Shown here piece by piece: positions 1 through 38,965 of a stretch of 38,965 bases of DNA. Position 1 is the first letter of the stretch. Every line of letters starts with the position of its first letter. A program made the translations under genes and the position numbers. The notes under the pieces are model-generated. The model was not told the origin of the DNA, ran no database searches, and was given only the letters and a program-made list of their open reading frames with translations. The DNA is taken from the IMG/VR virus record IMGVR_UViG_3300032289_001088, positions 1 through 38,965 of that record; one strand, written 5' to 3'. Origin of the DNA: a virus.

Positions 1-123
1 AACAGTTTGCGTGCCCGACTTCCATGCGCCATACCGGTAGTCGGAACGATTCGCGGCATTCAATGCCGGCACAATCGCAGCAGCGAGAGCTGCAATCACC
101 CACGTCTGCCACTTAGAAAAAGA
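1..123. repeat. Terminal direct repeat, left copy
   Basis: These 123 bases are identical to 38843-38965 at the other end. The repeat lies inside an open reading frame that becomes complete only when the two ends are joined. This fits a circular or circularly permuted genome whose assembly overlaps itself, more than a packaged terminal repeat, which would not be expected to sit inside a gene. The unique genome is then 38,842 bp. Confidence 0.95.
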
Positions 124-246
124 GATCGTGGACGTAGTGACCCAATCAGCCACAGCCATCGACACCACAATGGCAACAAAAGCCTTCACCGCAGAAGCAA
201 CCGGTGAATTAGCAAACCAAAAACCGAACCTGTCAATCAGAGACAA
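1..246 (-). CDS. Putative holin, 5' part (crosses the circular junction)
   Basis: Read from 246 leftwards and continued from 38842 to 38819 after joining the ends, this gives an 89-90 aa protein. It starts at TTG, with GAGGAG about 10 nt upstream, and overlaps the end of the preceding gene. The N-terminus has a basic/aromatic stretch (RFGFWFANS), then one hydrophobic segment (about residues 17-34, AVKAFVAIVVSMAV) and a second (about 48-62, WVIAALAAAIVPALNA), then a short polar tail. Two membrane segments in a short protein directly before the endolysin suggest a holin. This is inferred from position and topology, not from a recognised family signature. In this copy the 3' end is cut by the window edge. 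Confidence 0.7.
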   Translation of the reverse strand, partial: MSLIDRFGFWFANSPVASAVKAFVAIVVSMAVADWVTTSTISFSKWQTWVIAALAAAIVPALNAANRSDYRYGAWKSGTQTV

Positions 247-523
247 TTTCGTCCAACTCCTCATCTATTCTCAACAACTCCCGCTCAACACGGGACAGAC
301 GTGTACCAAGGCCATCGACCTTCACATGCAAATCAGCAAGCGACTTACCGCCATTCGCTTCCGGCTGAATCTGCCTAGTGGACTCCTCGATCAACCGCTT
401 CAACGGCTTAACAATCATCACCCTCCCGACCGCAACCAAGCCACCAATGAGCGCAATAAGGAAACCAAGTACGACAGCAGAATCTTGAACAGCCTTAACC
501 CAATCCGGAGTGACATACGGCAT
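233..523 (-). CDS. Small membrane protein with coiled coil, lysis-module associated
   Basis: 96 aa. The ATG start at 523 overlaps the stop of the upstream tail gene (TGATG), so translation is probably coupled. One strong membrane segment lies near the N-terminus (about residues 15-36, VVLGFLIALIGGLVAVG). A charged helix at about 63-95 (VDGLGTRLSRVERELLRIDE) has heptad spacing typical of a coiled coil. The gene is the first of three in the lysis module, before the two-helix holin candidate and the amidase. Actinophages often carry a one-helix coiled-coil membrane protein beside the holin. It may be a holin partner, an antiholin, or a spanin-like factor. No specific activity can be assigned. 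Confidence 0.7.
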   Translation of the reverse strand: MPYVTPDWVKAVQDSAVVLGFLIALIGGLVAVGRVMIVKPLKRLIEESTRQIQPEANGGKSLADLHVKVDGLGTRLSRVERELLRIDEELDEIVSD

Positions 524-2436
524 CACAATTCCCGAGCCTGAACCACGAGAACTCCACCAAACCCGGAAGCACCACGAGGGGGAGTGGTCTGCACAAACTG
601 CACATCCTCCACCAGCACCGCGTACTGCTCGTTGTTAATCAAGTCCTGCAACACCACAGGAACACCCGTGAGAAGGGCTGTACGCAACGACTGATACCGG
701 GTGTAGGCATTACCCACAGTCCCGGTCCTGTTACCGAACCGGTCCTGCTCCTGGTCAAAACACACAAACGGCAAACGCCACTGTTGCTTACGAGTGACCG
801 CCGGCAAAGCCTTAAACTGCCAGCCACGAAGTGTCGGACCAAGAGTCGAATCAGTAGAAGACCTACGCAACTCAAATTGCAGACCCATCGACTCTGTAGG
901 AACACGTGGAAACACGGCAATCTCAGCAGAAGACGAAGAACCAGACAGTGTGTACAACGTGTTGATCGTGCCCGAAGAACCCACCGAGCTGACCACGATA
1001 GACCCGGCAACCGAATCTGAACGAACCGTCACCTGCTGAAACGTCTTAGGTTCCAAAGTTGAATACCGAACCTGACCAGTCACAAGCAGACCAGCCGACA
1101 CGAGTGTCGTATCAGACTCTACGTAACCGCCCTGTCCCTCAACACCCACAACAAAACGATTAGACGTGCCGATAGGAGCCACACCAGTGACCGTCCCGGT
1201 CACACCAGTGTTCAAGTCGTAAGCCCAAGCGAACCTGCCGGCTTGATCAGGTTCAGACAAGTCCACTCGAATGAGACCAGACTTGAGCGTGGACGTACCG
1301 TCAGGTATCACATTTGATACACCGGCATAAATGAACCGGTCTTCACCGACCATGTGTTCCACAGACCCGAGGTCCCACACGAGGGGACCGTAAGATAAGG
1401 TTCCCTGATCAGACATGATTCCGATGCGCAATCCACGGTTAGTGCCAATAGCGACGAACGACCCGAGGTAGTTGTACAACCCGAGGACAGTCTCACCGTA
1501 AGGCAGCTCAGCCACAGTAGTGATTGCGTAAGTTGTGGTTGATGCACCGGCAGAGCTAATGTCAATCTTCTCAATCAACTGATAGATCGTTGACTTAGCC
1601 CCGGCGTAGCCACCAAGAAGAATTGACGAAGGAGTCTCAGCAGCCGAAGTCCACGTCCAGCCCGTAGGCATAGTCCCAACAGGAATGGCGGTAGGCAAAG
1701 CAGCGGGAGGTGAAGCAGGATTCTCCGGCAACCGGTACACACTGCTACCGATACACGCAAGGAACGACCCCTTAATCCACCATCCTCGACCACTCACACC
1801 ACCAGTCGTGTACGCCTGCGTCACTGTGTTAGTGGAAGCAACAAACCTGTCAATACCGGAAGTACTGAAAGCGAACACTGTCGCACCACTAGACACAATC
1901 CAGTCAGGAACAGCGTTCCAGGTCCCAACACCGGTGGTGCTTGACGTACTTGTACGAGCAATGTTCGTGCTACTGCCGTACGTGTAATAGGCATTAGAGC
2001 CGGCAGATACCGGCTGAACTTTCCCAGTACTTGACGCCGCAAGAGACATCGACTTCAGCAACGACACCTGACCAGGTGTCCACACGTCCACACCATACGA
2101 AGACTTGAACCGACGCATCACCCGCTCGTCGTTAGTGCCATTGTTACGACTAGAAGGTTCAACAAAGTTCTGACCTGCACCGGCAGAAAAGTCACGCTGC
2201 GACCGAAGCCACCAGCCCGTCAGAGACTGCTCACCCGGGTCCTGTTGTGCGTCGAACTGTTGCTTATTGACCTCAACGAAACCACGCAACGACTGATACT
2301 CGTCCGAAGCAATCGACAAGAACGGTTGCCCGCCAACAGCCCACTCATACTGCACGTCACGATTCGTCCAGACCGTACCGTCCGAGGGTGTCAGGCCGAG
2401 ACTAAAAACCTGCCGTGAGGCAATCTCGTACACCAT
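523..2436 (-). CDS. Tail protein, beta-rich, putative nozzle or distal tail protein
   Basis: 637 aa. It is rich in Ser, Thr, Gly and Val, with repeating beta-strand-like blades from about residue 150 to 420, which suggests a beta-propeller. The C-terminal 60 residues have the pattern VVLQDLINNEQYAVLVEDV, then a Gly-rich strand and the ending VVQARE. Similar endings occur in minor or distal tail proteins of actinophages. The gene lies directly downstream of the tail fibre gene (stop at 2439) and directly before the lysis genes. In podoviruses a beta-propeller protein of this size forms the tail nozzle. That role is an inference from size, fold type and order. The N-terminal 110 residues include GWWLRSQRDFSAGAGQ, possibly a docking domain. 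Confidence 0.6.
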   Translation of the reverse strand: MVYEIASRQVFSLGLTPSDGTVWTNRDVQYEWAVGGQPFLSIASDEYQSLRGFVEVNKQQFDAQQDPGEQSLTGWWLRSQRDFSAGAGQNFVEPSSRNNGTNDERVMRRFKSSYGVDVWTPGQVSLLKSMSLAASSTGKVQPVSAGSNAYYTYGSSTNIARTSTSSTTGVGTWNAVPDWIVSSGATVFAFSTSGIDRFVASTNTVTQAYTTGGVSGRGWWIKGSFLACIGSSVYRLPENPASPPAALPTAIPVGTMPTGWTWTSAAETPSSILLGGYAGAKSTIYQLIEKIDISSAGASTTTYAITTVAELPYGETVLGLYNYLGSFVAIGTNRGLRIGIMSDQGTLSYGPLVWDLGSVEHMVGEDRFIYAGVSNVIPDGTSTLKSGLIRVDLSEPDQAGRFAWAYDLNTGVTGTVTGVAPIGTSNRFVVGVEGQGGYVESDTTLVSAGLLVTGQVRYSTLEPKTFQQVTVRSDSVAGSIVVSSVGSSGTINTLYTLSGSSSSAEIAVFPRVPTESMGLQFELRRSSTDSTLGPTLRGWQFKALPAVTRKQQWRLPFVCFDQEQDRFGNRTGTVGNAYTRYQSLRTALLTGVPVVLQDLINNEQYAVLVEDVQFVQTTPPRGASGFGGVLVVQAREL

Positions 2437-2438
2437 TG

Positions 2439-3590
2439 CTACTGAACTTCAATCATGCCAGTGAGAGCAACAAAGTCAGCGGAAGTCATTGTTCCCGGTG
2501 CGGAACCAGTCAAGAAGCCGTTGTTGTATCGCACTCGACTTATCGTCGTCCCTGACGCGCTAATGAGTCCAACCGCTGCGTACACATTGCCGGCACTGTT
2601 AAACGAACCAGAAACTGTTTGTTGTGCTGAAGCAACAGCAGTAAAACCGGGAGGCAGTGCGAATGAGTACCCGCCACTGCCAAAAGTTGTAGTACTACCG
2701 GGCTGAAATTGGATTCTGAAAAACAGAATTTTTCCAATAGCCAAGTATCCACCAGTGAGAGTTCCGTTACCCAAAGATGGAGCCGTTCCTGAAGTAGTCC
2801 AAGTTGGCGTATACGAAGTCCACGAAGGTAAACCAGTCAAGGCAGTGATATCACTATTAGAACCAGACGCAGCAGCACTAAGGCTAGTCCTAGCAGCAGA
2901 AGCAGTGGAAGCATTAGTCCCACCATTAGCAACAGGCAAGATACTGGAGCCAACAGTTGCAGCAGCAGAAAGATCAAGTGAACCCCAAGTTGGGGCAGAA
3001 GAAGTAGTGGCCTTCAACACCTGACCAGTGGTACCAGCAGCAGTTGATCGAACCAGAGACAAGTCGGTCGCGTAGGTTACCCCGTTAGCCGTCATACTTG
3101 CTGAAACGACAACCGCATTTGCACCTGAACGCTGCAACGTAGTCGGATTTACCGACCCGCCAGTAATGGTAGGACTCGTGAGCGTCTTATTTGTGAGCGT
3201 CTGAGAATCAGTAGTGCCAACAACCTCGCCAGCCAAACCATGAACCCCGCTATGTTTCGTGGCAGTTTGACCATCCAGATACACGTGAAGGTTAGCCTCA
3301 TTGAAGTCACGAGCCGAAACCCCGAGCTTGACACTAGCCCCATTCAAATGAATCTGCGGAGTCGTACTATCCACGCCACGAGTAGCAATCGTCAGCGTAG
3401 TACCGGCGGCAGAAGAAATCTCAACGACTTCCTCAGTACTCAAGCCCTCGTCAATAATGAGCGTGTACGGGTAACTTGCCGGGTATCCCGTGAATGTTGC
3501 TGCATCAACCGTCATCGACGTAGCCGAAGCAGACAGTTGAGCCGTCAAAGACGTGGCAATGGCAGTAGACGAATAATATCTGCGTGGCAC
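2439..3590 (-). CDS. Tail fibre protein
   Basis: 383 aa. The N-terminal 110 residues are a virion-attachment-type domain with beta strands (TEEVVEISSAAGTTLTIATR) and the DFNEANLHVYLDG segment. The fibre signature TLTNKTLTSPTITGG follows at about residue 133, then the repeat-type motif LPVANGGTNAST at about 221. Both are characteristic of phage tail fibres. The last 130 residues are a beta-rich head domain (SYTPTWTTSGTAPSLGNGTL onward), probably the receptor-binding tip. It is encoded between the connector gene and the large tail protein, and ends three bases before the next start. Receptor specificity cannot be read from sequence. Confidence 0.85.
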   Translation of the reverse strand: MPRRYYSSTAIATSLTAQLSASATSMTVDAATFTGYPASYPYTLIIDEGLSTEEVVEISSAAGTTLTIATRGVDSTTPQIHLNGASVKLGVSARDFNEANLHVYLDGQTATKHSGVHGLAGEVVGTTDSQTLTNKTLTSPTITGGSVNPTTLQRSGANAVVVSASMTANGVTYATDLSLVRSTAAGTTGQVLKATTSSAPTWGSLDLSAAATVGSSILPVANGGTNASTASAARTSLSAAASGSNSDITALTGLPSWTSYTPTWTTSGTAPSLGNGTLTGGYLAIGKILFFRIQFQPGSTTTFGSGGYSFALPPGFTAVASAQQTVSGSFNSAGNVYAAVGLISASGTTISRVRYNNGFLTGSAPGTMTSADFVALTGMIEVQ

Positions 3591-3593
3591 GAA

Positions 3594-4484
3594 TTACCTC
3601 CGGTAATGGACTGGCGTCGGATACTGGTCACGGAAGCGATCTGTTTCTTCCATCAACCGTTGCTGATACAAGGCGTACAAAGTCCGAGCAACCTGCGACC
3701 CGGAACCCGGGGAACGACGCTCATCAAAGAAGCCGGCACTAATTGAAGTCGGGTCAAGCAGAGACACATCAATGCCGGACACCAGACGTGCAGCAGCACC
3801 AAGAACCACCACATCCCGCATGTAAGCAGGAAACCCGGTAGTTGTTTCAAGAGTGTCAGACGGGGAAGACAACTCGGAAGGAAGTTTGAAGTAACTGATC
3901 TGCACTGTGCGACCAGGAGTAATCGAATCAAAAATGTCAATCGTCTTACCCGTAGCCCACGTAGCAGTGTTCACCACCTGATTAAACTTCCAACGCTTCA
4001 CCGGAGTCCACAACTGTGAAGGACCAACAACCTGCCACGAGACATCACTCACGGCGTTCACATCAGCCGGCAGAGCATACGTAGTCCTCGGAGCTTGAAA
4101 CGTGATCGTCGTAGACGCAGAAGCCTGAATCTCCTTGCCAATGGCTTTGATCGTAGAATTGATCTGCGTCAAAACCTGATGGCGTGGAAACAACGGACTA
4201 AACGTCACCCGGGCATTTGACGAGTGAGCAGCGGCAGTAGAACCATCCATGCCTCGACCCCACGGTGACACCACAGCAGTCGTGCCAGACAGGGAATCTA
4301 CGTAGAGAAGTTCGTTATCAATCTCCACACGGCCCATGCCAATACGGGAGCCGTTAGCGACACTCAACGACGTATCACTAGACGTGATACTGGAAGTGAG
4401 CCAAGTAGTCTGCTCCTGGCTTCGGACATATCCGCGAAGAAACGTCAAAGTTTCCTCGATCAGATCAGTAAGAGTGGTAGGCAC
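3594..4484 (-). CDS. Head-tail connector / tail adaptor protein
   Basis: 296 aa from a GTG at 4484 placed 5 nt after AGGAG; an in-frame TTG at 4487 is possible. The N-terminus (TLTDLIEETLTFLRGY) is a helix seen in adaptor or stopper proteins. A small beta domain at residues 25-85 contains RVEIDNELLYVDS and WGRGMDGSTAAAH, resembling the inserted beta domain of podovirus-type adaptors. A central strand region follows (TYALPADVNAVSDVSWQV), then helices ending YALYQQRLMEETDRFRDQYP. Its position between small neck proteins and the tail fibre fits a portal-proximal connector. The call rests on overall pattern and order, so it may be a neck protein of another class. Confidence 0.6.
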   Translation of the reverse strand: MPTTLTDLIEETLTFLRGYVRSQEQTTWLTSSITSSDTSLSVANGSRIGMGRVEIDNELLYVDSLSGTTAVVSPWGRGMDGSTAAAHSSNARVTFSPLFPRHQVLTQINSTIKAIGKEIQASASTTITFQAPRTTYALPADVNAVSDVSWQVVGPSQLWTPVKRWKFNQVVNTATWATGKTIDIFDSITPGRTVQISYFKLPSELSSPSDTLETTTGFPAYMRDVVVLGAAARLVSGIDVSLLDPTSISAGFFDERRSPGSGSQVARTLYALYQQRLMEETDRFRDQYPTPVHYRR

Positions 4485-4492
4485 CAATACTC

Positions 4493-4753
4493 CTAGGACG
4501 TTGTGATGTACGTAGCAAAATCTGGATACTCGGCAATGAGTGCTGCCTTCTCGGTGTCGGTCACCTCATACTCGTGACCGCCCAAGTAGTAGGCATCTGC
4601 TGCCTCGAGCTGAAGAATCCCTGGGAACTCAACACGTGCCCACACTCCGGCAGTCTTTACGAGACTGATGCCTCTACGGTTACCGTGCCACCACAATGCG
4701 TATGGCCGGCCAACCTTTTCTTCCACTGTCGGTGGACGCAGGATGTTTGTCAC
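4493..4753 (-). CDS. Small conserved virion-region protein
   Basis: 86 aa. The GTG start overlaps the upstream stop in GTGA form, so the two genes are translationally coupled. The C-terminal half has a pattern seen in small structural-module proteins of actinophages: YYLGGHEYEVTDTEKAALIA followed by a short helix and a Tyr-Ile-Thr end. The N-terminus (RPPTVEEKVGRPYALWW) is proline-rich. No catalytic residues are evident. Its place between the FN3 protein and the connector suggests a neck or tail-fibre accessory protein, but no function can be claimed. Confidence 0.65.
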   Translation of the reverse strand: MTNILRPPTVEEKVGRPYALWWHGNRRGISLVKTAGVWARVEFPGILQLEAADAYYLGGHEYEVTDTEKAALIAEYPDFATYITTS

Positions 4754-4938
4754 AGCAACTCGTCACCTAGTGAAATGCCTTCATCGGAATCAACTAAGAG
4801 AACGACAGCGCCAGCCTCGGCGAGGCTTAGCAGGAGTTCAATCTCGGTCGGGTCGTCGGTTTCGTATTCGCCAGCTTCTACAATTTTTGGCTCAGCATCA
4901 CCGACGATAAACTCTAATTCGTTATGTAGCACGCGCAT
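4750..4938 (-). CDS. Small acidic hypothetical protein
   Basis: 62 aa, strongly acidic: 16 of the 62 residues are Asp or Glu, against two Lys or Arg. The ATG overlaps the stop of the FN3 gene (TGATG), and its own stop overlaps the next GTG, so it sits inside a tightly coupled string. Hydrophobic stretches LLLSLAEAGAVVLLV could form a helix-strand pair in a small globular fold; they are too broken by charge to be a membrane span. I do not recognise the family. Operon position implies expression with virion proteins. Confidence 0.6.
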   Translation of the reverse strand: MRVLHNELEFIVGDAEPKIVEAGEYETDDPTEIELLLSLAEAGAVVLLVDSDEGISLGDELL

Positions 4939-6143
4939 CAGCCACCGCCTCCCGTGCCGAAGTAGTAACTTCCAATCGGCCCGGTGCCGACTGAGTTGGT
5001 CGCCGCAACGTCGATGCGATAGTTAAACCCGCCGAAAGACCAGCGCGGCTGTGTGCCTTCACTTACATAGCCGGGGTAACTATGGCTAGCGGCCTCCGCA
5101 ATCGTGTACGACGTAGCAGACGACGTCCGAGTGTGAAGCGTTGCATTTATGGCGCCAGTATCGGTGTCCACCCAATAGTAGGTCAGCGTGAATGACGTGA
5201 TCGCGGCTCCGCCGTTGTTTGACACGGTCCACGACACAACCACCGGACCATCGCCAATGTTGTTTGCGGCACCGCTACGCGCAAAGCCGGATGGAGCAGA
5301 AGGCACCGTTGTTGCGCTCACGACAACCGAACCACTGACCCCATATGCGCCTGTGCCTACAGAGTTCGTCGCAGCCACACGATAGGTGTAGGTGCCATTC
5401 GCTTGCGACGTGAGAGTCGCTGTCGCATTTGTCGCGTTGCCGTCCGTGTCAGAAACCGTCGTCCAGTTCGTGCCGTCAGACGAGCGCTGAATCGTATACG
5501 ACGTGATAGCAGCGCCCCCATTTGATGGAGCCGTCCACGTCACTGTCACAGTAGACCCCGACGCAGATGCAGCCACGCTCGTCGGCGTACCCGGCACCGT
5601 GACCGTCGACACGACAACCGAACCGCTCGTACCGTAAGAACCCGTACCGACACTGTTCGTAGCGGCAACACGGTACGTGTACGTACCATCCGCTTGAGAA
5701 GTCAAAGTAGCAGTAGCGTTAGTCGCATTACCGTCAGTATCACTCTGGGTAGTCCAATTCGTTCCATCAGAAGAACGCTGCACCGTGTACGAAGTAATCG
5801 CTGAACCACCATCAGACGGGGCAGTCCACGTCACAGTCACAGTAGAACCAGAAGCAGAAGCAGAAACACTAGTCGGAGTACCCGGAGCCGTAGCAGCACT
5901 AGCAACAGAATACGCTGCTGCAGCAGCAGCAACATCAAGACCAGAAGTACCAGCAAGTTTGTTCAACACACCAGCCAACTTGAGACCAGTCGAGCTGTTC
6001 ACCTTGTTCAATGCCGCAATGAGAGTCAAACCTGTCGTAGACGCAATGACGTTAGCGGCAGCAGTAGCCGTGAGAGTAGACGCACCATTGACAACAGTCC
6101 CAGCCTTCTGATTCAAGGCACGCACCAAAGTCTCGCCAGCCAT
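4938..6143 (-). CDS. Virion surface protein with three fibronectin type III domains
   Basis: 401 aa. Residues 1-85 are an Ala/Thr/Leu-rich region with three similar units (ALNQKAGT, ALNKVNSSTG, VLNKLAGTSG), probably a capsid- or tail-binding helical part. Three FN3-like domains follow, at about 92-185, 186-280 and 281-395. The first two are about 90 percent identical in protein, sharing GSTVTVTWTAPS, YRVAATNSVGTG and the SSDGTNWTT loop; the third is diverged (AAITSFTLTYYWVDTDTG). FN3 and Ig-like domains on virions commonly give weak carbohydrate binding at the cell surface. The start overlaps the upstream stop (TAATG). The synonymous divergence between domains one and two is described in the findings. 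Confidence 0.85.
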   Translation of the reverse strand: MAGETLVRALNQKAGTVVNGASTLTATAAANVIASTTGLTLIAALNKVNSSTGLKLAGVLNKLAGTSGLDVAAAAAAYSVASAATAPGTPTSVSASASGSTVTVTWTAPSDGGSAITSYTVQRSSDGTNWTTQSDTDGNATNATATLTSQADGTYTYRVAATNSVGTGSYGTSGSVVVSTVTVPGTPTSVAASASGSTVTVTWTAPSNGGAAITSYTIQRSSDGTNWTTVSDTDGNATNATATLTSQANGTYTYRVAATNSVGTGAYGVSGSVVVSATTVPSAPSGFARSGAANNIGDGPVVVSWTVSNNGGAAITSFTLTYYWVDTDTGAINATLHTRTSSATSYTIAEAASHSYPGYVSEGTQPRWSFGGFNYRIDVAATNSVGTGPIGSYYFGTGGGG

Positions 6144-6460
6144 TACAGCATCACAGCCTTCCCAGTCTTAGGTGAATAGTGAGCACCATTAGCAAACTTG
6201 TTTGTTGAAGCATCAAAGGCACTATTCGCCTTCTCACTGATGTCCATTGCTTCACGAATCTGCTTCGTCGAAGTTCCCGCCGGCTGCACACCAGTCGCAC
6301 GTACATCCCGGTAAAGCTGAAGTTCCTTATCCCATCGCTTCTGTGCAGTCGCATCCCAGCCTTTAGCGGAAGCGGCATAGCCAATCTTCAAAGATGCTGC
6401 ACGAGCACATTCGCCCCATGTCGAATGATCTTGCGTCTTACATGCACTACGACAAGCCAT
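6143..6460 (-). CDS. Small protein encoded after the major capsid gene
   Basis: 105 aa, basic at both ends and helical in the middle (AQKRWDKELQLYRDVRATG; IREAMDISEKANSAF). Three Cys near the N-terminus (C3, C7, C18) could bind metal, but no complete motif is present. It is the first gene after the capsid gene, separated from it by a hairpin (6483-6520), and ends in a TAATG overlap with the FN3 gene. Genes here are often head-decoration or head-completion proteins. That role is inferred from location only. Confidence 0.6.
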   Translation of the reverse strand: MACRSACKTQDHSTWGECARAASLKIGYAASAKGWDATAQKRWDKELQLYRDVRATGVQPAGTSTKQIREAMDISEKANSAFDASTNKFANGAHYSPKTGKAVML

Positions 6461-6482
6461 AACCAGACCTTTCCCTAGATGC

Positions 6483-6520
6483 CCGTAAGGGCCACCCCGA
6501 TATATGAGTGACCCTTACGG
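6483..6520 (-). terminator. Hairpin after the capsid gene, possible partial terminator
   Basis: A 9-bp perfect inverted repeat, CCGTAAGGG (6483-6491) and CCCTTACGG (6512-6520), encloses a 20-nt loop. It lies in the 68-nt gap just downstream of the major capsid stop. There is no long T tract, so it could be a leaky terminator or a 3' stabiliser that raises capsid mRNA over the downstream genes. Confidence 0.55.
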
Positions 6521-6528
6521 AACATCGA

Positions 6529-7491
6529 CTAGGAGTTGTTGATTGAGGAAGTTGCCTCGATGCGGTACAGAGCCGCCTCGCGGTAACGTGCCCAGCCGAG
6601 TACGCCGTACCAACCCAGCGGGCGGTGACGCATCAACTTGTCCACAATCGGACCCTGAACCACATGCGGTTCTTCAGCAACGGCCTCAGCGAGAGCCTGC
6701 TTGCCGGCAATGATGGTGCGGAACACGCGAGTGGTGGACGAAGCACCATCAAGCGCCTGATACATGCGAGGGGTCTCAATGAAGTACGCACCCTCGTACG
6801 TTCCGATGAATCCCGGCCAGAAGTTCTCCGAGGCATCGTACTTGTGGAGGTCCTGGAACCCACCCGAACCAGTTTCGGCACGAAGATCGTGCGAAATCTC
6901 GGGGTGGATGTAGCAGGCGTACAGAGAACCCAGGCGAGGAACAGCAAGGCCGGCACGCAACTTGGCAATAGCCTTACGAACGTCTGCCGTAGCAAGCGTG
7001 TCGTCAGAGCCAATCGTTGCCGTCGAAGACGCATCAGTCGCGCCACCCGTACCGTAAAGCACGTTCGTTCCCTGACGGAGAACGTTCATAGCAACAGAGT
7101 CAAGCGAGTCAGCAAGGTTGTAGGCGATGATGTCGGCAGCAGCCGGATCAACGTCAGACAAGCTGAACAGGCCCAACTTGCGGGTGAGAAGTGCGGCATT
7201 GCCGTACTCATTGAGAGTGACGGTCACGGTGCTGGTGTTGCTGATAGCAACCGCATCCGGGTCCACGTTCTCAGTGAGGGTAGTGGTTGCCTGCGCCAGA
7301 TTTGAGTAAAGCTGGAAAACAACAGACGAACCGGGCATGGCCTGCTGCACAGGACGCTTATCAGCGATGTCACGGATGAGCGGCTGCGAACGAAGGGCCA
7401 TTTCTACATAACGGTCGTACGCGCTCTGGACGAGATTGGTAAGACCAGTCTGGTCCGAGATAGTCGCGGAACCGGTATATACATTTGCCAT
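6529..7491 (-). CDS. Major capsid protein, N4-gp56 family
   Basis: 320 aa, typical for a HK97-fold coat protein. The N-terminus (TNLVQSAYDRYVEMALRSQP) and the segment GSSVVFQLYSNLAQATTTLT match the N4 gp56-type coat family. The E-loop/spine region (TVTVTLNEYGNAALLTRKLG) and the P-domain stretch AVPRLGSLYACYIHPEISHD are also recognisable. The ATG is preceded by GAAGGTGAACACCT. It directly follows the scaffold gene and is followed by a hairpin. It assembles the icosahedral shell around the scaffold. This family is widespread in uncultured aquatic podovirus-like phages. I found no maturation protease gene nearby. Confidence 0.88.
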   Translation of the reverse strand: MANVYTGSATISDQTGLTNLVQSAYDRYVEMALRSQPLIRDIADKRPVQQAMPGSSVVFQLYSNLAQATTTLTENVDPDAVAISNTSTVTVTLNEYGNAALLTRKLGLFSLSDVDPAAADIIAYNLADSLDSVAMNVLRQGTNVLYGTGGATDASSTATIGSDDTLATADVRKAIAKLRAGLAVPRLGSLYACYIHPEISHDLRAETGSGGFQDLHKYDASENFWPGFIGTYEGAYFIETPRMYQALDGASSTTRVFRTIIAGKQALAEAVAEEPHVVQGPIVDKLMRHRPLGWYGVLGWARYREAALYRIEATSSINNS

Positions 7492-7541
7492 AGGTGTTCA
7501 CCTTCTTTCAAGTGCTAGATCGGATAGTTGGAGTCACGTCT

Positions 7542-8024
7542 CTAAAAGACGGACGGGCCAGACTCTGAACCGAACAGCAGTCGGTTCAATTCAGCCGGCG
7601 TAGATGCCGCCTGAATCTGAGCTAGCAGTTGCGACTCGTCCCCGGGAACCGGCTCACCCTGGTCCAAAATGGACTGCATGCGGTCAGCGTTCATAGGGGG
7701 GACAACCGGCGTATGAGCTTCAGGCTGCGCTTGCGACGGGGTTGATTGAACCCCAGCAAACACGTCAGCCCGCTCGTCAAGCCAGCGGTTGATGTCGTCA
7801 CTGCCGCGCAGATCAGACGGGATGAGGTCAGCGATCTTTGAGTTCAAGCCACGCGCGGCAAGAACATCAGACACACTGCGAGTCCGTTCCGTAGAACGGA
7901 AAGAATCCAGCTCGGACTCTAGTTCCTTAATACGCTTCGTTGCCGCCTTCTGTGCGGATCGAAGTTGCTTGATTCCCTCGGACTCGTTGCCCTCGAAATC
8001 GTCATCGTCGTCATAGAATGACAT
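7542..8024 (-). CDS. Scaffolding protein
   Basis: 160 aa from ATG 8024, with AAAGGGTG upstream; an in-frame ATG at 8117 has no ribosome site. The composition is typical of scaffolds: an acidic N-terminus (FYDDDDDFEGNESEGI), a coiled coil at about 17-45 (LRSAQKAATKRIKELESELD), then a helix and a Pro/Gln-rich linker (about residues 88-115). The C-terminus is helical (QLLAQIQAASTPAELNRLLF). It precedes the capsid gene as in most tailed phages and should direct procapsid assembly without remaining in the virion. The family is assigned from composition and location. Confidence 0.75.
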   Translation of the reverse strand: MSFYDDDDDFEGNESEGIKQLRSAQKAATKRIKELESELDSFRSTERTRSVSDVLAARGLNSKIADLIPSDLRGSDDINRWLDERADVFAGVQSTPSQAQPEAHTPVVPPMNADRMQSILDQGEPVPGDESQLLAQIQAASTPAELNRLLFGSESGPSVF

Positions 8025-8144
8025 GACTGTTACACCCTTTCGCTCATTCGTGAGATCGCAACCCACAACCATGACCGGGGAGTCTTGGAAGGCTGTTGCT
8101 ACCGGACTTGGACGCACATCAGGGCCGGTAGGTCTGACGTGGAG

Positions 8145-8223
8145 TGGAGCATCACGGAATCGAACCGTGGTCCCGCCAACTACCCTCGTGGGGTTCTAAT
8201 GGCGGTCGATACCTTCATGCCCC
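8145..8223 (-). ncRNA. tmRNA tRNA-like-domain mini RNA (no message domain)
   Basis: The minus strand folds as a 79-nt tRNA-like RNA. The acceptor stem is seven pairs, GGGGCAT (8223-8217) with ATGCTCC (8152-8146), with G3-U70 wobble and discriminator A at 8145: the alanine identity elements. The T arm is perfect: CACGG, loop TTCGATT, CCGTG (8169-8153). Between them there is no normal D or anticodon arm. Instead there is GGTATCGAC (8213-8205), a stem CGCCA/TGGCG with an inner hairpin ACCC/GGGT, and GGAC directly before the T stem. GGUUUCGAC after the acceptor and GGAC before the T stem are hallmarks of tmRNA ends, including mycobacterial ssrA as I recall it. The message and pseudoknot part is absent, and no CCA is encoded. 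It lies between the 319-aa gene and the scaffold gene. Confidence 0.75.
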
Positions 8224-8227
8224 TCCG

Positions 8228-9187
8228 CTACAGGTTCCTGTAGACGGATAGAGAATTTTGATCAACACCGGACGTGCCGGCAAACTTGGCTTGCTGACGC
8301 TGAGCACGAGCACGAGACCTCAACTGTGCTTCCTGATTACCGAACGTGGCCTGTGCAGCCTCAAACGAGTCGTAGTCTTCACCTTCCAATGCAGCCAACC
8401 TAGAGTCAGTAGATGCCGTAATGCCGGCAGCCTGCATCCTGTCGTCAATATCTGCAAGGGAACGGGAACGACCGTACGTGCTTGAAGACGAGGAGAAGTC
8501 TGTTGCCGTCATAGCACTCAGACGATCAACTTCATCAAGGTCTAGGTTGACCCCGTACTGGCTGGACTTGACTGCCAACGAAACCCCACGGATCGTGTTG
8601 TTTGCTGTGGACGTAATGATCGGCATTGCGGTTTCAGAGTCAAGCAGGAACGCTAAAGCGTCCCCTCGACTAAGACCGTAGTAGTCCTGTAGTTGCTGCG
8701 TGATCTGACCGCCGGAAGAATTAATCAATTCATTGGCAACGTCGATACGAGACTTCACCTCATCGGGCGACACCTCGGCAAGCAGCAAGTCGCGTGTCTT
8801 CTCCGGGGCACTCAACGCATTGGCCTGAACGTCAGTAAGACCACCAGCCCGCAAGTTAATCCTGTACTGATTCTGCTGCGCAATAAACTGGGCCTCAGCA
8901 TTACCTGCACTCAAGTAGCCCTTGCTGACCAGATCGGCAACACCGGGAAACCGTTGCGCATATGAGACAAAAAGGTTCGGGTTCTGTCGAACGTACGACA
9001 CCACATCGGAACCACGGACTGCCTGATTCTGCTTCTTGTAGGTAGCGATAGCAGCAATCTCAGTCTGGCTAAGAGCAATACCGTTGTTCTTCATGAGCAA
9101 CGTTGTCGCGTCCATCCAACGCTCAAAACGTGCTTTTCTTGCCTGTACGCGGGCAGCTCTCCTTTGCGCTGAGGGATCGACTGCCAT
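8228..9187 (-). CDS. Putative internal virion (ejection) protein
   Basis: 319 aa, almost entirely helical. The N-terminus is basic (AQRRAARVQARKARFERWMD), and Gln/Ala-rich helices run through the rest. The C-terminal part has a Ser-rich break (TATDFSSSSSTYGRSRSLAD) followed by a basic helix (QEAQLRSRARAQRQQAKFAG). No enzyme motif is visible. It is the last of four consecutive large helical proteins that precede the scaffold gene, and its ATG overlaps the stop of the upstream gene. Podovirus ejection proteins are usually helical, basic and clustered like this. The assignment is by composition and order. The tmRNA-like RNA begins five bases after its stop. Confidence 0.5.
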   Translation of the reverse strand: MAVDPSAQRRAARVQARKARFERWMDATTLLMKNNGIALSQTEIAAIATYKKQNQAVRGSDVVSYVRQNPNLFVSYAQRFPGVADLVSKGYLSAGNAEAQFIAQQNQYRINLRAGGLTDVQANALSAPEKTRDLLLAEVSPDEVKSRIDVANELINSSGGQITQQLQDYYGLSRGDALAFLLDSETAMPIITSTANNTIRGVSLAVKSSQYGVNLDLDEVDRLSAMTATDFSSSSSTYGRSRSLADIDDRMQAAGITASTDSRLAALEGEDYDSFEAAQATFGNQEAQLRSRARAQRQQAKFAGTSGVDQNSLSVYRNL

Positions 9188-10209
9188 TACGCCATCCCGA
9201 ATGCGCTAGCGAAACTACGGTACATGTCTGCACCTTCCTCATCGGCCTCATCGGAGTCCAGCCACCTGTTGTCCATCCGGGCTTCCTGCTTCACCTGGTA
9301 CAAAGACATTGCCGTGTCCTTGCCGGCAGGGTCCTTGTACTGCAGCACCTTCGACAAGAACGGGTCATTAATGTCAATACTTTCAGGGTCAAGACCGAGA
9401 CTGTTCGCCATTACCTGAATGTAGGAATCGGCAGCATCGCGTACCGTCGTGTGACGAGTCTTCCCATCAGCAGTCGTCCACGAACCCAACTGGTTCGCTA
9501 GTGATGGGTAGTTGCCTTTGGCTCGCTCAGTCATAATGTTGTAGATGTCGTCAGGGTTACCCTGCCAGTTAGGGTCAAGAAGCTGAGTCGACCACTTGCG
9601 AAGATTCTCTTTACCGACAGTGATGCCGTTGTCCCGAGCAAACTTCTCCAAGCCCGTGTACACATTCAACGCTTCACCATCGTCAAAGGCTCCCGGACCA
9701 CGCAAGCCAACAAACTGGGCAATAGGTGTCGTGTCTATTCCCTGAAAGTTCTTCTGGCCTTTAGTCCCGTTGATGAGGATCGCCTGCAACTTGTCCTGCT
9801 TAAAGTTGTTCGGGTCATCAAGGCTCATCCAGCCGGCATACATACCCAACTTGGCAATACCAGCAGCCTGCTCAGCAGTAATCTCCACGCCAAGTGTCGC
9901 AGCAGCAGCCAGCACCGCATCCCTGCCAGTAGGGATCAGCCGCTTCTCCCACGTAGCGTCGTTGCCGTTCTCGCGGGTGAATGCCTGTTTCCAGCGGTCT
10001 GCACTGTTCTTGTACCAAGGAGTTTTGTACAACTCCGTGTAGAACCGGGGAGACGGGTTGCCACTAGGGTCAGTCCAACCGCCGGCAACTGCCCTCTCAA
10101 ACAGTTTTACCAGATCAGGTTCGGTTCCAATCAACTCCCAAGCAAACCCGTACTGTGCCGCAAGTTGCTTTTTGTCAAGTTTTGGTTTTACTGGAGGATT
10201 CTCAGCCAT
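9187..10209 (-). CDS. Putative internal virion (ejection) protein
   Basis: 340 aa. It begins with a Lys/Pro-rich tail (MAENPPVKPKLDKKQLAAQY) and continues as a helical protein with conserved-looking Trp and Tyr clusters (FYTELYKTPWYKNSADRWKQ). The middle carries the stretch LGVEITAEQAAGIAKLGMYA. The C-terminus holds ALSLYQ-type and acidic segments (DNRWLDSDEADEEGADMYRS). No catalytic motif is seen. It lies in a run of four helical virion genes with one- to three-base junctions, suggesting a complex made together. Proteins of this kind accompany the large ejection protein in some marine podovirus-like genomes. The role is inferred. Confidence 0.5.
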   Translation of the reverse strand: MAENPPVKPKLDKKQLAAQYGFAWELIGTEPDLVKLFERAVAGGWTDPSGNPSPRFYTELYKTPWYKNSADRWKQAFTRENGNDATWEKRLIPTGRDAVLAAAATLGVEITAEQAAGIAKLGMYAGWMSLDDPNNFKQDKLQAILINGTKGQKNFQGIDTTPIAQFVGLRGPGAFDDGEALNVYTGLEKFARDNGITVGKENLRKWSTQLLDPNWQGNPDDIYNIMTERAKGNYPSLANQLGSWTTADGKTRHTTVRDAADSYIQVMANSLGLDPESIDINDPFLSKVLQYKDPAGKDTAMSLYQVKQEARMDNRWLDSDEADEEGADMYRSFASAFGMA

Positions 10210-10211
10210 GA

Positions 10212-10994
10212 TTACCCAATCGCTTTCAAGAAGCCGTCAACAAACGTCGTAGCAGCCTGATAGTTACCGAACTCTGGCTGAGACTTAGCCCACTCCGCAG
10301 CAAAGTTCTGGGCATCCAACCCACCAGTCCTGGTCTGCGTACCAGCTCCATCGTCGTACACCACCGAAGGGTTTTCTTCCTGAGCATTCTTCAACGCATC
10401 ACGAAACGTCTTCAACTCGTCAGCGGATGCAGACCGACCGAGGTATGCCTGTAGTGCATCCTGCACCACCCGGTTCGCGTCCTTCTCGGGTGTGTACTGG
10501 TAGTAGGTGTTTGTTGATGGTCCACCAGAACCCGGGTCGCCACCAGCAGCCAACGGATCGTCCGAGTTCTCAAACACGGTGTTAACAATGTCAAGAATGG
10601 AAAGCTTGCTTTTTCGGTTGATCCACGCACTATTCATCACACTGACGAAGAACGTGTCACGAACGTATGAGTCAGGCACTGGAGTGCTGTACTGCGAGTA
10701 CCGCTGTGCCGCCTGCTCGATCCGGTCACGAATGTCGGAGGAAATAATTGCCGGGTTGTCCCAGATTGCCTTCGCCTGATCTCTAATGCTAACTTTTCTT
10801 GGGTCAAGAATTGGGAGGCTTTGGCCCTGCAAAAAGATGGTTGGTGTAGGTCCAGGCTTGTTCACATACAAAGGAATGTAGTAAGTGGTCGGCTCGCTAC
10901 CCGAACTCGAACTCGTACCCGTACCGGGTGCATTTACCCCGGGAAGTCCAAACGGATTAGCCTCTGTCTTTTCATCGGCACCTACAGCCATCAT
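10212..10994 (-). CDS. Putative internal virion protein
   Basis: 260 aa. Its ATG overlaps the stop of the 1841-aa gene (ATGA). The N-terminus (about 1-75) is low-complexity Gly/Ser/Pro, then a helical region contains IRDAQKAI-like and DRIEQAAQRYSQYSTP segments. The C-terminal half has the pattern ALQAYLGRSASADELKTFRD followed by FAAEWAKSQPEFGNYQAATT and a short final helix. I have the impression of this pattern in proteins encoded beside large internal virion proteins of aquatic phages, but cannot confirm it here. No enzymatic motif is visible. It probably belongs to the ejection complex. Confidence 0.5.
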   Translation of the reverse strand: MMAVGADEKTEANPFGLPGVNAPGTGTSSSSGSEPTTYYIPLYVNKPGPTPTIFLQGQSLPILDPRKVSIRDQAKAIWDNPAIISSDIRDRIEQAAQRYSQYSTPVPDSYVRDTFFVSVMNSAWINRKSKLSILDIVNTVFENSDDPLAAGGDPGSGGPSTNTYYQYTPEKDANRVVQDALQAYLGRSASADELKTFRDALKNAQEENPSVVYDDGAGTQTRTGGLDAQNFAAEWAKSQPEFGNYQAATTFVDGFLKAIG

Positions 10995-13900
10995 TCACTC
11001 CCTAAAATGCTACGGGCATTCACAAGTGGAACAAGAATCTGCTTTACAACCAAGGTGGCCTGTGGGTCCGTCTCACCAATTTCAGTCAACCTGATCACCA
11101 ACTGCTCGCGTATTTGCTTGCGTAATGCGACAGCAGCATCCGTTTGCCCCTCAATGTTCCTAAAACCAGCCGGCCCATTCTCATCTTCACGGCCAGTAGT
11201 CCAACGATCAAACACCCGTATCGCAAGATCAATTTGCTTAATCGAAGCAGGGACCGGCTCGGTTGCATCAGGACGTTTGTACCAGGCAATCATCTGACGT
11301 AACTCGCCTTCTTCCCCCCCGTTACCGTTAAGCAACTTGTTCATCTCGGTTGCGTACTTCAAAGGGTTCTGATTCAAGTCATTCTCAGTCAGCCAAGGGT
11401 ACTGTCCCCGCAAATCGTTGCGAGCTAGGGACCGGTATTCGTTGTCGTAGTACTTTGCGCTTGCTTCATCCCCTGCAAGCTGGAAATCAAGGACCATTTT
11501 GTCTATGACGCGATCCCGTTCATCACGCTGAAATCGTCCCTCAGCACCAAGAGCCGCCCGAGTAAACTCGTCAATGTCGCGGCTTTCCTTGTACCCGTTC
11601 TGGTCGTACCAGTTCCACATGGTGAATGAAAAATCTTCGCCACGTGGAAACAAGTACGTCGAGGCGACAGGGAATCTCTCAACAAGTTCTTGGTTATCCC
11701 GAACGAACTTGAAGGTCTCGCTAGATACGGCATTTGTGGTAGCCGTATAAAGGTTGCCACCCAAATCGTTGACGGGCTTAGACTTGGACTCGGTGTAAGC
11801 CGTAGCCTGCGGCCCGAAAATCTCCACCCACTTAACCATCGCGTCCACAAACGCTGTAGGTGAATCACCCTGCGATTGCAACAAGTCAAGAAAAGCCTGA
11901 CGCATACCGACCACACCAGACTGTCGGGCAATCGTCGTCACGTCGTCCATGTAAATCTGTGGCGATGCCGGCACAATGTACCCAAGAATTGTCTTCATCA
12001 CGACGACCTGTAGAGCAATGTCACCGACCGCCTTTGTGAAGTCGTTAATCTGTGTCACGTCGGAAGATGACTTGGGGCCGAGACCTGCCGCTATTGCAAT
12101 CGCTGTTGCACCCATGACTGCATTTGCGTAGATACTGTCTCGGTCGTCCTGAGAGAATCCAGTAAGGGCACGGGTCACCCCAGCGGGCAGAACCTGTTTC
12201 CAAGCAGACTGGTTAACCGAATATTCGCCCGTCATTACGGACTGAACTCCAGAGACTTGCGGGAACAGCCCGAACAATGTTGCAAGAGGGAAAGACAGTA
12301 GAGGGCCAGATAACCCTGGTATGAGCTGGTTCGGGTCAGTCGACGGAGACAACATCTTGAGTTTGCCGCCGATGCTGAATGGACTCAACGGCAAAGTGCC
12401 GCCCATGATGCCAAATACATTGCGCAGCGTGTCCCCAAGAAAACCCGTACCCGGGTACATGAAGTACTTGTCACCGTACTGGTCGGTGTACACAAAACCC
12501 GTGTCATCTAGTGCGTGATACGTCAAGCCAACTTTCCACAGACCGGTAGGGTAGTTGCTGGCAACGCGGGTCATGCGTCGAACAAAGTCCTCTGTAGCAC
12601 GGTAGTAACGCGACACGTTACGCATGTTCCAGGCGAACAAGGTTCGGTTAGCCGGATTATCTACGTACGACATTGTGAGACCAAAGGCTCGATCAACGGC
12701 CAACTGATTCACGCGGGTGTTAGCAGCCTTCTCCCCGATGATGCCTTTAAGCCAGTTGTAGTACGGGTCCAAGTCTTCAGCGATGCGCAACACATTAGCC
12801 ATGAAGATTGGCTCTTTAGAAATACGGGCGTACTGCTGTCCCATGACTTCCCAGATGCGATCCATCGCATTGAGATTAGTCATTACTGGAACAGGTGAGT
12901 ACGACTGCGCATTCACGTATGCTGGGCGATCCGCTTCACTGTAACTCCGTAGATCGTCAAACGTCAGTCCATCAAGATCAATGTCGACAGGCTTGCCCTT
13001 TTCCCGTCGAACCACAGTGTTCCACAAATTCGTGTTAAGTTTGCCATCGGCCTTTGCGAAAGTGTTCTGTACCGAAGCGAGGTATCTGTTAGCAAAGTCC
13101 TCGATGGTGGCAGTCTTCTCGTAAATTGCGGAGAAGCGTTCCTTGTAACCGAACTTAGTGTCGTTGATGATGGCTTGAACAATCTCGCGCACCACAGCAT
13201 CGCGCTCAGCAGGGTTCGCTGCGATACGTTGCAGGTTGAGAATAGCAATGCGACCTATCTCGCCATCCGTCTTGACGATTCCAGTGATGTCACGATGCCA
13301 CCCGAGGTAGTAGCGCAGTGATGCTTCGCCTGCACCGGATACATCTTCCCACTCGTCCAGTGCGTAGCGAACTTTGCCGTCAACGTACGCTCCGCCGACT
13401 GCCTTCTCCGCAAGTCGATCAGCAAGGCTAACCGAGCTAGCACTGTTGAGATTCATTGCTTCTTCAGAGATGTCATCTAAGAGGCGAGTGTGCGTGGTCA
13501 TCCATGCGGCAGCGGCAGCCTGACGGGGACTCATTCCAGTGCCACGCAAGTTGACTTTGCCGTACTTCAATTTGCCAGCAACGCCTCGCGCCCATGCTGT
13601 ACCGAGGAGGGTCCCCATCTCGTCCGTGCGCCCAGCAATAACGGCAGCCTTGTACGCCTCCCACTCCGCATCACTCATGTACTCACGAACAAACCGAAAG
13701 ATTGTCGCGTTACCAAACCCGGGGTCAGAAGTCCGTCCTAGTTTGCGATTAATAACACCAAGCCGGCTCTTACTTTTTACCTTACCCGAGAAGCCCTGCT
13801 TGTCTTGGTCCCCACGTGCTGCACGAACCAGCGTGCTACCTCTGCGTCCAAGTGCAAAATCTGACCATCGACCCTGCGTGACCCACCACATCGTGTAGTC

Positions 13901-16516
13901 CTCGATGGCATTACGGGCAACAAATCTTGGACCGGCAAGAGTTCCCAACGACCAACCGTCAGTCAAAAACTGCGCCACGGGGCGAGTAGTCCACCCAAAC
14001 AATGTCCACCACACGCCAGCCTTCTGCGACACCTTGTCGATGGCAGCGTAATCTGGCAGGCGAACATAGTCCGATGTCTGCCACATGTGGAGAGCATGTT
14101 CACGGACCTTCAGGCCGTCATCAGATACCCATTTTGATGGGTTCTCTGTCCACGACTTCTTGCTCACTAGGAATGGGTTTGCAGCCGATCCAGCAGTATC
14201 GGGAATACCGTCTGTACGTTTGATTGTTGGGGAGAAGCGTTCACCGAGCTGGGAACCAGTGACACCTACAGCCCGCGCGATCTTGATTCCATCTTGTGCA
14301 TCTTTTTGGAATCGAGCAATTCGAGCCGAGTTAATTCCACGGGCTTCGTGTATGGAGTTGATCAGACCGTTAACGATAAGGCGACGTTCAGCAATGGTGC
14401 CTTCACGGAATGCTTGAGCAATAGTTTGTGCCGTGTACTTTGTGAAGAATGCTCGAGCTAATTCGTACACTTGTTTAGTGTCACGTGCCGAGCCGACGTA
14501 AATGGTGTCACCGTTTGGCTTACGAGCGCCAAGGCGCATGAAACGATCTACGCGGGCAGAAATTGCACGCTGCGTGTAGCGGAATGCAGCCGGCCCATTG
14601 CCAGACATGCTCAACCAAGAGATCGGGTCAAAGATGTTTCGACGCTCAACACCTTCGGCAGCACCCAAAAGACCCGGGTTATCTGAAACTGTTTCGGCAA
14701 CCTTAGAAGAAGAAGTATTCGGGAAGATATCTCTGACTGTCTTGCGACCAGCATTATCTACCGGGTTACGAGTAGCCATAGCCATACGGAACCGGTTACG
14801 TGCGAACGCAATCGGAAGCGTAGCCATACTGTTTGACAACGTAGGCAAGACAGCACCACGAGTTTGCATGTTGGCCTGTGTAGTTTGTAGACGTTCAAAC
14901 AGTGGACGCTGACCACGCGCCATCCAACTGTTTGCCGGCATCCCAAGATCATCAACCAGAGAAACTAGCGGATCATCAAGTGCCTCAGCAACAGTTGAAT
15001 ACTTTGCGGCAGGAGATCCGGCAAGGATTCTTGGCGCAGCCGAGTTCTCGTAAATCCACAATGCGGCATCATCCATGTCACGGAGGCCATGACCATTCCA
15101 AGTCTCCATCTCGACCAGGATGTCTTCATCAAACTTCTTGCCGTAGTTACGGGATACCGCAGCACGTGCCGCAGCAGCGGCACCCGGCTTTGCTTTACCC
15201 GCAGCCTCGGCAGCCTTAATCTCTCTCACCTTGGCAAAGTCTTTGATCAACTGTGCCATGACAATACCGAACTGTGGACGCCTCAAAACCTTGGCAGCAG
15301 AATCCACGGTGTTGATCGTCCCGATAGCCGGGTCAATCTTGTTCAGGCTGTAGCGAAACATCCGTGCTGCTCGACCGATCTTGCCAGCATAAAGAGTCGG
15401 GTCAACAACAAAAGCGGTTCCAAAGTTTAGGGCACTGGCAGCAGTCACTGCACCCTGTGAAGTCCTAAAACCGGGAAGCAGATTACTGACAATGAGTTGG
15501 CCCGGGTTAGATGTTGCAGCCATCTCCACGCCCAGAGCAATCTCTGTGAGTTCTGGATCGGCCTGTGTCGCATCCGTCAACCCACGAATAATTTGCCACG
15601 CCTGTGGATCGTTCTGGTACTTGTCCAACCAACGTTGATAAGGGGTAGACCCATCTTCCCCGATGCCCAATTCCTGCTCTTTAGACAAGTCAAGAATCAC
15701 GTTAACTCGGTATGCACCGTACTTGTCTGAGAGCTGCTGAATCTGCTCCTGATCGTACTTGCCGGTGCTAGTCATGTCCCAGACGTAGCCCAGTTCTTCA
15801 AAGGCCCCTAAGTCCTTTTTGGCAATGTCACCCGACTTCGTTAAACCGTAGAGGCCTGCCGTGAAAGTGTGGTACGCAAGACGGTTAGCAGCCCACAAGA
15901 AGTCCGTGACAGGACCAAGCGTCTTGTCCCACACCCATGCCAAACCGTTCATAGCACTGTTCGGGTCAGACGCTGTGTCCTTGATCAACTGCTGAAGTCG
16001 AGTGTCAAAAAACTCCCCGAACGCAGCACGCTGCACAGGGTTCATTGACAAAATCACGTTAGCCTGCGTCTGTGGGTCTTCCGTGTACACAAACTTTTGG
16101 AAGGCATCTTCCATAGCAGACATGTTGATAAGGTTGCGTGCATCCTGAACGGACAGCACCTGTGTCTGTGCCAGTGCCTTCTTCAACCCTGGGAACTGGT
16201 CAAGTGACTCGGGACGCTGCTGGTAGATCATCGTCAACGCATCAATGTGTCCCTTACGCTCTAGGGAAGCAATACGCTTCACGCTAGACATCAAGGGGTC
16301 TTGACGTTCCGAACCGTCCATCCACAGGCCGCCCGAATTAGCCAACGGGTCAGGCACCATACCGGGAGTCGGCTCATACAAGCCGGCATCCACATACTTC
16401 TGACGTGCAGCACTTTTCTCTCTGCCGTAGATAGCCTCGGGAGAGTAATCCTCATCCCACCTGATGTCAGATGAGACCGTTTCGTAAACGGTGTCGTTGC
16501 CTACCTGCTGCTTCAC
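10991..16516 (-). CDS. Very large virion protein, putative ejection protein
   Basis: 1841 aa, starting at GTG four bases after TGG TGA of the upstream gene. It is the largest gene in the genome, about 14 percent of it. The first 350 residues are helical (RRTLINMSAMEDA-like region and QELGIGEDGSTPYQRWLDKY). The middle is mixed with many Arg/Tyr/Trp. Hydrophobic, possibly membrane-active stretches occur late, around residues 1320-1480 (GGTLPLSPFSIGGKLKMLSP; ANAVMGATAIAIAAGLGP). No lysozyme or transglycosylase motif was recognised. With no tape measure or tail-tube genes nearby, a long-tail ruler is unlikely. The size and hydrophobic segments fit T7 gp16-like ejection proteins that cross the envelope. 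Function is inferred. Confidence 0.55.
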   Translation of the reverse strand: MKQQVGNDTVYETVSSDIRWDEDYSPEAIYGREKSAARQKYVDAGLYEPTPGMVPDPLANSGGLWMDGSERQDPLMSSVKRIASLERKGHIDALTMIYQQRPESLDQFPGLKKALAQTQVLSVQDARNLINMSAMEDAFQKFVYTEDPQTQANVILSMNPVQRAAFGEFFDTRLQQLIKDTASDPNSAMNGLAWVWDKTLGPVTDFLWAANRLAYHTFTAGLYGLTKSGDIAKKDLGAFEELGYVWDMTSTGKYDQEQIQQLSDKYGAYRVNVILDLSKEQELGIGEDGSTPYQRWLDKYQNDPQAWQIIRGLTDATQADPELTEIALGVEMAATSNPGQLIVSNLLPGFRTSQGAVTAASALNFGTAFVVDPTLYAGKIGRAARMFRYSLNKIDPAIGTINTVDSAAKVLRRPQFGIVMAQLIKDFAKVREIKAAEAAGKAKPGAAAAARAAVSRNYGKKFDEDILVEMETWNGHGLRDMDDAALWIYENSAAPRILAGSPAAKYSTVAEALDDPLVSLVDDLGMPANSWMARGQRPLFERLQTTQANMQTRGAVLPTLSNSMATLPIAFARNRFRMAMATRNPVDNAGRKTVRDIFPNTSSSKVAETVSDNPGLLGAAEGVERRNIFDPISWLSMSGNGPAAFRYTQRAISARVDRFMRLGARKPNGDTIYVGSARDTKQVYELARAFFTKYTAQTIAQAFREGTIAERRLIVNGLINSIHEARGINSARIARFQKDAQDGIKIARAVGVTGSQLGERFSPTIKRTDGIPDTAGSAANPFLVSKKSWTENPSKWVSDDGLKVREHALHMWQTSDYVRLPDYAAIDKVSQKAGVWWTLFGWTTRPVAQFLTDGWSLGTLAGPRFVARNAIEDYTMWWVTQGRWSDFALGRRGSTLVRAARGDQDKQGFSGKVKSKSRLGVINRKLGRTSDPGFGNATIFRFVREYMSDAEWEAYKAAVIAGRTDEMGTLLGTAWARGVAGKLKYGKVNLRGTGMSPRQAAAAAWMTTHTRLLDDISEEAMNLNSASSVSLADRLAEKAVGGAYVDGKVRYALDEWEDVSGAGEASLRYYLGWHRDITGIVKTDGEIGRIAILNLQRIAANPAERDAVVREIVQAIINDTKFGYKERFSAIYEKTATIEDFANRYLASVQNTFAKADGKLNTNLWNTVVRREKGKPVDIDLDGLTFDDLRSYSEADRPAYVNAQSYSPVPVMTNLNAMDRIWEVMGQQYARISKEPIFMANVLRIAEDLDPYYNWLKGIIGEKAANTRVNQLAVDRAFGLTMSYVDNPANRTLFAWNMRNVSRYYRATEDFVRRMTRVASNYPTGLWKVGLTYHALDDTGFVYTDQYGDKYFMYPGTGFLGDTLRNVFGIMGGTLPLSPFSIGGKLKMLSPSTDPNQLIPGLSGPLLSFPLATLFGLFPQVSGVQSVMTGEYSVNQSAWKQVLPAGVTRALTGFSQDDRDSIYANAVMGATAIAIAAGLGPKSSSDVTQINDFTKAVGDIALQVVVMKTILGYIVPASPQIYMDDVTTIARQSGVVGMRQAFLDLLQSQGDSPTAFVDAMVKWVEIFGPQATAYTESKSKPVNDLGGNLYTATTNAVSSETFKFVRDNQELVERFPVASTYLFPRGEDFSFTMWNWYDQNGYKESRDIDEFTRAALGAEGRFQRDERDRVIDKMVLDFQLAGDEASAKYYDNEYRSLARNDLRGQYPWLTENDLNQNPLKYATEMNKLLNGNGGEEGELRQMIAWYKRPDATEPVPASIKQIDLAIRVFDRWTTGREDENGPAGFRNIEGQTDAAVALRKQIREQLVIRLTEIGETDPQATLVVKQILVPLVNARSILGSE

Positions 16517-16517
16517 G

Positions 16518-16961
16518 TCACCAGCCGCGACTCATGGCCATTTGAAGAAACGAATTCAACTGGCCCGTGTCGTCATAGGGTGCAAGTTTGCGCAAAGTCG
16601 CCGTCAGCGAACCGTCATTCGCAGGAACGTCAGTGATCGTCGGCCCTGGTCCCGGACCAAACGGGGAACCTGAAGTAACCGGTTCACTAGGACGCTCAGT
16701 AGGTGCGTACAGCGGCGTCACCTGTGGAACCATCGCGCTAGACGGTGCAGCAGTAGGAGCCTGCATACGTGGAGCAGTCGTACGAGTCTCAGACATTCGT
16801 GCAGAAGTCTGCAACTCCATCATGTCCTGCCCTTCACCGTACGGTCCACCAGACATGTACCGGGCACCCTGCCGGCCATCCGTACGACGAGACATCGAGC
16901 TGGGACCAGACACGGGGGCAGGGTTGGAAGGCTTGCGGTAACCACCATGACCTTCAGCCAT
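16518..16961 (-). CDS. Pro/Ser-rich structural-module protein
   Basis: 147 aa. Residues 1-105 are largely disordered in composition, rich in Gly, Pro, Ser, Arg and Thr (SGPSSMSRRTDGRQGARYMS; TSGSPFGPGPGPTITDV). The last 35 residues form a compact segment, ATLRKLAPYDDTGQLNSFLQ then MAMSRGW, that looks like the folded or docking end. Its start overlaps the end of the acidic gene upstream by 8 nt, and its stop is two bases before the giant gene. I do not recognise the family. A linker or chaperone role for the ejection proteins is possible but unsupported. Confidence 0.6.
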   Translation of the reverse strand: MAEGHGGYRKPSNPAPVSGPSSMSRRTDGRQGARYMSGGPYGEGQDMMELQTSARMSETRTTAPRMQAPTAAPSSAMVPQVTPLYAPTERPSEPVTSGSPFGPGPGPTITDVPANDGSLTATLRKLAPYDDTGQLNSFLQMAMSRGW

Positions 16962-17223
16962 TCTCGTCCTCCGTCAACTTCTTAATAATCGTGTCTGCAT
17001 CGACCATAAACTCGGCCTTGTCGATCTCTTTCCAGTCCACCCCAGCCTGCGCTAACGCAAGATGGTTCATGGACTTGAAGAAGTCTGTTGCTGCGGTAGC
17101 AATGTTGGAAGCAAACATGAACACGGCAGCAGTAGTGTCACTGTTCGTCCAAGGTGACGCTGTGACAATCTCAGCTTCATCATCTTCTTCCTCGATTACG
17201 AGGTCCAGATCGTCGTCGTCCAC
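16954..17223 (-). CDS. Small acidic hypothetical protein
   Basis: 89 aa from GTG with GGAG five bases upstream. The first 20 residues are almost all acidic (MDDDDLDLVIEEEDDEAEIV). A helical region then contains AAVFMFASNIATAATDFFKS, a Trp/Lys segment and an acidic end. The hydrophobic helix is amphipathic rather than clearly membrane-spanning. The acidic N-terminus could mimic nucleic acid or bind basic partners; the neighbouring micro-genes encode very basic proteins. This pairing is only suggestive. No family recognised. Confidence 0.55.
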   Translation of the reverse strand: MDDDDLDLVIEEEDDEAEIVTASPWTNSDTTAAVFMFASNIATAATDFFKSMNHLALAQAGVDWKEIDKAEFMVDADTIIKKLTEDENG

Positions 17224-17245
17224 GTCAACTCCAATGAGACTGTTG

Positions 17246-17524
17246 TTACCATTTCACTTTGTCGGCCCAGTACGCGGCAGACATTTTGCCTTTGGCAATG
17301 TTGCTTGCGTGGCGGGCTTTGAACGCTTCACGACGTTTGCGGTACGCCTCCGATTCACCGGACTTGCGTGGTGAACCGGAGACCCCCTGCTGACCAAATC
17401 GGATCGTCTTCACTACATCACCCTGTTTAGCCACAACAACATGCGACTTAGTTGGATGGTTAGGTGTGCGCTTGGGCTGGTTGTAGCCAGTCACTCCTAT
17501 GCGCTTTAGGCGAGGATCAGTCAT
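17246..17524 (-). CDS. Small basic conserved phage protein
   Basis: 92 aa, strongly basic. The C-terminal half has a conserved-looking block: YRKRREAFKARHASNIAKGK followed by MSAAYWADKVKW. Short proteins with a KARH...SAAYW...W ending occur in many aquatic phages near the portal gene, according to my recollection, without known function. The N-terminus (KRTPNHPTKSHVVVAKQGDV) is a short beta-like segment. It overlaps the 54-aa gene upstream by 8 nt. It may bind DNA or the portal. No enzyme motif. Confidence 0.6.
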   Translation of the reverse strand: MTDPRLKRIGVTGYNQPKRTPNHPTKSHVVVAKQGDVVKTIRFGQQGVSGSPRKSGESEAYRKRREAFKARHASNIAKGKMSAAYWADKVKW

Positions 17525-17681
17525 ATTTATAGTACGTGTCCAGCGCGTGAATGATCTGTCGCTGCTCTTTTTTGCTGTAATCCTGCCAAGTAGGATTAGA
17601 AGGCTTCTTAGCAGATTTACGAACTTTAAGCTTGGGCTTAGTTGCAGGCTTCTTATTTGAAAGATTATCCTTGGGCAACAT
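17517..17681 (-). CDS. Lys-rich micro-protein (54 aa)
   Basis: ATG at 17681 shares its A with the TAA of the upstream gene (TAATG), so translation is coupled. The 54-aa product has a Lys/Pro-rich N-terminal half (KKPATKPKLKVRKSAKKPSN) and a helical C-terminal half (SKKEQRQIIHALDTYYKYD). The basic tail could bind DNA. It ends in an 8-nt overlap with the next gene. No family recognised; the tight junctions on both sides are the main support. Confidence 0.6.
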   Translation of the reverse strand: MLPKDNLSNKKPATKPKLKVRKSAKKPSNPTWQDYSKKEQRQIIHALDTYYKYD

Positions 17682-18088
17682 TACTGCGTCTTAAGGTTAG
17701 GTAGTTTCTTGCCAGCGTACTTAGCGGAAACCTTCTTGCCGATAGCCGCAGGCTCAGAAGCCTTATATGCAGCGGCCTGCTTCTTAGCAAGGGCTTTCTT
17801 AGCAGTACCCAAATTTGGTAGAGAAGCCATACCCGGCTTCTTAACGGCATCAACGCGAAGACCAATCTTATCTACTAAAGCCTTACCGCCGCGCTCGTAC
17901 AAACCGGCATTGTAGCCACGAGCATAAGCAGAATTTCCTCGCTCGTAACCTTTATGGTTTGGTGAGCCACCAACAGGTGCCTTCTTTGAGGCTTCGTATC
18001 CAAAAGAAAAACTGCTGTTAGGACCGTAACTGGTTGTACCAATCTTTGTGGGACCAGTACGCTTTGCGGCTTTTTTTGCGGCAGCCAT
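17681..18088 (-). CDS. Ala/Lys-rich basic protein
   Basis: 135 aa, very basic. The N- and C-termini are histone-like (MAAAKKAAKRTGPTKIG; LAKKQAAAYKASEPAAIGKK) around a Gly/Tyr/Asn-rich centre (YERGNSAYARGYNAGLYERG). Both ends of the gene are TAATG overlaps with micro-genes. The composition suggests binding to packaged DNA, similar to basic minor head proteins, but no fold is recognised. It lies two micro-genes and a small ORF after portal. Confidence 0.6.
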   Translation of the reverse strand: MAAAKKAAKRTGPTKIGTTSYGPNSSFSFGYEASKKAPVGGSPNHKGYERGNSAYARGYNAGLYERGGKALVDKIGLRVDAVKKPGMASLPNLGTAKKALAKKQAAAYKASEPAAIGKKVSAKYAGKKLPNLKTQ

Positions 18089-18183
18089 TACATTCCTTTC
18101 CGGGGCTTGGGCTTGGTCGTCTTAATGACAGGGGGCTTGGGCTTGGGCTTCTTTGGACCAGAAGTTGGCTTCATGTTGTACAT
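18088..18183 (-). CDS. Lys-Pro micro-protein (31 aa)
   Basis: A 31-aa ORF from ATG 18183 to TAA 18088, which overlaps the next ATG (TAATG). The product is nearly all Lys, Pro and Thr (PKKPKPKPPVIKTTKPKPRK), a KPKP repeat like cationic tails that bind nucleic acid. Support comes from the exact coupling with both neighbours and absence of any gap. It may act only as a translational link. Confidence 0.5.
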   Translation of the reverse strand: MYNMKPTSGPKKPKPKPPVIKTTKPKPRKGM

Positions 18184-18185
18184 GA

Positions 18186-18320
18186 CTACTTCTCCGTCTT
18201 GACGGTCTTGGGGGTCGACTTAGTAGGAGCGTTGCCGCCCTTAGTGCCCGTGTTCTTCACCGGGCTACCACTTACTCCCTTGACACCGGGGGAACCCTGA
18301 CAGTTACACCACTGGCACAT
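18186..18320 (-). CDS. Micro-protein with CxxCxC cluster (44 aa)
   Basis: A 44-aa ORF. Its ATG at 18320 overlaps the upstream TGA (TGATG), and it stops at 18186, two bases before the next ATG. The N-terminus is MCQWCNCQGSPGVKG, giving three cysteines in six residues, followed by a Lys/Thr/Gly tail (APTKSTPKTVKTEK). The Cys cluster could bind metal or be lipid-modified, but no recognised motif is complete. Support is the overlap geometry. Confidence 0.5.
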   Translation of the reverse strand: MCQWCNCQGSPGVKGVSGSPVKNTGTKGGNAPTKSTPKTVKTEK

Positions 18321-18532
18321 CAGGATGCTCCATTTCCTGAGCCACCGAAGCCACGAGGCTCAGGCAGGTTCTCGTGATTCAGTACAGCGTTCGCTGTCGA
18401 CTCAAACTGATGCGGCATGTTTGACGTGTTCGACACGGAAGGAACACCCTCCATAGTCGGGTACACGTTCGCGGCTGCCACGCCGCCTTGGTTCGCGGGC
18501 TTCTTAGGTGCCCCGAGGGGAAGAATTGCCAT
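18320..18532 (-). CDS. Small protein after portal
   Basis: 70 aa from ATG 18532, chosen because AGGAG lies 7 nt upstream; the longer open frame has no such site. The start is 11 bases after the portal stop. The product (APKKPANQGGVAAANVYPTM; NMPHQFESTANAVLNHENLP) is Gly/Asn/Pro-rich and probably extended. It may be a portal or neck accessory protein, since such small genes commonly follow portal, but no motif identifies it. Confidence 0.6.
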   Translation of the reverse strand: MAILPLGAPKKPANQGGVAAANVYPTMEGVPSVSNTSNMPHQFESTANAVLNHENLPEPRGFGGSGNGAS

Positions 18533-18542
18533 TGTTGTTCTC

Positions 18543-20372
18543 CTATGCAATCGGTGTGCGGCGTGAAACGGATGCAGAAAGATTTGGTTGCCCACCGCCG
18601 GTAAGACCAGCGAGAAGGACATTCAGGTCGGGGCGACCACCAGCCGGCAAACCGGCCTGCCCTGGTGCCACACCCTGCAACTGGCCCATAGGACTCATCC
18701 CGGGGACACCTTCACCCGGTGCGGGTGGAGCCATACCGGGAGGGGACGATGGGGTTCCCGCATCTACCGGTGACTCAACACCCGCACTGGGCGGCTGCTG
18801 GGGGGCGAACGCTTCCACAACGAGAGCCTCAATGGGCTTGTTCCGCAAACGGCCCTCGATGATCATGGCGAGACGCTTAAGAATCTCACCCGGGTCCTGA
18901 CCGTTCTGGGCAAGAACTGGGATGGCTTGCGCGTAACCGGCAACTGCTTGACGCAACGCTTGACGCATGTCTTCCACGTCCAGCTTTTGCTCCTCCTCGG
19001 TCGCGTTCAACGCGAACGGGAGCTGCCGGCGAAGCCAGTCTTGAGAGATGAGACGGTCCCCACGGGCCTGTAACCCAAACACCAAAGCGCGGTTAGGGTC
19101 CAGGCCCGCCATCAATCCGTACTGTACGTCCACCGAATGATCTCCACGGATATCTTTTTCGGGGCTGTACGAGATTTCAAACGGGGTACCGTTGTCATTT
19201 CCTCGGACTGTCTTGCGTTCCATCGGCCAACATGTGTCTTCTACAAGGAAGCACAGTTTTACGAGGTCTGTGAAAGCCTCCGCGAACATGGCTTGTGCGG
19301 TACGCACTTGGGTGTCGAATCCACCCATGAGTGCTTGTACTCCACGGCCAGTCACAATCGAGGCGTCAGTGTTGCCGGAACGAACCTCGGGGTAACGGGA
19401 CCCTTGGCGTAGTTCGTTGTCCAGCATTTGTTGCTCAGCGAAAGCACCATTAGGAATGTCTAGGCTGATGCGGCGAATCTTCTCCGGGTTAGCGGAGCGC
19501 AGTACGGCATCGGAACCCATAGCGAGTTCTTGTACATCTTGGGGGAGTGCGATGGGTGCCTGAACCGACTTCTGTGCCGCTTCCAACGCAAGCAACGCGA
19601 AACGTGCCTTAGCAACCTGGACAGCGAGAACGTCATCGAACTGTCCACGAGGTTCATCGTCTAGTCCGGGACGGCGCACCTCGACCGCGAGGCATTTACC
19701 TACCGGGTTTTTGGTGCGCAACAGTTCAGTACCGGATGAACCGGGGAGGAACAGTATGTCCACATCGGCATCGTGGTAGCGCACAACCTCAATACGGGTC
19801 GCACTGACACCGGCATACTTCTCGATCACCCGTGCCATCTCAGGGAACTTCGCAATCAAGTCATCTACGTGGTAGTAGATCGTCTGAAACAGTGCCTTTA
19901 CCCGTTCACGACGGTCACGCACCATGTAGCAACCAACAGGATCAAGCCACTTGATACGTGGCATGTATTCTTCCCAGTCGATCTCGACGATTGCCGGCAC
20001 AAACCCGTACGTGACGTAACGGTCAGCGGCGGTGTACATCTGCTTCTGCGTCTGCGAATACACGACGTAGTTGCCGGCGATGCGGGTGCGCTTCTCCGCA
20101 AACATGCGGGCCTTGTCGGACACACTCGTAGAGCTGGAGCAGTTAAACGACGGCAGGGGAGCGATCACTTCAGCCAGGTCACGGGCCGCAACATCCACCA
20201 TGTTGGCAACGATGGGCTTAGTAAACGGCCCATCTTCGGGGAACATCTCCGGGAACACGTTACTCATCTGGCCTTGACGGACCATTTTAATGTCCATCAT
20301 GCGCTGATCACGGTCACCATTGGCCGTACGCAGACGACGGTATAGTGCCGCGATCTCAGCAGTGCTAGTCAC
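18543..20372 (-). CDS. Portal protein
   Basis: 609 aa from GTG with GGAGG four bases upstream, nine bases after the terminase stop. The N-terminal region (ALYRRLRTANGDRDQRMMDI) and the core segments PFTKPIVANMVDVAARDLAE and KWLDPVGCYMVRDRRERVKA match portal proteins of actinophages. A long stem/clip/wing region follows. The C-terminal 90 residues are Pro/Gly/Gln-rich, possibly a disordered barrel or crown tail. Portals form the dodecameric DNA gate at one capsid vertex and bind terminase and the connector. The order terminase-portal supports the call. Confidence 0.88.
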   Translation of the reverse strand: MTSTAEIAALYRRLRTANGDRDQRMMDIKMVRQGQMSNVFPEMFPEDGPFTKPIVANMVDVAARDLAEVIAPLPSFNCSSSTSVSDKARMFAEKRTRIAGNYVVYSQTQKQMYTAADRYVTYGFVPAIVEIDWEEYMPRIKWLDPVGCYMVRDRRERVKALFQTIYYHVDDLIAKFPEMARVIEKYAGVSATRIEVVRYHDADVDILFLPGSSGTELLRTKNPVGKCLAVEVRRPGLDDEPRGQFDDVLAVQVAKARFALLALEAAQKSVQAPIALPQDVQELAMGSDAVLRSANPEKIRRISLDIPNGAFAEQQMLDNELRQGSRYPEVRSGNTDASIVTGRGVQALMGGFDTQVRTAQAMFAEAFTDLVKLCFLVEDTCWPMERKTVRGNDNGTPFEISYSPEKDIRGDHSVDVQYGLMAGLDPNRALVFGLQARGDRLISQDWLRRQLPFALNATEEEQKLDVEDMRQALRQAVAGYAQAIPVLAQNGQDPGEILKRLAMIIEGRLRNKPIEALVVEAFAPQQPPSAGVESPVDAGTPSSPPGMAPPAPGEGVPGMSPMGQLQGVAPGQAGLPAGGRPDLNVLLAGLTGGGQPNLSASVSRRTPIA

Positions 20373-20380
20373 TCGGCCTC

Positions 20381-22234
20381 CTACGCGCCAGTAAATGAGG
20401 TGTTCGGTTCAATACCAGCCAAATCCACGATGTACCTGTTCTGTACATCCCAGCGGGTAGCGAACGAATTACGCACATGGGTGCGTGAATAGTTAGTCAT
20501 AGCGGCAATACGGTCCCGGCATGCTAGCTCGGTAAACCACAAAGCCATCACACAGTCAGTCTTTTGTGTTTTCGGTGCAGCCGGATGCCACGTCACCAGT
20601 TGCTCAATGAGAGCCTTCGTTGATTCCGACACGTGCGTGGACGGCAACTCGATCAACTGGCGCTTGTCCTGCCAGCCGGCAAACATTGTCGTCATCGACG
20701 CGACACCAAAATCCACGTCATGCTTATTGGAACCCGTGAAATGCTCGCGCAGAATAGAACCGGCACCGGCAAGGAACTCCCGCACCTCACGGTCCTGAGT
20801 CAGCATCGACTGGAAAGCGTTCTTCTCCACCCGCCACTCGGTAATCCCATACTTGGAAGTCCAGTCGCGGATCAGATCACGAATACCATCCGGCGTCATG
20901 CCCTGCTTATTCGACACATCCAGCACGTAACGTTTCTGGGTGGAAGCATCCAACCCCACCACCACCGCAGCCGTATGCCCAGCCATAGCCGGGTCAAGAC
21001 CAGCGACCACAATCAGCCCATCCATGCCTTCAGGCCGGCAATTCGCCATACCTTTCGGCATCACCCCCGCAAGACGGTTCCCGTTAATCGAGGCACGCAC
21101 CGCATCGGGGTGAAAAATGGCATCCTCAGACACCTGCTGCTGCATGTACACCAAAGCCCACGTGCGCGGCGACATTCGTCCACGCTTCTTCGCCAAACGC
21201 GGCCCATCCCATTTAGGCCACAACCCATCCGCACCCGGCTCATGGTCACGTTCGGCTGATTCCTGCACATTCGTGCGGGGCCACAACGTCACCCAATCTT
21301 TCGGATCATCAGCCGACTCCAGCACCGCCGGCATCGACAGATACGACCAGGGGCTGCCCTCATCCGGGTAGCGGGTCTCATCCGTCAGCTCCGAATACAA
21401 ATCTTTCGACGCCAACCGGGTACCCACCACCAGAAGCATCCCGTTGTTCGACAGACGCGACATGACCTCAGCCTGAATCCAGTCAATCTGCTTGTCATAC
21501 TCGTGCGCGTTCGTCATATCCACGCAGTCATCCATAACAATCAAGTCAGCGCGTGCCCCATACACGTGGCCCCGGATACCAAGAGCCTGAACCGTCGGGT
21601 CCTTCTCCCCAGAATCTCGACCCTCAGACGACACATAGATAAGGTCCTGCGTCCACGAGCCATCCCCAGACTCAAACCCGCCAGCCGGGGCATAAGAAGC
21701 ATGAAACGCCGTATACCTCGGATGAGTTAAGCGCGTCTTAATCGCATACAAGAACTTCCGCGCCATCGCCAAAGTCTTCGACACGATGATCACCCGGATA
21801 TTCGGGTCCAAAGCCACCCGGTACGTCACATAGTTAATCGTCAACGTCATCGACTTGCCATGCTCCGGCGGCATATTCACAATCGCCAGATCACGCTCAC
21901 CCGGCTCAAACACCACCCCATCCGGCTGCCAAGCAGGTGGACGCCCCTCCATCAAATCCACCACGTTCTGCATATGGGGAAAAACCCGCGTCCCCAAAAA
22001 TTGTTCAGAAAACTCCGCAAACGTCAAAACCGGCCTATCGACCGCCTTACGCATCCCCCGAGCCGCATCCACCCGCGCCGCAAACTCCGGGTCCTCCCGG
22101 CGCCACCGCTCATAAGCTGAAACCGCTCGACCCACCCTCGTCAAAGCCTCACGGACAGTCACACCATCCGCAATATGCTTCAACACCTGGACCTTCAACT
22201 CCGCAACCGGAGTGCTCTTAGTTCTACCCGACAC
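20381..22234 (-). CDS. terL: Terminase large subunit
   Basis: 617 aa from GTG 22234, chosen because GAGGGGTGG lies just upstream; the longer frame begins at a TTG without a site. Residues 10-60 form a helix-turn-helix-like region (VREALTRVGRAVSAYERWRR), resembling small-terminase DNA-recognition domains. The ATPase follows: Walker A PPEHGKS at about 122 and Walker B LIVMDD at about 231. The C-terminal nuclease has VAGLDPAMAG at about 412, with the catalytic Asp. Terminase packages DNA into the procapsid through the portal. No separate small subunit gene was found, so the N-terminal HTH may serve that role. This is the first gene of the late operon. Confidence 0.93.
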   Translation of the reverse strand: MSGRTKSTPVAELKVQVLKHIADGVTVREALTRVGRAVSAYERWRREDPEFAARVDAARGMRKAVDRPVLTFAEFSEQFLGTRVFPHMQNVVDLMEGRPPAWQPDGVVFEPGERDLAIVNMPPEHGKSMTLTINYVTYRVALDPNIRVIIVSKTLAMARKFLYAIKTRLTHPRYTAFHASYAPAGGFESGDGSWTQDLIYVSSEGRDSGEKDPTVQALGIRGHVYGARADLIVMDDCVDMTNAHEYDKQIDWIQAEVMSRLSNNGMLLVVGTRLASKDLYSELTDETRYPDEGSPWSYLSMPAVLESADDPKDWVTLWPRTNVQESAERDHEPGADGLWPKWDGPRLAKKRGRMSPRTWALVYMQQQVSEDAIFHPDAVRASINGNRLAGVMPKGMANCRPEGMDGLIVVAGLDPAMAGHTAAVVVGLDASTQKRYVLDVSNKQGMTPDGIRDLIRDWTSKYGITEWRVEKNAFQSMLTQDREVREFLAGAGSILREHFTGSNKHDVDFGVASMTTMFAGWQDKRQLIELPSTHVSESTKALIEQLVTWHPAAPKTQKTDCVMALWFTELACRDRIAAMTNYSRTHVRNSFATRWDVQNRYIVDLAGIEPNTSFTGA

Positions 22235-22382
22235 AACACACCACCCCTCGGTCCAATAAAGGGCACCCAAAGGGGGTACGAATTTAGTCAAGGCAATAAA
22301 CTAAAAGTCAAGGCCCAAGTCTGTGTACTAACCGTGCAAAAGACAGACCTCACCCATCTGCAAAGCAGACCAAATCCATCAT

Positions 22383-22423
22383 GGTCCGATCCCGGACCCA
22401 GCCAACCCCCTTAAAGGGGTTGG
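22383..22423. terminator. Two adjacent hairpins in the control region
   Basis: GGTCCG/CGGACC (22383-22388 and 22393-22398) and CCAACCCC/GGGGTTGG (22402-22409 and 22416-22423, loop CTTAAA) lie three bases apart. Neither has a T tract. They sit between the terminase start and the origin region and may act as terminators for transcription leaving the origin or as 5' leader structure of the late mRNA. A further 7-bp repeat TGCGAGC/GCTCGCA follows at 22437-22461, then an AT-rich stretch (22466-22479) that could hold a late promoter. Confidence 0.4.
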
Positions 22424-22543
22424 TATGTACTTACAGTGCGAGCTGCTCGCTAACGCTCGCATCTCTATACATATATAAGTGCATGAAAACGTCACCTAAA
22501 CTGTCACCAATGTGACCAAGGCCACACAAATTAGTCACGACAC

Positions 22544-22590
22544 GCCGTAAAACGGCACACTTATCCACAGAAACCCGAAACTGTGGACAA
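22544..22590. other. Candidate replication origin: inverted DnaA boxes
   Basis: TTATCCACA (22561-22569), the consensus bacterial DnaA box, faces TGTGGACAA (22582-22590), whose complement TTGTCCACA is the Streptomyces-type box. Extended by one base they form a 10-bp inverted repeat with one mismatch and a 12-nt spacer. A hairpin GCCGT/ACGGC (22544-22556) precedes them and A/C-rich tracts (22590-22650) follow. This lies in a 1-kb stretch without credible genes, between the divergent late and early operons, the usual place for an origin. The rest of the gap to 23287 is G/C-rich with a perfect TATAAT at 22698-22703, GGCGTTC repeats near 23016-23038 and no supportable gene. Confidence 0.65.
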
Positions 22591-23191
22591 AACCACAACC
22601 ACCCCCCAACAACAAAAAACCACCCCAAAACCACCCCAGCTCGACCCTGCCAAATGCACAAAAAATTACGGCAAGGGAGCACGTACATGTTACAAACTAT
22701 AATTTAATACCCTAGGGTCAAGTGGTCGGCGAATCGTACACGTGTGCCACCTGATCGGTGGGGCATTTGACGCACAACACGCCACCGGGGAGGGGGTGGG
22801 GGACCCCCCGGGGCACCGATTCGCGCCCCCCGGGGGTAGGTGGGAAGACTCTCCGAGGTCCGGCGGGTGTTGTCTGTAGTAGGTGACGGGACCGGACTAC
22901 CTGCCGGGGCCGGTGTGTAGTGCGTGCCGATCTTCGGACTACGTGCCACCGATCCCGAGACCTGCCGGACCTGCCCGCCGATCACTTGCCGATCATCTGC
23001 CGGGGTTCGTCTTCCGGCGTTCGGCGTTCGGCGTTCGGTGTGTTCTCCCGAGGTCCCGAGGTCCGGGATTCTGCCCGGATTCGTGCCCGTGTTGGGTGTG
23101 CGAATTGTCCAGGTTTTATTCGTACGATTGTTCGAATAGTGTGCCACCTGGCGCGTGAGCTGGGGATATTTTCTGACGGTTCCGACACGGT

Positions 23192-23267
23192 GGCAATATT
23201 TTTTTCGGTATCTATTGCAATATCTCCCCGAATGCCTCATACTTGCAATATGCACCCGTTCGGGTGC
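23192..23267 (+). promoter_or_regulatory. Early promoter/operator region with GCAATAT boxes and hairpin
   Basis: Three related boxes occur within 61 bases: GGCAATATT (23192-23200), TTGCAATATC (23215-23224) and TTGCAATATG (23243-23252). A hairpin GCACCC/GGGTGC (23252-23257, 23262-23267) follows the last, then GGGAGG and the ATG at 23288. The same element, often followed by a hairpin, precedes other early genes. No -35 consensus is evident. Confidence 0.55.
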
Positions 23268-23287
23268 CACTATTGGGAGGTAGTTTC

Positions 23288-23551
23288 ATGCTCACATTGT
23301 CAAGAATCCGCACTAAGTACACGGGCGCCACGAACACACGCGGGGCCACGATTCGGGCCACGGGTCGTATGGGTTCGGTCACGGTTCCGTATGACTATGC
23401 GGCTCCCGATCCTCACGAGGTCGCCGTGCGTGCCCTGCTCGGTTACGACCTGAGCGCGTGGGGTGATTCGGTAGCGCGTGTCGGTCAGACTCGCTCGGGT
23501 CGGGGCTACGTGTACGCGCTCGCAACTCTCGCCCGTGAGGTGTCGGCATGA
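23288..23551 (+). CDS. Small conserved actinophage protein, first early gene
   Basis: 87 aa from ATG 23288, with GGGAGG 7 nt upstream; a longer frame starts inside the promoter box. The pattern (IRTKYTGATNTRGATIRATG, then VTVPYDYAAPDPHEVAVRAL and GRGYVYALA) matches a small protein family common in actinobacterial phages and plasmids: an N-terminal beta segment with TNTRG and a helix after PYDYA. Function unknown. Its stop overlaps the next ATG (ATGA). It leads the early cassette, so it is probably made immediately after infection. Confidence 0.65.
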   Translation: MLTLSRIRTKYTGATNTRGATIRATGRMGSVTVPYDYAAPDPHEVAVRALLGYDLSAWGDSVARVGQTRSGRGYVYALATLAREVSA

Positions 23552-23994
23552 TTCGCGGGGGTGCGCTAGTTGACAAGGGACGTGCTCAGAATTCGGACGC
23601 GTTCGCCGTTCGCCCGGACCTATTCACTTTAGAGAATCTAGAAGACTTAGGCGGGGGGTGTGTCCGTCTCGTGCGGTACGTGGATACCCCGGGCATCTCG
23701 TGGCAGGTCGTGTATGGGGAAGAATTCGGCCCCGTTGTCCACTTGTGCCCGGTTCGCCCCGATCATTCGCCATTCACGGGTGAGACACCGGACTCGGTGA
23801 CGGTCATTGACGGGTTTAATTCAGTCCGCCGTGCGCTTGCCGTGTGGGAATCGTGGGCACCGGCCCACCGGCCCCCGGTGTGTTCCGTGTGTGGTGTGTC
23901 GGTGGCGCCCGGTTCGGGTGTGCCGGTGAATGAGGCTTGGGCGAATATGACTGGGGACCTCGTGTGTCGTTCGTGTGTAGTGGGTGCCGAGTGA
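23548..23994 (+). CDS. Early protein with C-terminal zinc ribbon
   Basis: 148 aa, coupled by ATGA to the gene upstream and by GTGA to the one downstream. Residues 1-105 form a mixed alpha/beta region with VRLVRYVDTPGISWQVVYGE and FNSVRRALAVWESWAPAHRP. The last 40 residues hold two CxxC pairs, CSVC near residue 112 and CRSC near 143, a small zinc ribbon of the HNH-like or RanBP-like spacing but without the HNH residues. It could bind nucleic acid or a host protein. No catalytic residues are visible. Confidence 0.6.
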   Translation: MIRGGALVDKGRAQNSDAFAVRPDLFTLENLEDLGGGCVRLVRYVDTPGISWQVVYGEEFGPVVHLCPVRPDHSPFTGETPDSVTVIDGFNSVRRALAVWESWAPAHRPPVCSVCGVSVAPGSGVPVNEAWANMTGDLVCRSCVVGAE

Positions 23995-24386
23995 GCGCCG
24001 GGGTGACCTGCCCGGTGTGTGACCGGGAGACACCCGTACGGGTGGACACCTCCCCGGGTGCCGAGGGTGGGCGGTTCGTGTCTCGTGTGGTGCCTCACGG
24101 GCACGTAACCGAGCCGGACCCCTGCCCGGGTTCGGGTGCTCGGGTTCTCGCGGGTTCGTTGTCTGCCGTGTTGGGTGAATTGGCACGAGATGCCGCTAAC
24201 GGGTCACTACCCGGTGAGCACGACCCCGAGACGTGTGAGCAGGTGCTAGCGGGTGTCCGTGAATTGTTCGGTGCTCTCGCGGTGGGGGTGGCGGTGGGTG
24301 ACTTTCACGTGCCGGGGCACGTGTTCGGTGACTTGCACGACCTAGTGCGTGATCTCGGTTACGTGTTGGGGGAGGTGACGGTATGA
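23991..24386 (+). CDS. Early protein with N-terminal Cys knuckle
   Basis: 131 aa from GTG 23991, which overlaps the upstream TGA; the longer frame would begin inside the previous gene. It begins SAGVTCPVCDRETPVRVDTS, a CPVC knuckle, with a second possible ligand at DPCPG about 40 residues on. The remainder is helical and acidic (LGELARDAANGSLPGEHDPE; EQVLAGVRELFGALAVGV). The pattern occurs in small actinophage zinc proteins of unknown function. ATGA overlap with the next gene. Confidence 0.6.
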   Translation: MSAGVTCPVCDRETPVRVDTSPGAEGGRFVSRVVPHGHVTEPDPCPGSGARVLAGSLSAVLGELARDAANGSLPGEHDPETCEQVLAGVRELFGALAVGVAVGDFHVPGHVFGDLHDLVRDLGYVLGEVTV

Positions 24387-24505
24387 CACGGGAGCAATAT
24401 GCCGACCTGATGAGGTGTGCGCTCGCGGTGGTTACGTGTGACGAATGCGGGCGTACGGACCTCTCGGGTGAGGAGGTGGCCTTCGGGCACGATTGCGAGT
24501 CCTAG
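24383..24505 (+). CDS. Cys-containing micro-protein (40 aa)
   Basis: A 40-aa ORF from ATG 24383, overlapping the upstream TGA (ATGA), to TAG 24505. It contains VTCDECGRTDLSGEEVAFGH then DC, a CxxC...H..C arrangement typical of a single zinc knuckle. It belongs to the same cassette of Cys-rich small proteins. An 88-nt spacer with GGGAGGTG follows before the next start. Confidence 0.6.
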   Translation: MTREQYADLMRCALAVVTCDECGRTDLSGEEVAFGHDCES

Positions 24506-24593
24506 CGGGTGTCCCGTGCCCGGGCGGTGTGTGCGTCCGGGTGCGGGGTTCCCGTTAGCGATAGGCGCTAGGGGATATGGGAGGTGTGTGGCT

Positions 24594-24947
24594 ATGGGTT
24601 CCGATAGTGGCGGTGGCGTGGGTGCCGAGTGGTCCGGGGACGTGTGTGAGTCGTGCTATCTGACGGCGTGTGGTGCCGGGGGTGTCGTGTGGCAAGACGG
24701 GGACCCGGAACCCCTCTCAGCGATACCTAACGACGTGGGGGGGTGTTTCTTCCCCTATTGCGAGACGTGTGAACCGTGCGGGCACGAGGTGTGCCTAAGC
24801 GGTGGCGTGTGTGTGTGTTCGTTCGCCGATTCTGCACACGGGTTCACCTGGTCGGCGTGCAGGGGGTGCGGTTCGGTGCGGGGTGGGGATCGGTACCCGG
24901 TGGCCCTACTTACCCCGGGAGCTGTCAAGAATCTGGGTGCTAAGTGA
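24594..24947 (+). CDS. Cys-rich zinc protein
   Basis: 117 aa from ATG 24594, with GGGAGGTG 7-8 nt upstream; longer frames lack a site. It carries several Cys pairs: CESC near residue 16, CETCEPC near 63, CVCSF, and a C-terminal CRGCGS followed by GGDRYPVALL. The FTWSACRGCGS...GGDRY ending occurs in small actinophage proteins of unknown function. The ligand count suggests two or three zinc sites. The stop overlaps the next GTG. Confidence 0.65.
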   Translation: MGSDSGGGVGAEWSGDVCESCYLTACGAGGVVWQDGDPEPLSAIPNDVGGCFFPYCETCEPCGHEVCLSGGVCVCSFADSAHGFTWSACRGCGSVRGGDRYPVALLTPGAVKNLGAK

Positions 24948-25336
24948 TTACCCGTGAGCCGGTGGCGATTGTCGAGGACGAACGTGGAACCGTGCGGGGG
25001 GATCGGTACACGGTGACGGTCACACGTCTACACCGTGACAAGCGTGACGGCGTTCGGTGGGTTGAACGGTGGGTATGGGGGTGGCTAATAGTGGAGACAG
25101 TTCCCCCCGGTCACGTCCGAATCGTGTCTAGTGGGGAAGACATGTCCGCCGTTTGGTCGAATGACGGGGGCACTATATTGCGAACGCTTGCCGGATTCTT
25201 GGATGCTCACGCCGAGTCTGACGGGTATCCGGGTTCGGAGAATTTGGACCTATTTGATCACCCGTGCGAGATATCTGCACACTTAGCCCAGATGATCGGG
25301 GACGCTATCGGGTGGGATTCTTGGGGTGAAGACTAA
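24944..25336 (+). CDS. Early hypothetical protein
   Basis: 130 aa from GTG 24944 (GTGA overlap). A beta-rich N-terminal half (YTVTVTRLHRDKRDGVRWVE; RWVWGWLIVETVPPGHVRIV) is followed by an acidic helical half (LRTLAGFLDAHAESDGYPGS; ISAHLAQMIGDAIGWDSWGE). Strong net negative charge is notable in a cassette with ArdA, a DNA mimic, but this protein shows no ArdA motif. Function unknown. Its TAA overlaps the next ATG (TAATG). Confidence 0.6.
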   Translation: MITREPVAIVEDERGTVRGDRYTVTVTRLHRDKRDGVRWVERWVWGWLIVETVPPGHVRIVSSGEDMSAVWSNDGGTILRTLAGFLDAHAESDGYPGSENLDLFDHPCEISAHLAQMIGDAIGWDSWGED

Positions 25337-25557
25337 TGAGACTCACAACACGGGGCCGGTTCGTGCTTATCGTGTTGGCGGTGGCCCTCGTGTGGGCGTT
25401 CGCCAGATTCTGGCCCGTTCGTAACGTAGCGGATTACGCCCCGTCATATAACGGGTGTGCCGAGGTCCTCGGATATGACTACACGGCAGGGGACCCCCTG
25501 CCTGTACGCTGTAGGCAATATGACACTAGAGGAGTGGGAGGTAATGATCATGAATGA
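25336..25557 (+). CDS. Small single-span membrane protein
   Basis: 73 aa. A basic N-terminus (MRLTTRGR) precedes one hydrophobic segment (FVLIVLAVALVWAFARFWP), then a 45-residue outside tail with two Cys (NGCAEVLG and VRCRQYD). Topology is N-in by the positive-inside rule. An early small membrane protein may act in superinfection exclusion, but nothing in the sequence proves this. The reading frame overlaps the promoter box and the first bases of the ArdA gene. Confidence 0.55.
   Translation: MRLTTRGRFVLIVLAVALVWAFARFWPVRNVADYAPSYNGCAEVLGYDYTAGDPLPVRCRQYDTRGVGGNDHE
25514..25540 (+). promoter_or_regulatory. GCAATATGACAC element before ardA
   Basis: GGCAATATGACACTAGAGG with AGTGGGAGG downstream. 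It shares GCAATATGACACTAG and GGAGT with the minus-strand element at 34811-34832, so promoter, leader and ribosome site seem to be kept as one module. The ATG in the box is in frame with ardA, so an alternative leaderless-type start is conceivable. Confidence 0.5.
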
Positions 25558-26065
25558 TGAATTTGTCGAGGTGCCCCGCGTGTGGGTGGGGTGTGTGGCC
25601 TGCCACGAGCTGGGGAATCTCGTGGGTGAATGGGTTGACGCGGTGGGGTGTGAGGAATTCGTGCCGTGTGATCGTGACGGATACGGGCACGGGGATCGGT
25701 GGGTATTCGATACCGAGAACCTACCCACGGGGGAGTGTTCGCCAGACGAGGCTAGTCGGGTGGCGGGTGAGGCTCTCGCGTGTGTCGAGGCTACCGGTGC
25801 CCCTCTCGGTGCCGTCTGGGCGTATTGGGAGTATCGCGGTAACTACCCGGACGTGCTAGATGATTTCCCAGAATCGTGGGCGGGGGAGTGGGATTATGCC
25901 GCTGATTATGCCGCCGAATCTGTCGAGTCGTCCGGCGATATTGAGCGGGTGCCTAACTATCTGCGTCGGTACATTGACTACGACGCGCTTGCCCGGGATA
26001 TGGAATTAAACGGGGACATCACCTGCCATATGGCACCCGGTGGCGGGGTGTGGGTATTCCGCTAG
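25550..26065 (+). CDS. ardA: Antirestriction protein, ArdA family
   Basis: 171 aa from ATG 25550, 8 nt after GGGAGG. ArdA features are visible: GEWVDAVGCEEFVPCDRDGY near residues 27-46, an acidic middle with WAYWEYRGNYPDVLDDFPES, and the C-terminal YIDYDALARDMELNGDI near 141-158 and a VF ending. Overall it is highly acidic. ArdA dimers mimic the bent DNA bound by type I restriction enzymes and block them. Early placement fits protection of entering DNA. The genome also encodes its own cytosine methyltransferase. Confidence 0.82.
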   Translation: MNDEFVEVPRVWVGCVACHELGNLVGEWVDAVGCEEFVPCDRDGYGHGDRWVFDTENLPTGECSPDEASRVAGEALACVEATGAPLGAVWAYWEYRGNYPDVLDDFPESWAGEWDYAADYAAESVESSGDIERVPNYLRRYIDYDALARDMELNGDITCHMAPGGGVWVFR

Positions 26066-26072
26066 GTATCAT

Positions 26073-26127
26073 GGCAATATGACACCGTGTCGGTGTGCCC
26101 GACACCCGGGGGAGATTCTCCGGGTGT
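26073..26127 (+). promoter_or_regulatory. GCAATATG element with two hairpins before the clamp gene
   Basis: GGCAATATG (26073-26081) is followed at once by ACACCG/CGGTGT (26082-26087, 26091-26096) and then by ACACCCGG/CCGGGTGT (26102-26109, 26120-26127). GGGAGG stands before the ATG at 26171. The box-then-hairpin order repeats that at 23243 and 27221. Confidence 0.55.
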
Positions 26128-26170
26128 GGGGTTCGGGTCACGGTGGCCCGTATTAAATGGGAGGTAAGTA

Positions 26171-26821
26171 ATGTCTACAGATACATTTGAGACTGTCGAG
26201 ACGGCACGGGAGACGGGTGTGGCCCTATCGGTCCCGTCAGGTGCGCTACGTCATATGCTCGGGGTGGCACCCGTGTTCACCGGCAAAGACTTTCCCGTAG
26301 CACTTACGGGCGTTCGCCTGGAATACGAACCCGGTGTGTTCCGTGTCGTGTCCACCGATCGTTACCGTCTGGCGGTGGGTGAGCTGCAGGGTGAGCACGT
26401 GACCGGTTCGGACGTGACCCCGGGTGGCGTGTCGTTACCCGCTAAGGCTTGCACCGATATCGCTAAGGCCCTACCCAAGGGCAAGCGAGAGGATAATCTC
26501 CCCGTGTCGGTGCTCGTGTCGAGCGACTCGGTGACGGTGACCGTCCCGGGTGAATGGTCCCGGACTGTCAACACTATGTACGAACAATTCCCGGACTATG
26601 CAAGTCTCGTGAAAGTCCCCGAGGGTCCGGCACACCCCACGTTTGGCGTGAATCCTGTCTATCTGGCAGACGCGGCAAAATTGGTCACGGGTAAGGGTCA
26701 ATTCATGAAGTGGCATGTAGGCGGGGAACTCAAGCCCATGTACGGGGAGACTACCTCCCCGGCGGGGGGCACTAAAGTCTCGTGGAAGTACCTACTAATG
26801 CAGGTAAAAATAGGCGAATAA
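26171..26821 (+). CDS. Sliding clamp (DNA polymerase III beta)-like protein, short
   Basis: 216 aa. The core TGVRLEYEPGVFRVVSTDRY followed by RLAVGEL is the DnaN domain-1 signature, with SVPSGALRHMLGVAP before it and VTVPGEWSRTVNTMYEQFPD after it, near the start of a second domain. Bacterial DnaN has three domains and about 370 aa and works as a dimer; this has about two. A short form could assemble as a trimer, like PCNA-type rings. No DNA polymerase gene was seen, so it probably loads or recruits the host polymerase. It ends the early operon and is followed by a strong terminator. Confidence 0.8.
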   Translation: MSTDTFETVETARETGVALSVPSGALRHMLGVAPVFTGKDFPVALTGVRLEYEPGVFRVVSTDRYRLAVGELQGEHVTGSDVTPGGVSLPAKACTDIAKALPKGKREDNLPVSVLVSSDSVTVTVPGEWSRTVNTMYEQFPDYASLVKVPEGPAHPTFGVNPVYLADAAKLVTGKGQFMKWHVGGELKPMYGETTSPAGGTKVSWKYLLMQVKIGE

Positions 26822-26837
26822 CCTGCACACCACACCG

Positions 26838-26865
26838 CACCCCCCGGGCACACGCCCGGGGGGTG
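26838..26865 (+). terminator. Strong terminator hairpin of the early operon
   Basis: A perfect 12-bp stem, CACCCCCCGGGC (26838-26849) and GCCCGGGGGGTG (26854-26865), with loop ACAC, starts 17 bases after the clamp stop. No T tract follows, as is common for actinobacterial terminators. The following 200 bases (26870-27080) are G/C-rich and hold no gene I can support. Confidence 0.75.
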
Positions 26866-27081
26866 TCGTGTTGTCCGGGGGAGGGTCACACCCGGACCCT
26901 GTAGGGCGTGTGTCGAGACGGGCGCCCGTACGGGTGACCGTAACCCTCCCGGACCCGACACCCCGGGGGAGTGCCCGCCGGCAGGGGTTCGGGGTTCGGG
27001 CCGGCTCACCTGGTCACGACCGCCGGCAGGGTGTGGCCCGAGCTGCCCCCGCCGAATCCGCGCCCGCGCCCGGGGGGTTGG

Positions 27082-27159
27082 GGTGGGATGAGGTAGTGAC
27101 CCCACGGGGGTGAGGGGTGGGATGTGGCAGTGAAGCAGCAGGTGGGATGTGGCAGTGAC
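27082..27159 (+). repeat. Three iteron-like repeats
   Basis: GGTGGGATGAGGTAGTGAC (27082-27100), GGTGGGATGTGGCAGTGA (27116-27133) and GGTGGGATGTGGCAGTGAC (27141-27159). They are in direct orientation, 34 and 25 bases apart start to start, in noncoding DNA upstream of whiB. They could be a protein-binding array such as iterons or operators. Confidence 0.6.
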
Positions 27160-27185
27160 TTTGCGACACGCCGGCATGTCTTTGA

Positions 27186-27311
27186 TTGTAATATGCCACA
27201 AGTCTGATATGTTCTCCGTGTTGCAATATGTACCGCGTACGGTTTGACCCCTCTACACCCGTGGCTTTGAGCCAATGGATGCCTCCCCCGTCCGGCTCGT
27301 CACGGGTGTAG
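27186..27311 (+). promoter_or_regulatory. whiB promoter region and structured leader
   Basis: TTGTAATATG (27186-27195), CCACAAGTCTGATAT (27196-27210) and TTGCAATATG (27221-27230) form the control region. A hairpin ACCG/CGGT (27232-27243) follows the last box. Further on, CTACACCCGTG (27253-27263) pairs perfectly with CACGGGTGTAG (27301-27311) around a 37-nt internal part. The 11-bp stem ends 46 bases before the GTG start, so it would be in the 5' leader. Confidence 0.55.
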
Positions 27312-27357
27312 TGGAGCCGAACCGTTCGGCACGGGGGGAACTGGAAGGGGAGTATCC

Positions 27358-27666
27358 GTGGAATACCCAACTTGGACTGGTTCTGAACCCTGTCAATCTG
27401 TCGGTGGAGACATGTGGTTCCCAGACGATCCGTTCGAGGCGAAGACTTTGAATGTTGTCGCAGCAGAAGTGTGTCAGTCCTGCCCCTCGATTGAGCCTTG
27501 CGCCGAATGGGGTATCGCTCACGAGAAACACGGTGTGTGGGGTGGGTTGAACCCAGCTCAAAGAATCTTTATTCGTGCCCGCAGGGGTATTCATGTGGAT
27601 ACCCCTAACCACACGGCGTGGATTGAATCCATTGCCGGCTTACGTGCTACCGGAGGTGCTGCATGA
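27358..27666 (+). CDS. whiB: WhiB-family iron-sulfur transcription factor
   Basis: 102 aa from GTG, 5 nt after GGGGAG. It has the four WhiB cysteines: C12 (EPCQSV), then C40, C43 and C49 in the CxxC-x5-C arrangement (EVCQSCPSIEPCAEWG). The turn motif GVWGGL is near residue 61 and is followed by basic residues (FIRARRG). WhiB proteins bind a 4Fe-4S cluster and contact the housekeeping sigma factor region 4. Phage copies such as that of TM4 down-regulate host whiB genes and affect superinfection. Restricted to actinobacteria and their phages, it identifies the host phylum. It overlaps the next gene by ATGA. Confidence 0.9.
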   Translation: MEYPTWTGSEPCQSVGGDMWFPDDPFEAKTLNVVAAEVCQSCPSIEPCAEWGIAHEKHGVWGGLNPAQRIFIRARRGIHVDTPNHTAWIESIAGLRATGGAA

Positions 27667-27842
27667 TTTGTGAACCGTGCTTGCAGGGTGGTTGGTGGAA
27701 TACCCAGTGGCGATTGAGTAAAAACTTTTTGTATGTGCAGAAGTCGGTTGACATGCACATGCAGTGTGCGGGTTCGTCGAAGTGTGTGTGTCAGCACGCT
27801 GCCGGCGTGGATTCTCTCGTGGTGAGCGATGTCGCAGGCTAA
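27663..27842 (+). CDS. Cys-rich small protein (59 aa)
   Basis: A 59-aa ORF coupled to whiB by ATGA. It has MICEPCLQGGWWNTQW, then QCAGSSKCVCQHAAG, giving paired cysteines and a His that could hold one zinc. The pattern fits small zinc proteins of actinophages. Its 3' end overlaps the next gene by 14 bases. Function unknown. Confidence 0.65.
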   Translation: MICEPCLQGGWWNTQWRLSKNFLYVQKSVDMHMQCAGSSKCVCQHAAGVDSLVVSDVAG

Positions 27843-28050
27843 ACCCTGGTCGGATGCGATCACGGCCATGCCTGTCGAGGCACCTGATCACCGTTGGGCT
27901 GGCCCTACCGAGAAGTGTTTGTGTGGTGGTCGGCTGATGTGTGTGGTGTGCCAGTTTGATGATGGCGAGATTGGTTCATACATGCTGGACATGAAGTGTC
28001 TGGAGTGTGGTGCCGTGTTGACTGCACCGATCCCGGATGGTGTCAAGTGA
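27829..28050 (+). CDS. Zinc-ribbon protein
   Basis: 73 aa. The second half is a two-knuckle zinc ribbon: KCLCGGRLMCVVCQFDDGE and then MKCLECGAVLTAP. It starts inside the previous gene and overlaps the next by GTGA, so the whiB operon is fully coupled. Zinc ribbons of this size bind nucleic acids or RNA polymerase; no more can be said. Confidence 0.65.
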   Translation: MSQAKPWSDAITAMPVEAPDHRWAGPTEKCLCGGRLMCVVCQFDDGEIGSYMLDMKCLECGAVLTAPIPDGVK

Positions 28051-28217
28051 CTGACATTCGACTCGCAATAGAGAACGCACGCAGTGATGCTTCACGTACA
28101 ACGAAGGATCGTGTCGTTGCACTGCTCGGACAGTGGGCCACCACACACCCTAACCCTGTTGTTACTGACGAGTTGTGGATGTTCGTGGAGAAACTACGCG
28201 AGATGGAAGTGCGATGA
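28047..28217 (+). CDS. Small helical hypothetical protein (56 aa)
   Basis: 56 aa from GTG 28047 (overlap with upstream TGA), rather than the longer frame that starts inside the previous gene. Helical content is high (DIRLAIENARSDASRTTKDR; VTDELWMFVEKLREMEV). No motif recognised. Its stop overlaps the ATG of the transglycosylase gene. Confidence 0.55.
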   Translation: MTDIRLAIENARSDASRTTKDRVVALLGQWATTHPNPVVTDELWMFVEKLREMEVR

Positions 28218-28699
28218 TGCTGCCCATACTCGAGCTGTCATACTTTCTGCCCATCATTGACGAGTCACGTGTGTGGCGTGTCTCTCGTGACTTCGAGCGT
28301 CCTGCGTGTGCTGACATGCTGGCTAACGATCTCGCTGCACGAGGATGGCACGGCACGGACAACCGTTTGATGTGGTCGATTGTCTGGCGTGAATCACGCA
28401 ACGATCCCGAAGCAACCGGTAATGGTGCCTACGGTTTGACCCAGATACAGGCAAGCGTCTGGTCTTCTGCCCCTTGGTGGGACTGGGACACGGTGCTTAC
28501 CCGTGCCGGCAACCTACGCATGGCACGTGCCCTATACAACGAGCACGGATACCGTGCATGGGGTGTGAAACGTGTAGGTGACGGGTGGGCTATCGACTCA
28601 CGAGACTATGCCGGCTGGTCTTCTGACCAGGTGCAGGCATGGATTAAAGACCCAATCACCTTGTTCTGGGGGATGTACCCGTGCGAGGTAGCACCGTGA
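28214..28699 (+). CDS. Lytic transglycosylase (SLT-like)
   Basis: 161 aa from ATG 28214 (ATGA overlap). It has the lysozyme-like core: WSIVWRESRNDPEATGNG with the catalytic Glu in RES, then AYGLTQIQASVW, and the later ARALYNEHGYRAWGV segment. The enzyme cleaves the N-acetylmuramic acid to N-acetylglucosamine bond. No signal peptide is clear, though the N-terminus is hydrophobic (MLPILELSYFLPI). Its presence in the plus-strand early operon, rather than with the endolysin or virion genes, is unusual. It may be a virion or lysis enzyme expressed separately, or assist wall remodelling. Confidence 0.78.
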   Translation: MMLPILELSYFLPIIDESRVWRVSRDFERPACADMLANDLAARGWHGTDNRLMWSIVWRESRNDPEATGNGAYGLTQIQASVWSSAPWWDWDTVLTRAGNLRMARALYNEHGYRAWGVKRVGDGWAIDSRDYAGWSSDQVQAWIKDPITLFWGMYPCEVAP

Positions 28700-28794
28700 A
28701 CACACCCGAGAAGACAGACAGTGAGCTAGCCGACGAGTACGACGAGTCGATGTTTGACTACTGGCGTGAACGCTTCCTGTTTGATGACGACTAA
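28696..28794 (+). CDS. Acidic micro-protein (32 aa)
   Basis: A 32-aa ORF from GTG 28696 (GTGA overlap) to TAA 28794. It contains TDSELADEYDESMFDYWRER and an acidic end FDDD. The overlap with the transglycosylase gene and its end inside the convergent terminator support it. Its stop overlaps the stop of the minus-strand gene. Confidence 0.5.
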   Translation: MNTPEKTDSELADEYDESMFDYWRERFLFDDD

Positions 28795-28808
28795 TCGTCT
28801 TCGTCATC
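28783..28808. terminator. Bidirectional terminator inside two convergent gene ends
   Basis: GATGACGA (28783-28790) pairs with TCGTCATC (28801-28808) around a 10-nt loop that contains the two overlapping stop codons. An alternative smaller hairpin GACGA/TCGTC uses loop CTAA. It encodes the acidic C-termini of genes on both strands and could stop transcription from both sides. Confidence 0.6.
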
Positions 28809-28907
28809 CCACAAGTCATAGTCAGTGTTCATGTAGGCCCGGTACGCGCCACCAACGAACCACCCCACACCTGCACCCACAAGCACGAGGATGACACTGA
28901 GGATCAC
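28791..28907 (-). CDS. Membrane micro-protein (38 aa)
   Basis: A 38-aa ORF. The GTG at 28907 overlaps the stop of the sigma-like gene. It is one membrane span (MILSVILVLVGAGVGWFVGG) followed by AYRAYMNTDYDLWDDEDD. The short anchor with an acidic tail suggests an anchor or regulator at the membrane. No homologue recognised; support is the hydrophobic pattern and the overlap. Confidence 0.55.
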   Translation of the reverse strand: MILSVILVLVGAGVGWFVGGAYRAYMNTDYDLWDDEDD

Positions 28908-29521
28908 ACCCACGGTTTCTCACCACCGAGGTTGTCTGCAAGTTTGCGGAGCACGTTGCGGAGCCGGCGTCTCATTGTCGAGTCAGACACCTGATACATC
29001 GCTGCCAGAACTTGCATGTCCATGCCACCGTGATCGAACCTGTCGTGCAACAGTTCCCGGTCAGCTTCGGGAAGAGCACGCACCCCGTTCGACACGTCCA
29101 CGAGGATCGCTAGACGGTTGTTCCCCTCATCAGGACGAGACTGTGACCTACCGGATGCCTCGTCTGTAGACGAGCCGAACGTCCACGATTCCTCGTCGAA
29201 CACGTCGGGAAGAACGTCCACAAGCATCGCTTCAGAGTAGAAGAAGTGGTCTTGTGCCATCGTGCTGGTCTGCTTGCATCGTTCTTTGATAGCCCAACGC
29301 ATACCTGCCCGGTACAAGGCAGTGTTGAGTTTGCCTTTACCCACCTTGCCTTCTTCCCGCCACCTGTCTACACGTTCAGGGTTAGCACACATCCATAAGA
29401 ACATTTCCGAACGGATGTCATCGAAGTCGATCAGTCCACGCTGGATGGATGTAACCCTGCGGGCCACCCCGGTAGCAATACGCATCTCCATATCAGTCAG
29501 AGTGATTGTCGTGGCTACCAC
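28904..29521 (-). CDS. Sigma-factor-like DNA-binding protein
   Basis: 205 aa from GTG that overlaps the stop of the phosphoesterase gene. The N-terminal part (RVTSIQRGLIDFDDIRSEMF, LWMCANPERVDRWR) resembles sigma region 2, and the C-terminal part (ALPEADRELLHDRFDHGGMD, then VLAAMYQVSDSTMRRRLRNV) is a sigma region 4-type helix-turn-helix. A flexible linker lies at about 110-140. Sigma-like proteins of phages can drive late or middle genes. It is at the end of the replication operon, so late-gene activation is a reasonable guess. Region 2 is less certain than region 4. Confidence 0.65.
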   Translation of the reverse strand: MVATTITLTDMEMRIATGVARRVTSIQRGLIDFDDIRSEMFLWMCANPERVDRWREEGKVGKGKLNTALYRAGMRWAIKERCKQTSTMAQDHFFYSEAMLVDVLPDVFDEESWTFGSSTDEASGRSQSRPDEGNNRLAILVDVSNGVRALPEADRELLHDRFDHGGMDMQVLAAMYQVSDSTMRRRLRNVLRKLADNLGGEKPWV

Positions 29522-30255
29522 GTGTACTGATCTCCTTCGATAATGAAACTCTTACGCTCGATAGGGATAGGACAGGGAACGACTTTGCCTTTGTCTTCGT
29601 ACAACACACCGAACCCCTGTTGCCAGTTGTGTGTCTTGGCATACGTTGCCTTGGTCATGTCCATCAGGTTGCCTACCTCGAACCCCCATAGGGTGCGAGT
29701 GACTCGTCCATTGACTGACGTGGTGTGGGGCACTAGCCCCATGCGGTGCGTGTGACCGCACACGACTGACGCACCGACCTTGCGTACGAGGCCGGCGGCT
29801 GTCTGCCCACTGACCTGGCTGGTACCTGCTTCGTCCCCGTGCATGGCGAACCATCCGGGTGCGAATGAAAAGGCTTCCTTATGGAACTCGATCCCGAGCT
29901 GGGGGAGTTGGAGGAAGTTGGTGAGTTCGATCTCGGGTAGCCCGAGCAACCCGGGTAGTCGTTTCATTACCGAGTTGAATAGGCGGTCGGTGTGATTAGA
30001 CCGGATCATGTGCCCAACCTGTAGGTCTTTGAGCACCTGCACTGTCTCGTCACGGTCTTTACCGATAGACCGTTCCCATTCAAGAGCTGTGCCTGTCGAC
30101 CATCGGGAGATTGTCTGAAAGTCCATCTCGTCACCGATAGTGAGCACGATGTCTTTAGGTTGTTTCAGGTCGCTGATGGCTTGTGCAAGTGCTGCCACTG
30201 CACGTTTGTCTTGATACGGTACTTGCAGGTCGGATACAACCCATATTCTGCGCAT
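29515..30255 (-). CDS. Calcineurin-like metallophosphoesterase
   Basis: 246 aa. The metal-binding motifs are visible in order: SDLQVPYQD near residue 8, GDEMDF near 41, SNHTDR near 84 (a variant of GNHD/E), MHGDEAGT near 138 and CGHTH near 166. Phage enzymes of this type are thought to act on nucleic acid ends, cyclic nucleotides or RNA 2'-3' phosphates. Here the SNHTD in place of GNHD keeps the Asn-His pair. It lies in the replication and repair operon, so a DNA or nucleotide substrate is likely. Substrate cannot be read from sequence. Confidence 0.85.
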   Translation of the reverse strand: MRRIWVVSDLQVPYQDKRAVAALAQAISDLKQPKDIVLTIGDEMDFQTISRWSTGTALEWERSIGKDRDETVQVLKDLQVGHMIRSNHTDRLFNSVMKRLPGLLGLPEIELTNFLQLPQLGIEFHKEAFSFAPGWFAMHGDEAGTSQVSGQTAAGLVRKVGASVVCGHTHRMGLVPHTTSVNGRVTRTLWGFEVGNLMDMTKATYAKTHNWQQGFGVLYEDKGKVVPCPIPIERKSFIIEGDQYTW

Positions 30256-30286
30256 AGTTTCGTGTCCTCATCGCTGTTGTGTCACG

Positions 30287-30538
30287 CTAGTCTTGGAAGT
30301 GTGTTGCGGTTCCTGCTGTGATTGCTGCTACACCGTGATGGAATAGCACGAGGTACTCACCTCGACCGTCACCCAAGTACACGACCCCGTTGTTCAGCAG
30401 GCTGCGGGTGATCTCGGTGATGGATGTGTTCTGTATGACCATGACTTTGCCGTCAACTAGAAAAATGTGGAGTTCAGGGTCCACCATTTCTGATGCCGGC
30501 GGCAGGTGCATCTGGTACATGCTCACTTGTCGGGCCAT
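30287..30538 (-). CDS. Hypothetical protein (83 aa)
   Basis: 83 aa, overlapping the DUF1599-like gene by 16 bases. Strands and a helix alternate (DPELHIFLVDGKVMVIQNTS; ITRSLLNNGVVYLGDGRGEY; LVLFHHGVAAITAG). A weak resemblance to the small protein at 35683-35901 (VIPNDTPLDTINTTLLDLNL) may mean a common origin, but it is too faint to claim. No function recognised. Confidence 0.6.
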   Translation of the reverse strand: MARQVSMYQMHLPPASEMVDPELHIFLVDGKVMVIQNTSITEITRSLLNNGVVYLGDGRGEYLVLFHHGVAAITAGTATHFQD

Positions 30539-30951
30539 TGCTTCCTGAGCACGAGCACCGCGATAGCGGAATAGTTGAGCAGGTCCATGAACGTATCTTC
30601 AAGGGACTCGTAGTTCGCGTCTTGCCCATTGTCGATTAGGTGTGCTGCCCGTGCCTGCTTGTCCCACATGCGAACGAGTAACCCTTGCAGGGGACCGAAC
30701 GGGGACTTACTGATGTTCGTGGGACCGTAGTCCTTGTGCTTCTTGAGAAGGAGAGTCTCAGCTTCGTCAAGGATGTTGGCTAGGAACAGTTCGATCCGTT
30801 GTGTTGGTACATAGGTACTTTTGTACGAGGTTAACGGGTCGGTGGAATCTTGGTAAGAATAGTTTCCTGAACTGAATCCACCTCGATCACTATCAACCCG
30901 AGAGCCTTGACCGCCCGCAGGATGTTGTCCCAATCCTGTTGTTCCATTCAC
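30523..30951 (-). CDS. DUF1599-like / all-alpha NTP-pyrophosphatase-type protein
   Basis: 142 aa. Residues 1-50 are low-complexity Gly/Ser. Residues 55-140 match the DUF1599-like (MazG-related) pattern: LLLKKHKDYGPTNISKSPFG, then GLLVRMWDKQARAAHLIDNG and YESLEDTFMDLLNYSAIAVL. The Glu/Asp residues in EDTFMDLLNYS are likely Mg2+ ligands. Such proteins in phages are thought to act on nucleotides or modified-base pathways. Its neighbours are primase and phosphoesterase genes, which fits nucleotide metabolism. Start at 30951, next to the primase stop. Confidence 0.75.
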   Translation of the reverse strand: MNGTTGLGQHPAGGQGSRVDSDRGGFSSGNYSYQDSTDPLTSYKSTYVPTQRIELFLANILDEAETLLLKKHKDYGPTNISKSPFGPLQGLLVRMWDKQARAAHLIDNGQDANYESLEDTFMDLLNYSAIAVLVLRKQWPDK

Positions 30952-31565
30952 AACTCCACACTCCTTAGTACGGCATCTTTGCCACCGTTTACGTACAAGT
31001 CATTGACATCCATGCCCGAAGGCATGGTCACTGCAACTGCGGTCTCTACTTCTTTACACACGGTCTTGCCGAATTGCCTGCCGGCTTCATCACCGTCGCA
31101 CATAACAATGACGCGCCGGTAGTCCTGCATCAGTAGACGGAAGTGGGGTTGCCAGTTGTTTGCACCCGGCACACCGACAGTGGGTAGCCCACACATGGTG
31201 GATGCAGTGATCGTGTCGATCTCCCCTTCACACACGTACAGGACAGGGCTGTCGATGGTCAGGTCACGGACGTTAAACATCTTCGTCTTCGCGCCTGGTC
31301 GAGACAGGTACTTGGGTCCGTCACCCGTGAGTGACCTGTATCGAATGTCCACTACACCAGCAGGTGTGACGTAAGGGATAGCAAGACGGTTCGCATAGTC
31401 GCTGTCACCGGGATGGTCACCGGCCACGTAGCCGAGACGGAACGAACGTGCTGCCACCTCGGTGAGTCCTCGAGCTGCCAGATAGCCGGCCACCTGATTG
31501 AGTCCCGCCACGTACCTTGCGGTCGTTTCCTCCAACAAGTTCCGTGCAGCGTCGGTAAGCCTCAC
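30948..31565 (-). CDS. DNA primase, TOPRIM part (split primase)
   Basis: 205 aa from GTG with GGAG and GGAGGGGG upstream. The N-terminus (ETTARYVAGLNQVAGYLAAR then GLTEVAARSFRLGYVAG) is the RNA-polymerase-basal-domain entry of DnaG-like primases. The TOPRIM follows: LYVCEGEIDTITASTM near residue 108 with the catalytic Glu, and VIVMCDGDEAGRQFGK near 151 with the DGD. It lacks the zinc domain, which is encoded separately upstream in another frame and overlaps this gene by 149 nt. It makes primers for lagging-strand synthesis. A helicase-interaction domain is not evident. Confidence 0.82.
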   Translation of the reverse strand: MRLTDAARNLLEETTARYVAGLNQVAGYLAARGLTEVAARSFRLGYVAGDHPGDSDYANRLAIPYVTPAGVVDIRYRSLTGDGPKYLSRPGAKTKMFNVRDLTIDSPVLYVCEGEIDTITASTMCGLPTVGVPGANNWQPHFRLLMQDYRRVIVMCDGDEAGRQFGKTVCKEVETAVAVTMPSGMDVNDLYVNGGKDAVLRSVEL

Positions 31566-31797
31566 TCCACTCCACCCCCTCCACTGCTTTCACTACACCC
31601 ACAACGTCGCCTTTCAGACCGCAAGACATGCACGCAAACCCACCCGTCTTGTCGTTGACCCGACACGAGGGTTTTTTGTCCGGGTGCAGCCCACATTTGA
31701 TGGTCTGCCAACTCCGTTTGGACGCCGGCAATGTCCATCCGTAATGACTGAGCACTGTCCACAGGTCACCTTCTTGATAGATGTAGGAGGAGGTCAC
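31417..31797 (-). CDS. DNA primase zinc-binding part (split primase)
   Basis: 126 aa from GTG 31797, with GGAG 6 nt upstream; an in-frame TTG at 31809 is possible. The CHC2-type zinc site is clear: KCGLHPDKKPSCRVNDKTGG and then FACMSCGLKGDVVGVVKAV. The last 40 residues are Arg/Gly/Ser-rich (VRGGTQSGGRLSGSSRTHRG) and overlap the TOPRIM gene in the other frame, so they are probably nonfunctional tail. In usual primases both domains are one chain. Either the two chains cooperate or a frameshift joins them. Confidence 0.8.
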   Translation of the reverse strand: MTSSYIYQEGDLWTVLSHYGWTLPASKRSWQTIKCGLHPDKKPSCRVNDKTGGFACMSCGLKGDVVGVVKAVEGVEWSEAYRRCTELVGGNDRKVRGGTQSGGRLSGSSRTHRGGSTFVPSRLRGR

Positions 31798-32161
31798 AGA
31801 AGTCTCCAAGTTCGATACATAGGTAGGTCTTCTCGATGGACGAGTTGCGTCTCTTGATGGCTGATACCCCGACTGCTAGTTCCGGGTAGTCGGATGCGTG
31901 AACCCGATGTGCCTGATAGTTCAACGCTTCGATAGTTGCTTCCCGCATGAACCCTGACAGGTCAAGGGCACGGGTGTTTTTGCACTCGACAACGATGGCG
32001 AGGTCTCCGAGGCGTACCGCTAGATCACCTTCGTCGTTGCGTCCAGTGCGTGCAAGACGGTCAACAGTGAATTCCCTACCTCGTAGGTAGTCACGTGCGT
32101 CCACCTCGAACGCGGAACCTTTAGCCTTGTTTCGTTTGTTTCGTGCCGACAGGTCAGTCAT
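31766..32161 (-). CDS. Holliday-junction resolvase-like / PD-(D/E)XK nuclease
   Basis: 131 aa. It begins with a basic helix (NKRNKAKGSAFEVDARDYLR) with the conserved KGSAFE, then RLARTGRNDEGDLAVRLGDL with the metal-binding Asp, and VVECKNTRALDLSG with the E-x-K pair. This is the Hjc or VRR-like PD-(D/E)XK layout. It would resolve branched DNA in recombination or clear packaging. It overlaps the primase zinc gene by 32 nt in another frame. Confidence 0.8.
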   Translation of the reverse strand: MTDLSARNKRNKAKGSAFEVDARDYLRGREFTVDRLARTGRNDEGDLAVRLGDLAIVVECKNTRALDLSGFMREATIEALNYQAHRVHASDYPELAVGVSAIKRRNSSIEKTYLCIELGDFCDLLLHLSRR

Positions 32162-32324
32162 CTGGTTCCCAAAGTCGTATTATCCAGATACACACGTCGT
32201 CTCCTTCATCCAGCTTTTGCCACTCGGTGTCGGTTTTGGGTACTACTTCGTGTGTGTCACATTGGGGGTGGCTAATCCATCCCATCGCTATGCCATGAGT
32301 GACCCATTCCTGAATTGCTTTCAC
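32154..32324 (-). CDS. Small hypothetical protein (56 aa)
   Basis: A 56-aa ORF from GTG 32324 (GTGA overlap with the ATPase stop) to TGA 32154, overlapping the nuclease start. It contains VTHGIAMGWISHPQCDTHEV and a Trp/Asp-rich end (GDDVCIWIIRLWEPDD). No family recognised. Exact overlaps on both sides support it. Confidence 0.6.
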   Translation of the reverse strand: MKAIQEWVTHGIAMGWISHPQCDTHEVVPKTDTEWQKLDEGDDVCIWIIRLWEPDD

Positions 32325-33100
32325 CGCGCCTCCATGTCACCGAGGTGCATTCGTGCCGGCTCATAGGACAGCCATGACACGGTGGAACCGGAATAGTCAG
32401 CAGGTCCGTAACGGTTTTTCACCGCTGCCACACCCATGAATCCAGGTTGAGAGTTAGTTACCGTGAGGATCAGTGCAGGAGTCTGTGCCACTTTGCCTTG
32501 GATGGAACTGCGTGGTGGTGCAGGGTTTCCGCTGGACGATTCACTCGTGTGGTGCAGCACGAGCAGGGCACTACCTGTCTCACGTGCCCACCATTTGAAC
32601 TCCCGCAGCAGGCTTCGCATCGAGTTCCATTCGTCCCCGTCACTGTGGGTACAGTCGAGCAGGTTGTCGACGACAATGAGTTCGGGGTATTGCCCGAACA
32701 TTTCTAGGAACGCTGCAATCTCCAGCTCAATGTCGGCTAGTGATGGTGCTGACTCGAAACACCACCTAATGTGGCTTGCTTCGGCAAGCACGGATGCCGC
32801 CCATGCAGGGTCAGACATGAGGGGTTCGATCATGTTCTGATCGGTGTCAGTGATCATTGCCGCTAGGCGTAGAGCCATCGTGTCCGAATAGGTGTCTGCC
32901 GAGAAGTACAAGGTGGGTCTGGCTGCCTTCAGTGCCCAGTGCAGGGCGAACGTGGACTTACCTGCCCCTGGTGGGCCGGCAATCATGGATACTTCTGCAC
33001 GCCGAAGGCTGATTTGCTGGTTGGCAAGGGTTGTGTAAACAGTGGGCAGGGATGCTGCCACTTTTGTGCCGGCGGCAATAGTCCTGTGCAGGCTACGCAT
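32321..33100 (-). CDS. RecA/DnaB-like ATPase, putative replicative helicase or recombinase
   Basis: 259 aa, a single P-loop domain. Walker A is GPPGAGKST near residue 42 and Walker B is ELIVVDNLLD near 138, with the later LLVLHHTSE strand containing the sensor-like His and KVAQTPALILTVTNSQ. It lacks the N-terminal domain of DnaB. The family is AAA_25 or KaiC/RecA-type. It lies next to primase, so a helicase is likely, but a RecA-type annealer remains possible. Confidence 0.75.
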   Translation of the reverse strand: MRSLHRTIAAGTKVAASLPTVYTTLANQQISLRRAEVSMIAGPPGAGKSTFALHWALKAARPTLYFSADTYSDTMALRLAAMITDTDQNMIEPLMSDPAWAASVLAEASHIRWCFESAPSLADIELEIAAFLEMFGQYPELIVVDNLLDCTHSDGDEWNSMRSLLREFKWWARETGSALLVLHHTSESSSGNPAPPRSSIQGKVAQTPALILTVTNSQPGFMGVAAVKNRYGPADYSGSTVSWLSYEPARMHLGDMEAR

Positions 33101-33392
33101 TCGCTATCAACGCACCTAGATAGTGGGCTACGTTGACTGTCACTGCGTTACCGCATTGGCGGTAGCGGTGTGAGTCTGCTTGTCCGACTGTCCAGTCGTC
33201 AGGGAATCCTTGGAGTCGTTCACATTCAACAGGTGTGAGCCGACGTACGGACATGGGGTGGACAGCAAGAACGGTGGCACGTGTTTCGGTTGCGTTGTCA
33301 AAAGCATTCAATGTTGGTGACACCCCCCCCTGTACCCATGTCTCATAGTCGGTGTCATTCATTGCCCGTCGCGATTTCGTCCATGCCTCCAC
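33093..33392 (-). CDS. DNA cytosine methyltransferase, C-terminal fragment
   Basis: 99 aa from GTG with GGAGG 6 nt upstream. It carries the last C5-methyltransferase motifs: RRLTPVECERLQGFPDDWT (motif IX region) and RYRQCGNAVTVNVAHY (motif X). Motifs I-VIII lie in a separate gene at 33554-34354, in another frame. Between them is a small zinc-ribbon gene. Its own ribosome site argues that it is expressed, and natural split enzymes such as M.AquI work as two chains. A G8 tract at 33323-33330 lies in its coding sequence. Confidence 0.8.
   Translation of the reverse strand: MEAWTKSRRAMNDTDYETWVQGGVSPTLNAFDNATETRATVLAVHPMSVRRLTPVECERLQGFPDDWTVGQADSHRYRQCGNAVTVNVAHYLGALIANA
33323..33330. repeat. 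Homopolymer C8 (G8 in the gene)
   Basis: Eight C on the plus strand, in the sequence coding for QGGVS of the methyltransferase C-terminal fragment. Tracts of this length slip during replication and would shift the frame. Confidence 0.85.
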
Positions 33393-33546
33393 TGAGCACC
33401 TCCAAGCAGTCAGTGCAAAGGTGGTGTGGTCCTATGTCGTCGCCGCAGTTGCAGCAGGTTTCCTCACACGTCATTTGGTGTACGGGATCAGCAGGCCGGC
33501 GTAAGCGTCTTGCCCGTTGTATGAACCCGGGTGTGCTCCTTGGCAT
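33355..33546 (-). CDS. Small zinc-ribbon protein inserted in the split methyltransferase
   Basis: 63 aa from ATG 33546, or 39 aa from an internal ATG at 33474. The C-terminal part has ETCCNCGDDIGPHHLCTDCL, a C-x2-C...C-x2-C zinc ribbon. The N-terminal half (QRARRLRRPADPVH) is basic. AACAATATG at the start resembles the early promoter box. It overlaps the C-terminal methyltransferase gene by 38 nt. It may bind DNA or aid the split enzyme; no family recognised. Confidence 0.55.
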   Translation of the reverse strand: MPRSTPGFIQRARRLRRPADPVHQMTCEETCCNCGDDIGPHHLCTDCLEVLSGGMDEIATGNE

Positions 33547-33553
33547 ATTGTTC

Positions 33554-34354
33554 CTACGATTGGTTGCGTGGGATGATTACGGCTGGCATTCGTCGCTTCT
33601 CTGGCATCATCTGGCCTTTGACCAACATGCTCACGTCCAGACAGTCGCTGGTTTGTGTCCCGTCCCAGTAGGTCGGTGTGTGTGTGTGTGTGTGTGTGGC
33701 TATGCCGTCAGTAGCGTCTGGTCCGTCACGCAAGCCCTCAACGCTGCGTCCAGAGCTGCCGGCAGAACCTTGCCCTTGCGGGTAGAACGTCTCAGGATTC
33801 CAGCGCAAGCCTTCTCGCTCAACAAATACTTGTCTGCCACCATCGGTAGTAGAGCGTCCGACAATGAACACTCGACGACGACGTTGGGGCACTCCGAAGA
33901 ACTGCGAATCCAACACTCGCCATTCGATGTGGCGATACCCTGCGTCGGCCATCGCAGAGATGACGACCCCGAAGTCTTCTCCGTCGTTGCTTGAAAGAAG
34001 TCCTGGCACATTTTCCAGCACGAACCATCCTGCTTCGACATGCGTTGAGAAAGCGAGTGCGTCCCAGAACAGACCGCTTCGCTCTCCGGCCAGTCCAGCA
34101 CGCTTACCTGCCCGTGAAACGTCTTGGCAGGGGAATCCTCCACAAACAAGGTCTGTTCGACCCACGAGTCCGATTCTGTTAGCCCAGTCAACTGCTGTCC
34201 TCACATCGTCATGGCGAGGTACATCGGGCCAGTGGCGGGTAAGCACTCCCTGTGCGTGCTTGTCTATCTCCACTTGCCCAATGCACTCGTGGCCTGCACG
34301 TTCCAGACCCAGATCGAAACCGCCGATACCGGCGAACAGGGATACGAACCTCAT
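33554..34354 (-). CDS. DNA cytosine methyltransferase, N-terminal fragment
   Basis: 266 aa from ATG 34354, four bases after the start of the upstream stop. C5-methyltransferase motifs: FAGIGGFDLGLE (I, AdoMet binding), VEIDKHAQ (II), GGFPCQDVS (IV, catalytic Cys), ENVPG (VI) and QRRRRVFIVG (VIII). The recognition domain would follow, to about residue 240, and includes THTHTHT from a (GT)11 tract. The chain ends PAVIIPRNQS, where a full enzyme would continue to motif IX. It may protect phage DNA from restriction. Confidence 0.85.
   Translation of the reverse strand: MRFVSLFAGIGGFDLGLERAGHECIGQVEIDKHAQGVLTRHWPDVPRHDDVRTAVDWANRIGLVGRTDLVCGGFPCQDVSRAGKRAGLAGERSGLFWDALAFSTHVEAGWFVLENVPGLLSSNDGEDFGVVISAMADAGYRHIEWRVLDSQFFGVPQRRRRVFIVGRSTTDGGRQVFVEREGLRWNPETFYPQGQGSAGSSGRSVEGLRDGPDATDGIATHTHTHTPTYWDGTQTSDCLDVSMLVKGQMMPEKRRMPAVIIPRNQS
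33676..33698. repeat. (GT)11 dinucleotide tract in the methyltransferase
   Basis: Twenty-three bases of alternating G and T on the plus strand, coding for His-Thr repeats in the variable region after motif VIII. Gain or loss of one unit changes the frame, so this is a candidate contingency locus. Confidence 0.9.
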
Positions 34355-34355
34355 G

Positions 34356-34805
34356 TCAGACAGAGATTCGCTTCTTGCACTGCACTTCACGCGGTGCAGC
34401 ACATGCGTAGAACGCACGGAACGGGTTGCCCGTGGACTTCGATACCCCTGCGGGGATCAGCTTCATGGGCTGTCCGTGGTCACACGTCGGTGCGTTGCCT
34501 GCTGGGGCCGCCTGTTGTGCAGGTGGCGTCCATGCCGGCTGCGTGGGCGTGGATGGTGCCCACTGGTTTGTGGGGGGAGCGAAAGGCTCAGCCTCGATGA
34601 CGGTTCCACCGAGGGTGGAGACTGCCTGAGCGGTGCCGGGATCGGTGGTGAGGGTCTGGATGAGTCCGATAGCGATAGCGAATCCGGGGTTGGTGGCTGC
34701 GGCATCTGCGATAGCCACAAACCCTTCGACTGTTTCTGCCCGCAGAGTGAGTAGGTCCCCGTTGATCTTTGTCGTGAACGACACGGGTGCTTCAGTGTGT
34801 GCCAT
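34356..34805 (-). CDS. Protein with C-terminal zinc ribbon, putative DNA-binding
   Basis: 149 aa from ATG 34805, with AGGAG 7-8 nt upstream. Residues 1-75 are a small domain (TTKINGDLLTLRAETVEGFV), 76-110 a Pro/Gln/Ala-rich linker (PPTNQWAPSTPTQPAWTP), and 115-149 a zinc ribbon (CDHGQPMKLIPAGVSKSTGN then FYACAAPREVQCKKRI). The ribbon resembles topoisomerase-type C4 ribbons that bind single-stranded DNA. An SSB-like job beside the RecB-like nuclease is possible. The promoter element CGCAATATGACAC lies just upstream. Confidence 0.6.
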   Translation of the reverse strand: MAHTEAPVSFTTKINGDLLTLRAETVEGFVAIADAAATNPGFAIAIGLIQTLTTDPGTAQAVSTLGGTVIEAEPFAPPTNQWAPSTPTQPAWTPPAQQAAPAGNAPTCDHGQPMKLIPAGVSKSTGNPFRAFYACAAPREVQCKKRISV

Positions 34806-34810
34806 GAGTG

Positions 34811-34832
34811 ATACTCCTAGTGTCATATTGCG
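34811..34832 (-). promoter_or_regulatory. GCAATATGACAC element before the zinc-ribbon gene
   Basis: The minus strand reads CGCAATATGACACTAGGAGT. It shares GCAATATGACACTAG and GGAGT with the ardA element at 25514. It is located between the nuclease stop and the zinc-ribbon start, with the ribosome site inside. Confidence 0.5.
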
Positions 34833-35690
34833 TTAGTGGTTTAAAAAAGGAAGTGTGTACGGTGCAATGCCTCCTACGGCATAGCACGAGGGTGCGACCT
34901 GACAGGTGCCACACATGGAGGTGACGTTGGGGAGGAACCGTTCTGAGCGAACGGAGTCCTCGAACATTGACAGCCACCATGCGAGCATGTCGTCGGTGTA
35001 GTGGTGGAGAGATTTGAACCCGCTCACTGTCCCTTTGCGGGACATGAAGTAGCAGCCAAGGTCGACGTTGAGTCCACCACGTTGGCGTAATCCAGCAGCG
35101 TAGATACCGAGCTGGGTGGTTGATGCCGGCTCCCGTGAACCTGTCTTGAGGTCGCAGATCACCAGTTCACCGTCGTCGGTAACAAACACTCGGTCGATGA
35201 ATCCTTGCAGCACGAGGTCGGGTGACTTGTCGGTTGCGGGGGAGGGGTTGGGGAAGGACAGGGTGAACTCGTATTCAATGTAGGGGCCACCGTCTTGCTC
35301 GTAGATGCTCCACCCGGAAGTGTCACGCCATGTCACGTAGTCGTTGAGCATGAGCAGCCCGTTGGCTGCCCACCACTCACCGTCTTCCTTGTTCGGGTTG
35401 TCTTTTGTGGCCCTACCGCCTGCGCGAATAGGCTTGGTGAGGTCTAGTTCGCTGCGGTGTTTGTCCCATGCGGTGGCCCAAATCTCGGGCAGGGTGTGTG
35501 CATCGCCTAGGTCCCACCATTCGCTAGCGGTGTGGAATGCACTGCCGCCGGCAAGCCACCATGATTGTTCTTGTGCAACCTTGTGGATTTTGGTGAGCCG
35601 ATACTTTTCCCCGCAGGAAATGAACGAATCTAGGGACGAATAGGACAGGGTGTTTTTCCCTGTCAGGTCTTTGACGCTTGGCCTACTCAT
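34833..35690 (-). CDS. RecB/Cas4-like PD-(D/E)XK nuclease with iron-sulfur cysteines
   Basis: 285 aa from ATG 35690, inside the end of the upstream gene; the longer frame has no site. The N-terminal SFISCGEKYRL has the first Cys. The nuclease core is GFIDRVFVTDDGELVICDLK with TG and then QLGIYAAGL, the motif II/III/QhxxY pattern of RecB nucleases. The C-terminal cysteines MCGTCQVAPSCYAVG complete a likely 4Fe-4S cluster, as in Cas4 and AddB-type enzymes. It would process DNA ends in recombination or degrade host DNA. Confidence 0.85.
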   Translation of the reverse strand: MSRPSVKDLTGKNTLSYSSLDSFISCGEKYRLTKIHKVAQEQSWWLAGGSAFHTASEWWDLGDAHTLPEIWATAWDKHRSELDLTKPIRAGGRATKDNPNKEDGEWWAANGLLMLNDYVTWRDTSGWSIYEQDGGPYIEYEFTLSFPNPSPATDKSPDLVLQGFIDRVFVTDDGELVICDLKTGSREPASTTQLGIYAAGLRQRGGLNVDLGCYFMSRKGTVSGFKSLHHYTDDMLAWWLSMFEDSVRSERFLPNVTSMCGTCQVAPSCYAVGGIAPYTLPFLNH

Positions 35691-35901
35691 TAAAAATCCA
35701 CATGACCAGGTGTCCCTCGTTGGTGACGGCGATGATCTCGGCTTCCCTGTCTCCAAGGTTCAAATCGAGCAGGGTTGTGTTGATGGTGTCGAGCGGTGTG
35801 TCGTTAGGAATCACCATCATTGTGCCCCCTGCAAGTTCCACGACCCTGGGAACAAGCGGGGGAGGGCTTTCATTGTCGGTGGTATTCATGTCGTGAATCA
35901 T
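35683..35901 (-). CDS. Small hypothetical protein (72 aa)
   Basis: 72 aa from ATG 35901, with GGAGG and GAGGGG upstream. The longer open frame runs back through a hairpin region without a site. It is acidic with strands and a helix (VVELAGGTMMVIPNDTPLDT; REAEIIAVTNEGHLVMWIF). No recognised family. The stop overlaps the nuclease start. Confidence 0.55.
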   Translation of the reverse strand: MIHDMNTTDNESPPPLVPRVVELAGGTMMVIPNDTPLDTINTTLLDLNLGDREAEIIAVTNEGHLVMWIFNE

Positions 35902-36078
35902 TCCCCTCGGTCCTCCATTGCAATACGCGACACGCCGTTTATGAACAAAAAAAATTTTTGTTAGCCCATATACGGCGTGGCGAGTTGCGTGATTGAAAAT
36001 GTATAAAAGAATGTCAGGGTGCGGAGCACCCATGTACTTAAGTACTTATAAGTACTTAATGCTGCACCCCGGTGCAGT
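35902..36078. promoter_or_regulatory. Palindrome-rich intergenic region
   Basis: Several symmetric elements lie here: CACGCCGT/ACGGCGTG (35931-35938, 35972-35979) enclosing AACAAAAA/TTTTTGTT (35944-35951, 35955-35962); GGGTGC/GCACCC (36017-36031); two palindromes AAGTACTT separated by AT (36040-36057); and CTGCACC/GGTGCAG (36062-36077), just after the HTH gene stop and so a likely terminator. The AAGTACTT pair could be an operator for the HTH protein. Confidence 0.5.
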
Positions 36079-36531
36079 TCAGGCAGGGAATTTTGTGAAT
36101 CCGGGCCTGATGGGTGTGCCGTCCGGGTAGTCACCGGGCTGGTCTGCGGTGACGTAGAAGAATCCTGGTTCAGACTCTGGGTCGTAGGCCACGACAAGGT
36201 TGTCGTCTTCCATTCTGATCACCCAAGAGTCAAACTTTTTTTGCTCATCAACTGACAAGGTTCCACCCGCCCGGACCCGTCCAAGGTTGCGCAGCATTCG
36301 CACAGCGGTGGCTTGCTGATGCTTGGCTTTGACTTTCCACGGGACCTCGATTTCGTATCGGGGTCGCACTTCGGTCAGTCCAGCACGGGATAGGGCAGCC
36401 GCAATAGCGCCACGAGAAACCTGATTACCGGTTTCCTCGTACACTAATCGCGTAATCTCGTCGTGGCTGTACCCCCGCTCTACCCAAGTTTGTAGTGTTC
36501 GATTATCTGGCAACAATCTTTTAGCTCCCAT
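36079..36531 (-). CDS. Helix-turn-helix regulator, candidate immunity protein
   Basis: 150 aa from ATG 36531, with AGGGGG 8-9 nt upstream. The N-terminal helix-turn-helix is clear: WVERGYSHDEITRLVYEETG then VSRGAIAAALSRAGL. Next comes a basic segment (EVPWKVKAKHQQATAVRMLR) and a C-terminal domain ending FYVTADQPGDYPDGTPIRPG. It is divergent from integrase and separated by attP. Lysis-lysogeny or excision control is likely. The frame stays open through attP to 36738 without a site. Confidence 0.6.
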   Translation of the reverse strand: MGAKRLLPDNRTLQTWVERGYSHDEITRLVYEETGNQVSRGAIAAALSRAGLTEVRPRYEIEVPWKVKAKHQQATAVRMLRNLGRVRAGGTLSVDEQKKFDSWVIRMEDDNLVVAYDPESEPGFFYVTADQPGDYPDGTPIRPGFTKFPA

Positions 36532-36594
36532 AACGGATGCCCCCTTTTTTGTTTCGTGGGTACATCTTGCATCAGATGCTTGCATATACACAAA

Positions 36595-36605
36595 CCATAT
36601 TGCAA
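36595..36605 (-). promoter_or_regulatory. GCAATATG element upstream of the HTH gene
   Basis: The minus strand reads TTGCAATATGG here, 64 bases before the HTH start. It sits between attP and the gene, so it stays with the HTH gene after integration. A second copy lies beyond attP at 36688-36696. Confidence 0.45.
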
Positions 36606-36658
36606 CAAGTTTCACAAAAAATACCCAATGAAATTTTGCATGGTAAAACCGCAGGTCA

Positions 36659-36682
36659 GTGTCCGAGGGGGGACTTGAACCC
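36659..36682. other. attP: Candidate attP core: tRNA 3' end
   Basis: The minus strand (GGGTTCAAGTCCC followed by CCCTCGGACAC) reads as the 3' end of a tRNA: T loop TTCAAGT, T-stem strand CCCCC, acceptor strand CTCGGAC, discriminator A. The 5' T-stem half beyond GGG (TT) does not pair, so tRNA identity stops at 36682. From memory this is an actinobacterial tRNA-Leu type. It lies 88 bases before integrase, the usual place of attP for tyrosine integrases. Confidence 0.72.
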
Positions 36683-36687
36683 AAGGG

Positions 36688-36714
36688 CCATATTGCGTAA
36701 TATCTGACTTGTGG
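36688..36714 (-). promoter_or_regulatory. GCAATATG and CCACAAGTC element between attP and integrase
   Basis: The minus strand has CCACAAGTCAGATAT (36714-36700), then GCAATATGG (36696-36688). CCACAAGTCTGATAT at 27196-27210 upstream of whiB is nearly the same. On the plus strand it holds ATATT-GCGT-AATAT, an inverted repeat suitable for a dimeric regulator. Confidence 0.5.
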
Positions 36715-36769
36715 TGTATCTTTCGTGGCAGGTTGCAATCAAACAAATGTTCCAGAGGGAGATATTACG

Positions 36770-37798
36770 ATGAATACTGCTTACCTGCATGATGCGATCA
36801 CGGAGTTCCGTGATCATTCGTACGCTCGTGGTTTGGCAAAGAACACCATTGAGAACCGTTTGCAGGTTCTCAACAAGGCTCTTGACCTGTGGGGCAATAT
36901 CCAAGTCAGGTCGATTGCCGCGAGGCATATCGACATGTTGTTCTCGGTGAACCGGTGGTCCTCGTCCACCTCGAACCTGTACCTCGGTCAGCTCAGAATC
37001 TTCTTCGACTGGTGCCGTGCCCACAAGTACATGCCGATGGACGAGGACCCCACTTTGGGTTGGCGTTCGCTGCGGGTGGAACGCAAAGAAAAGTTGCGGA
37101 TACCTGTGGCCCAGTTCAACGATCTGTTGGACTCGTGCCGGCATCCCCTGGATCGGATGGTGTGCGCTCTGGGCTTGTACACGTTCCTGCGAGGTTCAGA
37201 GATGTCCACCCTACGGGTGGAGGATGTTCGACTGCTGGACAGTGACACCCCGGTTCTGTCGATCTACAGGCACAAGACGAAGGAAGCAGACTCGCTACCG
37301 ATCTGCGAAGAACTCCGGGTCGAGATACATCGCTGGTACGTGTGGCTGACAGCCACCATCGGTATTCCACAACCGCACTGGTACCTGACACCACGCCGGC
37401 TACCGGACTCCAAGTACTTCGGTGCGTCCCGGATCGCGGAAGTTCTTGAACCTGTCGATCCGACACAACAGTTCACCCACCCGTACCGGGCTGTGCAGCG
37501 TGCCCTGAAAGTTCTTGACTACCCGACCCTTGGGGAAGGGGAGCACACGTTGCGTAGGTCTGGTGCTCGTGCCCTGTTTGATGAGCTGCGACTCCAAGGC
37601 TATGACGGTGCCCTGATGCGGGTGTCCTCGATGCTTGGGCACAAGTCCTCGAAAGTCACCGAAACCTACATTGGTCTAGGGCTGGAAAGGCAGCAGCGAA
37701 ACGAACAGTTGTCCGGGAAACTCATGTTTCCGTCAGTGGTGGAAAGTCAGGTCATTGACGCTACCGACAGGTTCGGGGGAGTAGAGTGGGCGCTGTGA
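36770..37798 (+). CDS. int: Tyrosine recombinase (integrase)
   Basis: 342 aa from ATG 36770, after GAGGGAG. A SAM-like core-binding domain spans about 1-100 (FRDHSYARGLAKNTIENRLQ). The catalytic domain has Arg in FLRGSEMSTLRVED, the Lys in YRHKTKEADS, HTLRRSGARALF (His-x-x-Arg), then MLGHKSSKVTETYIG with the second His and the Tyr nucleophile. It integrates at the attP core next to it and shows that the phage is temperate. The small zinc protein is coupled downstream. Confidence 0.92.
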   Translation: MNTAYLHDAITEFRDHSYARGLAKNTIENRLQVLNKALDLWGNIQVRSIAARHIDMLFSVNRWSSSTSNLYLGQLRIFFDWCRAHKYMPMDEDPTLGWRSLRVERKEKLRIPVAQFNDLLDSCRHPLDRMVCALGLYTFLRGSEMSTLRVEDVRLLDSDTPVLSIYRHKTKEADSLPICEELRVEIHRWYVWLTATIGIPQPHWYLTPRRLPDSKYFGASRIAEVLEPVDPTQQFTHPYRAVQRALKVLDYPTLGEGEHTLRRSGARALFDELRLQGYDGALMRVSSMLGHKSSKVTETYIGLGLERQQRNEQLSGKLMFPSVVESQVIDATDRFGGVEWAL

Positions 37799-38052
37799 AA
37801 AGGACTGTCACCGTCACCATGTGCGACCTGTGCGGGTCGGAAGATTCGCTAACGGTCACCATCGCCGTTGCCGGCGAACAGCCATTCCGGGTTGACCTGT
37901 GCCCGGAGCACCGTAAGCCGATAGATGCTCTAGTGGGTCATTCGGCTCCGTCTTCTGCTCCCCGAAAGCCACCGATCCGGGTGGTGCCCGTGAATCAGTC
38001 CACCAAAAAGACAACGACCCCCTCTAAGAAGGGGAGAATCAGGCTCACCTGA
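37786..38052 (+). CDS. Small zinc-knuckle protein, Lsr2-N-like
   Basis: 88 aa from GTG 37786 or GTG 37795, overlapping the integrase end. It has VTVTMCDLCGSEDSLTVTIA, then FRVDLCPEHRKPIDALVG, a CxxC...CxxH zinc site of the type seen in small actinobacterial proteins near Lsr2-like genes. The tail is basic (NQSTKKTTTPSKKGRIRLT), suitable for DNA binding. Coupled with integrase, it might act as a recombination directionality factor, but that is a guess. Confidence 0.65.
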   Translation: MGAVKRTVTVTMCDLCGSEDSLTVTIAVAGEQPFRVDLCPEHRKPIDALVGHSAPSSAPRKPPIRVVPVNQSTKKTTTPSKKGRIRLT

Positions 38053-38100
38053 CACACAGGTGGCCCGTAAAGAGGGCTAGCAGCCCCGTAGACGAGAGAA

Positions 38101-38137
38101 AACCCCCGGCTAAGGTCCTTAGACCTAACCGGGGGTT
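38101..38137. terminator. Bidirectional terminator between the int operon and the lysis genes
   Basis: AACCCCCGG (38101-38109) and CCGGGGGTT (38129-38137) form a 9-bp stem with an inner partial stem. On the minus strand the stem runs into TTTTCTC, a T tract, so it suits the end of the late operon. A second hairpin, GGGCT/AGCCC, is near 38073-38085. The rest to 38210 holds only short inverted repeats. Confidence 0.75.
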
Positions 38138-38210
38138 CGTCGTCTCTGAGGGCTTTATAGGCCCATACTGCCAGTCACATATTACTGATGAGTAACATGC
38201 AGGTTGGGGA

Positions 38211-38822
38211 TCATCCCCCCTTTTCCCAACACGCCTTAGCGTCACGACGCCAAGCCAGCAAGGGACGCAACGTATCCACCTTGCGACCACGAGTCGGAAG
38301 CCACGACCTCATACCCAACTCAGGGCCACCATCCGTCCACGACGCATGACGAATCAACCGAGACCAGGTGCCACGGCCTTCAGGCCAACTGGTGCCGGCA
38401 ATCTCCTTGATGGCACACGTCAACCGGGCAGACAAAGCCAGCATCTCAGGGGAATACTCATCCAACTTCTTGCCCCACACGGCGTGCTCAGTACCCCAGA
38501 TGTACCAAGAACCCACGTTCGCCGGCACACCAGCCTTCGGCCACGGGCCACCAAGACCACTATGGAACACGGCCAAAACAGAATTGATGATCACCTTGTC
38601 GTCAGTAACGACAGCGTTGCAGTAAGGCTTCGCCTCACCCGCAGCATTCGTCCAGTCAATCGCACCCTGGTCAACACCCACCAGATCGTGATTCATCACA
38701 GCACGAGGGGCACCACCAGTCCACTGGTCGCCCCGCTTATCCCAACCCGACTTGAACTCGACATTATTCTTGCCAAGCCACTTGATCAGGACCTTCTTCG
38801 CGTTCTTCGTATCGAACGTCAC
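38211..38822 (-). CDS. Endolysin, N-acetylmuramoyl-L-alanine amidase type
   Basis: 203 aa from GTG, overlapping the holin stop in GTGA form. It has features of amidase_2-like lysins: the zinc-ligand His in VMNHDLVG, then KPYCNAVV and VFHSGLGGPWP, the core VGSWYIWGTEHAVWGKKLDE, and a later RHASWTDGGPELGMRSWLP with a second His and GRKVDT. A separate wall-binding domain is not evident. It cleaves the amide bond between MurNAc and L-Ala. It is the last late gene, followed by the terminator. Confidence 0.85.
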   Translation of the reverse strand: MTFDTKNAKKVLIKWLGKNNVEFKSGWDKRGDQWTGGAPRAVMNHDLVGVDQGAIDWTNAAGEAKPYCNAVVTDDKVIINSVLAVFHSGLGGPWPKAGVPANVGSWYIWGTEHAVWGKKLDEYSPEMLALSARLTCAIKEIAGTSWPEGRGTWSRLIRHASWTDGGPELGMRSWLPTRGRKVDTLRPLLAWRRDAKACWEKGG

Positions 38823-38965
38823 TTCTCACCATCCGGGGTAGAAACAGTTTGCGTGCCCGACTTCCATGCGCCATACCGGTAGTCGGAACGATTCGCGGCA
38901 TTCAATGCCGGCACAATCGCAGCAGCGAGAGCTGCAATCACCCACGTCTGCCACTTAGAAAAAGA
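38819..38965 (-). CDS. Putative holin, 3' part (junction copy)
   Basis: This is the remaining part of the holin gene that begins at 246: bases 38965-38843 repeat 123-1, and 38842-38819 complete the protein (GTQTVSTPDGEK) to TGA. Its stop overlaps the endolysin GTG. Seen alone it lacks a start because the window ends inside the gene. Confidence 0.7.
   Translation of the reverse strand, partial: SFSKWQTWVIAALAAAIVPALNAANRSDYRYGAWKSGTQTVSTPDGEK
38843..38965. repeat. Terminal direct repeat, right copy
   Basis: Identical to bases 1-123. See the left copy. Confidence 0.95.

Follow-up and report, generated by a model that had tools for sequence, protein, structure and literature searches.

Nearly all bacteria use trans-translation, a process that matters to phages. 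RNAs reduced to the tRNA-like domain (TLD) of tmRNA have already been described in one phage and in certain organelles. The phage example is mycobacteriophage DS6A, which, in the papers that cite the original report, is described as carrying a TLD-only tmRNA (Mao et al. 2009, cited in PMC4131195 and PMC11915505). According to the same secondary accounts, a DS6A-like molecule strongly inhibits Escherichia coli tmRNA whether or not it can be charged, perhaps by titration of SmpB (Mao et al. 2009, via PMC4131195 and PMC11915505). The case for a dedicated phage RNA against trans-translation has so far rested on this one mycobacteriophage example. The 38,965-nt viral DNA analyzed here (the window) contains an RNA gene of the same general type, with both TLD halves, little between them, and a phage genome as its carrier.

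A conserved structured RNA gene in the late operon

The gene is 79 nt long and runs from 8223 to 8145 on the minus strand, the strand that encodes the late operon (RNA nucleotide n corresponds to window position 8224-n). Its layout is GGGGCAU-GAAGGUAUCGAC-(31-nt hairpin)-GGAC-CACGG-UUCGAUU-CCGUG-AUGCUCC-A, and CCA is not encoded in this copy. A sequence-only reading had listed an acceptor stem (GGGGCAU/AUGCUCC) with G3-U70 and A73, a T arm, GGUAUCGAC, GGAC, and a 31-nt hairpin, and inspection of the sequence found all of them; the segment after the acceptor, a tmRNA feature, is GGTATCGAC. The RNA, its parts, and the neighboring genes are as follows (R2 is the covariance model of the family).

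8145..8223, minus: TLD-only tmRNA-like RNA gene, 79 nt; R2, 87.5 bits; RF00023, 36.6 bits; 60 distinct family members
8217..8223, minus: acceptor 5' strand GGGGCAU; paired with 8146-8152 at 7/7 positions; covariation in pairs 4-69 to 7-66
8205..8216, minus: D-like region GAAGGUAUCGAC, tmRNA-like, without a D stem; supported by GGWWTCGAC motif counts
8174..8204, minus: 31-nt hairpin with outer stem, purine bulge, inner stem, and CACGA loop; supported by covariation
8182..8194, minus: inner 4-bp hairpin ACCC-CACGA-GGGU, loop at 8186-8190; loop kept in most relatives
8170..8173, minus: GGAC 5' of the T stem; motif shared with tmRNA
8153..8169, minus: T arm CACGG-UUCGAUU-CCGUG; T-stem pairs covary; T loop UUCGAUU in 51/60
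8145..8152, minus: acceptor 3' strand AUGCUCC plus A73; A73 in 60/60
8228..9187, minus: upstream gene, phrog_8424 (unknown); its stop codon precedes the RNA by 4 nt
7542..8024, minus: downstream gene in scaffold position, phrog_7813; 120 nt past the RNA, same order in relatives
6529..7491, minus: major capsid protein, phrog_1357; E value, 1.1e-81

The stretch is confirmed as a real structured RNA gene; its identity as a tmRNA-derived element is well supported, and its function is what we infer. The unconstrained minimum fold of the window RNA (-34.1 kcal/mol; z, -2.76) differs from the tRNA-like fold, which at -32.3 kcal/mol lies 1.8 kcal/mol above that optimum. The tRNA-like fold is nevertheless preferred, because it is the one supported by covariation in 60 relatives. 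Standard pairs occupy 94.9% of pair cells among the 60 distinct members, versus 63.5% in shuffles, the covariation score is 0.693 versus 0.128, and 18 of 23 pairs have changed on both sides. The signal of pairing and covariation is destroyed when the 3' strands of the alignment are slid. Chance origin is excluded, since no shuffle matched the observed pairing or covariation and the top Rfam family is tmRNA. Essentially the same fold was recovered independently by RNAalifold, from an alignment (A4) that had been fitted to the covariance model. The sequence-only reading had made its proposal depend on conservation of the stems in related phages, and the 60-member alignment bears it out, with the stems kept and many compensatory changes. 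Covariation extends to the 31-nt hairpin (all 7 pairs of the outer stem and 3 of the 4 in the inner stem), the inner loop of which is CACGA or CAUGA in most relatives and CAYG or CAAGA in some.

Family members and genomic setting

Eighty IMG/VR loci were fetched by the capsid protein alone, with the RNA disregarded in their choice, and 44 of them contain the RNA. The covariance model R2, built from 12 sequences including the window copy, gives full-length members 45 to 98 bits, mostly >56, while tRNAs and fragments of true tmRNAs score ≤36. The 60 distinct members come from the capsid-fetched loci, other viral contigs, and four isolated phages, and each phage genome has one copy; a weak 34.9-bit match in phage Stella is its tRNA-Ala. 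The RNA is unannotated in the isolated phages, which are Stenotrophomonas phage Jojan60 (L001:4001-4080, with CCA encoded and near four tRNAs), Streptomyces phages pSt2308 (L196:3001-3078) and Shaeky (L197:2501-2579), both within a tRNA array, and Pontimonas phage phiPsal1 (L198:5001-5079, just upstream of an HK97-type capsid gene). The Jojan60 record (ON045087.1 33724-41804) lists a hypothetical protein, UPU15879.1, whose gene shares sequence with the 5' portion of the mini-tmRNA, and it assigns the four tRNAs to the strand opposite to that called by ARAGORN.

A single scan over species genomes of bacteria and archaea (84,980 in all), with a narrow pattern that rare prophage copies could escape, yielded no confirmed mini-tmRNA. 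Five Glycomyces matches were rejected: ARAGORN calls four of them true tmRNAs, and the fifth, at a locus cut too close for ARAGORN, is identical to them in sequence. Short T-arm matches in Gordonia phages (e.g., BetterKatz) were also rejected as family members, as they look like ssrA attachment sites. None of the 21 phage records searched has a gene for SmpB, so host SmpB would be the partner of the RNA.

Most members are neighbors of the major capsid gene, a placement seen in three or more unrelated head modules, and others lie in tRNA arrays. The RNA is located between a phrog_8424-like gene and the scaffold gene in the capsid-fetched loci examined, and further relatives with capsid identities as low as 33% have the same gene order. 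It is placed between the maturation protease (phrog_80) and the capsid gene (phrog_10) in L085, L128, L183, L188, and L195, starting 6 to 8 nt past the protease stop codon. The protease is also upstream of the RNA in L088, and in L209 the RNA follows a third capsid type (phrog_1005). The RNA is dispensable, since it is absent in the close relatives L037 and L058 and reduced to a remnant in the L016 type (L016:3291-3336; also L017, L018, and L050). This 46-nt remnant, GGGACGA...UCGUCCCA, replaces the mini-tmRNA and has a 7-bp acceptor, a 5-bp T arm, G3-C70, and the T loop UUCGUGG, with a tiny hairpin for the remainder. L191 has a longer candidate TLD RNA of tmRNA-like character (104 nt; GGGGTATTTCAGGTTTCGATTG...GATACTCCA), the middle of which differs; it may be a further message-less form.

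A second conserved structured RNA is found at window positions 8045-8130 (minus strand), between the mini-tmRNA and the scaffold gene, and occupies the same place in L006-L057, L016, L037, L102, L202, and L212. It consists of an ACCGG...CCGGU stem, a GUCAC...GUGGC stem, and a long hairpin, with invariant GCCC, AAG, and CCCC, and has compensatory changes in 13 of 18 predicted pairs and no Rfam match. It persists where the mini-tmRNA is absent (L037) and is possibly the leader of the scaffold-capsid mRNA. Elsewhere in the window, a C5-cytosine methyltransferase (33093-34417, minus strand) seemingly lies in two frames with an HTHTHTHT repeat near the break, possibly reflecting repeat-mediated frameshifting or phase variation.

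Relation to tmRNA and the alanine identity set

The best Rfam family on a 171-nt stretch around the gene is tmRNA (RF00023; 36.6 bits; E value, 1.2e-13), and other members of the Rfam clan score below tmRNA at this site. The match spans model positions 1-374 with 292 positions deleted. At 36.6 bits the window copy is under the curated RF00023 threshold of 47 bits, but it is filed as tmRNA-derived because relatives pass that threshold, as did 8 of the 15 records tested. RF00023 scores were 67.5 bits for L102, 61.8 for Jojan60, 61.0 for pSt2308, 59.3 for Shaeky, 57.8 for both L101 and L189, 56.4 for L202, and 54.6 for phiPsal1. The best tRNA-sized bacterial matches on the tmRNA model reached 29 to 33 bits. 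The covariance search on which the proposed tmRNA link had been made to hinge thus came out in its favor, with scores well above background and, in relatives, above the curated threshold.

The RNA has the features of the tmRNA TLD (G3-U70, A73, a T arm, and no D stem). The tag frame and pseudoknots of tmRNA are missing, and the 31-nt hairpin is too small to hold them. The hairpin had been noted to contain a readable frame that was judged unlikely to be a real tag; this judgment holds, as the frame is not conserved among relatives. The motif GGWWTCGAC after the acceptor occurs in 26 of 29 true actinobacterial tmRNAs, which served as the comparison set, and in 15 of 60 mini-tmRNAs. GGAC before the T stem is found in 29 of 29 and 16 of 60, respectively, and its AC in 51 of 60 mini-tmRNAs. 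An AGA(N)GCC-like motif begins 27 to 29 nt 5' of the T stem in most true actinobacterial tmRNAs, and A[AGC][AG]NCC begins at the same distance in nearly all mini-tmRNAs; the scan pattern required a similar A[AGC][AG]NCC-type motif in some members without fixing its distance to the T stem.

These shared motifs indicate that the mini-tmRNA apparently arose from a tmRNA by an internal deletion that extends from the 5' strand of helix P2 to the 3' segment with this motif. Loss of ~270 to 290 nt from the middle of an ancestral tmRNA would have given the message-less form, and the retained 3' segment may later have become the hairpin with the CACGA/CAUGA loop. Loss of the exact tmRNA D motif in 45 of the 60 members might weaken SmpB binding.

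Two other assignments were rejected. A tRNA (RF00005) has a D stem and an anticodon arm with a 7-nt loop, which the window RNA lacks; ARAGORN calls no tRNA, and tmRNA is the best clan family at the site. Permuted tmRNA (RF04321) is excluded by the order of the halves, 5' and then 3', and by a score of 12.9 bits against 47. ARAGORN reports a "tmRNA*" at 7500-8235 (minus strand) with the tag ASSDSGGIYAG, but this permuted call is false, as it runs through the scaffold gene and overlaps the mini-tmRNA. It recurs only in the near-identical loci L005 and L008, is absent in L006 and L007, and will spread through automated annotation. A whole-window Rfam scan did not list the RNA, presumably owing to speed filters. 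Routine annotation (ARAGORN and whole-genome Rfam scans) therefore misses or miscalls the gene.

G3-U70 is present in all 60 members, while the neighboring pair 4-69 varies (GC, UA, CG, AU, and GU), and A73 is equally invariant. A second scan pattern left the acceptor unspecified, and all of the distinct full-length viral elements that it returned have seven acceptor pairs, G3-U70, and A73. A wobble pair frozen amid freely covarying pairs is the pattern expected from selection for charging by alanyl-tRNA synthetase (AlaRS). As inhibition was reported regardless of charging, titration alone leaves the invariance of G3-U70 unexplained, which points to a role for charging over and above SmpB titration.

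Possible function and comparison with known systems

The most probable reading, to which we assign a probability of roughly 0.55, is that the RNA is a message-less tmRNA, derived from tmRNA by deletion of its middle, that would compete with host tmRNA and damp trans-translation late in infection. It builds on the fold, conservation, tmRNA relationship, alanine identity set, restriction to phages, and genomic position established above; processing, charging, SmpB binding, and inhibition are the steps that we infer. The late transcript would be abundant next to the capsid gene, host tRNA-processing enzymes would trim it to an RNA of ~79 nt, and CCA would be added. AlaRS could then charge the RNA through G3-U70 and A73, and SmpB and EF-Tu would bind it as they do tmRNA. 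The charged RNA would compete with host tmRNA for SmpB and/or sit in stalled ribosomes, supplying no tag frame. Late infection would consequently see less tagging and proteolysis of nascent phage proteins and less ribosome release. The inhibitor reading is extended to the window RNA because the logic of the DS6A type applies to a charged, SmpB-competent, message-less TLD; by this analogy, such a TLD at high level late in infection would be predicted to suppress tagging of nascent phage proteins. A broader proposal, which we hold tentatively and at somewhat less than even odds, is that message-less tmRNAs form an RNA family, widespread among phages, that damps or rewires ribosome rescue in the host during capsid synthesis, with the CANGA hairpin as an added functional module (e.g., for ribosome block or factor recruitment) and independent placement by the capsid genes of unrelated phages.

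The location of the gene also suits a role in punctuating the transcript, in which RNase P and 3' tRNA nucleases would excise the RNA, separate the upstream (protease or virion gene) mRNA from the scaffold/capsid mRNA, and give the capsid mRNA its own 5' end. The RNA begins a few nucleotides past the upstream stop and just before the scaffold/capsid genes in unrelated head modules, a tRNA array occupies the same place in Streptomyces relatives, and the L016-type remnant retains only the acceptor and T arm, which suffice for RNase P. However, cutting does not depend on G3-U70, A73, or the bases specific to tmRNA, which are nonetheless invariant or retained, and the copies in pSt2308, Shaeky, and Jojan60 lie in or near tRNA arrays, away from the capsid genes, making punctuation unlikely as the explanation. 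Processing of the capsid transcript is plausible as a second effect of the RNA, since RNase P cuts tRNA-like structures, and would explain both the preference for capsid genes and the survival of the bare acceptor/T-arm remnant in one clade.

The invariant alanine identity bears on two further explanations. It implies that charging matters, as it would if the charged RNA and SmpB freed stalled ribosomes without a degradation tag, sparing phage proteins. We know of no peptide release without a message, and the idea that the purine bulge provides an immediate stop codon (UAA, UAG, or UGA) fails in several members (L014, L088, L128, L132, L178, and L183). Such tagless rescue is quite unlikely, because the similar published molecule is described, in the papers citing it, as an inhibitor of tmRNA, although mitochondrial tmRNAs without a tag frame are retained alongside SmpB (PMC11915505). 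The same invariance, together with the members within tRNA arrays, could reflect a degenerate tRNA-Ala or an Ala-tRNA decoy for AlaRS, a tRNA-targeting defence nuclease, or an Ala-tRNA-using peptidyl transferase. Defences that cut tRNA exist, but the absence of an anticodon arm and D stem, the preference for tmRNA over tRNA in Rfam clan competition, and a hairpin holding the tmRNA 3' motif at tmRNA spacing make this improbable. Finally, phages and islands often integrate at ssrA, and BetterKatz has a similar T-arm/acceptor fragment beside its integrase, but a nonfunctional attP/attL fragment left by integration into host ssrA has almost no credibility here: both TLD halves are present, the position is unrelated to the integrase in the window, gene order around the capsid persists to capsid identities as low as 33%, and stem covariation across 60 sequences refutes it.

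Competition with host tmRNA remains the preferred reading. The breadth of the RNA family, its covariation, conserved hairpin, and recurrent position by capsid genes were not found described in the open-access literature. With a 60-sequence family, a robust model, members in cultivated phages, and a recurrent capsid-side position, the question becomes directly testable.

The mini-tmRNA shares with bacterial tmRNA (RF00023) the G3-U70/A73 acceptor, the D-like loop without a D stem, GGAC, the T arm, and a 3' AGA-GCC segment equally distant from the T stem. Unlike bacterial tmRNA, it has lost the tag frame, every pseudoknot, and the greater part of helix P2, has a covarying 31-nt hairpin as replacement, and is found only in phages. 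The full-length or permuted tmRNAs of Bxz1, Wildcat, phage G, and Melnitz are likewise phage-encoded ssrA RNAs (PMC4131195 and PMC9004378), but they encode a tag and presumably perform trans-translation, whereas the mini-tmRNA cannot encode a tag. The tmRNAs of Mallomonadaceae plastids (~65 bp) and jakobid mitochondria that lack a coding sequence have also shrunk to the TLD and lost the message, but they are organellar and serve the cell, while the mini-tmRNA is phage-borne (PMC11915505). The DS6A RNA is closest, being, as described in the citing literature, phage-borne with little beyond the TLD and no tag frame. It is a single reported case, compared here by that description only, versus 60 distinct sequences from several phage lineages, and if it shares the CANGA hairpin, the window copy is a new member of the DS6A kind.
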